A program made the translations under genes and the position numbers. 46,383 nucleotides of DNA from Acidimicrobiales bacterium (lineage in GTDB: Bacteria > Actinomycetota > Acidimicrobiia > Acidimicrobiales > VFJN01). The notes under the pieces are model-generated. The model was not told the DNA's origin and made no database searches. It saw only the letters and a list, made by a program, of their open reading frames with translations. The stretch is taken from the NCBI GenBank assembly GCA_030681555.1, contig JAUXRW010000045.1:1-46383 (forward strand). The letters run 5' to 3'. Below are positions 1 to 46,383 of this stretch, piece by piece (position 1 is the stretch's first letter; each line of letters opens with the position of its first letter).

Positions 1-1009
1 TGATGCCGGCGGCGAGGAGCATGCCGAAGCGGTCGGGCGCCAGCTGCGCGGCCCGAGCGCCGAGCACGCACAGCGCCACGAACAGCGCCACCACGAAGAG
101 GGCGCCGATGAGGCCGAGCTCCTCGCCCACGATGGCGAAGATGAAGTCCGTGTGGGCGTAGGGCAGGAACCCCCACTTCGCCCGGCTCTCACCGAGCCCG
201 ACGCCGGTGATGCCCCCGGACGCGATGCCGACGAGCGACTGGATGTTCTGGTACCCGCTGTTGAGCGGGTCGCTCCACGGGTCGAGGAACGCCAGCACGC
301 GGGCTCGCCGGTAGCTGGCGCCGAGCGCCAAGGCCGTGGCGGCGACCGCGCCGGCCACGGTGATGCTCGTGAGGGGGACGATCGGCGTGCCGGCGACGTA
401 CAGGACGGACACGACGATGGTGCCGAGGACGAGGGTGGTGCCGAGGTTGGGCTGCAGCATCACGAGCAGCGCAATGGTGCCGAACACGACGCCGACCGGG
501 ACGAGCGTCAGCCGGACGTCGTCCATCCAGGCGGCCCGGCGGGCGAGCAGGTCGGCGGCGAACAGGAGCAGCGTGATCTTCGCCAGCTCGGACGGCTGCA
601 GCGACAGCGGGCCGTAGCCGAGCCATCGGGACGAGCCGTTGATGTTCATGCCCACGCCCGGTACGAGCACGAGCGCCAGCAGGACGCCCGAGAGGGCGAG
701 GGCCGGCAGCGACCAGCGCCGCCAGCGGTGGTAGTCGACCCGCACGACGACGAGGCACATGCCGACCCCGGCGCAGAGCCACATCCCTTGGCGCATGGCG
801 ATGTACCAGGACGACCCGTAGGTGTCGAGGGCGCTCACCGAGGAAGCGGAGAGCACCATCACCAGGCCCAGCAGGTTCAGCAAGGCGATGACGACGAGCA
901 GCCCGGCGAAGGTGGTGGAGCGCTTCGCCGGCCGCACCGGTCGGGCGGTGGGGTGGCGACGGCGGGAGGACCACACCTCGTCGGTGGGCGGCGGGACGTG
1001 CACGGTCAT
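1..1009 (-). CDS. ftsW: FtsW, septal peptidoglycan polymerase (3' end outside window)
   Basis: SEDS-family integral membrane glycosyltransferase that polymerises lipid II at the division septum with FtsI. About 336 residues are visible. The N-terminus is an Arg/Pro-rich cytoplasmic tail of about 30 residues, followed by several hydrophobic segments. SEDS signatures are present: a QPSELAK motif after an SSRWLGYG stretch, QPNLGTT, and GEELGLIGA near the end of the visible part. The ATG at 1009 overlaps the murD stop as ATGA, which fixes the start and shows translational coupling. Its place at the end of the mur/fts operon argues for FtsW rather than RodA. The gene continues past position 1. Confidence 0.93.
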   Translation of the reverse strand, partial: MTVHVPPPTDEVWSSRRRHPTARPVRPAKRSTTFAGLLVVIALLNLLGLVMVLSASSVSALDTYGSSWYIAMRQGMWLCAGVGMCLVVVRVDYHRWRRWSLPALALSGVLLALVLVPGVGMNINGSSRWLGYGPLSLQPSELAKITLLLFAADLLARRAAWMDDVRLTLVPVGVVFGTIALLVMLQPNLGTTLVLGTIVVSVLYVAGTPIVPLTSITVAGAVAATALALGASYRRARVLAFLDPWSDPLNSGYQNIQSLVGIASGGITGVGLGESRAKWGFLPYAHTDFIFAIVGEELGLIGALFVVALFVALCVLGARAAQLAPDRFGMLLAAGI

Positions 1010-2355
1010 CACCGCGGTCCCTGGTGGGCAGGTGCACCCGCGCCGAGCAGCGCCTCGACCTCGCGGGTGAAGTCGTCGCCCCGCTCGGCGTAGGAGCGGT
1101 ACCAGTCGAACGACGCACAGGCGGGCGAGAGGAGGACGACGTCGCCCGGTTGCGCCAGCGCAGCGGCCTCCGCCACCGCCGCGCCCATGGTCGTGGCGGG
1201 GCGAAGAGGCACCCGGCCGTCGAACGCAGCCGCCACGTCCGCGGCGGCCTCCCCGATCGCCACGACGGCCCGGACGTGGTCGACAGCGGCGGTGAGCGCG
1301 GTGAGGTCGAGGCCCTTGTTGCGCCCACCGGCGATGAGGACGACGGACCCGAACGAGCGCACGGCGGCCACCGTCGCATGGGGCGTGGTCGCCTTCGAGT
1401 CGTCGTACCACTCCACCCCACCAGCCTCGCCGACCAGCGTTAGCCGATGGGGGAGCCCTCGGAAGGCGAGCAGCGCGCGACGGGCACCTTCCACCGTGGC
1501 ACCACCGGCCAGAGCGCTGGCGGCCGCGGCGAGGGAGTTGGCGAGGTCGTGGGGAAAGGCCCGGGCCAGCTCCTGCCGGGCGACCAGCTCGGAGCCGTCG
1601 GCCAGCACCAGCCGGTCGCCGTCGAGGTGGTTGTCCGCCGTAGCGTGCAGGCCGAAGGTCACGTGGCGGGCAGGTGCCTCGGCGAGGTGGCTGGCCACGA
1701 CCCGGTCGTCGGCGTTGCCGATCGCGACCTGCTGCGGGGACTGGTCCACCCAGATGCGAGCCTTCGCCGCCACGTAGGCATCGAAGGTCGCGTGGCTGTC
1801 GAGGTGGTCCGGGGCGACGTTCAACCAGGTGCCGACCGCCGGTGCAAACCGCTCCGAGTGCAGCAGGCGGAACGAAGAGGCCTCGACCACGAACACCTCC
1901 GTGGACGGGTCGTCGATGGCGGCCACGAGCGGCACCTCGGTGTTGCCGACCGCGACGGCCGCCCGGCCCGACGCCTCCAGCATCGATCGGGTGAGCTCCG
2001 TGACGGTGGTCTTCCCGTCCGTGCCGGTGATGGCGACGATGGGCCGGTCGTCCCACCGGGCGGCGAGGTCGAACTCCGAGAGCACTGGCACGCCGGCGGC
2101 TGCGGCGAGGCCGAAGATCGGGTGGTGGTCGGGCACCCCGGGGCTCGGGAGGACAGCGTCGGACCGGTGGACGAGCGCCTGCAGCGCTGCCCGGTCGGGG
2201 GCCTCCACAAGCTCCACGCCCAGCTCGGCGGCGATGGTCCGGCCGTCCGACGTCGGGCGATCGTCGACCGCCAGCGCCCCCTCCCCGCGCCCCACCAGGC
2301 CGCGCAGGACGGCGACCCCGGTGACGCCGAGTCCGAGGACGAGGTGCTGCGTCAA
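1009..2355 (-). CDS. murD: MurD, UDP-N-acetylmuramoyl-L-alanine:D-glutamate ligase
   Basis: Cytoplasmic ATP-dependent Mur ligase that adds D-Glu to UDP-MurNAc-L-Ala. About 448 residues, a normal length. The N-terminal Rossmann-like part starts with LVLGLGVTG. The ATP loop TGTDGKTT is at about residues 110-117, followed by VEASSFRL and NVAPDHLDSH of the central domain and YDDSKATTPHAT in the C-terminal domain. The start is the TTG at 2353-2355, which overlaps the mraY stop (TTGA). The reading frame stays open upstream inside mraY, but only this start gives a MurD-like N-terminus. Downstream, its stop overlaps the ftsW start. Confidence 0.93.
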   Translation of the reverse strand: MTQHLVLGLGVTGVAVLRGLVGRGEGALAVDDRPTSDGRTIAAELGVELVEAPDRAALQALVHRSDAVLPSPGVPDHHPIFGLAAAAGVPVLSEFDLAARWDDRPIVAITGTDGKTTVTELTRSMLEASGRAAVAVGNTEVPLVAAIDDPSTEVFVVEASSFRLLHSERFAPAVGTWLNVAPDHLDSHATFDAYVAAKARIWVDQSPQQVAIGNADDRVVASHLAEAPARHVTFGLHATADNHLDGDRLVLADGSELVARQELARAFPHDLANSLAAAASALAGGATVEGARRALLAFRGLPHRLTLVGEAGGVEWYDDSKATTPHATVAAVRSFGSVVLIAGGRNKGLDLTALTAAVDHVRAVVAIGEAAADVAAAFDGRVPLRPATTMGAAVAEAAALAQPGDVVLLSPACASFDWYRSYAERGDDFTREVEALLGAGAPAHQGPR

Positions 2356-3386
2356 TCCAGGCCGCCGGTGCCGATGAAGTCCGCGTAGTAGAGGCCGAGG
2401 GCCAGGGCCGAGCACATGCCCGAGAGCAGCCAGAAGCGGATGATCACCGTGGTCTCGGGCCAGCCGCCGAGCTCGAAGTGGTGGTGGATCGGCGCCATGC
2501 GGAAGATCCGCCGCTTGAAGACGCGGAAGCTGCCCACCTGCAGGATCACCGACAGCGTCTCGGTGACGTAGAGCGCGCCGACGATGGGCAGGAGCAGCTG
2601 CACGTTCAGCGTGAGCACGAGCGCGGCCGTGCCGGCGCCGATGGCCAGCGAGCCGGTGTCCCCCATGAAGATCTTGGCGGGGGCCGCGTTCCACCAGAGG
2701 AACCCGGCGCACGCGCCGACCATGGCAGCGGCGACGACGGCGAGGTCGAGGGCATGGCTGATCTGGTACGTGCTCAGGTGCCGGAAGCCCCAGAAGCCCA
2801 TCACCATCAGGCAGCCGAACACGAAGATCGACGCCCCTGCAGCGAGGCCGTCGAGGCCGTCGGTGAGGTTGACGCCGTTGGTCGTAGCGTAGATGAGGAG
2901 CACCGCCCACAGGCTCCAGGCCGGTGTGCCCAGCTCCCAACCGGGGCTGTCCCAGCGCGTGAACGACAGGGTGGTGTGCACCTCGGTCGCCAGCACCGTG
3001 GCGACCGCGAAGGCGATGGCGACGATGAGGAGGCCCGCTGTCTTCGCCCGCCTGCTCAGGCCGAGGTTCCGCTCGTCACGCACCTTGATCCAGTCGTCGA
3101 GCAGGCCCACCCCGGCCGCGCCGGCGATGCAGCCGATGACGAGGAGGCCCGTGCGCGTGAACGGCACGCCGGGTCGGACGTGGGCGGCGAGGTAGCCGAC
3201 CACCGCCGCGACGACGATGGCGACGCCACCCATCGTCGGCGTGCCCGCCTTCACCGTGTGCCCCTCGGGCACGTCGGCGTGGATGGGCTGGCCGACCTGC
3301 CGAGCGACCAGCCAGTCGATCAACAGCTTGGTGCCGACCAGCGACGTGGCCAGGCCGAGGCCGAGGGCGAGGAGGAGGGCTACCAC
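2352..3386 (-). CDS. mraY: MraY, phospho-MurNAc-pentapeptide transferase
   Basis: Polytopic membrane enzyme that transfers phospho-MurNAc-pentapeptide from UDP to undecaprenyl phosphate, making lipid I. 344 residues with about ten hydrophobic segments. Family motifs are visible: TPTMGG near residue 50, GLLDDWIKV with the paired acidic residues, NLTDGLDGLA, FMGDTGSLA and the Mg/uridine-site PIHHHFE. It overlaps the 3' end of murE by 7 nt and the start of murD by 4 nt, so it is inside one operon. murF, which often lies between murE and mraY, is not here. Confidence 0.96.
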   Translation of the reverse strand: MVALLLALGLGLATSLVGTKLLIDWLVARQVGQPIHADVPEGHTVKAGTPTMGGVAIVVAAVVGYLAAHVRPGVPFTRTGLLVIGCIAGAAGVGLLDDWIKVRDERNLGLSRRAKTAGLLIVAIAFAVATVLATEVHTTLSFTRWDSPGWELGTPAWSLWAVLLIYATTNGVNLTDGLDGLAAGASIFVFGCLMVMGFWGFRHLSTYQISHALDLAVVAAAMVGACAGFLWWNAAPAKIFMGDTGSLAIGAGTAALVLTLNVQLLLPIVGALYVTETLSVILQVGSFRVFKRRIFRMAPIHHHFELGGWPETTVIIRFWLLSGMCSALALGLYYADFIGTGGLD

Positions 3387-4798
3387 CCGGCGGCGCCCCG
3401 TCGCCGGAGGACCTCGCGGGCGACGGCGCGATCGTCGAACGCCACCTGCTCGTCGCCGACCACCTGCGTGGCCTCGTGGCCCTTGCCGGCGATGACCACC
3501 ACGTCACCAGGTCGGGCGTCGGCCACGGCCTGCTCGATCGCGCTGGCGCGGTCGGGTTCCACGAGCAGCCCCTCGGTGCGCTGCATGCCTGATCGGACCG
3601 CCTCGATGATGACCAGGGGATCCTCTCCTCTCGGGTTGTCGGAGGTCAGGACTACCCGATCGGCCATCCGGGCCGCTACCTCGCCCATCTCGGGCCGCTT
3701 GGAGGCGTCGCGATCGCCGCCCGCCCCGAAGACCAGGACCACCCGACCGCCGCCCGCCGCCTCGCGAGCGGCGCTCAGGGCGCTCTCCAGCGCGCCCGGC
3801 TTGTGCGAGTAGTCGACGAGCACCGCGAAGGGCTGCCCTTCGTCGATCGACTCGAACCGTCCGGGCACCGGGTGTGCGGCGGCGAGCCCCTCGGCGATGG
3901 TCGCCGGGTCCACCCCGAGGGCGGCCCAGGCGGTGGCGGCGGCCAGCGCGTTGCTCACGTTGAAGCGTCCGCCCAGGGGCAGTTCGACGGCCACCCCTCG
4001 CCATCGGAAGCGGCTCCCCCCGGCGGCCACCTCGACGTGCCGGGCATCGGCCATGGAGTAGCCCTCGGTGGCGACCGCAGCCCGCTCGGCCAGCCGCGCG
4101 CCGTGCTCGTCGTCCAGGTTCACCACGGCCAGGTCGGTGTACTCCCGGGTGAAGAGCTGCGCCTTGGCCTCGAAGTAGTCGTCGAGGTCCCGGTGGAAGT
4201 CCAGGTGGTCGTGGGACAGGTTGGTGAAGAGCGCAGCGGCGAAGCGGGTGGCCCGGACGCGTCCGAGAGCCAGGGCGTGGGACGACACCTCCATCGCGAC
4301 AGCGCGACGGCCGGCGGCGAGCTCGGCGGCCAGGACCGACTGGAGGTCCGGGGCCTCGGGCGTGGTGCGGGGACCCGACAGGGTGCCGATGATCGCGGTG
4401 CTGCGGCCGGCGGCCTCACCGACGGCGGCCAGCAGGTGCGTGGTCGTCGTCTTCCCGCTCGTGCCCGTGACCCCCAGCACCTGCATCTGGCGCGACGGAT
4501 GGCCCCAGAACGCAGCGGCCACCGGGCCGAGGGCAAGGCGCACCGACGGCACCCGCACTTGGGGGGCGTCCGCCGCCACGGGTCGCTCGACGAGCAGGGC
4601 GACCGCGCCGTCCTGCACCGCCCGGCGGGCCAGGTCGTGCCCGTCGACGCGCGCCCCGGGAACGCAGCAGAACAGCGCACCGGGCCGGAGGGCCCGGGTG
4701 TCGTGGGCCACGGACGTGATCTCCACATCGGCGTCGTCGTGGGCCTGCGGCTCCAGCTCGACATCCTCGATCTCAGCGAGCAGGGCGTCGAGGCGCAC
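3380..4798 (-). CDS. murE: MurE, UDP-MurNAc-tripeptide synthetase (meso-DAP type)
   Basis: ATP-dependent ligase that adds the third stem-peptide residue. 472 residues from a GTG start. The P-loop TGTSGKTTTT is at 111-120, the NLSHDHLDFH motif of the central domain follows, and DNPR (387-390) is present. In characterised MurE enzymes DNPR marks meso-diaminopimelate specificity, so the wall is predicted to contain meso-DAP. Start is 3 nt downstream of the ftsI stop. The 3' end overlaps mraY directly, leaving no room for murF. Confidence 0.95.
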   Translation of the reverse strand: MRLDALLAEIEDVELEPQAHDDADVEITSVAHDTRALRPGALFCCVPGARVDGHDLARRAVQDGAVALLVERPVAADAPQVRVPSVRLALGPVAAAFWGHPSRQMQVLGVTGTSGKTTTTHLLAAVGEAAGRSTAIIGTLSGPRTTPEAPDLQSVLAAELAAGRRAVAMEVSSHALALGRVRATRFAAALFTNLSHDHLDFHRDLDDYFEAKAQLFTREYTDLAVVNLDDEHGARLAERAAVATEGYSMADARHVEVAAGGSRFRWRGVAVELPLGGRFNVSNALAAATAWAALGVDPATIAEGLAAAHPVPGRFESIDEGQPFAVLVDYSHKPGALESALSAAREAAGGGRVVLVFGAGGDRDASKRPEMGEVAARMADRVVLTSDNPRGEDPLVIIEAVRSGMQRTEGLLVEPDRASAIEQAVADARPGDVVVIAGKGHEATQVVGDEQVAFDDRAVAREVLRRRGAAGW

Positions 4799-4801
4799 CG
4801 C

Positions 4802-6859
4802 TCACCGACCCGTCGTGGTCGGCGGCGAGCTCCCCGACGTCGTGGGGGTGGCGCCCGCGGGCACCGTCGTCCTGGTGTCGGTGGGTCGTGCGATGGCGGG
4901 GTTGGCCCGAACCCGGCCCGGCGTCGTCGTGGTGGCACCCGTCGCCTCGGCGTCCGCCGCCGCGGTGTCGGGCGCTGCGGCCCGCTCAACGATGGGCGGC
5001 GGGATGCGGAAGAGGCGCAGGCCGTACTGGGCCAGGTCCGCGAAGACCGGCGCGGCGACCGAGCCACCGAAGATGTCGCCGCTGCGGGGCTCGTCGATGA
5101 CCACGATGATCGACAGCTCCGGCCGTTCGGCGGGGACGAACCCGGCGAAGGTGGCCACGTAGTGGTAGTTGCCCGCCGCATCCTCGTAGCCGCCGTCGAT
5201 CGGCTTGCGGGCGGTGCCGGTCTTCCCGGCCACGCTGTAGCCGGTGATCCCGCCCCGGGTGCCCGTGCCCTCGTCGACCACGTTCTTCAGCATGGCGCGC
5301 ATCTGGGCGGCGGTGCGCTCGGACAGGACCGGGCGGGGTTCGCTGCCGGGCACGGGCTGGCGGGTGCCTGCGCCGTCGACCGTCTCCGACACGAGCTTGG
5401 GGGCGACGTAGGCGCCCTCGTTGGCGAGGATGTTGTAGGCGAACAGCATCTGCATGGCGGTGACGGCGATGCCCTGCCCGAGCGGGATCGAGCCGAGCGA
5501 CGTGCCGTTGTACTCCTCGACCGGGAGCATGATGCCCGGGGCCTCGCCCGGGAACCCCAGGGTGGTGCGGGCGCCGAACCCGAAGCGCCGGAGGTACGAG
5601 TCGACCCGCTCCTTGCCGAGCTGCTTGGCCAGCATGATCGTCCCGATGTTGGAGGACTCCGTGAGGATCCTCGTCACCGAGTAGGCCTGTGTCGGGTGGG
5701 GGTCGTGGTCCTTGAAGACGTGGTCGCCCACCTGCAGGTGGTCGGGCACCGTGAGCTCGGTCCCCGGGGACACCAGGCCCTCCTCCAACGCCGCCGCCAC
5801 CGTGACGACCTTGTTCACGGAGCCCGGCTCGAACGACGAGGTGACGGCCTGGTTGTTGCCCGTGGCCCGCACCTCGCCCGTCTCGGGGTCGGTCGTCAGG
5901 TTGGCGAGGGCGAGGATCTCCCCCGTCTCCGGACGGGAGACGATGGCAATGCCGCCCTTCGCCTTCTTGGCGCCGATCTGCACGGCCAGGGCGCGCTCGG
6001 TCTCGTACTGCATCGCGCGATCGATGGTGAGGACGAGGTCGTCCCCCCGCTGCGCCGGGAGCAGCTGCCGCTCCCCCGACGGGATGGTGCGGCCCTCGGG
6101 GTCGCGCTCGATCACGAGCTGACCGGGGACGCCCGTGAGCAGGTCGTCGAACTGCAGCTCGAGCCCGGCCAGGCCCTCGTTGTCCACGCCCACCTGCCCG
6201 AGCACCGAGCGGGCCAGGTCACCCGCCGGGGCGAAGCGCTTCGGCTCGGCGAGCAGGAAGATGCCCGGGATGGCAGCCTTCTCGACGGCGTCGGCCTGCT
6301 CGTCCGGCACCCGCCGCTCGACGTAGGCGAACCCGCCGTCGCGGCCGAGGCGCTCGGTGACCTCCACGAGCTCGTCCGCGTCGAGCCCGAGGATCTGTCC
6401 GACCTGCGCGGCCACCGCGGCGGGGTCGTCGATGAGGCGCGGATCGGCCCAGACGGTCCGCTGCGGGATGCTCACCGCGAGATCGTTGCCGTTCCGGTCG
6501 AAGATCGATCCCCGCTCTGCGGGCAGCGTGATCTCCCGGAACCGCTGCGACTCGCCGAACGCGGCGTACTCGCCGCCACCGACGACCTGCAGCTGCACGA
6601 GGCGGGCGACGATGGCGGTGAAGGCGATCAGGAGCACGAGCGTGGTGCCGACGAGACGGACGGACGGGCGCCCGGCGCGCCGTCGGGGCGGACGGGGCCG
6701 GCGGACGGGCTGGGGCACGGGCCGGCGGTCCTCGCGCACGGGCCGGCGTTCCTCGCGCACGGGCCCGCGCGCGACGGCGCCCCGCCGGGGGTGGACGGGG
6801 CGGGCGACCGACGGGCGTCGGCCACGGGGCGGGGTCCGGGTGGGCCCCACGGGCGTCAT
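4802..6859 (-). CDS. ftsI: FtsI / PBP3-type septal transpeptidase
   Basis: Class B penicillin-binding protein that cross-links septal peptidoglycan, partner of FtsW. 685 residues. A long Arg/Pro-rich cytoplasmic tail (1-66) contains a 7-residue repeat (RPVRED-type). One membrane segment is at about 69-88, then the dimerisation domain (ERGSIFDRNG at about 115-124). Transpeptidase motifs are complete: S347-V-N-K350, S402-S-N404 and K546-T-G548. The C-terminus ends in a Thr/Pro-rich tail and there is no PASTA domain. The ATG at 6859 overlaps the stop of the upstream FtsL-like gene (ATGA), which decides the start although the frame is open further upstream. Confidence 0.94.
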   Translation of the reverse strand: MTPVGPTRTPPRGRRPSVARPVHPRRGAVARGPVREERRPVREDRRPVPQPVRRPRPPRRRAGRPSVRLVGTTLVLLIAFTAIVARLVQLQVVGGGEYAAFGESQRFREITLPAERGSIFDRNGNDLAVSIPQRTVWADPRLIDDPAAVAAQVGQILGLDADELVEVTERLGRDGGFAYVERRVPDEQADAVEKAAIPGIFLLAEPKRFAPAGDLARSVLGQVGVDNEGLAGLELQFDDLLTGVPGQLVIERDPEGRTIPSGERQLLPAQRGDDLVLTIDRAMQYETERALAVQIGAKKAKGGIAIVSRPETGEILALANLTTDPETGEVRATGNNQAVTSSFEPGSVNKVVTVAAALEEGLVSPGTELTVPDHLQVGDHVFKDHDPHPTQAYSVTRILTESSNIGTIMLAKQLGKERVDSYLRRFGFGARTTLGFPGEAPGIMLPVEEYNGTSLGSIPLGQGIAVTAMQMLFAYNILANEGAYVAPKLVSETVDGAGTRQPVPGSEPRPVLSERTAAQMRAMLKNVVDEGTGTRGGITGYSVAGKTGTARKPIDGGYEDAAGNYHYVATFAGFVPAERPELSIIVVIDEPRSGDIFGGSVAAPVFADLAQYGLRLFRIPPPIVERAAAPDTAAADAEATGATTTTPGRVRANPAIARPTDTRTTVPAGATPTTSGSSPPTTTGR
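6716..6768. repeat. 21-bp tandem repeat in the 5' part of ftsI
   Basis: Two nearly identical 21-bp units (6716-6736 and 6737-6757, differing at one base) and a diverged third copy. On the minus strand they encode a repeated basic heptad in the cytoplasmic tail of FtsI. The repeat keeps frame, so copy-number changes would only lengthen or shorten the tail. Confidence 0.75.
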
Positions 6860-7332
6860 GGGGCGTTCAGCAGCGGCTTGACCGTCGCCCAGGCGTCGGA
6901 GGCGGGGCGCGTCAGCTCCAGGTCGGGGGCCTGGGGCGCCCCGTCGCTGGTCGGCGGGAGGAGGTACACGAGGTCCTCGGGCGTCACCATCCCGCGCTCC
7001 TCGGCAGCCGCCACGATGCGCTCCGGCGACTCCATCTCGGCCACCTCCTTGCGCAGCACCTGGTAGCGGGCCTGCTCGGCGCTCAGCTGGGCGTCCAGGC
7101 CGTCGAGGCGGACCTGGCCCTGCACGAGGATCGTGTGGGCGCCGGCCACGGCGAACAGCACGGCGAACACCAGCGCAGTGAGGACGGCGCCCATGGCCGG
7201 GCTGATCCGGCTCCGGATGCGCTCCTCCGGCGTGACGACCCGCAGGTGCTCGCGAGAGGGGGCGGAGCGGCGGCCGGGAACCGGCTGCGGGGCGGGTGCC
7301 AGGTGCTGCATCCAGGGTGCGGGGACGTTCAT
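6856..7332 (-). CDS. ftsL: FtsL-like bitopic septum protein
   Basis: 158-residue single-pass membrane protein between rsmH and ftsI, the usual place of ftsL. A 47-residue cytoplasmic tail is followed by a membrane helix at about 48-70 and a short extracytoplasmic coiled-coil region (about 72-102). The sequence SPERIVAAAEERGMVTPED resembles the conserved end of the FtsL/septum-initiator family. It is expected to scaffold FtsW-FtsI with an FtsB-like partner. The start ATG overlaps the rsmH stop and its stop overlaps the ftsI start. Primary sequence identity in this family is low, so the name rests on topology and position. Confidence 0.82.
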   Translation of the reverse strand: MNVPAPWMQHLAPAPQPVPGRRSAPSREHLRVVTPEERIRSRISPAMGAVLTALVFAVLFAVAGAHTILVQGQVRLDGLDAQLSAEQARYQVLRKEVAEMESPERIVAAAEERGMVTPEDLVYLLPPTSDGAPQAPDLELTRPASDAWATVKPLLNAP

Positions 7333-8339
7333 CGGGGCTCTTCCGTGGGGGTGTCGGTGGGGGTGTCGGTGGGCGTGCCGTCAGGCGTCCCGAGCTTCTC
7401 GGCGGCCCGGAGGTGGGCACTGGCCGCTCGGGGGTTGGCGTCCTGCTCGCCGGCGTCGGGCGTCCAGGCGCCCGCCTTGAGCAGCCGGACGGTGGGGCGG
7501 ACGTGGTCGGGCGGAGGCAGGTGGGCCGGGCCCCGCCAGCCACCCGTGGCGGCGTAGCGGAGACGGGACTTCACGATCCGGTCCTCGCCGGAGTGGTACG
7601 AGAGCACGGCGCAGCGCCCGTCCGGGGCGAGCACGTCCAGCGCAGCGTCGACGGAGTCGGCCAGGATGTCGAGCTCGGCGTTCACGGCGATGCGGATCGC
7701 CTGGAACGTGCGCTTGGCGGGATGGCCGCCGGTGCGGCGGGCCGCCGCCGGGATGGCCTCCCGCACGATCTCCGCGAGCTCGGTGGTGGTGCGGACCGGT
7801 CGTCGGGCGACGATGGTGCGGGCGATCCGGGCGGCGAAGCGCTCGTCGCCGTAGGTGCGGAGGATCCGGGCGAGGTCGCGTTCGTCCGTGTCGTTCACCA
7901 CCTCGGCCGCCGACCGCACCTGGTCGCGGTCCATCCGCATGTCGAGGGGCGCGTCGTGCCGGTAGCTGAAGCCGCGCTCGGGCCGATCGAGCTGGGGGGA
8001 GCTGACCCCCAGGTCGAAGAGCACGCCGCTCACCGGTGTCGTCGCAAGTCGTTCCACAGCAGATCGCAAGGCGTCGAACCGAACGTGCGCCAGCCGGGCC
8101 CGGTCGCCGTAGGGGGCGAGCCGTTCCGTGGCGGCAGCGAGGGCGTCTGCGTCCTGGTCGAGCCCGAGCACCCGGAGGTGCTCGTGGCGCTCGAGGATGG
8201 CGGCGGCGTGCCCCGCGCCACCGACGGTGGCGTCGACCACCCAACCGGGTGGCACCGGGGCGAAGAGCTCGACGATGCGATCCAGCAGGACCGGCTGGTG
8301 CCGGAACCCGGTGGCGTCGCCGTCGCCGGCACCGCTCAC
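7329..8339 (-). CDS. rsmH: RsmH, 16S rRNA m4C1402 methyltransferase
   Basis: SAM-dependent methyltransferase acting on the 30S P-site cytosine. 336 residues. GFRHQPVLLDRIV at the N-terminus, the SAM loop DATVGGAGHAAAI, GVLFDLGVSSPQLD and GFSYRHDAPLDMRMD are all typical, as is KRTFQAIRIAVN later. The C-terminus has a short Thr/Pro/Asp repeat encoded by a 12-bp tandem (about 7345-7378). The start is GTG at 8337-8339 with GGGAGG at 8346-8351 as ribosome binding site. That site and the first base of the start codon sit in one arm of a 16-bp inverted repeat, suggesting translational control. Confidence 0.95.
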   Translation of the reverse strand: MSGAGDGDATGFRHQPVLLDRIVELFAPVPPGWVVDATVGGAGHAAAILERHEHLRVLGLDQDADALAAATERLAPYGDRARLAHVRFDALRSAVERLATTPVSGVLFDLGVSSPQLDRPERGFSYRHDAPLDMRMDRDQVRSAAEVVNDTDERDLARILRTYGDERFAARIARTIVARRPVRTTTELAEIVREAIPAAARRTGGHPAKRTFQAIRIAVNAELDILADSVDAALDVLAPDGRCAVLSYHSGEDRIVKSRLRYAATGGWRGPAHLPPPDHVRPTVRLLKAGAWTPDAGEQDANPRAASAHLRAAEKLGTPDGTPTDTPTDTPTEEPR

Positions 8340-8448
8340 CTCCAGCCTCCCGGGACGCGGGCGCCCGCCGGGATGTCTCCCCGGAACGGGCTCGACGGAC
8401 TGCAGGCGGAGAAGGAGCGCTCCATCGTGCGGCCCGGGAGGCTGGAGG
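8339..8448 (-). promoter_or_regulatory. Long-stem hairpin over the rsmH ribosome binding site
   Basis: In the 228-bp gap between mraZ and rsmH, bases 8433-8448 and 8339-8354 are perfect 16-bp reverse complements. In the mRNA (minus strand) the upstream arm would pair with the arm that carries GGGAGG and the first base of the rsmH GTG start. The 78-nt loop has its own short stems, including the palindrome at 8357-8368. This would hide the ribosome binding site unless an alternative fold or a bound factor opens it. The pairing is seen directly; the control function is inferred. Confidence 0.6.
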
Positions 8449-8567
8449 CGGGCGGTGCTGCGCCTCGCACGTGCTCGGTTGTCGTCGCGCTCCCTTCGGG
8501 TTGGTTGTGTCCGAGGTCGGTTGGTCGGGGGATGCGGGTGGTGCGGAGGGCAGCGGCCACGGTCGGG

Positions 8568-9005
8568 TCAGAACCCGATCGTCTTGACCGCTTCGTTGAG
8601 CTCCTGGTCGTGGGCGTCGGACATCGACGCCCAGGTGGCGGCGTCCCAGATCTCGGCCCGCTTCATGCGGCCGGTGATGACCACCTCGGCGCCGAGGTCG
8701 GCGTACTGGCGGAGGCGGCTGGGGATGACGATCCGACCTTGCTGGTCGGGGACGATCTCGTGGGCATCGGCGATGAAGGCGCGCAAGGCGCCAGTGGTCA
8801 CGCGTCCGGCGTCGGCCTCCGCCTCCATCTGGTCGGCAGCGACGTCGAACCCCTCGATGGTCCAGAGGCCCAGGCAACCGTCCAGCTTGGCCAGCATCCC
8901 GCTCTCACCGAGCTGGGCGCGGATCTTCGACGGCAGGACCATGCGGCCCTTGTCGTCGAGCCCGTGCTCGTAGGTCCCGACGAAGCGGGTCCGCTGCTCT
9001 GCCAT
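8568..9005 (-). CDS. mraZ: MraZ, DNA-binding regulator of the division/wall cluster
   Basis: 145-residue protein with two SpoVT/AbrB-like swapped-hairpin halves. The first half has GTYEHGLDDKGRMVLPSKIR and the second VPDQQGRIVIPSRLRQYA. In E. coli and mollicutes MraZ forms a ring and binds short repeats upstream of its own gene. Start chosen at ATG 9003-9005 because MAEQRTRFVGTYEHG matches the family N-terminus, with a weak CGAGG ribosome site; the frame is open further upstream. It is the first gene of the operon, and a matching repeat operator lies about 80 bp upstream. Confidence 0.95.
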   Translation of the reverse strand: MAEQRTRFVGTYEHGLDDKGRMVLPSKIRAQLGESGMLAKLDGCLGLWTIEGFDVAADQMEAEADAGRVTTGALRAFIADAHEIVPDQQGRIVIPSRLRQYADLGAEVVITGRMKRAEIWDAATWASMSDAHDQELNEAVKTIGF

Positions 9006-9082
9006 GGATCGCTGCCTCGTGTGCCATCTGACGGAGCGGTTGCTCCCTGAGGTGCCCGAGCGGTCGCCCCAGGACCCCTCCT

Positions 9083-9112
9083 GGGTGCCGCTGCGTGCCA
9101 CCGTATGCCACT
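9083..9112 (-). promoter_or_regulatory. MraZ box: three 10-bp direct repeats
   Basis: On the minus strand three consecutive 10-mers read AGTGGCATAC, GGTGGCACGC and AGCGGCACCC, sharing the core (A/G)GYGGCA in exact 10-bp register. Known MraZ operators are short G-rich repeats at the same 10-bp spacing (TGGGN in E. coli, GTG-type in mollicutes). The array covers the predicted -10 and the transcription start region of mraZ, a good position for autorepression. Confidence 0.75.
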
Positions 9113-9128
9113 ACCATTCCATGGTCAA
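9100..9128 (-). promoter_or_regulatory. Promoter of the mraZ operon
   Basis: On the minus strand TTGACC (9123-9128) is followed after exactly 17 bp by TACGGT (9100-9105), a strong primary-sigma match of the TAnnnT type. The transcript would start near 9093, leaving a leader of about 88 nt before the mraZ ATG. Confidence 0.7.
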
Positions 9129-9152
9129 CCACCAGGCCCCACCAGACACCGA

Positions 9153-9206
9153 GTCGTGCCGCCGGAGCGCCACCACGTCGCGCGCTGGGTCCACGCTCGG
9201 CACGAC
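9153..9206 (-). terminator. Possible terminator after the lipoate-ligase-like gene
   Basis: GTCGTGCCG at 9153-9161 pairs with CGGCACGAC at 9198-9206, with further pairing possible after a bulge. It lies between the stop of the gene ending at 9222 and the mraZ promoter. There is no T-tract, as is common in high-GC actinobacteria. Confidence 0.45.
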
Positions 9207-9221
9207 AGAGGGCGGGGAGGT

Positions 9222-9890
9222 CTAGGGGAGGTGGCGGACGAAGGAGACAGCCAGCGCCTCGAGGTCCATGGGAACGCCGGCGGCCCGGGAGGCGAGGTCC
9301 TGCTCGGCGGCGGACCGCTCGTCGGGCGTCAGCGAGAGCAGCGCTACGAGCGGCGCCGGCTCCCAGGCGGCCAGCGCGGCGCACTGGAAGCGCGTCGCCT
9401 CGCGTGTCCGCCGCTGCGAGATTCCGATCAGCTTCGCGCCGGCCGGGTCGGTCACCTCACCCGTGCCCAGCCCCCCGAAGCAGACGACGCGCGACCACGG
9501 CGTGGTTACCAGCCCGCCGCGGTGCACCTGGGCCGGGACTCCGTGGGAGGCGAGGGTGGCGACCCACGCATCTCCCAGCCAGAGGAACGCCCGCCCGACG
9601 TCGGCCTCCCACAACGGGTCGCCGGCGGGGACGACGACGTCCACCCAGAGCAGCCGGCCCGGCTCCACGAGCACCGCCCCTCCCCCGCTGCGCCGGCGCA
9701 CGACAGCGACACCAGCGCGGGCGCACGCGTCGCCATCGGCCGCCGCCGGCGGTTGGGCGCTCCCGAGGACGAGTGCGGCCTCGGTCGGCCGGGCCAGCCA
9801 GATGGTGCGCACCGCAGGCACGGGCAACGCCCGGGCGTGGAACGCCCCCGGCGACCCTGCCACCTCTTCGACCACCCAACCCGACGGCAC
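9222..9890 (-). CDS. Lipoate/octanoate-protein ligase family protein
   Basis: 222-residue protein of the biotin/lipoate A/B ligase fold. The nucleotide-binding motif VRRRSGGGAVLV (about 63-75) and a GAKLIGISQRRTR segment carrying the expected catalytic lysine are present. Such enzymes attach lipoate or octanoate to lipoyl domains, or act as transferases. It is shorter than LplA and lacks the accessory C-terminal domain. No lipoylated enzyme gene adjoins it, so the substrate is unknown. The GTG start has no ribosome binding site, but TAGCGT lies 6 nt upstream, suggesting a leaderless mRNA. Confidence 0.82.
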   Translation of the reverse strand: MPSGWVVEEVAGSPGAFHARALPVPAVRTIWLARPTEAALVLGSAQPPAAADGDACARAGVAVVRRRSGGGAVLVEPGRLLWVDVVVPAGDPLWEADVGRAFLWLGDAWVATLASHGVPAQVHRGGLVTTPWSRVVCFGGLGTGEVTDPAGAKLIGISQRRTREATRFQCAALAAWEPAPLVALLSLTPDERSAAEQDLASRAAGVPMDLEALAVSFVRHLP

Positions 9891-9896
9891 GAAGCC

Positions 9897-9902
9897 ACGC
9901 TA
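9897..9902 (-). promoter_or_regulatory. Leaderless -10 (TAGCGT) of the ligase-like gene
   Basis: TAGCGT on the minus strand ends 6 nt before the GTG start at 9890, so transcription would begin at about the start codon. It falls inside a possible hairpin (GCCACG 9894-9899 with CGTGGC 9915-9920) that may end the upstream HNH transcript. Confidence 0.5.
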
Positions 9903-9923
9903 CGGCCCGGCGGCCGTGGCGGG

Positions 9924-10079
9924 TCAGCCCGGTTCCGCTGGCTCCGGCGGGTCGTCGAGGTCGGGGTCGAGCACGCCGGCCGCCGGGCTCTCGTCCTCCG
10001 GGGCGGCGCTCACCCGGTCGACGGGAACGTCGTCGTGGTCGGCCTCGGGCTCCGGACGCAGGTCGTCGTGGTCGCTCAT
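9924..10079 (-). CDS. Small acidic protein, unknown
   Basis: 51 codons starting with ATG at 10077-10079. The product is very rich in Asp, Glu and Pro and has no hydrophobic segment, Cys or recognisable domain. It lies 41 bp downstream of the HNH gene in the same direction, and a G-rich stretch precedes the ATG. It may be a disordered small protein, but it could also be a chance open frame in GC-rich DNA. Confidence 0.4.
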   Translation of the reverse strand: MSDHDDLRPEPEADHDDVPVDRVSAAPEDESPAAGVLDPDLDDPPEPAEPG

Positions 10080-10120
10080 GACCCCCGTCTTCCCGGACGC
10101 AGGGCCGGGCAGCCGCCGGA

Positions 10121-10627
10121 TCAGGCGGAGAGGCTGGCCGGGTGCAGGTAGGGCTCCCACAGCGTGGGGACCTCGCCCACCGCCACGGTGACCCAGGTGA
10201 GCTCCCGCGGTGCGGCGGGCCGGAGCCGAAGCGCCATCGAGGTCTCGGCGAGCAGCCGGTCGCGCTTGCGGACGTTGCACGGCCGACAGGCGGCGACGAC
10301 GTTGTCCCACTCGTGGCGCCCGCCGCGGCTGCGCGGGATGACGTGGTCGATGCTCTCGGCCGCGCCCCCGCAGTACTGGCAGGCGTGCCCGTCCCGGGCG
10401 AAGATCCCCCGCCGGTTGAGCGGCGCCCTCCGACGGTACGGCACCTTCACGAACTGGCGCAGCCGGACCACGGACGGGACGGCGACGGTGAGCTTCTCGG
10501 AGTGCAGCGACTCACCGGTGTCGTGGAGCAGGTCCGCCTTCTGGTCGAGGACGAGCACCACCGCCCGCCGGCTGGGCACCACGCACAGCGGCTCGTAGGT
10601 GGCGTTGAGCACGAGGGCCCGCGACAT
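10121..10627 (-). CDS. HNH endonuclease domain protein
   Basis: 168 residues. The N-terminal half begins RALVLNATYEPLCVVP, typical of a widespread actinobacterial HNH family. The C-terminal half has CQYCG, then SIDHVIPRSRGG, WDNVVAACRPCN: a Zn-binding pair of CxxC motifs around an HNH core. The biochemical role of this stand-alone family is not established; nicking or DNA-repair roles are possible. ATG start at 10625-10627 is preceded at 7 nt by TATCGT and has no ribosome binding site, which suggests a leaderless transcript. Confidence 0.88.
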   Translation of the reverse strand: MSRALVLNATYEPLCVVPSRRAVVLVLDQKADLLHDTGESLHSEKLTVAVPSVVRLRQFVKVPYRRRAPLNRRGIFARDGHACQYCGGAAESIDHVIPRSRGGRHEWDNVVAACRPCNVRKRDRLLAETSMALRLRPAAPRELTWVTVAVGEVPTLWEPYLHPASLSA

Positions 10628-10634
10628 CGCCGGA

Positions 10635-10640
10635 ACGATA
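10635..10640 (-). promoter_or_regulatory. Leaderless -10 (TATCGT) of the HNH gene
   Basis: TATCGT on the minus strand ends 7 nt before the ATG at 10627. No ribosome binding site is seen. Confidence 0.5.
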
Positions 10641-10690
10641 TCGCTGCCTCGGCGTCGGCAACGGGCGTCGTGTGCGCCGGCCTGGACGGT

Positions 10691-11560
10691 TCAGCGCACC
10701 CCGATCGGGTGCCCGACGGCGCGGAGGGCCACCGCACCCGCTCCGACGAGCGGGCCGGCGTCACCGAGGAGGCCCGGCACGATACGCGCCCCGGCGGAGA
10801 AGTCGAGGCGCGCCGACCGGTCGAGCTCGGCCTGCGCCGCCTCGAAGAAGATCTGCCCGAAGCCCAGGGCGACGGATCCGGCGACCACGGCCAGCCGCAG
10901 GTCGAGCAGGTTCGCGACCGACGCCACGGCCCGGCCGACGAGCCGGCCGGCGCGGCGCCGCTCGTCGGGGTCGGCCTCGGCGGCAGGGCGCCCGGTGCGG
11001 GCGGCGATGGCGGTGCCCGACGCCTCGGCCTCGAGGCAGCCGTGGGCCCCACATGGGCAGAGGCGGCCGTCGGGCTCGACGATGAGGTGGCCGATGTGGC
11101 CGGCGTTTCCGCCGGCGCCGTCGAGCAGGCGCCCCTCCAGCACCACGCCGCCGCCGACCCCGGTCGAGACCACCATCCCGATGTAGGCGCCCACGCCCCT
11201 CGCCGCCCCACACCATCCCTCACCGAGCGCGAGGGCCTTGGCGTCGTTGTCCACGTGGACGGGGACGGCGAGCTCCTCGGCCAGGCGCGCCCGAAGCGGG
11301 AACTCCTGCCACGCTGGGATGTTCAGCGGCGAGACGGCCTCCCCACCGGCGGTCATGGGCCCCCCGCAGCCGACCCCGCAGGCCACGGCATCGCCCATGC
11401 CAACCGCCGCGACGGCCTCGAGAACGGCCCGGAAGACCTCTGCGGCATCGCCGCCCACCGGCGTGGGGCGGGCCGACCGGTCGAGCAGCGCTCCGGTCTC
11501 GTCGACCAGCCCCGCGGCGACCTTGGTGCCGCCGATGTCGATCGCGAGCACGGTCGGCAC
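10691..11560 (-). CDS. ROK-family sugar kinase (glucokinase-like)
   Basis: 289-residue kinase, probably phosphorylating glucose or an amino-sugar with ATP. The phosphate loop AIDIGGTKVAAG is at the N-terminus, DNDAKALALGE carries the catalytic Asp, and the ROK zinc motif CPCGAHGCLE is intact. No N-terminal DNA-binding domain, so it is an enzyme and not a ROK repressor. GTG start with TAGGTT 6 nt upstream (leaderless). Divergent from the moxR operon with 44 bp between the two starts. A second ROK kinase lies at 33115-34056. Confidence 0.88.
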   Translation of the reverse strand: MPTVLAIDIGGTKVAAGLVDETGALLDRSARPTPVGGDAAEVFRAVLEAVAAVGMGDAVACGVGCGGPMTAGGEAVSPLNIPAWQEFPLRARLAEELAVPVHVDNDAKALALGEGWCGAARGVGAYIGMVVSTGVGGGVVLEGRLLDGAGGNAGHIGHLIVEPDGRLCPCGAHGCLEAEASGTAIAARTGRPAAEADPDERRRAGRLVGRAVASVANLLDLRLAVVAGSVALGFGQIFFEAAQAELDRSARLDFSAGARIVPGLLGDAGPLVGAGAVALRAVGHPIGVR

Positions 11561-11566
11561 GGCCCG

Positions 11567-11598
11567 AACCTAGCGCTCGCCCGCCGAGGGCCTACCCT
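11567..11598. promoter_or_regulatory. Divergent leaderless promoters, ROK kinase / moxR
   Basis: In a 44-bp gap, TAGGTT on the minus strand (11567-11572) ends 6 nt before the ROK GTG, and TACCCT on the plus strand (11593-11598) ends 6 nt before the moxR GTG. Neither start has a ribosome binding site. The two promoters are nearly back to back. Confidence 0.55.
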
Positions 11599-11604
11599 TG
11601 CCCG

Positions 11605-12582
11605 GTGGCCACCAGGCAGCAGACCTCTCCCCGCGGCGCGACCTTCTCCGAGTACTACGCCGACGTCCTCGCCAACATGGAGCACGTCATCCAAGGCAAG
11701 CCGGAGGTCATCGAGCTCGTCCTCCTGTGCCTCGTCTCCGGCGGCCACCTCCTCATCGAGGACGTGCCGGGCGTCGGCAAGACGAGCATCGCGAAAGCGC
11801 TCGCCGCATCCATCGACGGCACCTTCGGACGGGTCCAGTTCACCCCCGACCTGCTGCCCACCGATGTCGTCGGCCTCACCATCTGGAACAGGAACCGCAA
11901 CGAGTTCGAGTTCCGGCCCGGCCCGATCTTCAGCAACATCGTCCTGGCCGACGAGATCAACCGGGCCTCCCCGAAGACGCAGTCGGCCCTCCTCGAGGCG
12001 ATGGCCGAGGCGCAGGTCACCGTCGACGGCACCACGTACCACCTGGCCGACCCGTTCATGGTCATCGCCACGCAGAACCCGATCGAGCACGAGGGCACCT
12101 ACCCGCTGCCGGAGTCGCAGCTCGACCGGTTCCTCATGCGGGTGTCGGTCGGGTACCCCTCCGCCGCCGCCGAGCTCGAGATCCTCGACTCCCACAGCGA
12201 CCACGAGCCGCTCGTCGACATCGCGCCGGTGATCTCGGCCGCGCAGGTCGAGAGCCTCGCCGCCGCGGCCCGCGGCGTGCACGTCGCACCGAGCCTCAAG
12301 GCGTATCTCGTCGAGCTGGCCAACACGTCCCGTCGGCACCCGCACCTGGCGTTGGGGATGTCACCGCGTGCCACGCTGGCGCTGCAGCGCGTCAGCCGGG
12401 CCCGGGCGGCCGCCGACGGCAGGAGCTACGTCGTCCCGGACGACCTGAAGGTGCTCGCCGACCCGGTGCTGGCCCACCGGCTCCTCGTCACGCCGGAGGC
12501 ACAGCTGCAAGGGATCACCGCCCGCGACGCGCTCACCGAGGTCCTGCGGGCCGTGCCCGTGCCGGCCGGCAAGACCAGGTAG
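11605..12582 (+). CDS. MoxR-family AAA+ ATPase
   Basis: 325-residue AAA+ chaperone-like ATPase. Walker A DVPGVGKT is at 53-60, Walker B IVLADEINR at about 112-120, then ATQNPIEHEGTYPLPESQLDRF (sensor region, typical MoxR). It is followed at once by a DUF58 protein and a membrane transglutaminase, the standard MoxR-DUF58-TgpA module, thought to assemble or activate secreted or membrane complexes. Leaderless GTG start. Confidence 0.92.
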   Translation: MATRQQTSPRGATFSEYYADVLANMEHVIQGKPEVIELVLLCLVSGGHLLIEDVPGVGKTSIAKALAASIDGTFGRVQFTPDLLPTDVVGLTIWNRNRNEFEFRPGPIFSNIVLADEINRASPKTQSALLEAMAEAQVTVDGTTYHLADPFMVIATQNPIEHEGTYPLPESQLDRFLMRVSVGYPSAAAELEILDSHSDHEPLVDIAPVISAAQVESLAAAARGVHVAPSLKAYLVELANTSRRHPHLALGMSPRATLALQRVSRARAAADGRSYVVPDDLKVLADPVLAHRLLVTPEAQLQGITARDALTEVLRAVPVPAGKTR

Positions 12583-12586
12583 CCGC

Positions 12587-13792
12587 GTGCTCACCCGGCA
12601 GGGGTGGCTCGTCGGCGCCGGGGCCTGCATCCTCCTGGTCGGGGGGCGCGTCCTCGGGCTGCTCGAGCTGTTCGCGCTCGGCCTCGTCGCCGGCGCGCTC
12701 CTGATCGGCTCCACCGTGCTGGTGCACGCGGCGCGCCTCGAGCTCGAGGTCGGGCGGGTGCTGCACCCCAGTCGCGTTCACGTCGGCACGCCGAGCCGCG
12801 TGGAGCTGGCCGTGCGCAACCTGCGGAAGAGCACCACCCCGGTGCTCCGCCTGGTGGATCCCGTGTCGGGCACGCGCGGGGCCGACCTGCTCCTGGCGCC
12901 GTTGGGAAAGGCCCAGCGCACCGTGGCGGCCTACCGGCTCCCGACGGATCGGCGGGGCATCGTCCAGGTGGGACCTCTCGAGATCGTGGTCGGCGACCCG
13001 TTCGGGCTGGCCACCGTGGCCACCGTTGCGGCGCCGCGCGTGCAGCTGACCGTGCTCCCCCACGTCGACGACATCGCGCCGCTCCCGTACACGACCGGCC
13101 AGGACCCCCAGGCCGGCGTCCGCCAGCTGAACTCGCTCGGACGGACGGGCGAGGAGTTCTACGCGCTCCGGCCCTACGCGGTCGGCGACGACCTCCGCCG
13201 CATCCACTGGCCCACCTCGGCCCGGCAGGACGAGCTGCTCGTCCGCCAGAACGAGCTGCCCTGGCAGGGCCGCACCACCGTGCTCCTCGACGTGCGGACC
13301 GCTGCCCACGACGGCGAGTCGCTCGAGCTGGCCGTGTCGGCGGCCGCCAGCATCGTGACGGCGACGGCTCGCCGCCAGGACCTCGTGCGCCTCATCACGA
13401 CGGCCGGGTCCGACTCGGACTTCGCGCCCGGCACCGACCACGTGCAGGCGATCATGGAGCACCTGGCCGTCGTCGACACCTCCGGCGACGCGAACCTCCG
13501 TCGCACGCTCGAGCAGCTCAACCGGCGTTCCACGGGTGGGGCGCTCATCGTCGTGGTCGCCGACGTGCCCGCCGAGGACGTGCGGGCCGTGTCCGCCCTC
13601 CGCACCCGCTACGGCTCGGTGACCGTGGTGCAGATCGAGCGCTCGGCCTGGGACCCAAAGGTGCCCGTCGGCCCACCCGAGAGCGGCGCGGTCCTGCGCG
13701 TCACCCGCGAGCAACCGTTCGCCACCACCTGGAACCGCTTCGCCCGTTCGGCGACGGGTCGTCCTGGCGCGCTGGCGGCGGGCCGTCGATGA
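12587..13792 (+). CDS. DUF58 membrane-anchored protein
   Basis: 401 residues. Two hydrophobic helices lie in the first about 50 residues, followed by a large cytoplasmic part. The DUF58 signature is present: REF-type region LRPYAVGDDLRRIHWPTSAR followed by DELLVRQNE, and a vWA-like segment after it. Starts with GTG 4 bp after the moxR stop, and its stop overlaps the next gene's ATG. Function is inferred from the conserved MoxR-DUF58-transglutaminase arrangement; the biochemical role is unknown. Confidence 0.9.
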   Translation: MLTRQGWLVGAGACILLVGGRVLGLLELFALGLVAGALLIGSTVLVHAARLELEVGRVLHPSRVHVGTPSRVELAVRNLRKSTTPVLRLVDPVSGTRGADLLLAPLGKAQRTVAAYRLPTDRRGIVQVGPLEIVVGDPFGLATVATVAAPRVQLTVLPHVDDIAPLPYTTGQDPQAGVRQLNSLGRTGEEFYALRPYAVGDDLRRIHWPTSARQDELLVRQNELPWQGRTTVLLDVRTAAHDGESLELAVSAAASIVTATARRQDLVRLITTAGSDSDFAPGTDHVQAIMEHLAVVDTSGDANLRRTLEQLNRRSTGGALIVVVADVPAEDVRAVSALRTRYGSVTVVQIERSAWDPKVPVGPPESGAVLRVTREQPFATTWNRFARSATGRPGALAAGRR

Positions 13793-16173
13793 GAGACCAC
13801 CCGATACGGCGGGCGGCCGAGGCCGCGCTGGCCCTCCTCACGCTCACGGCCGTGCTCGGCATGAGCCGGCTGTTCGCCGGCACGGAGTGGCTCGGGCCGC
13901 TGGGCGCCAGCGCCGTGGCCGCCCACCTCCTCGCCCTCGTGCTGCGCCGGCGGGGCGTCTCGCTCGGGCTGTCGGCTGTGGCCATGGCCGTGGGCGCCGC
14001 CCTCGTAACGACGTGGGCCTCGTACTGGTCCACGACGACGCTCGGACTGCCCACCGGCACCACCTGGACCGCCATCGAGGACGACCTGGACGCTGCGTGG
14101 TCGCTCTACCAGGATGTCGTGGCTCCGGCGCCGGTCGAGACGGGCTTCGTCGTCGCCAGCTCCCTCGCGATCTGGGCCGTCGCCTACGTCGCCGACTGGG
14201 CCGCCTTCCGCCTGTGGGTCCCCTTCGAGGCGACGCTGCCCGCCGGCACCCTGTTCCTCTTCACGGCGCTGCTCGGTGCCGACCGCGGCCGCGGTTGGGC
14301 CGTCGGCATCTACGCCGCCGCCCTGCTCGCCTTCCTCCTGCTCCATCGGCTGGCCCGACAGGATGGCGCCAGCCACTGGGTGGCGGAGCGCCAGCGGGCC
14401 GGACGCCGTTCGTTGCTCACCGCCGGTGCCGCCCTGGGCGGCCTGGCCGTGGTGGCGGGCACGCTCATCGGGCCGTCGCTCCCGGGCGCCGACTCGCCGG
14501 GGCTGCTCGATCCCACCGACCTGAACGACGAGGACGAGCCACGGGTCACGATCAGCCCGCTGGTCGACATCCGGTCGCGGCTGGTCGACCAGTCCGACGT
14601 CGAGGTCTTCCAGGTGCGGGCGACCAACCGGTCGTACTGGCGGCTGACGTCGCTCGAGCGCTTCGACGGCCGGATCTGGTCGTCGAGCGGGAGCTACGGG
14701 AAGGCCGACGGCGACCTGCCCCGCGCCGTGGACGTCGACGTCACCACCGAGACGATCACGCAGTCCTTCAGCATCAGCGCCCTCGCCGCCATCTGGCTCC
14801 CGGCCGCCTACGAGCCGCGCGGCTTCGAGGGCGAAGACGTGGAGGTCCGCTTCGACGAGGACTCGGCCACGCTGATCGTCGACAGCTCCGTGCCGTCGAG
14901 CGACGGCCTCAGCTACCAGGTCACGTCCGAGGTGCCCCGTCTGACGCCGGACAGCCTCACCGGGACCGACGGCGAGCTGCCCGACGACATCGCGGAGGGC
15001 TTCGCCGCACTGCCCGAGGGGTTCAGCACGCGCGTCCAGGCCCTCGCCCAGGAGCTCACCGCGGGAGCCGGCACCCCGTACGAGGCGGCTCGGGCCCTCC
15101 AGGACCACCTCCGCACGTTCACCTACGACCTGACCGTGCAGCCCGGCCACAGCGGGGACGACCTCGAGCGGTTCCTCTTCGACACCCGTCGGGGCTACTG
15201 CGAGCAGTTCGCCGGAGCCTTCGCGGCGATGGCCCGGGCCGCCGGCCTGCCGTCCCGGGTCGCCGTCGGCTTCACGCCCGGTGAGCCCGACCCCGGTGAG
15301 CCCGACCCCGCCGAGCCCGACCTCTACCGGGTGCGGGGCGAAAACGCCCACGCCTGGCCCGAGGTGTTCATCGCCAGTGCGGGATGGGTCGCCTTCGAGC
15401 CGACGCCGGGGCGCGGGATGCCCGGTGCCGAGGCCTACACCGGCGTGCCCGAGTCCCAGGCCGACACCAACGACCCCAGCACCGCCACCACGCGCGCCGC
15501 CGTGCCCGCCCCCAGCGGCGAGGGGTCCGAGGGCACGGTCCCGCAGCGCGGCCCCGAGAACGACGTCGACGCCGGGGGCGCGAGCGATCCCGTCGGCGGC
15601 GACGACGGCCAGGGCCGCTCCGCCCTCGACCGGTACGTCGCCGACCCCGCGAGGACGGCGTTCCCCTGGGTGCTGGCCGTCGTCCTGCTCTACGCCCTCG
15701 GCGTGCCGGCAGCGCTCCATCTCCACCGCCGTCGCCGTCGGGCTCGCGCCACGACCGCCCAGCAGCGGATCGCACTGGCCTGGCGGGAGTCGATCGAGGC
15801 CGGCGCCCTCGTCGGCTTCGTCGAGCGGGCGAGCGACACCTACGACGAACGGGCCTCGGACCTGGTCGGACACCTCCCGGCCGCCGAGGGCTCGGCGACG
15901 ACACTGGTACGGGCGCTCGAGGCGTCCGACTACTCGGCCGAGGGGGCGGGCGACAGCGAAGCCGAGGCAGCCACGACATCGGCTGCGGAGATCGGCGACC
16001 TGGCCGTCCAGCAGGCCTCGCGTGGTGCGATCCTCCGGCGCTGGTTCGACCCCCGCCCGCCGCTGCAGGCCTGGCGGCGGGAGCGGCGGTCGGCCCACCG
16101 CCACATCACGATGGTCCCCACGGGCGAGCGGGACGTGGCTCGGGACCTGGTGGCCGCGGGCGACCGGGACTGA
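13789..16173 (+). CDS. TgpA-like membrane transglutaminase
   Basis: 794 residues. An N-terminal membrane block of about six helices (residues about 10-225) is followed by an extracytoplasmic transglutaminase-core region. Catalytic Cys471 (GYCEQF) and His521 (ENAHAWPEVF) are in place. The third residue of the triad is Glu537 (WVAFEPTPG) where Asp is classical. A short GEPDP tandem (nt 15279-15313) is inserted between Cys and His. After an acidic linker there is one more membrane helix (about 622-645) and a cytoplasmic tail. ATG start overlaps the DUF58 stop (ATGA). Likely acts on proteins or peptides outside the membrane. Confidence 0.88.
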   Translation: MRDHPIRRAAEAALALLTLTAVLGMSRLFAGTEWLGPLGASAVAAHLLALVLRRRGVSLGLSAVAMAVGAALVTTWASYWSTTTLGLPTGTTWTAIEDDLDAAWSLYQDVVAPAPVETGFVVASSLAIWAVAYVADWAAFRLWVPFEATLPAGTLFLFTALLGADRGRGWAVGIYAAALLAFLLLHRLARQDGASHWVAERQRAGRRSLLTAGAALGGLAVVAGTLIGPSLPGADSPGLLDPTDLNDEDEPRVTISPLVDIRSRLVDQSDVEVFQVRATNRSYWRLTSLERFDGRIWSSSGSYGKADGDLPRAVDVDVTTETITQSFSISALAAIWLPAAYEPRGFEGEDVEVRFDEDSATLIVDSSVPSSDGLSYQVTSEVPRLTPDSLTGTDGELPDDIAEGFAALPEGFSTRVQALAQELTAGAGTPYEAARALQDHLRTFTYDLTVQPGHSGDDLERFLFDTRRGYCEQFAGAFAAMARAAGLPSRVAVGFTPGEPDPGEPDPAEPDLYRVRGENAHAWPEVFIASAGWVAFEPTPGRGMPGAEAYTGVPESQADTNDPSTATTRAAVPAPSGEGSEGTVPQRGPENDVDAGGASDPVGGDDGQGRSALDRYVADPARTAFPWVLAVVLLYALGVPAALHLHRRRRRARATTAQQRIALAWRESIEAGALVGFVERASDTYDERASDLVGHLPAAEGSATTLVRALEASDYSAEGAGDSEAEAATTSAAEIGDLAVQQASRGAILRRWFDPRPPLQAWRRERRSAHRHITMVPTGERDVARDLVAAGDRD

Positions 16174-16206
16174 CCCGCACCGACCCGGGCTCTCGGGAGG
16201 GGGCCG

Positions 16207-16587
16207 CTACTCGTCGTCGGCGCGCTTGAAGCGATCGCGCATGCGGCCCTTGGCACCGCCGATGGCGTCCCGCAGGCCGGAGGCCTTCATCGACCGGGCG
16301 ACGTGGTCGAGCCCGGCCTTGCCGAGCTTGCGCAGGTTCCGCTCGAAGTAGAGGGCGCAGCCGAGCATCAGGAGGAACCCGCCGAAGGCGAGCAGGTAGC
16401 TGGTCGAGAGCGTGGCGACGAGGAACACGACGCCGGCCAGGAACCCGGCGCCCGACCACTTCATCCGGCGGAGCGTGTAGCGGTAGAGGGTGGACTCGCC
16501 GACGCCGCGGGCGAACTCCGGGTCGTCTGCGTAGAACTGCTGTGCGATCTCGCTGAGGATGCGCTCTTCGTCCTCGGAAAGCGGCAC
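16207..16587 (-). CDS. DUF3040 membrane protein
   Basis: 126-residue actinobacterial protein. PLSEDEERILSEIAQQFYADDPEFA at the N-terminus is the DUF3040 signature, followed by two membrane helices (about 45-65 and 68-85) and a basic tail. I chose GTG at 16585-16587 because the family begins at that proline and an AGGGGAAGG stretch lies just upstream; a TTG 21 nt earlier is an alternative. Function unknown. Its 3' end faces the transglutaminase gene with 33 bp between stops. Confidence 0.88.
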   Translation of the reverse strand: MPLSEDEERILSEIAQQFYADDPEFARGVGESTLYRYTLRRMKWSGAGFLAGVVFLVATLSTSYLLAFGGFLLMLGCALYFERNLRKLGKAGLDHVARSMKASGLRDAIGGAKGRMRDRFKRADDE

Positions 16588-16669
16588 GGTGCCTTCCCCT
16601 CTGGCCAACGTGACGTCATCTTCCCACAGGCCTCCGCCCGCGACAACGCGTGCCCGACCCTCCGCCGGG

Positions 16670-17926
16670 TCAGGGTTCGTTCAGGTCCGAGGGCCCCCAC
16701 TGCTGGTCGCCGCGGCGCTTGATCCGGATCCCTTCGGGGCCCGCCAGGGAGGCCGGGACGATGGCGCTGGCGCCGAAGCGGGCCCGGATGGCGTCGATGG
16801 CGCCGGTCGCGTCGTCCCACGACGGGGCCTCCACGTCGTCGAGGCTCAGCTGGCGCGCCGGCTGCTCCACGAGCTGGCTCACGTGGATGCCGAGGAGGCG
16901 CACCCCTGGGGTGGGGTCGACCCGCTCGAGGAGGGCGGTGGCCGCCCGGATGACGTCGGGCCCGGTGTCCACGGGCGCAGGCAGGGTGGCGGCGCGAGTG
17001 ATGGTGCGGAAGTCGTTGAAGCGCACCTTGATGGACACCGTGCGGCCCGCCACCCCGGCGGCCCGCAGACGGGTGGCTACGGAGTCGCCCAGCCGCACGA
17101 GCTCGTGCTGGAGGGTGTCGAAACGGTGGTGGTCGCGGGCGAAGGTCTCCTCGTGACCGATCGACTTCGGCCGCTGGTCGGGTACCACGGCGCGGTCGTC
17201 GATCCCCCGGGCGAGCTGCTGCAGGTGCGTCCCGCTGGCCCCGCCGAGCAGGTCCCTCGCCACGCGGTCGTCGAGGTGGGCGAGGTCGGCGACGGTGCGC
17301 ACGCCCCGGCTGTGCAGCTTCTCGAGGGTCTTGGGGCCCACGCCCCACAGCGCCTGGACGGGGAGGGGTTGCAGGAAGGCCAGCTCCTCACCCCGCGGCA
17401 CCACCTTCACGCCGAGGCCCGGCTCGGGCCCGCGGCGACCGACGCGCGGCTTGGCCGCCTCGGAGGCGAGCTTGGCCACGAACTTGGAGGTGGCGACACC
17501 CACCGAGCAGTGGAGGCCCTCCTGCTCGAGCACGGCGGCCCGGATGGCCCGGCCGATGGCCTCGCCCTCGCCGAGGATGCGGCGGGCGCCCGTGACGTCG
17601 AGAAACGCCTCGTCGAGGGACAGCGCTTCCACCAGCGGCGTGAAGGACCCGAAGATGGCCATCACGCGCTTGCTGATCTCGCCGTACAGCGCGTGGTCGC
17701 CGTCAACGAACACGGCGTGGGGGCACAGGCGCTGGGCCCGCACCGACGACATCGCCGAGAACACTCCGAAGGCCCGAGCCTCGTAGCTGGCGGCGGCGAC
17801 CACGCCACGGGCGCCCGAGCCGCCGACGATGACGGGCTGGCCCCGCAACTCCGGGCGACGCAGCTGCTCGACCGACGCGTAGAACGCGTCCATGTCGACG
17901 TGCAGGATCGTGCGGTTAGCAGCCAC
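16670..17926 (-). CDS. dinB: DNA polymerase IV (Y-family)
   Basis: 418-residue translesion polymerase. ILHVDMDAFYASVEQ carries the first metal-binding Asp, and ALSLDEAFLDVTG the second acidic pair. CSVGVATSKFVAKLASEAAKP and the GVGPKTLEKL helix-hairpin-helix follow. Near the C-terminus RQLSLDD (about residue 360) resembles a beta-clamp binding motif. GTG start, 30 bp downstream of the NUDIX gene, so the two may be co-transcribed. No LexA-type operator was recognised. Confidence 0.95.
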   Translation of the reverse strand: MAANRTILHVDMDAFYASVEQLRRPELRGQPVIVGGSGARGVVAAASYEARAFGVFSAMSSVRAQRLCPHAVFVDGDHALYGEISKRVMAIFGSFTPLVEALSLDEAFLDVTGARRILGEGEAIGRAIRAAVLEQEGLHCSVGVATSKFVAKLASEAAKPRVGRRGPEPGLGVKVVPRGEELAFLQPLPVQALWGVGPKTLEKLHSRGVRTVADLAHLDDRVARDLLGGASGTHLQQLARGIDDRAVVPDQRPKSIGHEETFARDHHRFDTLQHELVRLGDSVATRLRAAGVAGRTVSIKVRFNDFRTITRAATLPAPVDTGPDVIRAATALLERVDPTPGVRLLGIHVSQLVEQPARQLSLDDVEAPSWDDATGAIDAIRARFGASAIVPASLAGPEGIRIKRRGDQQWGPSDLNEP

Positions 17927-17956
17927 GGTCGTCCGGGGAGGACCACACGGCGGCGG

Positions 17957-18460
17957 CTACGGGTGGAGGTCGGCGCGGGTGACGACGACGTCGGCGGGTT
18001 CGGCGCCGGCGACGAGGAAGACGTAGGGGCGGGACTCAGCGTGGTCCCAGCGCTCCGCCAGCCAGTCGGAGAGCGGCTCGCACACCCACGGGTGACCGCC
18101 GTCGAGGTGGCCGGCACAGGCGCCGACGTCGACGAACCGGGCGTCCACGACGATCCCGTCGGGGTCGTCGACGTGGAGCTCGCCCTCGTAGCTGACGGCC
18201 ACGTGGGCCTCGACGCGCAGTCTCCAGCCGAGGTCGGGCGCCTCGCAGCGCACCTCGTACACCGGGCCCGCCCACTCCGTGACCCGGAGCCCGGTCTCCT
18301 CCTCGACCTCCCGGGTGAGCCCGTCGATCAGAGACTCCCCCGCGTCGATCACCCCGCCCGGCGGCGTCCAGTCGTGCGAACCGTTGCGCCGGCGGTTCTG
18401 CACCAGCAGGAGGCCGTCGTCGCTCACGATGAGCGCCCCTCCCACGACCCAGTCACGCAT
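17957..18460 (-). CDS. NUDIX hydrolase
   Basis: 167 residues. The NUDIX box is complete: GGVIDAGESLIDGLTREVEE followed by ETGL. RRRNGSHDWTPPGG before it resembles MutT/8-oxo-dGTP-type enzymes, but substrate cannot be told from sequence. ATG at 18458-18460; the frame runs open far upstream but only this start gives a NUDIX-like N-terminus. It lies upstream of dinB in the same direction, so a joint role in nucleotide-pool and DNA-damage care is a reasonable inference. Divergent from ybaK with 28 bp between starts. Confidence 0.9.
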   Translation of the reverse strand: MRDWVVGGALIVSDDGLLLVQNRRRNGSHDWTPPGGVIDAGESLIDGLTREVEEETGLRVTEWAGPVYEVRCEAPDLGWRLRVEAHVAVSYEGELHVDDPDGIVVDARFVDVGACAGHLDGGHPWVCEPLSDWLAERWDHAESRPYVFLVAGAEPADVVVTRADLHP

Positions 18461-18488
18461 GGCTCCATCCTCGCGCGATGCTCGCCCG

Positions 18489-18974
18489 ATGCATCCCAAC
18501 GTCGCCCGTGTCGCCGCCGCCGCCGAGCGCCTCGGGGTGCCGGTGGAGCCGAGCGAGTTCCCCGCCGGCACCCGCACCGCCGCCGATGCCGCAGCCGCGC
18601 TCGGCTGCGACGTCGCCCAGATCGTGAAGTCCCTCGTGTTCGTGCTCGACGGTGCGCCGGTGATGGCGCTCGTCTCGGGCGCCAACCGCCTCGACGAGGC
18701 CCGCCTGGCCGTCGCCCTCGGCGGCACGCAGGTGGCCTGCGCCGACGCCGACGCCGTGCGGGACGCCACCGGGTTCGCAATCGGGGGCGTCGCTCCGTTC
18801 GGCCATCCGTCATCCCTGCCCACCGCCATCGACGAAGACCTCCTCGACCATGTGGTGGTCTGGGCCGCCGCGGGCACCCCGAACCACGTCTTCCCCCTGT
18901 CGCCCGGCGACCTCGTGCAGCTCACCGACGGCGTGGTGCACCCTCTCCGGACGGTCAGCGCAGACGGAGGATGA
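18489..18974 (+). CDS. ybaK: YbaK/EbsC aminoacyl-tRNA deacylase
   Basis: 161-residue editing-domain protein that hydrolyses mischarged tRNA, classically Cys-tRNA(Pro). The catalytic lysine is in QIVKSLVF (about residue 45), and GGVAPFGHP and [10 protein letters not shown] are conserved family stretches. ATG start; GATGCT 6 nt upstream may be a weak leaderless -10. The last 20 bp overlap the 3' end of coaA on the other strand. Confidence 0.88.
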
Positions 18975-19914
18975 CCCGCCGGACGGCGTGATCGGGTCCC
19001 TTGTCCAGCACGAGGTCGGCGCGCGCCCGGCTCGGCAGGATGTTGTCCCGCAGGTTGGGCCGGTTGATCGACGCCCAGATGCCGTGGGCGGTGGCCTCGA
19101 GGGCGTCGTCGGACAGGGCTGCGAAGTGGCGGAAGAACGACGTCTCGTCCGAGAACGCCGTGTCCCGCAGAGCGAAGAAGCGCTCGACGTACCACCGCTC
19201 GATGTCCGCTTCGTCGGCGTCCACGTAGATCGAGAAGTCGAACCAGTCGGAGACGAACCGCGACTCGTGGCCGGCTGCGGCGCCCGTCTGCAGGACGTTG
19301 AGGCCTTCGAGGATGACGATGTCGGGCTGCCGCAGCACCTGCTCCTCGCCGTCGACGATGTCGTAGACGACGTGCGAGTACACGGGCGCCCGCACCTCCT
19401 CCTCGCCCCGCTTGATGGCCTCGAGGAACCGCACGAGCTGGCGGACGTCGTAGCTCACCGGGAAGCCCTTGCGGTCCATGATCCCGCGCTCCTCGAGCAC
19501 GCGGTTGGGACGCAGGAAGCCGTCCGTGGTGACGAGGTCGACCCGGGGGTGGTCGGGCCAGCGGGCGAGGAGCGCCTGCAGCACCCGGGCGGTGGTGCTC
19601 TTGCCGACCGCCACGCTCCCCCCGAGCCCGATCACGAAAGGCACCGGCGGGCGCTGCTGGCCGAGGAACGTGTCGGTGCTCCGGTGGAGCGCCTGCGTCG
19701 CCGCGACCCGGAGGTTCAGGAGGCGCGACAGCGGCAGGTAGACGTCGGTGACCTCGTCGAGCTCGAGGCGGTCGTTCAGGCCGCGCAGGGCCTCGAGCTC
19801 GTCCGCTGCCAGCGGGAGCGGCGTGGCGTCCCGGAGCTGCGCCCACGCGTTCCGATCGAAGGTGCGGTAGCCGGCCCACGCCTCCTCGCCGACCTCCGGG
19901 CTGCTGGTGGTCAC
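18955..19914 (-). CDS. coaA: Pantothenate kinase, type I
   Basis: 319-residue cytoplasmic kinase that starts CoA synthesis. P-loop [12 protein letters not shown] at about 95-106, [10 protein letters not shown], and [14 protein letters not shown] are type I CoaA signatures, as is the [16 protein letters not shown] segment. Length is normal. The GTG start at 19912-19914 overlaps the stop of the small membrane protein upstream (GTGA). Its 3' end overlaps ybaK by 20 bp convergently. Confidence 0.95.
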
Positions 19915-20207
19915 GGACGCTCGTCGTCGCGGCGTTGGATCGTGCGCCACTCGCCCATGGCCCGCAGGGCGAGGATCGAGACGACCCCGACGCCGACGGC
20001 GCCCACCGTCGCGCCGGCCAACCCGACACCACCGGCCAGCCCGGTGCAGCCGTCGGTGCACTGCAGGTCGGTGAAGCCGTAGCCGATCAGCCCGCCGCAG
20101 AGGCCGCCGATGAGGATGGCGAGGAACGCCAGCACGCGGGCTCCCGTGGACGGGAGGGAGGTGGGTGCGTAGTCGTCGCCGGGGGGCGGGGTCGGACCAT
20201 CGGTCAC
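19911..20207 (-). CDS. Small two-helix membrane protein, unknown
   Basis: About 98 residues from a GTG start (an upstream start at 20246 is also possible). A Pro-rich cytoplasmic start is followed by two hydrophobic segments separated by a short loop with two cysteines ([10 protein letters not shown]), then a basic tail. No family recognised. Its stop overlaps the coaA start, so it is coupled to coaA. Confidence 0.65.
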
Positions 20208-20223
20208 GACGCCCAGCGTAGGA

Positions 20224-20244
20224 GCCGGGCCGCTGCGCCCCGGC
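20224..20244 (-). terminator. Possible terminator after the sortase gene
   Basis: GCCGGG (20224-20229) pairs with CCCGGC (20239-20244) around a 9-nt loop, 9 bp beyond the sortase stop. No T-tract. Confidence 0.4.
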
Positions 20245-20253
20245 ATCGGCGGA

Positions 20254-20925
20254 TCAGAAGATCGGCTGGCCCGGGGCCGGCGGCGTGATCAGCTTCCAGT
20301 AGGACACGATCCGGTACTTTGCCGAGCCCGGCGGATGGCACGCGAACATCGTGGCCACGTACTCGGCGCCCTGGTTGGTGATGTCGACCCGTTCGGGCGT
20401 GACGATGTCGTGGCCGGTGAACTCGTAGGTGTAGCTGCCGCTGGCCACCTCGAAGGTGGCCGTGTCGCCGACCTGGAGCGTGTCGAGGTAGCGAAAGGGC
20501 CGGCTGTTGGTGACGCGGTGCCCGGCGATCGTGACGTTGCCTACCTCCCCGGGGAGCGCGGTCCATGGCATGTGGCTCGGCCCGTGGTCGATGATCGACA
20601 GGCTCTCGCCCTGGTAGAGCGGCGTGTCGAGCCCGAGCCGGGGGATGACGAGCCGGCCGAGCAGCGGGACCTGGGCGGGGGCCCGGGGCGGCCGCGGCGC
20701 CTGCGGCACTGCGGGCGCGGGTGCGGGTGCGGCCGGTGGCGCCGGAGGTGGGGGCGGCGGCGGCGGTGGCGGTGGCGCGGTCGTCGTCGTGGTGGTCTCC
20801 TGGACGGCGACCACCGGTGCCACGACCTGTGGTTCCTCCGCGGTGTGCTGCACCTGGCCACCACAGCCCAGGAGCCCCACCGTCATCACCATCAGCACGA
20901 AGACCCGCGGACGCACGAGCCGCAT
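20254..20925 (-). CDS. Class E-like sortase, predicted lipoprotein
   Basis: 223 residues. The N-terminus MRLVRPRVFV is followed by a hydrophobic stretch ending LLGC, a lipobox with Cys21. Then come six Thr, a run of eleven Pro and an Ala/Pro linker (about 44-86). The sortase domain has RLVIPRLGLDTPLYQG, catalytic His136 (TIAGHRVT), Cys196 (FACHPPGSAKYRI) and Arg205. Sortases are normally held by a transmembrane helix, so lipid anchoring plus a proline spacer would be unusual. No LPXTG-type substrate is encoded in the window. Upstream of the ATG there is a 5-5-5 palindrome (20928-20942). Confidence 0.85.
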   Translation of the reverse strand: MRLVRPRVFVLMVMTVGLLGCGGQVQHTAEEPQVVAPVVAVQETTTTTTAPPPPPPPPPPPAPPAAPAPAPAVPQAPRPPRAPAQVPLLGRLVIPRLGLDTPLYQGESLSIIDHGPSHMPWTALPGEVGNVTIAGHRVTNSRPFRYLDTLQVGDTATFEVASGSYTYEFTGHDIVTPERVDITNQGAEYVATMFACHPPGSAKYRIVSYWKLITPPAPGQPIF

Positions 20926-20957
20926 CGTGCCACAACCTGGCAGAGGGGATGGATCGG

Positions 20958-21656
20958 TCAGCTCAGGGACAGGCGGCGGAACGCCTCGGCCCGGGCGACC
21001 CCGGCGCGAGTGCCCTCCTCGGCGGCGCGCTGCTCGAGGATCTCGGCCACCAGCGTGGGGTCGGCCCCGAGCCGGCTCTCGTGGCAGGCCACCGCGGCGA
21101 CCTTTCGCTCCAGCGAGGCCCCGACGTCCACCCACGCGTCGGCCTCGAGGGTGCCGGCGAGGAGCACGAGCGGCACCTGGTGCGCCGTCCCCGTCGTCGG
21201 CGCGTAGAGGGGGCTGGCCGCTCCCACCAGGGAGTCGAGCACGGCCCAGCCGAGCTCGCGGTGGTCGCGGTGGTTGACGTAGCTGTCGCCGAAGAACACC
21301 GCCGTCGGATCGGGGGCGATCAGCGCGTCCGGCTGCACGCGGCGCACGATGGCGATGATCGTCTCCCGCAGCCGGGCGTCGTTCGTGAGGTCGCCGTCGG
21401 GGTAGCCCAGGTGCTCCACGCCGGCCAGGCCCAGCACCTCGGCCGCTCGCGCCACCTCGGCGGCGCGGGCGTCGGCCAGGGTGTCGGGGTCGGTCCTGGG
21501 GTCTGCGCTGCCCTTCTCCCCGCGGTTGGCGATCACGAGGTGCACCTCGCTCCCGGCCGCGGACCACCGTGCCAACGTGCCGCCGCAGCCGACCTCGGGA
21601 TCGTCCGGGTGGGCGAATACGGCCAGCGCCCGAGCCGGGATGCTGGCCTCGATCAC
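20958..21656 (-). CDS. LmbE/PIG-L family deacetylase
   Basis: 232-residue zinc-dependent N-acetylglucosaminyl-type deacetylase. The metal motif AHPDDPEVGCGG is at about residues 15-26 and NHRDHRELG provides a further His. The family includes MshB (mycothiol) and Mca amidase, but the substrate cannot be assigned here. The GTG start overlaps the stop of the threonine aldolase gene (GTGA), so the two are co-translated. Confidence 0.88.
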   Translation of the reverse strand: MIEASIPARALAVFAHPDDPEVGCGGTLARWSAAGSEVHLVIANRGEKGSADPRTDPDTLADARAAEVARAAEVLGLAGVEHLGYPDGDLTNDARLRETIIAIVRRVQPDALIAPDPTAVFFGDSYVNHRDHRELGWAVLDSLVGAASPLYAPTTGTAHQVPLVLLAGTLEADAWVDVGASLERKVAAVACHESRLGADPTLVAEILEQRAAEEGTRAGVARAEAFRRLSLS

Positions 21657-22675
21657 GTCGGCTCTGGCCCGTCTGCGATGGCGGCGAGGGCCCGCTCGAC
21701 GTCGGCGTCGTCAACGTCGGCGTGCGTGACGAACCGCACGGAGGTGGCGCTCCCGGACACGGCCAGCACGCCCGCGGCAGCGAGGTGGGCCAGGAGCGGC
21801 GCGGGATCGCCGATCTCGACCCGGACGATGTTGGTGTCGACGAGCTCCGGGTCGACCGAGCCGGGCCAGCGCCTGGCCGCACCTTCGGCCAACGTGCGGG
21901 CCCGGACATGGTCGTCGGCGAGCCGGTCGATCCGGTCGAGGGCGACCAGGCCGGCCGCCGCGAGGATGCCCACCTGCCGCATCGTGCCACCGAGCCGTTT
22001 CCGCTCGAGACGGGCGAGGGCGACGAGGTCGGCCGAGGCCGCCATCACGGACCCCACTGGCGCGCCCAGCCCCTTGGACAGACAGGCGGTGACCAGGGTG
22101 GCCGGAGCCGCTCGCTCGGCCGGCGACGCGCCGCTCGCCACGGCAGCGTTCCAGAGCCGCGCCCCGTCGAGGTGGACCGGGAGGCCGATGGCTGCCACCT
22201 CGTGGAGGCGCTCGAGCGGCCACACCCGACCGCCGGCTTCCCCGTGGGTGTCCTCGACGAAGATGGCGGACGGCGGCGCCCAGCCCTGCTGCGCGTCGGC
22301 CTGCCAGCGGACCAGCTCGCCCGGGTCGACCGTGCCGTCGTCGTCGTCGAACGTGACGAGCTGCACGGCGGTGTTCGTGCCGGCCGCGGCGACCTCCCGT
22401 ACGACGACGTGCTGTCGGCGGCCGCACAGCACCACGGTGCCGGGCCGCCCCAGCGCCCGCAGCGCGATCTGGTTGGCCATGGTTCCGGACGGGACGAACA
22501 GGCCGGCGTCCTTGCCGACGAGCTCGGCGAAGGCGGCCTCGAGGCGCCGAACCGTCGGGTCGTCTCCGAACCCGTCGTCGCCCACCTCGGCGGCGGCCAT
22601 CGCCTCGCGCATCGCGACCGTCGGGCGGGTGACGGTGTCGCTCCGGAGGTCGACGCGGCCGCGGGGGTCGGGCAC
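21653..22675 (-). CDS. Low-specificity L-threonine aldolase
   Basis: 340-residue PLP enzyme cleaving threonine to glycine and acetaldehyde. VDLRSDTVTRPTVAMREAM at the N-terminus is diagnostic, followed by GDDPTVRRLEA, FVPSGTMANQIAL, VHLDGARLWNAAVASG and the PLP lysine in CLSKGLGAPVGS. GTG start at 22673-22675; TACGGT lies 6 nt upstream and there is no ribosome binding site. The frame is open further upstream but overlaps the divergent gene. Confidence 0.93.
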   Translation of the reverse strand: MPDPRGRVDLRSDTVTRPTVAMREAMAAAEVGDDGFGDDPTVRRLEAAFAELVGKDAGLFVPSGTMANQIALRALGRPGTVVLCGRRQHVVVREVAAAGTNTAVQLVTFDDDDGTVDPGELVRWQADAQQGWAPPSAIFVEDTHGEAGGRVWPLERLHEVAAIGLPVHLDGARLWNAAVASGASPAERAAPATLVTACLSKGLGAPVGSVMAASADLVALARLERKRLGGTMRQVGILAAAGLVALDRIDRLADDHVRARTLAEGAARRWPGSVDPELVDTNIVRVEIGDPAPLLAHLAAAGVLAVSGSATSVRFVTHADVDDADVERALAAIADGPEPT

Positions 22676-22681
22676 GGAGTG

Positions 22682-22701
22682 ACCGTACTCGGCGCTACCG
22701 T
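22682..22701. promoter_or_regulatory. Back-to-back leaderless promoters
   Basis: In the 34-bp gap between the threonine aldolase and inositol-phosphatase-like genes, TACGGT on the minus strand (22682-22687) ends 6 nt before the aldolase GTG, and TACCGT on the plus strand (22696-22701) ends 8 nt before the phosphatase GTG. The -35 regions must lie inside the opposite promoter or gene. Confidence 0.55.
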
Positions 22702-22709
22702 GCCGCCCC

Positions 22710-23504
22710 GTGGCGGACCCGCAGGAGCTGCTGGGGTTGGCGGAGGACGTGGCCCGGCGCGCCGGGGCCCTCCTCCGGGACGGGTTGGCTCGGCCCCGCC
22801 TCGCTGTCGACACGAAGTCCACCGGCACCGACATGGTCACCGAGATGGACCGCGCCGCGGAGGCGCTGATCGTGGACGGCCTCCTCGGTATCCGCCGCGA
22901 CGACGGCATGCTGGGCGAGGAGGGCACCGATCGGGCGGGCACGAGCGGCGTGCGGTGGGTCGTCGATCCGCTCGACGGCACGACGAACTACCTCTACCGG
23001 ATGGCCGGGTTCGGCGTCTCGATCGCCGCCGAGGTGGACGGGGTCATCACGGTCGGGGTGGTGTACGACATCGTCCACGACGAGCTCTTCGCCGCCACCC
23101 GGGGCGGCGGAGCCACCCGGGACGGTGCCCCGATCACGGTGTCCGCGCAGGAGGACCTGGCGTCGGCCCTGGTCGGCACCGGCTTCGCCTACGACGCCGA
23201 CCGGCGGCGGCGTCAAGCCGAGGTGCTGGTGACGGTCCTGCCCCGAATCCGGGACATCCGCCGCCTCGGCGCCGCGGCGGTCGACCTGTGCTCCGTCGCC
23301 TGCGGCCGGCTCGACGGGTACTACGAGCGCGGCCTGGCCGCCTGGGACCTGGCCGCCGGGGGACTCATCGCGACGGAGGCGGGCGCCACCGTCTCGGGGT
23401 TCACGGTCGGTCCGGCCAGCGCAGCGGGGGTGGTCGCCGCTGCTCCCGGCATCGCCGACGAGCTCCGCGGGCTCGTCCACGGCGCCGGCGCCGCCGACGC
23501 CTGA
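22710..23504 (+). CDS. Inositol monophosphatase family protein
   Basis: 264-residue Mg-dependent phosphatase of the IMPase/FBPase/CysQ fold. LGEEG carries the metal Glu, WVVDPLDGTTNYLYR is the first signature, and GLAAWDLAAGGLIATEAG is the second. Likely substrates are inositol phosphate, histidinol phosphate or PAP; sequence alone does not separate them. Leaderless-looking GTG start. A strong hairpin follows the stop. Confidence 0.9.
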   Translation: MADPQELLGLAEDVARRAGALLRDGLARPRLAVDTKSTGTDMVTEMDRAAEALIVDGLLGIRRDDGMLGEEGTDRAGTSGVRWVVDPLDGTTNYLYRMAGFGVSIAAEVDGVITVGVVYDIVHDELFAATRGGGATRDGAPITVSAQEDLASALVGTGFAYDADRRRRQAEVLVTVLPRIRDIRRLGAAAVDLCSVACGRLDGYYERGLAAWDLAAGGLIATEAGATVSGFTVGPASAAGVVAAAPGIADELRGLVHGAGAADA

Positions 23505-23540
23505 GCGACCTCCGTCTCGGGCGCCCGCTCCTTCTCCTGC

Positions 23541-23559
23541 GGCGATGGCAGCCATCGCT
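23541..23559 (+). terminator. Hairpin terminator after the inositol-phosphatase-like gene
   Basis: GCGATGG (23542-23548), a 3-nt loop and CCATCGC (23552-23558) form a perfect 7-bp stem 38 bp after the stop, with a G-T closing pair outside it. Confidence 0.65.
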
Positions 23560-23636
23560 CGGAACCATCGTCTCGTAACCCGACCGCAACACGAACGGCA
23601 CCCGATCGCCGGTCGGGCCCGGCAGGCTGGCCGGCC

Positions 23637-23942
23637 ATGACGCCCGTCGACGCTCGACGAGCGCCCGTGACCGTGCGCACCGAAGGTGCCGCCGTGGTCC
23701 TCGAGCTCTCCGCCAACCTGGATGCCACGGTGGGTCGCGCCCTGGTGGACGCAGCCACCGCCGCCGTCGCCACCGCCCCCGAGCGCCTCGACATCGACCT
23801 GCGGAAGCTGCGGTCGTGGACGCCCGACGGCGCCGCCGCCCTGGTGCGCTGCCGGGAGATCTGCAGCGACCTCGCCGACGGCCTGCACTACCGCACGGGC
23901 CGGGGCCCTGGGCGGGAAGCCCTCCTGGCGGCATACAGCTGA
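23637..23942 (+). CDS. STAS-like (anti-sigma antagonist type) small protein
   Basis: 101 residues. The pattern VTVRTEGAAVVLELSANLD, then ATVGRALVDAATAAVATAPERLDIDLRKLRSWTPDGAAAL, fits the beta-alpha order of a STAS domain, although the phosphorylated Ser/Thr position of classic SpoIIAA proteins reads ...SWTPDGA. It lies 39 bp upstream of a response regulator and may share its transcript. Assignment is by pattern only. Confidence 0.65.
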   Translation: MTPVDARRAPVTVRTEGAAVVLELSANLDATVGRALVDAATAAVATAPERLDIDLRKLRSWTPDGAAALVRCREICSDLADGLHYRTGRGPGREALLAAYS

Positions 23943-23981
23943 CCTCGGTCCGGCGCCCGGGCATGGCCCCCCGGCCCACCG

Positions 23982-24680
23982 ATGAGGCAATCTGGAGGGG
24001 TGGGAACCCGCATCCTGGCCGTCGAGGACGATGAGCGCATCCGCACCGCCGTGAAGCTCGCCCTCGAGGACGAGGGGTGGGCCGTCACCGAGGCCGCCAC
24101 CGGCGAGGACGCGCTGCTCGCGTTCCAGCAGGAGCCCGCCGACGTCGTTCTCATCGACATCATGCTCCCGGGGATCGACGGGTTCGAGGTCTGCCGCTCC
24201 ATCCGTCGAGGCTCCGACGTCCCCATCGTCATGGTCACGGCGCGCGCCGACACACACGACGTGGTCGCCGGCCTGGAGGCCGGGGCCGACGACTACCTCA
24301 CCAAGCCGTTCGCCCCGAAGGAGCTGTCCGCCCGGATCCGGGCGCTGCTGCGTCGGGCCCGGACGTCGGAGGTGAGCTCGCCCCACCTGCGCTTCGGGGA
24401 TCTCGAGATCGTCCCGGAGGAGGGCGTCGTCCGGCGCAGCGGACGAGACGTGCACCTCACGAAGACGGAGTTCCGCGTGCTCGTCGAGCTGGCTCAGAGC
24501 CCGGGGCGCGTGTTCAGCCGCGAGCTGCTCCTGGAACGGATCTGGGGTTACGGGTACTTCGGCGACGGCCGACTGGTCGACGTCCACGTGCGCCGGCTGC
24601 GCACGAAGGTGGAGGCCGATCCGGCCAACCCGCGCCACGTCGTGACGGTGCGGGGCCTGGGCTACAAGCTCCGGGTCTGA
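23982..24680 (+). CDS. OmpR/PhoB-type response regulator, MtrA-like
   Basis: 232 residues: receiver domain with acidic pair in AVEDDERIR and phospho-acceptor Asp59 (VVLIDIMLPG), the conserved DDYLTKPF lysine, then a winged-helix domain (VHLTKTEFRVLVELA ... VDVHVRRLRTKVE). VTARADTHDVVAGLEAGADDYLTKPF is close to actinobacterial MtrA. It is followed by a sensor kinase and a GerMN lipoprotein, the mtrA-mtrB-lpqB order. ATG chosen; a GTG at 24000 is an alternative start. Confidence 0.9.
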   Translation: MRQSGGVGTRILAVEDDERIRTAVKLALEDEGWAVTEAATGEDALLAFQQEPADVVLIDIMLPGIDGFEVCRSIRRGSDVPIVMVTARADTHDVVAGLEAGADDYLTKPFAPKELSARIRALLRRARTSEVSSPHLRFGDLEIVPEEGVVRRSGRDVHLTKTEFRVLVELAQSPGRVFSRELLLERIWGYGYFGDGRLVDVHVRRLRTKVEADPANPRHVVTVRGLGYKLRV

Positions 24681-24690
24681 CGGCCGGCCC

Positions 24691-26112
24691 GTGGGCAGGC
24701 TCTCGATCCGTCGGCTCTTCGACCGCCGGCCGTCCGTCACCCGGCGGCTCGGCCTGCGGGCCCGCATCACGCTGGCATTCGCGGTGGGCGCGCTGCTGCT
24801 GTCCGCCCTGCTGTCGGCGACCACGTGGGCCCTCACGCGCGAGAACCTCCTGAACCAGCGCGAGGACTCCGCCATGGTCCTGGTCTTCCAGAACGCCCGC
24901 ACAGTGCAGAACCGCGTCAGCCCCGACACCGACCAGCAGGCGCTCCTCAGCTCGCTCTCGACCCCGCAGGGCGCCAACCCGATTCTCTTCTACGACGACA
25001 AGTACGTCCCCCGCACGCCCGAGTTCGGCCAGGACGCGCTCCCGTCCGAGCTGCGCGACGCCGTTATCGCGGGCCGGCCGAGCCAGATGCGCTACTCGCT
25101 GCGGGGCGAGATGCAGCTGGCCGTCGGCCTGCCGATCCCGTCCGTCGACGCCGCCTATTTCGAGATCATCTCCCTCGAGGAGCTGCAGTCCACCCTGGGG
25201 GCGCTCGGCGTCTCCCTGGTGGGCGCGTCCCTCGTCACCACGCTGGCCGGCGCCGCGCTCGGCTGGTGGGCGAGCCGCCGGGCGCTGCGCCCCCTCAGCG
25301 GCGTGTCGACAGCCGCCCTGGCCCTCGCTGCGGGGCGCCTCGACACGCGCCTCGAGGCCAGCGAGGACCCCGACCTCCGCCCCATCACGGCGTCGTTCAA
25401 CGACATGGCCCAGGCCCTGCAGGATCGCATCGAGCAGGACGCCCGCTTCGCCTCCGACGTCAGCCACGAGCTCCGCTCGCCGCTCATGACGTTGGCCGCG
25501 TCAATCGAGGTCATGAACAACCAGCGGGAGGACCTGCCCGACCGGGCGCGAGCCGCGCTCGACCTGATGGTGGCGGACATCGACCGGTTCCAGCAGCTCG
25601 TCGAGGACCTCCTCGAGATCTCCCGCTTCGATGCCGGGGTGGCCCGCCTGGAGCTGGAGGAGGTCCACCTCGCCGAGCTCGTCATGCAGGCGGTCAGCCA
25701 CTCCACCGATGCCGATGTGCCGATCGAGCTCGACGCCGCCCTGGCCGGGGCGGTCGTGCACGCCGACAAGCGCCGCATCGTCCGGGTGATCGCCAACCTC
25801 CTCGACAACGCCGGCAAGTACGGGGCTGGCGCCAGCGGCGTGTCGCTGCGGCGTGTCGACGGCGGAATCCAGATCGCCGTGGAAGATGCCGGGGACGGCG
25901 TGCTGGAGGAGGATCGGGCCATCATCTTCGACCGCTTCTCCCGGGGCGCCCTGGCCGGGCGGCGAGGCAGCAGCGACGGCGTCGGGCTCGGCCTGGCGCT
26001 CGTTGCGGAGCACGTGAACCTGCACGGCGGTCGGGTGTGGGTGGAGGATCGGTCCGACGGTGCCCCAGGCGCCCGCTTCGTGGTGGAGCTGCCCGTGGAG
26101 GACCACGAGTGA
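24691..26112 (+). CDS. Sensor histidine kinase, MtrB-like
   Basis: 473 residues. Membrane helices at about 25-47 and 170-193 flank an extracytoplasmic sensor region of about 120 residues. HAMP follows, then HisKA with phospho-acceptor His259 (SDVSHELRSPL), and HATPase_c with NLLDNAGKYG and a GVGLGLALVAEH G-box. Starts with GTG 10 bp after the response regulator, and its stop overlaps the lipoprotein gene. Compared with mycobacterial MtrB it is shorter. It should phosphorylate the adjacent regulator. Confidence 0.92.
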   Translation: MGRLSIRRLFDRRPSVTRRLGLRARITLAFAVGALLLSALLSATTWALTRENLLNQREDSAMVLVFQNARTVQNRVSPDTDQQALLSSLSTPQGANPILFYDDKYVPRTPEFGQDALPSELRDAVIAGRPSQMRYSLRGEMQLAVGLPIPSVDAAYFEIISLEELQSTLGALGVSLVGASLVTTLAGAALGWWASRRALRPLSGVSTAALALAAGRLDTRLEASEDPDLRPITASFNDMAQALQDRIEQDARFASDVSHELRSPLMTLAASIEVMNNQREDLPDRARAALDLMVADIDRFQQLVEDLLEISRFDAGVARLELEEVHLAELVMQAVSHSTDADVPIELDAALAGAVVHADKRRIVRVIANLLDNAGKYGAGASGVSLRRVDGGIQIAVEDAGDGVLEEDRAIIFDRFSRGALAGRRGSSDGVGLGLALVAEHVNLHGGRVWVEDRSDGAPGARFVVELPVEDHE

Positions 26113-26729
26113 TCTGCTCCCCGGGTCGCCGACGCCGCGCCGTCCTGTTCGCGGTCGCCCTGGTGAGCGTCCTGCTGGTTGGGTGCGGGCTCGAGGGGAA
26201 CTCCGACCCTCGGGCGATCGCCGTCGACGACATCCCACCCGGCCTGATCGACGAGGCGACGTCGACCACCACCACGATCGTCGGGGCCCCCACCACAGCG
26301 AGCGTGACCGTGTACTACCTGGCCATCGAGCAGGATGTCACCCTTCTCACCGCCGTCACCCGCGAGGTGGTCGACCCCGGCCGCCCGCAGGACCGGCTGG
26401 AGGCCTTGCTCACCCCGCCCACGCCGGAGGAGCAGCAGGCCGGCATCACCACGTCCATCCCCGCCGGCACCATGCTCCTCGACACCGAGCTGGACGACGC
26501 CAGCAGCGAGCTCACCATCGACCTGTCGACCTCGCTGTTCGACGTGCAGGGCGAAGAGCTGCGCAACGCCTTCGCGCAGCTGGTGTGGACGATCACCGAG
26601 CTGGAGGACGTGGACCACGTCCGGTTCCTGGTCGACGGTGAGCAGATCCGCGTGCCCGACGAAGCCGGCATCGAGCAGCCCGGCGCGGTCCAGCGGGCGG
26701 ACTACCTCACGCTGCGCCCGGCCGCCTGA
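26109..26729 (+). CDS. GerMN-domain lipoprotein (LpqB-like, short)
   Basis: 206 residues. Signal peptide with lipobox VLLVGCG (Cys26), a Thr-rich spacer, and a GerMN-type domain (SVTVYYLAIEQDVTLLTAVTRE ... VDGEQIRVPD). In mycobacteria LpqB follows mtrAB, modulates MtrB and also has a beta-propeller; this protein lacks that C-terminal part. GTG start overlaps the kinase stop (GTGA), so it is co-translated with its presumed partner. Confidence 0.85.
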   Translation: MICSPGRRRRAVLFAVALVSVLLVGCGLEGNSDPRAIAVDDIPPGLIDEATSTTTTIVGAPTTASVTVYYLAIEQDVTLLTAVTREVVDPGRPQDRLEALLTPPTPEEQQAGITTSIPAGTMLLDTELDDASSELTIDLSTSLFDVQGEELRNAFAQLVWTITELEDVDHVRFLVDGEQIRVPDEAGIEQPGAVQRADYLTLRPAA

Positions 26730-26743
26730 TTCTGATCCCGGGC
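26716..26743. terminator. Possible bidirectional terminator
   Basis: GCCCGG (26716-26721) pairs with CCGGGC (26738-26743) around the convergent stop codons of the GerMN and phosphofructokinase genes. Short stem, no T-tract. Confidence 0.35.
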
Positions 26744-26745
26744 CG

Positions 26746-27777
26746 TCACTCGAAGAACACGCTGGCCACGTCGTAGAGGGCAGGGTCGACGAGCTTGAGC
26801 TCCCCGACGGCCTCCCCCAGGGGCACCCGCACGATGGCCCCGTCCTGCAGCGCCACCATCGTGCCCCAGGCCCCGTCGTGCACCGCGTCGATGGCGGCCA
26901 CCCCGAAGCGCGTGGCCAGCACGCGATCGAAAGCCGTCGGCGTGCCACCGCGCTGGACGTGCCCGAGCGTGGTGACCCGGGTCTCGTAGCCGGTGCGCTC
27001 CTCGATCTCGGCGGCGATGCGGGCGCCGACCCCGCCGAGGCGCACGTGGCCGAAGGCGTCCAGCTCGCCCGAGGCCAGCTCCATGGTGCCCTCCTTGGGT
27101 GTGGCGCCCTCCGACACGACGATGATCGACGCCAGGCGCTTTCCCTCCGTGTGGCGGTGCTGGATCGCCTCGCAGACCGCCTCGATGTCGAACGGGTGCT
27201 CTGGGATCAGCGTCATCGTCGCGCCGCCAGCGATGCCGGCCCAGGCCGCGATGTGGCCGGCATGGCGCCCCATGACCTCGACGACCATCACACGGTCGTG
27301 GCTCTCGGCGGTGGTGTGCAGGCGGTCGATGGCGTCGACGCAGATCTGCACCGCCGTGTCGAAGCCGAAGGTGAGCTCCGTGCCGGAGAGGTCGTTGTCG
27401 ATGGTCTTGGGCACGCCGACGACGGCCACGCCCTCCCCTGCCAGCTTGTGCGCCACGCCGAGCGTGTCCTCGCCACCGATCGCGACGAGCGCGTCCACGC
27501 CGGCGTCAGCGAGGCTGGCTCGCACCTGATCCGGACCGCCGTCGACCTTGTAGGGGTTCGTGCGGGACGAGCCGAGGACCGTGCCGCCCCGGGGCAGCGT
27601 GCCCCGCATGGCCTCCACGCCGAGCGGCATCGTGCGACCCTCGAGCACGCCCTTCCAGCCGTCGAGGAAGCCGACGAGCTCGTCGCCGTAGGTGCGCTCG
27701 CCCTTGCGGGCCACCGCCCGCATCACGGCGTTGAGCCCCGGGCAGTCGCCCCCGCCCGTCAGCATGGCCACTCGCAT
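26746..27777 (-). CDS. pfkA: 6-phosphofructokinase with PPi-type active-site residues
   Basis: 343-residue PFK. MLTGGGDCPGLNAV at the N-terminus, catalytic PKTIDND at 123-129 and MEVMGRHAGHIA-type substrate loop are present. In E. coli numbering, which coincides here, residue 104 is Asp (GGEDT) and 124 is Lys, the pair found in pyrophosphate-dependent and actinomycete group III enzymes, whereas ATP enzymes have Gly at both. Start ATG 27775-27777 has GGAGG five bases upstream, preferred over a GTG 6 nt earlier. Convergent with the GerMN gene and divergent from glpK. Confidence 0.93.
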   Translation of the reverse strand: MRVAMLTGGGDCPGLNAVMRAVARKGERTYGDELVGFLDGWKGVLEGRTMPLGVEAMRGTLPRGGTVLGSSRTNPYKVDGGPDQVRASLADAGVDALVAIGGEDTLGVAHKLAGEGVAVVGVPKTIDNDLSGTELTFGFDTAVQICVDAIDRLHTTAESHDRVMVVEVMGRHAGHIAAWAGIAGGATMTLIPEHPFDIEAVCEAIQHRHTEGKRLASIIVVSEGATPKEGTMELASGELDAFGHVRLGGVGARIAAEIEERTGYETRVTTLGHVQRGGTPTAFDRVLATRFGVAAIDAVHDGAWGTMVALQDGAIVRVPLGEAVGELKLVDPALYDVASVFFE

Positions 27778-27821
27778 CGGCACCTCCGGGTCGCTCGTCG
27801 TGCGCAGGCTAGTGAGGCCGG

Positions 27822-27827
27822 TAACCT
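27822..27827 (+). promoter_or_regulatory. Leaderless -10 (TAACCT) of glpK
   Basis: TAACCT ends 9 nt before the glpK ATG at 27837 and no ribosome binding site is seen. Confidence 0.45.
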
Positions 27828-27836
27828 CCGCGGCCG

Positions 27837-29336
27837 ATGTCCGTCGTGCTCGCGATCGATGCTGGCACCACCGGCGTCCGCGCCGCCGCCTTCCGCGATG
27901 ACGGCACGGCCGCCGGCTACAGCTACCGCGAGTTCACGCAGCACTTTCCCCGTCCCGGGTGGGTCGAGCACGACGCCCTCGAGATCTGGGGAGCCGTCCA
28001 GGCCACCGTCGCCGAGCTGGCCGGCCGGCTCGAGGAACCCATCGCGGCCGTCGGGATCACGGACCAGCGCGAGACCGTGGTGGCATGGGACCGGCGCACC
28101 GGCCAGCCCCTTCACCATGCCATCGTCTGGCAGGACCGACGCACGGCGCCGGAGTGCGATTCGCTGCGAGCAGCGGGCCACGAACCGCTGGTGCGGGCCA
28201 CCACCGGCCTCGTGCTCGACCCGTACTTCTCGGCCACCAAAGCGGCCTGGCTGCTGCGCGAAGGCGGCGTCGAGGTGACGCCCGACCTCGCCATCGGCAC
28301 GATCGACAGTTGGCTGCTCTGGAACCTGACGGGCGGCGTCGACGGTGGGGTGCACGCCACCGAGCCCTCCAACGCGAGCCGCACGCTGCTGTTGGACATC
28401 CGCACGCTGGCGTGGTCCGACGAGCTCCTCGAGCTGTTCGGCGTGCCTCGCCACAGCCTCCCGGAGGTGCGCCCGTCGAGCGGCCGCTTCGGGGTCACTG
28501 TCGCCGGCAGCGGCTTGCCGACCGGGCTGCCGGTGTCCGGCATCGCAGGCGACCAGCAGGCGGCACTGTTCGGGCAGGCCTGCCTGTCGCCCGGGATGAC
28601 GAAGAACACCTACGGCACCGGCAGCTTCGTGCTGATGCACATCGGCGACACCTGTCCCGAGCCGGTGGAGGGCCTGCTGACCACCGTGGCGTGGACGCTC
28701 GCCGACGGCACGCGCGCCTACGCGCTGGAAGGTGCCATCTTCGTCACCGGCGCCGCCGTGCAATGGCTCCGCGACGGTCTGAGCATCATCGAGCGGGCGG
28801 CGGACGTCGCCGAGCTGGCGGCCAGCGTGCCCGACACCGGCGGGGTGCACCTCGTGCCCGCGTTCACCGGTCTCGGCAGCCCCTGGTGGGATCCGTACGC
28901 CCGGGGCACGCTGCTCGGGATCACGAGGGGCACCGGGCGAGGTCACATCGCCCGGGCCGTCCTCGAGTCCATCGCCCTGCAGACCCGCGACGTCGTGCTG
29001 GCGATGAGCGAGGCCTCCGGCCACCCCATCCGCTCGCTGAAGGCGGACGGCGGCGCAGCCGCCAACGACCTGCTCCTCCAGCTGCAGGCGGATCACCTGC
29101 AGGTGCCCGTCTCGCGTCCCGTCGTCCAGGAGACCACCGCCCTCGGCGCCGCCTACCTGGCCGGACTGGCCGAGGGCGTGTGGGCGTCGACCGACGAGAT
29201 CACCGCCAACTGGCAGCTCGACACCACGTTCGAGCCGGCGGTGGGCACCGAGGCCGTCGCCCCGACGCAGGCCTCCTGGGCGAGGGCGCTGGAGCGGTCG
29301 CGGGGCTGGGCGGCGGACGCAGGCGCAGAGGGGTGA
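27837..29336 (+). CDS. glpK: Glycerol kinase
   Basis: 499-residue FGGY-family kinase making glycerol 3-phosphate. [13 protein letters not shown] is the phosphate loop, [17 protein letters not shown] and [11 protein letters not shown] are glycerol-kinase stretches, [13 protein letters not shown] and [12 protein letters not shown] form the second half, and [13 protein letters not shown] with QVPVSRP near the end is the FGGY signature 2. Divergent from pfkA with 59 bp between starts, which suggests linked sugar and glycerol use. No glpF or glpD is in the window. Confidence 0.94.
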
Positions 29337-29338
29337 GG

Positions 29339-29396
29339 GGCGGGGTCCGATCCGCTACTTGCCCGGGGGAGGGACGGCTGCAGATCGGACCCCGCC
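29339..29396. terminator. 14-bp perfect inverted repeat after glpK
   Basis: Bases 29339-29352 and 29383-29396 are perfect reverse complements with a 30-nt loop, starting 3 nt after the glpK stop. It is placed to end glpK transcription and also lies inside the 3' part of a small minus-strand frame, so it could serve both strands. Confidence 0.55.
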
Positions 29397-29501
29397 GACG
29401 GGCTGGCGCCACGCCACCCTGGGGATGCGCACGTGGACGGGGGCGGGCTTGGGAGTCGGCGCCCGCGTGCCGCCGCGAGGGGTGCGGTAGGAGCTGGTCA
29501 T
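29355..29501 (-). CDS. Small basic protein candidate coupled to the ACT gene
   Basis: 48 codons from ATG 29499-29501, which overlaps the stop of the ACT-domain gene as ATGA. The product is rich in Arg and Pro, has no hydrophobic helix and matches no family I know. Its 3' end carries one arm of the glpK terminator-like repeat. The exact ATGA overlap is the main support; it may be a chance frame. Confidence 0.35.
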   Translation of the reverse strand: MTSSYRTPRGGTRAPTPKPAPVHVRIPRVAWRQPVGGVRSAAVPPPGK

Positions 29502-30178
29502 CGGGCCGACGACGGGTGGTTGCTCATGGCTCGAAACCGGACGATCTCCCGCATCCTCGTGTCCACGATCCGGGCCAGCGCCGCCATCTGACGCCGCTCC
29601 CGGGCTCGGTAGCCGACGCCGTCCCGGCCGACGATCAGGGCCAGGCCGGCGGACGGGAGCGGCGACCACGCGACGTCGGCCGGACCGCTCTCGCCGGAGG
29701 CCACCCGGGCGGAGGACTGGCTGCCCTCCACGAAGGCCACGAGCCAGCCGGCGGCGGGGACCGCTCCCTCGGCGGCGACCACCGTCCCGTCCGCCAGGTC
29801 GACCACGGCCGACCAGGCCGCCCCGACCACCCGGCGCGAGTGCACGACCACGGACTCGAGGAGCTCGGCCCGGTCCGTGGCACCCACGAGGATCGCCGCC
29901 GTCTCGAGCGCATCGAGGCGAGGGTCGTGCAGCGCATCGGCAACCGGGCGGATCTCCTCGACGTCCACCCCGTCCACCTGCTGGATCTCCTGTACCAGGA
30001 GGTCCTCGAGGCCGGCCTCGGGCAGGTCGACTACGAGCTCGTCGATGGCGCGCCCGCCACCCCGCTCGAGGATGTCGATTCCCACGATCTCGCCGCGGAC
30101 GGCACCGATACGGCTGGCCACCTGGCCCAGCGCGCCCGGGCGGTCCGGCAGCCACATGCGGACGACGTAGGTCTCCAT
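29498..30178 (-). CDS. ACT-domain protein
   Basis: 226 residues. The first about 70 residues form an ACT-type ligand domain (TYVVRMWLPDRPGALGQVASRIG ... DELVVDLPE). The remaining part resembles a GAF-like alpha/beta sensor fold, with no recognised catalytic motif. ACT domains usually bind amino acids, so a sensing or adaptor role is possible. ATG at 30176-30178 is preferred over a TTG three codons earlier, because TAGGTT lies 7 nt upstream (leaderless). Confidence 0.75.
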   Translation of the reverse strand: METYVVRMWLPDRPGALGQVASRIGAVRGEIVGIDILERGGGRAIDELVVDLPEAGLEDLLVQEIQQVDGVDVEEIRPVADALHDPRLDALETAAILVGATDRAELLESVVVHSRRVVGAAWSAVVDLADGTVVAAEGAVPAAGWLVAFVEGSQSSARVASGESGPADVAWSPLPSAGLALIVGRDGVGYRARERRQMAALARIVDTRMREIVRFRAMSNHPSSAR

Positions 30179-30185
30179 GGCGAGC

Positions 30186-30191
30186 AACCTA
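30186..30191 (-). promoter_or_regulatory. Leaderless -10 (TAGGTT) of the ACT gene
   Basis: TAGGTT on the minus strand ends 7 nt before the ATG at 30178. Confidence 0.5.
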
Positions 30192-30267
30192 CGGAGGGTC
30201 TGTGAACGACGTGTTTCGCGCAGGGCACGAACTCGCGAACGGGGTGGGGCGACCCGGGACGGCAGTT

Positions 30268-30297
30268 CTTGACCGCCCGGTCAAGTGACCGTACGGT
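30268..30297 (+). promoter_or_regulatory. Operator-promoter of the TetR gene
   Basis: The 7-4-7 palindrome CTTGACC-GCCC-GGTCAAG (30268-30285) contains TTGACC (30269-30274), which is 17 bp from TACGGT (30292-30297). TACGGT ends 7 nt before the GTG start at 30305. A second palindrome, ACCGTACGGT (30288-30297), covers the -10. Both sites share TGACCG half-sites and their centres are 16 bp apart. This is the expected layout of TetR autorepression. Confidence 0.75.
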
Positions 30298-30304
30298 TCC
30301 GCGC

Positions 30305-30898
30305 GTGGCGCGACGACTGACGCAGCGGGGCCAGGACCGCCGAAACCAGCTCATGGCGTTCGGCACCTCGCGCTTCGCGGAGCAGGGCTACCACCCGACA
30401 TCCGTGTCCGAGATCGTCACCGGCCTGGGGGTCGGCAAGGGCGTCTTCTATTGGTACTTCGACTCGAAGGAGCAGCTGTTCCTCGAGATCCTGCGGGACG
30501 CCCAGACCGACCTCCGTCGACGGCAGCAGCAGGCCATCGCCGAGGAGGACGATCCGATCCGGCGGATCGAGCTCGGCCTCCGGGCGTCGCTGGCGTGGGC
30601 GGAGGAGCACCGCGACCACAACCGGCTCATCCAGTTCGCCGCCACGGAGGCGACGTTCGTGGGCGCGCTGCGGCGGGGCCAGGACATCGCCGTCGCCGAC
30701 GTCGTCAGACACGTCAAGGAGGCCATCGCCCAGGGCCGCATCCGGGACGACGCCGACCCGGACCTGCTGGCCCACGCGATGGTCGGGGTGGCCGGCCACC
30801 TCACCCGCACCTTCATCTACGAGCGGGGCGAGGCCGCCGGTGGCGTGGCCGACTCGGTCGTCGCCTTCTGCCTGCGGGGCATCCTCGGCGACCCGTAG
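30305..30898 (+). CDS. TetR-family transcriptional regulator
   Basis: 197 residues from the GTG. The N-terminal helix-turn-helix reads AEQGYHPTSVSEIVTGLGVGKGVFYWYFDSKEQL, a textbook TetR DNA-binding domain. The C-terminal ligand domain is all-helical (IELGLRASLAWAEEHRDHNRLI...). An upstream TTG at 30269 is rejected as start because it lies inside the operator and -35. Divergent from the ACT gene with 126 bp between starts, so that gene is a possible target as well as its own promoter. Confidence 0.92.
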   Translation: MARRLTQRGQDRRNQLMAFGTSRFAEQGYHPTSVSEIVTGLGVGKGVFYWYFDSKEQLFLEILRDAQTDLRRRQQQAIAEEDDPIRRIELGLRASLAWAEEHRDHNRLIQFAATEATFVGALRRGQDIAVADVVRHVKEAIAQGRIRDDADPDLLAHAMVGVAGHLTRTFIYERGEAAGGVADSVVAFCLRGILGDP

Positions 30899-30918
30899 CC
30901 GGAGCGGACCGGAGCGGA
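30899..30918. repeat. Short tandem repeat, 10 bp x 2
   Basis: CCGGAGCGGA is repeated twice without gap between the convergent stops of the TetR and aminotransferase genes. No hairpin is seen in this spacer. Confidence 0.6.
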
Positions 30919-30931
30919 CTGGCGACCGTGA

Positions 30932-32119
30932 TCAGCCGAGCTTCGGAAGGGCTCGCTTCAGGTTGCGCATGGCCTGGGAGATGCGCTGCTCGTTCTCGAT
31001 GAGGGCGAACCGGACGAACCGGTCACCGCCGGGCCCGAAGCCCACGCCAGGTGACAGGGCCACCTCGGCCTCGCGCACGAGCATGGAGGCGAACTCGACG
31101 GAGCCCATCTCGCCGTAGGCCTCGGGGATCGGCGCCCAGGCGAACATGGTGCCCTTGGGGCGCGGCATGTCCCACCCCATCCGCTCGAGCCCCTCGCACA
31201 GCGCATCCCGCCGGCGCTGGTACACGGCCAGAACCTCCTGCGGGAAGTCGACGGCCTCGTTGAGAGTGACCGTGGCGGCGATCTGGATCGGCTGGAACGT
31301 GCCGTAGTCGAGGTACGACTTCAGCTTGGCCAGCGCCTGCACGACCTCCCGGTTGCCGGCGAGGAACGCCATCCGCCATCCGGCCATCGAGAAGCTCTTC
31401 GTCATCGAGTAGAGCTCGACCGCGCACTCCTTCGCGCCCTCAGCCTGGAGGATCGACGGAGGCCGCCAGCCGTCGAACCCGAGCTCCGCGTAGGCGTTGT
31501 CGTGGACGACGACCACTTCCTTCTCCCGGGCGAAGTCGACGAGCTCCTGGAAGAAGTCGAGGTCGACGCAGGCGGTGGTGGGGTTGTGCGGGAACGAGCA
31601 CACGATCACCCGGGGCCGGGGCCACGAGTGCTCGAACACGTGGCGGATCCGGTCGAGGAAGCCGCCGTCGTCGTTCACGTCGGTGGTCATCGGCACTTCG
31701 CGCACCGCTGCGCCGGCAAAGAGCGGACCCCAGATGTGGATCGGGTACGACGGCGAGGGGACGATGGCGGCATCGCCCTGGTCGAGCAGCACCCACATGA
31801 GGTGGCTGAACCCCTCCTTGGCCCCGATCGTGGAGATGACCTCGGTGTCGGGATCGAGGTCGACGTCGAAGCGCCGCTTGTAGAGGTCGGCCACCGCCTG
31901 GCGCAGCTTCGGGATGCCGCGACTGGCCGAGTAGCGGTGGTTGCGGGTGTTGTGGGCCGCCTCGCACAGCTTGTCGACGGCGATCTCCGGCGACGGGATG
32001 TCGGGGTTGCCGAAGCCCAGGTCGATGACGTCCACGCCGGCTCGCCGCGCCTCGATCTTCAACCCGTCGATGATGGTGAAGACATAGGGGGGCATCCCGT
32101 TGATGCGGCGGAACTCCAT
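30932..32119 (-). CDS. Class I/II PLP aminotransferase (AlaC-like)
   Basis: 395 residues. DLGFGNPDIPSP at the N-terminus, PSPSYPIHIWG, SFPHNPTTACVD, VVVHDNAYAELGFDG and the PLP-lysine segment SMTKSFSMAGWRMAFLAGN are typical of the AlaC/YfdZ group, which makes alanine from pyruvate and glutamate. Related enzymes act on other amino acids, including LL-diaminopimelate, so the substrate is provisional. ATG start; TACCCT lies 6 nt upstream, with no ribosome binding site. Confidence 0.9.
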   Translation of the reverse strand: MEFRRINGMPPYVFTIIDGLKIEARRAGVDVIDLGFGNPDIPSPEIAVDKLCEAAHNTRNHRYSASRGIPKLRQAVADLYKRRFDVDLDPDTEVISTIGAKEGFSHLMWVLLDQGDAAIVPSPSYPIHIWGPLFAGAAVREVPMTTDVNDDGGFLDRIRHVFEHSWPRPRVIVCSFPHNPTTACVDLDFFQELVDFAREKEVVVVHDNAYAELGFDGWRPPSILQAEGAKECAVELYSMTKSFSMAGWRMAFLAGNREVVQALAKLKSYLDYGTFQPIQIAATVTLNEAVDFPQEVLAVYQRRRDALCEGLERMGWDMPRPKGTMFAWAPIPEAYGEMGSVEFASMLVREAEVALSPGVGFGPGGDRFVRFALIENEQRISQAMRNLKRALPKLG

Positions 32120-32125
32120 GTACCG

Positions 32126-32131
32126 AGGGTA
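32126..32131 (-). promoter_or_regulatory. Leaderless -10 (TACCCT) of the aminotransferase
   Basis: TACCCT on the minus strand ends 6 nt before the ATG at 32119. It sits in a small palindrome, GTACC-GAG-GGTAC (32120-32132). Confidence 0.5.
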
Positions 32132-32278
32132 CCCCCGGCCCCTTCCCCCACCCGGAACCCGTTTGGGCGGCCTGCGCAGGGTTCAGGGCACTCGCGCGCG
32201 CTCGTGGGCCACGGGCGCCCCCGACGTCGGCGGGGTGACCGCCGCCCGGTTCGGCGCGGACGGTGGGATGATCGCCAC

Positions 32279-32779
32279 GTGGATGCTGAGATCGACGTCG
32301 TCATCGAGATCCCTCGCGGGAGCCGCAACAAGTACGAGTTCGACCACGAGCAGCACGTGATGAGGCTCGACCGGCGGCTGTTCACAGCGACGGCCTATCC
32401 GGCGGACTACGGCTTCATCCCGGACACCCTGTCCGAGGATGGTGACCCGCTCGACGCGCTCGTGCTGCTCGACGACCCCACCTTCCCCGGCTGCTGGGTC
32501 ACGTCCCGGCCGGTCGGCGTGTTCTGGATGACCGACGACGCTGGGCCGGACGCCAAGATCCTCTGCGTCCCGGCCGGCGCCGCCCGGTGGACGCACGTGA
32601 CGGAGCTCAGCGAACTGCCCGATCACCTGACCGACGAGATCGGCCACTTCTTCGAGGTCTACAAGGCGCTCGAGCCCGAGAAGCACTCGAGCGTCCGCGG
32701 GTGGGAGGGCGCCGCCGCCGCTCGCCAGGAGATCGAGGACTGCCGTCGCCGCCACGTCGAGCACCACGGGACGGACTAG
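32279..32779 (+). CDS. ppa: Inorganic pyrophosphatase, family I
   Basis: 166-residue soluble Mg-dependent pyrophosphatase. EIDVVIEIPRGSRNKYEFD, YPADYGFIPDTLSEDGDPLDALVLLD (metal-binding DxDPxD) and DEIGHFFEVYKALEP are diagnostic. GTG at 32279 fits the family N-terminus; GATGAT 6 nt upstream may be a weak leaderless -10. Divergent from the aminotransferase across 159 bp. It pulls biosynthetic reactions by removing PPi, which would compete with a PPi-dependent PFK. Confidence 0.95.
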   Translation: MDAEIDVVIEIPRGSRNKYEFDHEQHVMRLDRRLFTATAYPADYGFIPDTLSEDGDPLDALVLLDDPTFPGCWVTSRPVGVFWMTDDAGPDAKILCVPAGAARWTHVTELSELPDHLTDEIGHFFEVYKALEPEKHSSVRGWEGAAAARQEIEDCRRRHVEHHGTD

Positions 32780-32872
32780 GGCGACCCTCGTTCAGCGGCC
32801 GGTCAGCGCGCAGCCCGGCGCCGTTCACGAGCCGGGAACCGCCCCGCGACGTCCGGGCGCGATGGTCGCTCC

Positions 32873-33118
32873 ATGGACGCAGGCGAGACCATCGACGTGC
32901 CGGAGCGAGTGATCGTCAGTCCGGTCGCCGGCATCTACGAGCCCCTCGCCCGCGGGGCCGACGTCGCCGCCGGGGACGTGATCGGCCACGTGGCCGTACG
33001 GGGGCAGGACCCCGTGCCCGTGCGGTCGCCCTTCGAGGGGCGTCTCATCGAGATGGTGGCGTGGCAGGGCGAGCGCGTGCTCCTCCGGCAGCGCATCGCC
33101 TGGTTGCGGGTCGCCTAG
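32873..33118 (+). CDS. Small biotinyl/lipoyl-like domain protein without lysine
   Basis: 81 residues. RVIVSPVAGIYEPL ... GADVAAGDVIGHV ... VRSPFEGRLIEMVAWQGERVLLRQRIAWLRV follows the beta-strand order of a biotinyl/lipoyl domain. The modified lysine in the central hairpin is missing and the whole protein has no lysine, so it cannot be a normal carrier. It may be a structural or binding module. GATGGT lies 6 nt before the ATG. Its TAG stop shares CTAG with the stop of the convergent ROK gene. Confidence 0.7.
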   Translation: MDAGETIDVPERVIVSPVAGIYEPLARGADVAAGDVIGHVAVRGQDPVPVRSPFEGRLIEMVAWQGERVLLRQRIAWLRVA

Positions 33119-34056
33119 ACGAGCTCCGCAGCGAGGAGGGCCACCCCGATGGCCCCGGCCTGCTCCCCCAGCACGGCGGGGACGATGGGCACAGCGGGCC
33201 GGTGGTCGACGGCCATCAGGGACGCACCGAAGTGCGTCCGTACCGGCGGAAGGAGGAGATCCGCCGCCTCCACCAGCCCCCCGCCCATGACGATGATCCC
33301 GGGGTCGACGATGTTGGCCAGGTTGGCCAGGCCGATGGCGATCCACCGGGCCAGCTCGTGCAGGACGCCGAGCGCGTCGGGGTCGTTTTGCCGGGCGGCG
33401 GCCGTGACGTGCTCGCCCCGCACGAGCTCCGGGTCGCCCCCGGCGAGGTCGACCGCGAGGTCGAGCCGGCCGCCGAGGGCAGCGTCCCGGGCGAGCCGGC
33501 CGAGGCCCGTGCCCGAGGCGAAGCGCTCCCAGCAGCCCCGCCGGCCACACGGGCAGGGCGGACCGTTCGGGTCGACGATCATGTGACCCGGCTCGCCCGC
33601 GAAGCCGTTGGCTCCCCGCAGCAGCTTCCCGCCCGTGATGATCCCGGCGCCGATGCCCGTGCCGAAGGACACCACGAGGGCTTCATCCACCCCTGCCGCC
33701 GCCCCGCCCCGGTGCTCGGCGACCGCGTGGCCGTTGGCGTCGTTGTCCACCTCGACCGGCACACCGGTGCGGGCGGCCAGCTCGTCCGCCAACGGGACGT
33801 CACGGAGGCGGGGCAGGTGGGGGCCCACCCGGAGCACGCCGGCCCGATCGACGAGGCCCGGCACCCCGACCCCCACGGCCGCGACGTCGCCCTCGGCGCG
33901 CAGCTGGTCGACGAGCTCGGCCAGGACGGCCACGAGCCCTTCGCCGCCCGGAGGCGTGGGTACGCGATGCTCGATGAGCACGTCGGTCGGGGCGTCGGCA
34001 CTCAGCACCACCCCGAGGACCTTCGTCCCGCCGACGTCGATGCCGATCGTTCGCAT
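33115..34056 (-). CDS. ROK-family sugar kinase (second copy)
   Basis: 313-residue kinase. TIGIDVGGTKVLGV is the phosphate loop, VEVDNDANGHAVAEH carries the catalytic Asp, GEPGHMIVDP and zinc motif CPCGRRGCWE are typical ROK. No DNA-binding domain. It is clearly different in sequence from the ROK kinase at 10691-11560, so substrate specialisation is likely. ATG 34054-34056 chosen over a GTG 6 nt upstream. A strong hairpin just upstream separates it from the preceding gene. Confidence 0.88.
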   Translation of the reverse strand: MRTIGIDVGGTKVLGVVLSADAPTDVLIEHRVPTPPGGEGLVAVLAELVDQLRAEGDVAAVGVGVPGLVDRAGVLRVGPHLPRLRDVPLADELAARTGVPVEVDNDANGHAVAEHRGGAAAGVDEALVVSFGTGIGAGIITGGKLLRGANGFAGEPGHMIVDPNGPPCPCGRRGCWERFASGTGLGRLARDAALGGRLDLAVDLAGGDPELVRGEHVTAAARQNDPDALGVLHELARWIAIGLANLANIVDPGIIVMGGGLVEAADLLLPPVRTHFGASLMAVDHRPAVPIVPAVLGEQAGAIGVALLAAELV

Positions 34057-34070
34057 CGCCACAGCATGGT

Positions 34071-34095
34071 CCAGCGCCGGCCCGACCGGCGCTGG
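34071..34095 (-). terminator. Hairpin terminator after the baeRF-like gene
   Basis: CCAGCGCCGG (34071-34080), loop CCCGA, and CCGGCGCTGG (34086-34095) form a perfect 10-bp stem 3 bp beyond the stop of the gene ending at 34099. Confidence 0.75.
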
Positions 34096-34098
34096 CGG

Positions 34099-35214
34099 TC
34101 AGTAGCGCAGGAGCGCGCCGATCCGACCGAGCACGTCGAGGTCGGCGTTGCCGACGCAGATCGTGACCGGGAGGCCCTGCGTGAGCGCCTCCTCGATGGC
34201 GTCCTCCACGACGTCGTCGACGTGGTCCATGGCGGCACCGTTGAGAGGGTTGGTCGGCCCCACCAGCGCTAGTGCGTCCGTCTCCGGGCAGCGCCAGCCC
34301 TCTTCTGCGTAGCCCTTCGAGACGATCAGCCGTTCGGCCCGACGCTCGTTCAGCGCGATGAGGGTGCCGGCCAGCCCGCCGACGCCGCGGCGTCCGGTAG
34401 CTGCCGCCTCGCGCAGGCGTCCGACGATCTCCGCCTCGCGGCGTCGCTCCACCTCGGCCTCCGCCGCTTCCGCAGCCGCGAGAACCTCGGCGTCGCTCGC
34501 CCCCACGCCCACCTTCACCCGCCCGCAGAGCCGCTCCTGCAGGTACGGGTGGAGGTTGCCCTCCAGCTCGTTGGCGATCGGATCGGGCGCGCCGATCACG
34601 AGGTGCTGGAAGCCGTGCGACTGCCACAGCTCGAAGGCCACCTTCGCGCTGTGGCGCAGGTGCTGGTGGGCCAGCTCGTCGACGTGCGCCGCCGGCGTGC
34701 CGCGCTCTCGCTCACCGCGGCTGTCGTAGTCCCGCGGGAGCTCGTCGAGGAGCTCCGTGTGGTCGACCAGACGCCCGAGCGCGAACACGAAGAGCCGGGC
34801 GCGCTGTCGATCGGCGAGGAGGACGCCGACGGGCTCGTGCTCCTGCACGACCGACTCGAGCTGGCCGACCGCCGGCGCGTGGTTGATCACCAGCTGGGAG
34901 CGCACGGGCACGGGCAGCTCGATGACCTCCCAGAGATCACTGGCCGCGCAGGCGAAGAAGGCGAGCCCGCGCGTCGAGCTGCGATCGAAGCCGCCCCGCA
35001 CGAACGCCTCGATGCGCTGCAGGTCCTCGTGCACGGACTGGTGGCCGTTGGCCCGCAGCCGCGCCTCCCGGAGCATCGTGTCGAGCTCGTGCTCGACGTC
35101 CTGGTGGCGGACGAGTCGCCGACCGTCCACGTCGAGGTAGCACGACGTGATCGGTGCCGCCTCCCCCCTCATCGCGGCGAGCTCCCGGATGGCGGCTTCG
35201 GTGAGGACGGCCAC
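34099..35214 (-). CDS. baeRF-type (eRF1-like) protein
   Basis: 371 residues with the three-part pattern of bacterial relatives of archaeo-eukaryotic release factor eRF1: an N-terminal domain (PITSCYLDVDGRR...), a central domain (GVLLADRQRARLFVFALGRLVD ... LWQSHGFQHLVIGAPDPI), and a C-terminal ribosomal-protein-L7Ae-like part (LNERRAERLIVSKGYAEEGWRCPETDAL). No GGQ loop is visible, so direct peptide release is uncertain; roles in ribosome rescue or tRNA handling have been proposed for the family. GTG 35212-35214 has GGAGGT (35218-35223) upstream. Confidence 0.72.
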   Translation of the reverse strand: MAVLTEAAIRELAAMRGEAAPITSCYLDVDGRRLVRHQDVEHELDTMLREARLRANGHQSVHEDLQRIEAFVRGGFDRSSTRGLAFFACAASDLWEVIELPVPVRSQLVINHAPAVGQLESVVQEHEPVGVLLADRQRARLFVFALGRLVDHTELLDELPRDYDSRGERERGTPAAHVDELAHQHLRHSAKVAFELWQSHGFQHLVIGAPDPIANELEGNLHPYLQERLCGRVKVGVGASDAEVLAAAEAAEAEVERRREAEIVGRLREAAATGRRGVGGLAGTLIALNERRAERLIVSKGYAEEGWRCPETDALALVGPTNPLNGAAMDHVDDVVEDAIEEALTQGLPVTICVGNADLDVLGRIGALLRY

Positions 35215-35293
35215 AGCACCTCCATGTCGACGGGTGGGGTGCGCCTGATCGTAGGTCGCCGAAGGGACCTCCGCTCCCGCGGCCAGCGCCGGG

Positions 35294-35548
35294 CTAGGAG
35301 AGGCTGATCCGCTGCACGCGACCGTCGTCCTCGTCGCCGGGGTCCTGGGCGGCCTGCGGCCGCAACCGGCCACTGACGGCCTGTAGGAGGCCGCCGAGCG
35401 TGGCGACCAGGCTCTGGAGCGCAGCCGGGTCGTCCACCAGGTGCTCGGCGACGTCGAGAAAGCTCCGGGTGGCCCGGATCATCTCCTTCGCCGCGGCCTG
35501 GACGTGCTCGACGCCCGCCGCCAGGTCGTCCCTGTCAGCGCTCGCCAT
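35294..35548 (-). CDS. Small helical protein, unknown
   Basis: 84 residues, mostly helical (AAAKEMIRATRSFLDVAEHLVDDP...), with an acidic C-terminus and no Cys or membrane helix. It overlaps the end of the ArsA-like gene by 14 bp in the same direction, so it belongs to that transcript. No family recognised with certainty. Confidence 0.65.
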   Translation of the reverse strand: MASADRDDLAAGVEHVQAAAKEMIRATRSFLDVAEHLVDDPAALQSLVATLGGLLQAVSGRLRPQAAQDPGDEDDGRVQRISLS

Positions 35549-36311
35549 CGTCGGCCCTCCCCTCGAAGATCACGCGCAGCTTGCCCCGCTTCAACGTCGC
35601 GTCCACCACCGGTCGCCTGCGCAGGGAGTCGGGCAGCGTCACCGCGCGACGGTACGGCCCCACCCGCACGAGGAGCTCGTCGGCGCGTCGGCCGAGCTCG
35701 AGGTCGTCGCGGTCGGCGAACGGCAGCTCGAGCGACAACGTCGTGCGCCCGTTGCGGCGGTGCACCTTGAGCGGCTGGCCCACGTGCAGCCGAGCGGCCG
35801 GATCGAGGTCGCCGTAGACGCGCCCGCCGAAGTCCCGCAGGGCGTCCAGGCCGACGAGCTCGGTGGGTGCCAGCTCCACCTTCAGCACCGGGAGCGGCGC
35901 GAAGCCCTCCTCGATCGCCTGGAGGTGCTCCAGGTGGAGGGCCTTCCACCGGGCGAACCACGGGTCCGCGACCTCGTCGGGTAGGAGGCGGTTGGCCACC
36001 ACGGCATCGACCCGGTAGCCGAACAGCGAGAGGTAGGTGTAGGTGCGCCGGGCCTCCGCGATGACGATGCGCTCCGGGTTCACCACGAGCCGGACGCTCG
36101 TGCGCTGCGGGTCGGTGAGGATGAGGCTGGTGACCCGGGACAGCACCGGCGCGACGACCTTGTTGACGCGCCGGCCGACGGGGAAGAGCCGCTCCATGTA
36201 GCGCGAGAGGATGTCGGGCAGGGACAGGAAGCGAATCGTCTCGGCGGTGGCGGCCGCCGTCGTGGTCTTGCCTACGCCGCCCTTCCCGGTGAACAGCAGG
36301 ATCCGGGTCAC
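35535..36311 (-). CDS. ArsA/GET3-type ATPase with a large internal deletion
   Basis: 258 residues, far below the usual 370-400. Walker A is intact (TGKGGVGKTTT, about 8-18), but directly after AAATA (19-23) the sequence jumps to ETIRFLSLPDILSRYMERLFP, which in the family lies about 100 residues later. The switch I/DPAHS region and the Walker B Asp are therefore missing. The rest (VRLVVNPERIVIAEARRTYTYLSLFGY... and an HSP20-like end) is normal. The junction (36237-36257) has similar GCC/ACC codons on both flanks in the family, so slippage or assembly collapse is plausible. GTG start overlaps the SRPBCC stop. Probably inactive as an ATPase if real. Confidence 0.75.
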   Translation of the reverse strand: MTRILLFTGKGGVGKTTTAAATAETIRFLSLPDILSRYMERLFPVGRRVNKVVAPVLSRVTSLILTDPQRTSVRLVVNPERIVIAEARRTYTYLSLFGYRVDAVVANRLLPDEVADPWFARWKALHLEHLQAIEEGFAPLPVLKVELAPTELVGLDALRDFGGRVYGDLDPAARLHVGQPLKVHRRNGRTTLSLELPFADRDDLELGRRADELLVRVGPYRRAVTLPDSLRRRPVVDATLKRGKLRVIFEGRADDGER

Positions 36312-36749
36312 GGCTCCAGGTGGTGCCGGAGCTGCCGCAGCGCGGTGTTGATGATCTTCGCCTCCGCCCGGCGCTTCACGAAGCCGGGGAGCGGGACCAG
36401 CAGGTCGACCGTGAGGTCGTAGGTGACGTTCGTGCGATCGGGGGCTCCGGGTGCGGGCTCGAGCAGGTACGACCCCTCGATGCTCCGGGCGATGTCGCCC
36501 CGGACGAGCTTCCAGGACATGCGGGTGGGCTCGTCCTCGTAGGTGTAGCTGAGGGTGTAGCTGGTGCTGCGACCCATGGCCGCCGCCCGAAAGGTGACCT
36601 CCCGACCGCGGCCTTCCTCGTCGCGGGAGTCGACCGTGACGCCCTTCAGGTTGGGCCCACGTGGGGTAGCTCTCGAGGTCGAGGAGCGCTTCGAGCACGC
36701 GCTCGGGGGACGCGGAGATCTCGATGGTCTCCGTCGCCTGATCGGCCAT
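36308..36749 (-). pseudogene. SRPBCC/polyketide-cyclase-like gene with a frameshift
   Basis: The START-like fold is split over two frames. From ATG 36749, MADQATETIEISASPERVLEALLDLESYPTWA is a standard start. Near 36652-36656 the frame changes, and the protein continues as NLKGVTVDSRDEEGRGREVTF... then YTLSYTYEDEPTRMSWKL to a stop at 36308 that overlaps the ArsA-like start. A net change of one base at TGGGCCCAAC would restore it. Such proteins bind lipids or hydrophobic ligands. Either a recent mutation or a sequencing error in a C-run. Confidence 0.75.
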
Positions 36750-36805
36750 CGGTGGAGCGCCTCCCTCTATCCGGCGTGTGGGTGCAGGAGGAGCATTCTG
36801 ACCCA

Positions 36806-36819
36806 CCGCAGGGGTGCGG
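36806..36819 (-). terminator. Weak hairpin after the 78-residue membrane protein gene
   Basis: CCGCA, loop GGGG, TGCGG, 16 bp beyond the stop at 36835. Short stem, no T-tract. Confidence 0.35.
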
Positions 36820-36834
36820 GACCGGATCGGGGCG

Positions 36835-37071
36835 TCAGCGGCGGGCGGCCGGCGAGTTCCGCCGGACGACGGCGAAGTAGTAGCCGAGGACGATCCCGTA
36901 CCCGAGCAGCATCGGCACGGTCACGACGGCGACCACCAGCCAGCGCAGCCAGGCCACGCGGTCCTCGGCGCCCTCCAGGAAGTGGTCCTCCGGCCGCTGC
37001 CAGCAGTCGAGCAGCGCCATGACGACCGGGAACTCGAGGCCGATGAGGACGAGCCACAGCGGCGGCGTCAC
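36835..37071 (-). CDS. Small two-helix membrane protein, unknown
   Basis: 78 residues. Hydrophobic segments at about 4-22 and 43-67, separated by an acidic loop (CWQRPEDHFLEGAEDRVAWLRW), and a basic C-terminus. GTG start overlaps the stop of the upstream membrane-protein gene (GTGA). No family recognised. Confidence 0.65.
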   Translation of the reverse strand: MTPPLWLVLIGLEFPVVMALLDCWQRPEDHFLEGAEDRVAWLRWLVVAVVTVPMLLGYGIVLGYYFAVVRRNSPAARR

Positions 37072-37535
37072 GAGCGCGACGCGCCCCTGTGGTCGGCTTC
37101 CTTCGCCGCGAACAAGCCGTAGCGGCCGCCCCACATGGCCATCAGACCCAGCCCGAACATGGGAGCCAGGATCCCGAAGGCCACCTCCGTGAACGGCCGG
37201 ATGGCGGCCGCGGCCACGACCGCGACGACCTGGACGGCCAGGGCCACCCGGAAGCGCTGCCGCGTGTCGGGCGGGGCGGCGCCGCCGGCGAGGAAGAAGA
37301 GGCCGGCCAGCGTGACCACGACGGCTCGGCTGCGGGAGACGCCGAGGGCGTACGCCCACAGCAGCGCACCTGTGCCGACGACGAAGAGCAAGCCCGCCAG
37401 GATGGCGTGGACGATGCCGAACGTGTCCGGCAGGAGGCTGCCGGCCAGGCTCGTGCCCACGAGCGCGCCGGTGCCGGCGAAGGCAAGGTTCACGAGCCCG
37501 TCGCCGGGGTGGGGGTCCTCGTAGCGCTCAGCCAC
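37068..37535 (-). CDS. Membrane protein, four helices, unknown
   Basis: 155 residues. After a short polar start (ERYEDPHPGDGLVNLAF), four hydrophobic segments follow, then a cytoplasmic tail ending in basic residues. GTG at 37533-37535 overlaps the end of the glycosyltransferase gene by 8 bp, and its stop overlaps the next small membrane gene. Placement suggests a role linked to envelope glycolipid synthesis, which is inference only. Confidence 0.7.
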   Translation of the reverse strand: MAERYEDPHPGDGLVNLAFAGTGALVGTSLAGSLLPDTFGIVHAILAGLLFVVGTGALLWAYALGVSRSRAVVVTLAGLFFLAGGAAPPDTRQRFRVALAVQVVAVVAAAAIRPFTEVAFGILAPMFGLGLMAMWGGRYGLFAAKEADHRGASRS

Positions 37536-38667
37536 GAGCGTCAGCCTCCCACGCCGCCAGGGCCGCACCGAGGCGACGGGCCAGAACGTCGTACGAGAAC
37601 CCCTCGGCCGCCCGACTCCGGCCGGCGGCGCCCATGCGGCGAGCCGCCTCGGGGTCGTCGAGCAGGCGGGCGATGGCCTCCGCGACGACGGCCGGTTCGC
37701 CCGGCGTCCGCACGACCCACCCGGTCTCGCCGTCCACCACGGCCTCGGCCGCTCCCCCGCTGTCGCCCGCCACCTGGGGCACGCCCGCTGCGGCAGCCTC
37801 GAGGAACACGATCCCGAAGCCCTCCTGCTCCAGGCCGGCCCACCGGTTGCGGCACAGCATGGCGAACACGTCGGCGCTGCCGTAGAGCGCGGGAAGGTCG
37901 TCGTGGGCCACCCGCCCGAGGAGGCGCACGGGCGCCCCGGTGCGATCGACGAGGCGCTGCAGCCCGCCGTGGGACCGGCCGGTGCCACCGATCGCCACCG
38001 TGAGGTCCGGCCGGCTCGGCCCGAGAAGCGACGCCGCCCGGATCAGGACGTCCATGCCCTTGCGTGGCACCAGACGGCTGACGCTGACCACCAGGCGACC
38101 CTCGACCGGCAGTCCGAGGCGTGTGCGGGTGGCGGCCCGCTCGGCACCGTCCAGGGGCACGAAGCGGTCCGTGTCGACGCCGGGCGGCACCAGCACGCTC
38201 GGCAGGGGACGCCCGGCGGCTCGCGTGGCCTCAGCCAGCGGGTACCCGCCGGCGCTCACGACGAGGCCGGCCCCGCGCAGCACGCGCCCGAGGATCTGCT
38301 TCGTGCCCGGAAGCCGGCCGGGCACCGTCACCTCGGCGCCGTGGACGACGATCCCGTGGTCGAGGTCCCGCAGCTGTGGACCGAGCAGCCCCACGGGCAG
38401 GGCCGGGTCCAGCACGACGTGGCGGGCACCGACCTCCGCGGCCAGCTCCTCGACCTGCCGCCGCAGGCCGGGCGTCGGCAGGAGCACCTGCTGGGTCGTC
38501 CTCACGATCCGGTAGGGCTGGGTTGCGTCCCACGCCGCGGCGTCTGGGTGCGGCGTGGTGAGCACGACGAACGTGCTCGGATCGAGCCGTCGCCACAGCT
38601 CCCAGAGCATCGTCTGGATCCCGCCGATCTTCGGGGGGAAGTCGTTCGTGACGAAGATGTGCGTCAT
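37528..38667 (-). CDS. GT4 glycosyltransferase, PimB-like
   Basis: 379 residues. N-terminal THIFVTNDFPPKIGGIQTMLWELWRRL is typical of PimB/PimC-type mannosyltransferases. Donor-site motifs are VSRLVPRKGMDVLI and the E-x7-E segment EGFGIVFLEAAAAGVPQVAGDSGGAAE. Likely transfers a sugar from GDP-mannose or a related donor to phosphatidylinositol mannoside or another lipid. ATG overlaps the queG stop (ATGA). The acceptor is not provable from sequence. Confidence 0.85.
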   Translation of the reverse strand: MTHIFVTNDFPPKIGGIQTMLWELWRRLDPSTFVVLTTPHPDAAAWDATQPYRIVRTTQQVLLPTPGLRRQVEELAAEVGARHVVLDPALPVGLLGPQLRDLDHGIVVHGAEVTVPGRLPGTKQILGRVLRGAGLVVSAGGYPLAEATRAAGRPLPSVLVPPGVDTDRFVPLDGAERAATRTRLGLPVEGRLVVSVSRLVPRKGMDVLIRAASLLGPSRPDLTVAIGGTGRSHGGLQRLVDRTGAPVRLLGRVAHDDLPALYGSADVFAMLCRNRWAGLEQEGFGIVFLEAAAAGVPQVAGDSGGAAEAVVDGETGWVVRTPGEPAVVAEAIARLLDDPEAARRMGAAGRSRAAEGFSYDVLARRLGAALAAWEADARG

Positions 38668-39740
38668 CGGGCCGGCGTGGCCGCCGCCAATTCCTCGACG
38701 ACCATCGGGTCCGTGTCGTGGGCGAGCCCCACGTCGGGGTCGTCCACCAGGTCCCCTCGGCCGACGCGTCGCGCCGCCCAGACCGCGTGCGCCCGGAGGA
38801 GCGGGTCCGGGTGGCGCAGGTGGCGCCGGAGGATGGCCACGACGTCGGGGTCGTCGCCTCGGGCGATGTTGCCGAGGACCACCAAGGCGTTGCGGCGCAC
38901 GTAGCGCACCTCGCGCTTGGGAATGTACCAGCGCTCGGCCCAGGCCAGCACGACCTCGTCCGCCTCGTCGAGGAGGGCGAGCAGGGGCGCCGCAGGCCGC
39001 TCCGCGCCGGTGGGCGGCCGCACCTCGGCCCGGCGGTTCGGCGGGCACACCTCCTGGCAGTCATCGCACCCGTAGATCCGGGCACCGAGCTGGCTCCGGT
39101 GCGCCCGAGGGAACTCGCCTTCGGCCTGCAGCAGCCAGGACAGGCACCGTCGAGCGTCGACGAGGCCCGGCGCCACGATCGCCCCCGTGGGACAGCCATC
39201 GAGGCAGCGGGTGCACCCGCCGCACCCCTCCGCCACCACCCCGCTCGAGCTCGGCAGGGGCGCGTCGGTGACCACCGACCCGAGCACGTACCAGCTGCCC
39301 AGCCCCGGCAGCAGCAGGTTGGCGTTCTTGCCCCACCAGCCGATCCCCGCCCGGTGGGCGGCGGCGCGGTCCACGAGGGCGTTGTCGTCGACGAGGACGC
39401 GCGTGCGCCACCCCGCGGCTCGCAGCGCCTCGGAGATCGCCGTCAGGCCGGCCCGCAGGTGGGCGTAGTGGTCGTCCCAGGCGTAGCGGGCGATCCGGGC
39501 CTGGCGACCGACGGGATCGGCGACCGGCACGTCGGTCAGGTAGCCCCGAGCCGCGACGACGAGGGCGCGGGCGTCCGGCAACGCGCGGCCCGGATCAGTG
39601 GACACCTCCGGGCGCCGGTAGGTGAACTGCATGCCGCCGTGGAGGCCCTCGGCCTTCCGACGCTCGAGCGTGTGGCGCACCTCCACGAAGGGGTCGGCCG
39701 AGGTCACCTCCACCAGGTCCAGCCCGGCCGCTGCGCCCAC
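38664..39740 (-). CDS. queG: QueG, epoxyqueuosine reductase
   Basis: 358-residue cobalamin-dependent iron-sulfur enzyme for the last step of queuosine tRNA modification. Two 4Fe-4S motifs are present: CGGCTRCLDGCPTGAI and CDDCQEVCP. DDNALVDRAAAHRAGIGWWGKNANLL is the cobalamin/active-site stretch, and a HEAT-like repeat lies at the C-terminus. The GTG at 39740 is the first standard start, but the frame continues upstream with a QueG-like QLLPTVESLRA, so a CTG at 39768-39770 may be the true start. Other que genes are not in the window. Confidence 0.9.
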   Translation of the reverse strand: MGAAAGLDLVEVTSADPFVEVRHTLERRKAEGLHGGMQFTYRRPEVSTDPGRALPDARALVVAARGYLTDVPVADPVGRQARIARYAWDDHYAHLRAGLTAISEALRAAGWRTRVLVDDNALVDRAAAHRAGIGWWGKNANLLLPGLGSWYVLGSVVTDAPLPSSSGVVAEGCGGCTRCLDGCPTGAIVAPGLVDARRCLSWLLQAEGEFPRAHRSQLGARIYGCDDCQEVCPPNRRAEVRPPTGAERPAAPLLALLDEADEVVLAWAERWYIPKREVRYVRRNALVVLGNIARGDDPDVVAILRRHLRHPDPLLRAHAVWAARRVGRGDLVDDPDVGLAHDTDPMVVEELAAATPAR

Positions 39741-39779
39741 GGCGCGTAGGGACTCGACGGTGGGGAGCAGCTGGCCTCG

Positions 39780-41549
39780 CTACGTGGCGCGGAGCGGCCG
39801 CGTGCGGCGCGCCCCCGGCGGGCGCTGGCGGGGCCCGGAGCCGTTCTCGCCCGCGGCGCGCTCGGCCCTGACAGCTGGCACCGGCTGCGTGATCGGCCCC
39901 TCGGCGGCCCGCTTACGGCTGCCACCGCTGCCGTCGCCGCCGTCGCCGGCCTGTTCCACCAGACCGGCTCGGAACAGGGCGCGGGTGGCTTCGGGTCCGT
40001 ACACATCCACGGCGGCGCCGCTGAGACCTGATCGCTCCTGGGGAGCCGCCGCCCCTTCGGCGTGACGCGGTTCGACGGGCGGCTCGACGCGCCGACGACG
40101 GGGCGCGGGCGGCTCCGGCTCGCGCGCCGCATGCGGTGGACGGGCCTCGGGCCTCGGCGCGGCGGCGGGGACCTCGGAAGCACGGCGCTCTGCACGGCGC
40201 GTCGCCGGCGGCGGCACGGCGTCCACCCGCGCATCGGGACGGGGCGGTCCGCTGGGTCGGGGCGGTGCCGAGCTGCTCGCCGGCGCGGATGGTCGGGGCG
40301 CGGGTCCCGACGACGTCGCGACCGTGCGGGGCCGCGACGGCGCAGACGCCCGCTGCGGGTCCACGCGCTCCGGACGGGGCCGCGCGCTCGGGCGGGCCGG
40401 CGTCGCCTTGCCCGCAGGTGCGGATCTCGCTGCAGACGCCTTGCGGGCGGGCCCCTTGGAGCTGCCACCGGTCTTGGGCGGGGCCGACTTGGCCTTCGAT
40501 CGGGCGATGCGACGCGCCGCATCCCGTTCGGCCTGCCGGGCGGCGACGGCCCGAGCCTCGGCCTTTTCACGCTCGGCCTGCTCGGCCGCGGCGATCCGTG
40601 CGGCGATGGCCGCCTCGCGGACCCGTGCGGCCTGCTCGCGCTGGCGGCGCTGCTCGTCGGCCCGGGCCTCCCGCTCTCGCTGGGCGAGCATCCGGGACCG
40701 CTCCCGCGCCTTGCGGGCCGCGCCGCGCTCGCCCTCGATGGCTCGCCGGGCGGCCGCCTTGGTCATCTGCTTGGCCGCTCGCTCGCGCTCCTTCGCCGGG
40801 CGCGACACCGCCTTCGGGGGTGCCTCGGCGCGGAAGCCGACGCTGACGACGGCCCGCTTCGCCGTGGGCGCCTCGCCGTCATCCTCCGGCTTCACGGCCT
40901 TCGGCCGGGGGGTGGGGCGCTTGGGCGGCGGGGTGACATAGGCCAGCTGGCCGGTGAGCGAGTCGGCCGCCACGGGCTCACCGTTGGGCTCGGCGACGTC
41001 GAACCGCAGGGTGCGGTTGCTGCCGCGGTAGTGGAACGAGAACCGCACCACCCATCGGCCGTCCGCCCGCTGCTGGGTCGTCCAGGCGGCGTCGAACTCG
41101 GCGGGGGACATGATCACTCCACGCTCCACGAGGTTGCGTCGGACGGCATCGCCGATGCGCATCCCGGAGGGCCCGAGCCGGGGTCGGCGGAGGAAGGTGG
41201 ACCGCACCCGGGCGATGACCTGCGCCTGCTCGGCGAACACGGGGGCGGCGAAGCGTTCCACCCATTCGGGCTCGACGCCGGCGTCCTTGGCCACGTCCTT
41301 GAGGCTGCGGCCCCGGCGCAGGCGGACCTGGATCTCGCTCACCGGGAGCCGGCTCTCCACCCGATCGGCGCGCCCGCTGCGGGGGCCAGCGACGTCTGTG
41401 TCCTCCTGGCGGGCCCGCAGGGCATCCACGGCCTCGGCCAGCGCGTCGTCCAGCACCAGCGTGTAGCCGCCGGAGCGCGCGCCGCGACGGGCGCTGAGGA
41501 TGAGCCCGTCCTGGTCAGTTGTGAACCCTACGAGATGGAGTTTCTGCAC
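39780..41549 (-). CDS. sepH: SepH, FtsZ-assembly cell-division protein
   Basis: 589 residues. The N-terminal DUF3071 domain begins MQKLHLVGFTTDQDGLILSARRG and contains a helix-turn-helix-like part (LKDVAKDAGVEPEWVERFAAPVFAE). It is followed by a Lys/Arg/Ala coiled-coil (about 245-350) and a long Pro/Ala/Arg-rich disordered tail. SepH binds FtsZ and stimulates filament assembly in actinobacteria. The protein is much longer than Streptomyces SepH; the excess is in the low-complexity tail. GTG start. Lies upstream of queG and the PimB-like gene in the same direction. Confidence 0.88.
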   Translation of the reverse strand: MQKLHLVGFTTDQDGLILSARRGARSGGYTLVLDDALAEAVDALRARQEDTDVAGPRSGRADRVESRLPVSEIQVRLRRGRSLKDVAKDAGVEPEWVERFAAPVFAEQAQVIARVRSTFLRRPRLGPSGMRIGDAVRRNLVERGVIMSPAEFDAAWTTQQRADGRWVVRFSFHYRGSNRTLRFDVAEPNGEPVAADSLTGQLAYVTPPPKRPTPRPKAVKPEDDGEAPTAKRAVVSVGFRAEAPPKAVSRPAKERERAAKQMTKAAARRAIEGERGAARKARERSRMLAQREREARADEQRRQREQAARVREAAIAARIAAAEQAEREKAEARAVAARQAERDAARRIARSKAKSAPPKTGGSSKGPARKASAARSAPAGKATPARPSARPRPERVDPQRASAPSRPRTVATSSGPAPRPSAPASSSAPPRPSGPPRPDARVDAVPPPATRRAERRASEVPAAAPRPEARPPHAAREPEPPAPRRRRVEPPVEPRHAEGAAAPQERSGLSGAAVDVYGPEATRALFRAGLVEQAGDGGDGSGGSRKRAAEGPITQPVPAVRAERAAGENGSGPRQRPPGARRTRPLRAT

Positions 41550-41632
41550 GCGTCAGGCTCGGGGGGTCGGGTGCCCCGGTTCGCCACCTCCGGCGCCGAA
41601 CGGTAGCAGCCGACCATCGCGCCTCTGAAGGA

Positions 41633-41643
41633 CCCCGACGGGG
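41633..41643 (-). terminator. Short hairpin after the Cys-rich gene
   Basis: CCCC-GAC-GGGG, four base pairs, 3 bp beyond the stop at 41647. Weak. Confidence 0.3.
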
Positions 41644-41646
41644 CGC

Positions 41647-41850
41647 TCAACCCGTGCGGCGGCGGTGGCGCAACGTGGGGGCGAGGCCGCCCCGCTCGAG
41701 CAGCCGGAGCGCCCGTGCCTCGGCGACGTCGATGACCACGGCCTCGCCCGGCGCGCGACTGCAGAGAAACGTCACGACGCAGTCGGCACAGGCGTCGGTG
41801 CCCTCCATCACACACTCCGTGCAGCTGATCTGCAGTGCCTCACCGGACAT
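41647..41850 (-). CDS. Small Cys-rich protein, possible metal binder
   Basis: 67 residues. SCTECVMEGTDACADCVVTFLC has two CxxC pairs and one more Cys, suggesting a zinc or iron-sulfur site. VVIDVAEARALRLLERGGLAP follows. ATG at 41848-41850 has GAGGAGG upstream. TAGGGT (41877-41882) is a possible -10. No named family recognised. Confidence 0.7.
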   Translation of the reverse strand: MSGEALQISCTECVMEGTDACADCVVTFLCSRAPGEAVVIDVAEARALRLLERGGLAPTLRHRRRTG

Positions 41851-41879
41851 CCGGGCCTCCTCGCGGGTTCGTGACGACC

Positions 41880-42116
41880 CTACGCAGGGGGTGTGACACC
41901 GGCGCCGACGATCGCGCCGGGGGGGCCGCACCAGCGGCAGGCGACCTCCTCGACCTGCTCGTCGAGCACCTCGCTGTCCTCGATTGTCAGCTCCCCGCCC
42001 ACCGTGTAGTGGTGGAAGGAGCGCACCCGCCGGCTGGTCGTGACGTCGAAGCGGGTGAGGTTGCCGCACGAGGAACAGCGGTAGCGGGGCGGTGTGGTGG
42101 GAGCGGCCTCGGGCAC
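41880..42116 (-). CDS. Small zinc-ribbon protein
   Basis: 78 residues. A CSSCGN knuckle near residue 14 and a CRWCGPPG knuckle near residue 60 form a zinc ribbon around FDVTTSRRVRSFHHYTVGGELTIEDSEVLDE. Function unknown. GTG start with TAGCCT 6 nt upstream and no ribosome binding site. It follows the terminator of the di-iron gene. Confidence 0.72.
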   Translation of the reverse strand: MPEAAPTTPPRYRCSSCGNLTRFDVTTSRRVRSFHHYTVGGELTIEDSEVLDEQVEEVACRWCGPPGAIVGAGVTPPA

Positions 42117-42122
42117 GGGGGC

Positions 42123-42128
42123 AGGCTA
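42123..42128 (-). promoter_or_regulatory. Leaderless -10 (TAGCCT) of the zinc-ribbon gene
   Basis: TAGCCT on the minus strand ends 6 nt before the GTG at 42116. Confidence 0.5.
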
Positions 42129-42153
42129 CCGGCGGCGGCCTGTGCCGGACGCG

Positions 42154-42191
42154 GCGGGGCCCGGCGCTCCCCCCGAAGCGCCGGGCCCCGC
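42154..42191 (-). terminator. Strong hairpin terminator after the di-iron gene
   Basis: A perfect 15-bp stem (42154-42168 with 42177-42191) and 8-nt loop, 40 bp beyond the stop at 42231. All but the closing pairs are G-C. No T-tract. Confidence 0.75.
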
Positions 42192-42230
42192 GCCCCCCGA
42201 TCTTTCGGCCGAGGGGTCGTCGGTGTCAGA

Positions 42231-43388
42231 TTACGCCACTGCGGCGCCGTCTGCCGCCAAACGCTCGTTCTCGAGCTGATCGAGGCTCAAGGACTCGTAG
42301 TCGGAGCCCGTGTCCACCCAGTCCTCGAACTGGATCACGCCCATCTCGCCGAACTTCGTGCGGAGCCATCCGTCGTTGCGGTCGAGGAGCCCGAGCTTCC
42401 TGCAGTTGGGCACGATCTTCGAGAACAGCAGCTGCTGGAACGGGTCCTCGTTCTTGTCGCCCTGGTGCTCCAGCTGGAGCTTGATCATCGATCGGACGTC
42501 GACGCCGACGCGCTCCCACACCTCCTGCTGGAGGAACCGGTCGCGCATGCGGACCGCTGCCTCGAAGGCGAACTCCTGGCGCTCGAGCATCTCGGCGTCG
42601 CTGAGCTCCCCGTAGTACTCCTTCAACGAGAGGACGCCGAAGGCCACGTGGCGGGCCTCGTCGCTCATCACGTACCGGAGCAGCTGCTTGAGGAGCGGCT
42701 CCTCGGTGAGCATGTGCATGAAGCCGAACGCGGCCAGGGCCAGGCCCTCCACCATGATCTGCATGCCGAGGTAGGTCATGTCCCAGCGGCTGTCGGCGAT
42801 GATGTCGTCGAGCAGCATGCCGAGGTGGGCGTTGAGCGGGTAGTGGCCGTTCAGCTTCGTGTCGAGGTACTTGGCGAACACCTCGACGTGGCGGGCCTCG
42901 TCCATCACCTGCGTGGCCGCGTAGTACTTGGCGTCGATCCACGGCACCGTCTCGACGATCTTGGCGGTGCACACGAGGGCACCCTGCTCACCGTGCATGA
43001 ACTGGCTCATGGTCCAGTTCTGCGACTCGATGATGAACTGCCCCCACTCCTTCTCACCCCAGTTGGCGAGCGGCGCACCGGGCTGGGTGGCGGCGATGAA
43101 CACGGGGTCGGCCTCGGGGTCCCGGGGAGCGCTGGCCACGACCTTCTCGATGTCGACGACGGTGTCCCACGGGAGGTCGGTCTCGCCGTTCCACTGGGCG
43201 CCCTTCGCCTTCTCGTAGAGCTTGTTGAGCGCTGGGCGCTCGCCCTTCTCGTAGTTCCACGTGAAGACGGCGTCGGCGTTGTCCTTGACCGCGTGGACCA
43301 GCTCGTCGACGTCCTTCGACGTGATCGAGAGGATGGCCTCGAGATCGTTGACCTCGGCGCGGCCGAGGAGCTGCTCGTTGGTGCTCAC
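42231..43388 (-). CDS. Ferritin-like di-iron protein (AurF/oxygenase-like)
   Basis: 385 residues, mostly helical. Metal-ligand motifs of carboxylate-bridged di-iron enzymes are present twice: MDEARHVEVF and MSDEARHVAFG, with an upstream Glu in MHGEQGA. The fold resembles N-oxygenases of the AurF type and related ferritin-like proteins, but the substrate is unknown. GTG start overlaps the TetR stop (GTGA), and AGGGGGACC upstream is a possible ribosome site. It is co-transcribed with the TetR gene and likely controlled by it. Confidence 0.8.
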   Translation of the reverse strand: MSTNEQLLGRAEVNDLEAILSITSKDVDELVHAVKDNADAVFTWNYEKGERPALNKLYEKAKGAQWNGETDLPWDTVVDIEKVVASAPRDPEADPVFIAATQPGAPLANWGEKEWGQFIIESQNWTMSQFMHGEQGALVCTAKIVETVPWIDAKYYAATQVMDEARHVEVFAKYLDTKLNGHYPLNAHLGMLLDDIIADSRWDMTYLGMQIMVEGLALAAFGFMHMLTEEPLLKQLLRYVMSDEARHVAFGVLSLKEYYGELSDAEMLERQEFAFEAAVRMRDRFLQQEVWERVGVDVRSMIKLQLEHQGDKNEDPFQQLLFSKIVPNCRKLGLLDRNDGWLRTKFGEMGVIQFEDWVDTGSDYESLSLDQLENERLAADGAAVA

Positions 43389-44098
43389 GGTGGTGGTCCC
43401 CCTGGGGCAGTGATCTGGCGTGGTGTGATCGGATCCGGACCGAAGGCCTGGTCGGCGTCGGCGGGGCGCGTGCGGCCGCTGGGCGCCACATCGAGGGCGT
43501 CGACGAGCCGGGCGATGAGGTCCTCCCACGGCTTGGCGTCGGGGAGGTCGAGCTCGACGGCCCGGAAGAGGAGGAACCCGAAGCCGACGGCGTGGCAGAA
43601 CCGCACCACGGCCTCGGCGTCGAGCGCCGGATCGATGGCGCCGGTGGCCTGGGCCTCGGAGACCAGATCGGCGAGTCGGTCGCCGCGCAGGTCGAGCGCG
43701 CTCTGCATCATGCGCCGGACGTCGGGGTCGCGGCGGGCGGCGACGAACGCCTCGAGCAGCAGCGCGCCGTCGTCGCGCTCGTCGGTGACGAGGTGCGATC
43801 CCACGGTCGTCAGGATGTCGGTGACCTTGCCGTCGAACCGGTGCTCGTTGAACAGCACGTCGAGCTCGCTGGTCGAACGGTGCTCGATGGCGGCGAGCAG
43901 GAGCTCGGCCTTGCCCGTGAAACGGCCGTAGATGGCGCCCGTGGTGTACCCGGCGCGACGGGCGATCTCGGCAACGCCGGCGCCGTCGTAGCCCTTCTCT
44001 GCGAACACATCGGCGGCTGCCGCGATGAGCTTCTCGCGAATCGGGTCGTCGCCGTCGCCCGGGGGCGCGACGGCGGAGGGTTCGGCAGCCTGGGTCAT
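43385..44098 (-). CDS. TetR-family regulator of the di-iron operon
   Basis: 237 residues. After a short tail, the helix-turn-helix is DVFAEKGYDGAGVAEIARRAGYTTGAIYGRFTGKAELL. A helical ligand domain and a Pro-rich tail follow. ATG at 44096-44098 is just 10 bp from a palindromic operator, so self-control is likely. Its stop overlaps the ferritin-like gene start. Confidence 0.92.
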   Translation of the reverse strand: MTQAAEPSAVAPPGDGDDPIREKLIAAAADVFAEKGYDGAGVAEIARRAGYTTGAIYGRFTGKAELLLAAIEHRSTSELDVLFNEHRFDGKVTDILTTVGSHLVTDERDDGALLLEAFVAARRDPDVRRMMQSALDLRGDRLADLVSEAQATGAIDPALDAEAVVRFCHAVGFGFLLFRAVELDLPDAKPWEDLIARLVDALDVAPSGRTRPADADQAFGPDPITPRQITAPGGPPP

Positions 44099-44107
44099 GC
44101 AGGGGCC

Positions 44108-44136
44108 AGGATAACGACGGTTATCCAGCCCGTCCA
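44108..44136 (-). promoter_or_regulatory. Operator-promoter of the TetR/di-iron operon
   Basis: A perfect 7-4-7 palindrome, GGATAAC-GACG-GTTATCC on the plus strand (44109-44126), covers the spacer and -10. On the minus strand TGGACG (44131-44136) is 17 bp from TATCCT (44108-44113), which ends 9 nt before the ATG. The palindrome also holds the TAA stop of trpD (44121-44123), so trpD transcription runs through the operator. Confidence 0.72.
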
Positions 44137-45191
44137 GGTGGATGGGCGCTTGCCTGCGACACCTCGACCAGCCGAGCGAGGGCGGCGACCGCGGCGCCGC
44201 CGTCCAGCGCGGCACGAGCCGCCTCCATGCCGCCGGGCAGGTCGTCCGCGAAGCCTGCTGCGAGCAGGGCGGCGCCGGCGTTGAGCGTGATGATGTCCCG
44301 GTGGGGGCCGTGCTCCCCGGCGAGTACCCGGCGGGCCAGGTCGGCGTTCACGTGGGCGTCGCCGCCGACGAGGTCTTCGCGGTCGGCCCGCGGCAGGCCG
44401 AGGGACTCGGGATCGACCTCCCACGTGGTCACCCGGCCGTCATGGAGTTCGACGACCGTGGACGGGCCCGTGGTGGTGAGCTCGTCGAGCCCGTCGCCAC
44501 CGTGCACGATGAGCGCCCGCACCGCTCCGTTGGCCTGGAGCACGCCCGCCATCCGCTCCGCCATCCGCAGGTCCGCGACGCCGATGAGGTACCGCCGCAC
44601 GCGAGCGGGGTTCGACAGCGGACCGAGGATGTTGAAGGCCGTGGGGATGCCGAGATCGCGTCGGGACGGCCCGGCGTGGCGCATGGCGGGGTGGTACCGC
44701 GGCGCGAAGCAGAACCCCATGCCCGCCTCCTCGACGCAGCGGGCGACCCCGGCGGGCCCCAGCTCGATCGCCACGCCGAGCGCCTCGAGGAGGTCGGCCG
44801 CCCCGCAGGCGCTCGACGCCGCCCGGTTGCCGTGCTTGCAGACCTTGCCGCCGGCTCCGGCCACGACGAGGGCGGAGATGGTGCTGACGTTGATCGTGTG
44901 GGCTCGATCGCCGCCCGTGCCGACGACGTCCACCACGGGACCGGACACGTCGATGGACACCCGCTCGGACGCATCGAGCATCGCCTCGACCATCCCGACC
45001 AGCTCCTCGACCGTCTCGCCCTTCATCCGCAGGGCGACGATGAACGCCGAGATCTGGGCGGGGCTCGCTGCGCCGTCCAGGATCTCGGCCATCGTGACGC
45101 GCGCCTGCTCCCGGGTGAGGGTGCCACCCTCCATGAGCGAGCCCAGGATCACCGGCCATCCCCCGTGCTCGGCGAAGCCCTGGTCAGCCAT
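44121..45191 (-). CDS. trpD: Anthranilate phosphoribosyltransferase
   Basis: 356-residue tryptophan-pathway enzyme. VVGTGGDRAHTINVST (PRPP site), KHGNRAASSACGAADLLEALG, and FNILGPLSNPARV are diagnostic. Stop is TAA, which is unusual among the genes here and lies inside the TetR operator. No other trp gene is in the window. ATG with TAGGTT 6 nt upstream suggests a leaderless mRNA. Confidence 0.95.
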   Translation of the reverse strand: MADQGFAEHGGWPVILGSLMEGGTLTREQARVTMAEILDGAASPAQISAFIVALRMKGETVEELVGMVEAMLDASERVSIDVSGPVVDVVGTGGDRAHTINVSTISALVVAGAGGKVCKHGNRAASSACGAADLLEALGVAIELGPAGVARCVEEAGMGFCFAPRYHPAMRHAGPSRRDLGIPTAFNILGPLSNPARVRRYLIGVADLRMAERMAGVLQANGAVRALIVHGGDGLDELTTTGPSTVVELHDGRVTTWEVDPESLGLPRADREDLVGGDAHVNADLARRVLAGEHGPHRDIITLNAGAALLAAGFADDLPGGMEAARAALDGGAAVAALARLVEVSQASAHPPGRAG

Positions 45192-45197
45192 GAGGCG

Positions 45198-45203
45198 AAC
45201 CTA
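45198..45203 (-). promoter_or_regulatory. Leaderless -10 (TAGGTT) of trpD
   Basis: TAGGTT on the minus strand ends 6 nt before the trpD ATG at 45191. Confidence 0.5.
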
Positions 45204-45237
45204 TCTGCTGTGGCGCGCGGGGCCGCCGGAGATCAGA

Positions 45238-45468
45238 TCAGGAGGCCCGGCGCCGCTGGCGCAGGATGCGGCGGCGCTCCTTCTCCGTGGCGCCGCCCCA
45301 GACGCCTTCCTTCTCGCGTCGCTGCAGGGCGAACTCGAGGCACGTCTCGCGGACGCCGCACTCCCCGCAGACCACCTTCGCGTCGTCGACGTCGTCGTCG
45401 ACCACGGGGTAGAAGATCTCTGGGTCCAGTCCTCGGCATGCCGCATGGCGGCGCCAGGCGAGTTCCAT
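45238..45468 (-). CDS. WhiB-family iron-sulfur transcription factor
   Basis: 76 residues. Four cysteines ligate a 4Fe-4S cluster: Cys11, Cys34, Cys37 and Cys43 (C-x22-CxxC-x5-C). The turn GVWGG and a basic tail (EKERRRILRQRRR) complete the family pattern. WhiB proteins act with the primary sigma factor and sense redox state or NO. It lies upstream of trpD and downstream of a BldC-type gene. The 231-bp gap upstream has no other gene. Confidence 0.93.
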   Translation of the reverse strand: MELAWRRHAACRGLDPEIFYPVVDDDVDDAKVVCGECGVRETCLEFALQRREKEGVWGGATEKERRRILRQRRRAS

Positions 45469-45699
45469 GGTTCGGGGGGCTCTTCGTGGTGCGGGGGCAG
45501 GTCTGCGCAGTCTCTGTCCCCGGCCCCCGTCGATGCAAGCCGGTGCCAGCCGTCACAAAGCGCGGCGGCCACCAGCAGGTTGGGGGCACGAGCAGCCCGC
45601 TGAGGACATCCGGCGTCCCGAAGTCCGAGCGTCAGCGGCTTCGGGGACATGTCGGGCCCCGTGAGGGCCTCTCGTGCCCTGAACCGCGTGGGCGTGGGG

Positions 45700-45948
45700 T
45701 CAGCTCCGCCCTTCGTGGCTGTCGAGCAGCGTCCATACCTCGTCGGCGGGATACCGGCGGTGGCCGCCCGGCGTGCGCACGGACGGGATGCGCCCCCGCC
45801 GGGCCCAGTCGGTGACGGCCCGCTCGGACACCCGGAACAGCAACGCCACCTCGCGGGTGCGCAGCAAGCGACCCCGCAGGTCCTGCGCTTCCTGTCCGTC
45901 GCCCACCAGGGCGGCGACCAGCGCCTGTCGGTCCGCCACGCGCTCCAC
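45700..45948 (-). CDS. bldC: BldC-type MerR-like DNA-binding protein
   Basis: 82 residues. LLRTREVALLFRVSERAVTDWARRGRIPSVRTPGGHRRYPADEVWTLL is a MerR-type winged helix-turn-helix without an effector domain, as in Streptomyces BldC. GTG at 45946-45948 chosen because CACACT lies 6 nt upstream and the frame beyond has no better start. BldC controls developmental timing in Streptomyces; its role here is unknown. A whiB gene follows downstream. Confidence 0.8.
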   Translation of the reverse strand: MERVADRQALVAALVGDGQEAQDLRGRLLRTREVALLFRVSERAVTDWARRGRIPSVRTPGGHRRYPADEVWTLLDSHEGRS

Positions 45949-46058
45949 GCGGTGAGTGTGACGGCGAACCGGTCCCCCGGCAACGGGACGAACCGCCCCG
46001 GAGCGGGCGAACGCCCCGAATGCCACATCTTCGCGTCCTGCCGGTACTGCCGGTTCGA

Positions 46059-46077
46059 GGCCGCCCGACCGGCGGCC
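46059..46077 (-). terminator. Hairpin terminator at the window edge
   Basis: GGCCGCC, loop CGACC, GGCGGCC: a perfect 7-bp G-C stem 7 bp beyond the stop at 46085, ending the edge gene before the bldC-type gene. Confidence 0.65.
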
Positions 46078-46084
46078 GTGCGGG

Positions 46085-46381
46085 TCAGCCGCGGAGGTCG
46101 ACGAGCAGCTCGGCGACCGTGGCGGGGGGGAGCTCGGTCTGCTCCTGGTACTCCTCGTGGTCGACGACCAGGGAGACCGGGCCCTCCTCGACCTTCGCCA
46201 CCTCGTCCTCGGTGAGCTCCCAGGAGATGTAGTGGACAGAGGCCGTGATCTCGTCCCGGGTGAGCTGCTCGGCGTGGGCCGCCTCGGGCTGGGCCCGCAG
46301 GAGCACCGCATCGTCGCCCGAGCCGACCCGCAGGGCGATCGAGCGCTCGATCCCGACCAGGCGCGGCAGCCACGTGCGCAT
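46085..46381 (-). CDS. Uncharacterised protein at the window edge
   Basis: 98 residues from an ATG at 46379-46381, but the frame may extend past the window, so it may be partial. The product has an acidic region (VHYISWELTEDEVAKVEEGP) and VSLVVDHEEYQEQTELPPATV, with no Cys or membrane helix. I do not recognise a family. Confidence 0.6.
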   Translation of the reverse strand: MRTWLPRLVGIERSIALRVGSGDDAVLLRAQPEAAHAEQLTRDEITASVHYISWELTEDEVAKVEEGPVSLVVDHEEYQEQTELPPATVAELLVDLRG

Positions 46382-46383
46382 CT

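Follow-up and report, generated by a model that had tools for sequence, protein, structure and literature searches.

An undescribed structured RNA between mraZ and rsmH in Acidimicrobiia, a candidate regulator of rsmH

The closest described counterpart of the RNA considered here is the mraW RNA motif (RF01746), which lies in the mraZ-rsmH gap of Actinobacteria, upstream of rsmH (also called mraW). This motif was described in Actinomycetales (Weinberg et al. 2010, PMC2864571) and has been seen in C. glutamicum RNA-seq (PMC3890552). A second precedent is the UpsM RNA, or extended dcw leader, of Rhodobacter sphaeroides (PMC5089854), which is likewise a structured, lineage-specific RNA of the division and cell-wall cluster. 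UpsM lies upstream of mraZ and includes a Rho-independent terminator, whereas the Acidimicrobiia RNA occupies the mraZ-rsmH gap and has no terminator-like U-run. Leaders that occlude a ribosome binding site, such as translational riboswitches and ribosomal-protein leaders, provide a third point of comparison, in that the Shine-Dalgarno (SD) sequence and start codon are sequestered by an upstream strand beside a conserved core. The Acidimicrobiia RNA shares its position with RF01746 but differs from it in sequence, structure and lineage; two actinobacterial lineages hold different structured RNAs at one spot. The literature searched, whose coverage is incomplete, yielded no description of an rsmH leader RNA in Acidimicrobiia.

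The window, a 46,383-nt stretch of DNA from an Acidimicrobiales bacterium (contig JAUXRW010000045.1), carries mraZ and rsmH on the minus strand, with 228 nt between the mraZ stop and the rsmH start. A first-pass annotation had drawn attention to an exact 16-bp inverted repeat in this gap, and the arms, at 8339-8354 and 8433-8448 with a 78-nt spacer, are indeed exact reverse complements. Nowhere else in the window do perfect 16-bp inverted arms lie 120 nt or less apart, and among random windows drawn from a first-order Markov model, which keeps the dinucleotide make-up, about 2% hold such a repeat. When mismatches are allowed the arms grow to 8329-8358 and 8429-8458 (30 nt, 90% complementarity), and the 16-bp repeat turns out to be the middle of a 25-bp helix, termed P1, in which the rsmH SD sequence and GTG start codon pair with sequence about 100 nt upstream. 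The downstream arm in the mRNA includes GGGAGG and the first base of the GTG, just as had been claimed, with the SD at 8346-8351 and the end of the arm at 8339. The leader fold (171 nt) is 4.6 standard deviations more stable than shuffled sequences, none of 200 shuffles matching its stability. The element, its parts and its flanking genes are as follows.

8330 to 8457, minus strand: whole rsmH leader RNA, 128 nt (match to covariance model R2, 92.7 bits, E 5.9e-18)
8429 to 8454, minus strand: 5' strand of P1, the anti-SD side (25 pairs, of which 18 are changed on both sides among 22 members; includes arm 8433-8448)
8333 to 8358, minus strand: 3' strand of P1 with the SD and start codon (partner strand in P1; includes arm 8339-8354)
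8346 to 8351, minus strand: rsmH SD sequence GGGAGG, all paired (sequence; in silico pairing probability)
8337 to 8339, minus strand: rsmH start codon GTG (sole in-frame ATG or GTG)
8394 to 8426, minus strand: P2 hairpin (covarying helices in the 22- and 81-member alignments)
8404 to 8411, minus strand: P2 loop core, CUCCGCCU here and CUCCGCCC in the family (family positions each 96-100% conserved; window and its genus divergent)
8364 to 8390, minus strand: P3 hairpin, with loop AGACA at 8374-8378 (helix 4 of the 22-member alignment; missing from short forms in other orders)
7329 to 8339, minus strand: rsmH (mraW), 16S rRNA m4C1402 methyltransferase (ORF; Pfam PF01795 match at 7395-8306)
8568 to 9005, minus strand: mraZ, start likely at 9005 (ORF, open to 9101)

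The GTG within the stem, spaced 6 nt from the SD, is taken as the rsmH start because the stretch from the mraZ stop to the conserved RsmH N-terminus offers no other ATG or GTG in frame. It had also been suggested that the 78-nt loop of the repeat could form a competing fold, but none was seen; the loop sequence consists instead of the two conserved hairpins, P2 and P3. Elsewhere in the window, at 29339-29396 and 42154-42191, closely spaced arms of 14-15 bp form further perfect inverted repeats.

Comparison with related genomes shows how far this structure extends. In three genomes of the same genus the gap is 178 nt long and holds this hairpin, with substitutions paired at many places, as where CTGCAGTTCCCCGGG replaces CTCCAGCCTCCCGGG and the opposite strand has changed to match. 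The gaps of distant relatives hold the same architecture, with an outer helix P1, a P2 hairpin with the loop CCCUACUCCGCCC, and a P3 hairpin with GGGGAGACAUCCC. By contrast, mraZ and rsmH overlap or lie no more than 73 nt apart in other genera of the same family and in three members of the order that are devoid of the RNA. In an alignment of 22 members, 94.5% of cells are paired and double-sided changes occur at 24 pairs, against 37-50% of cells paired when the structure is slid along the alignment, and on each of five measures no shuffle out of 500 does as well as the real alignment. A larger alignment of 81 members, about one per genus, gives 93.1% of cells paired, with double-sided changes at 37 of 42 pairs; its double-changed cells number 417 against a maximum of 150 in 200 shuffles, a control that ignores phylogeny, though the slid structures and a model built free of the window's genus are not weak in the same way. 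Both alignments thus contain the compensatory change that marks a conserved structured RNA, and at the level of sequence the earlier proposal that the division cluster could hold a new cis-regulatory RNA is supported, pairing having been kept across the class through massive compensatory change. On this evidence the 128-nt element is an undescribed structured RNA family whose outer stem is the inverted repeat.

Two covariance models were used to define the distribution of the family: R1 in scans of the whole order and of a phylum sample, and R2, built from 28 members with the window's genus excluded, which nonetheless detects the window copy (92.7 bits, E 5.9e-18). With R1 the RNA was found in at least 260 of 397 genomes and 142 of 203 genera of the window's order, which falls within Acidimicrobiia (a named isolate, Acidimicrobiia bacterium EGI L10123, has the RNA); with R2 it was found in at least 160 of 198 genomes and 85 of 103 genera of the class, these scans having been run with strict filters that make the counts lower bounds. 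Among those listed, the non-matching genomes of the class (18 are not listed) all come from the window's own order. Outside the class there were no matches in the 296-genome phylum sample, where all matches were from Acidimicrobiia. The position is constant, with rsmH directly downstream in the sense orientation in all 81 members and mraZ identified upstream in 78, and rsmH is the only gene that the RNA serves. The structure, conservation and location of the RNA are, in sum, demonstrated.

The length of the element differs by single bases between genera, and since many members from other orders are missing P3 (leaving an element of about 100 nt), the minimal form consists of P1 and the P2 loop. 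Loci of about 30% GC from genomes of about 1 Mb retain ACUCCGCCC; their P1 is now A+T-rich, yet pairing across the ATG persists. Because the RNA is kept in these members, the signal is not accounted for by GC bias. In six such loci from streamlined genomes (L219-L224, 900-1001 nt) the RNA has a 101-nt form that is far richer in G+C than its surroundings.

None of this corresponds to a catalogued family. Rfam 15 gave no match at gathering score in the window or in the member loci scanned (18, 7 and a further 14), and the sub-threshold matches were to unrelated families and were judged to be chance. Membership in RF01746 was considered and rejected: a permissive search (to E 10) of window positions 8250-8650 found no match, nor did scans of the member loci, and none of the genomes searched from the order and the class contained RF01746. 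In the reverse direction, R2 found no credible match in RF01746 loci. The hallmark loop of RF01746, ACUUCCCC, is present in its own loci and absent from the 81 element sequences, and no RF01746 stem was observed to enclose the rsmH start, as the window's RNA does. What the two have in common is location in the 5' leader of rsmH/mraW, which holds for all 81 members. The 5' strand of RF01746 (L046-L053) reads CUCYRSCCG, faintly like the CUCCGCCCG loop; by our estimate this likeness is likely chance in GC-rich sequence, and no weight is placed on it, though it could possibly reflect shared binding or distant ancestry.

The first-pass annotation had further proposed that the stem hides the rsmH ribosome binding site. 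For the window itself this stands as a prediction: in silico, the SD and start codon are 99.9% paired and would cost about 39 kcal/mol to open, the median cost of opening being about 35 kcal/mol. What does not stand is generality, since in about half of the genera translation of rsmH begins beyond P1, on its downstream side. An ATG, GTG or TTG lies at the expected place in P1 in 63 of the 81 members and is absent there in 18. In 42 of the 63 this codon opens a frame that runs into rsmH with no stop between (33 ATG, 8 GTG, 1 TTG), against one third expected by chance (6.7e-8, with relatedness ignored), and in the other 21 it is not in frame; some of the in-frame starts belong to other orders, and in 27 members the P1 start is the only ATG or GTG option. 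The remaining 39 of the 81, in which the P1 start is absent or out of frame, begin rsmH downstream, and occlusion of the ribosome binding site therefore cannot be the sole function of the RNA. In seven loci (L225-L231) P1 exceeds 20 bp and is near-perfect but has no rsmH start at the usual place (L225 and L227, for example), and these retain a G-rich P1 strand though it is not the rsmH SD. The window and 42 of the 81 members thus have the SD and start codon inside a helix that adjoins a conserved core, much as known occluding leaders do. The RNA departs from those leaders in having no known ligand or protein and no identified alternative fold, in the unusual stability of its outer helix, and in the half of the genera that have no start inside it.

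The most constant part of the RNA is the P2 loop, CUCCGCCC, each position of which is 96-100% conserved among the 81 members. No conserved intramolecular partner for it (GGGYGGRG) was found above control within 200 nt, with the exception of a 7-nt variant of a loop partner located downstream in 27 of 81 members, against 12 of 81 in the control. The 13-mer that includes the loop is found roughly once in each genome, in most cases at rsmH, and genome searches with it found no second locus bearing the same loop and hence no regulon. Given this near-single occurrence and the lack of a clear nearby partner, our best guess is that a single trans partner acts on rsmH alone, and we infer that the P2 loop is its binding site. 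The loop is slightly changed in the window's own genus (L001-L004), reading CUCCGCCU in the window and CUCCACCC in the sister genomes. Such an alteration could reflect a co-evolved partner or relaxed function, and the window copy, with its deviating loop, may respond differently or weakly.

Taken together, these features suggest that the element is a regulator, and that it is probably a cis-acting RNA for post-transcriptional control of rsmH, with the P2 loop read by a putative trans factor. A structured leader in the mraZ-rsmH transcript would control rsmH expression, the long and stable P1 presenting P2, whose loop, (A)CUCCGCCC, would be the recognition site for a putative trans factor or ligand, and P3 serving as an accessory hairpin. 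Co-transcription with mraZ is assumed here because a TANNNT-like -10 motif is not enriched just upstream of the element. In the window and about half of the genera, translation would be off by default because P1 contains the rsmH SD and start codon, and binding to the P2/P3 core, or opening or processing of P1, would then set the dose of RsmH. Such a stem could in turn affect the dose of the later dcw genes, as the first-pass annotation had suggested. Against this scheme, 35 kcal/mol is large for a reversible switch, and no alternative fold conserved across members was found. If the scheme is right, the RNA would be a ready-made orphan regulator, strongly supported and kept class-wide even in genomes of about 1 Mb and 30% GC. 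The gene that it serves is a near-universal ribosome methyltransferase gene whose regulation is poorly understood, and the RNA would connect the modification of ribosomes with the control of the division and cell-wall cluster. The exposed, near-invariant loop of 8-9 nt makes a search for the partner tractable.

Several other readings have been considered. That the duplex, at more than 20 bp and near-perfect, is a site for RNase III or another nuclease, which would split mraZ from rsmH and set mRNA ends, stability or exposure of the ribosome binding site, fits with its position between two co-oriented genes and with its persistence as a long, near-perfect helix in every order, even where rsmH starts outside it; a C-G/G-C step within P1 is also invariant or nearly so in the 81-member alignment. 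RNase III, however, makes little sequence demand, and processing alone leaves the near-invariant exposed P2 loop unexplained; we regard this reading as unlikely. A metabolite riboswitch, with the P2/P3 core as aptamer (for a cell-wall precursor or S-adenosylmethionine, for example) and P1 as expression platform, would account for the conserved core and for the ribosome binding site within P1 in half of the genera, the layout of a translational riboswitch; the gene under control would be one that heads the cell-wall and division cluster. The many other-order members that lack P3 would be left with one hairpin and a 9-nt conserved loop, a small aptamer, and there is no conserved alternative pairing, which makes a riboswitch rather unlikely. 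Several remaining mechanisms, taken as a group, are very improbable. A ribosome binding site concealed in a stem recalls an RNA thermometer, but the helix is 99.7% paired at 65 C in silico. An intrinsic terminator or attenuator would fit poorly with the occurrence of UUUU within 40 nt after P1 in only 2 of 81 members. An inverted repeat could be a DNA palindrome and thus an operator, but compensatory G-U and A-U changes of one orientation favour RNA over DNA. A translated leader peptide draws some support from within the genus, where the element is free of gaps and has an open frame ending on the rsmH GTG, but finds none across genera, where element lengths vary by single bases. A short ORF coupled to rsmH from the P1 start is likewise not claimed: suggestive ATGA overlaps occur in 7 members, and out-of-frame P1 ORFs overlap the rsmH start in 7 of 21 cases against 9 of 45 (20%) in control frames.

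The restriction of the RNA to a single gene raises the idea of feedback by RsmH itself, whether because the P2 loop imitates the 16S target around C1402 (ACACCGCCCGUC) and is bound by RsmH, or because translation from the occluded start hinges on C1402 methylation of the initiating 30S. The loop and 16S positions 1389-1411 do share 7 nt, CCGCCCG, including the target C. That said, the match is short and post hoc, being equaled by 3% of shuffled loops (p 0.03), and the shared stretch is not kept, reading CCGCCCA in members of about 30% GC and CCGCCUG or CCACCCG in the window's genus; an exact-pattern search found no 16S copy in the window's genome. Moreover, the substrate of RsmH is the assembled 30S rather than naked RNA. 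A parallel for the second version comes from B. subtilis, where translation of certain mRNA stem-loops is reported to need MraW methylation of C1402 (2026 preprint, PMC13317604), but those stem-loops are located within ORFs. Feedback of either kind is, in our judgment, quite unlikely. The stricter proposal that ribosome modification is read out directly by the leader, with rsmH translation controlled via the RNA by RsmH or by the C1402 methylation state that it creates, appears distinctly improbable; were it true, methylation of the decoding centre would be coupled by a feedback loop to expression at the start of the division gene cluster.

The preferred reading, of an rsmH leader recognized through its P2 loop, concerns Acidimicrobiia. 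In other Actinomycetota, eight loci (L176, L178, L186, L192, L193, L198, L199 and L203) have mraZ-rsmH gaps of about 140-250 nt with neither the marks of RF01746 nor the Acidimicrobiia loop, and these gaps may hold further unrecognised leaders.
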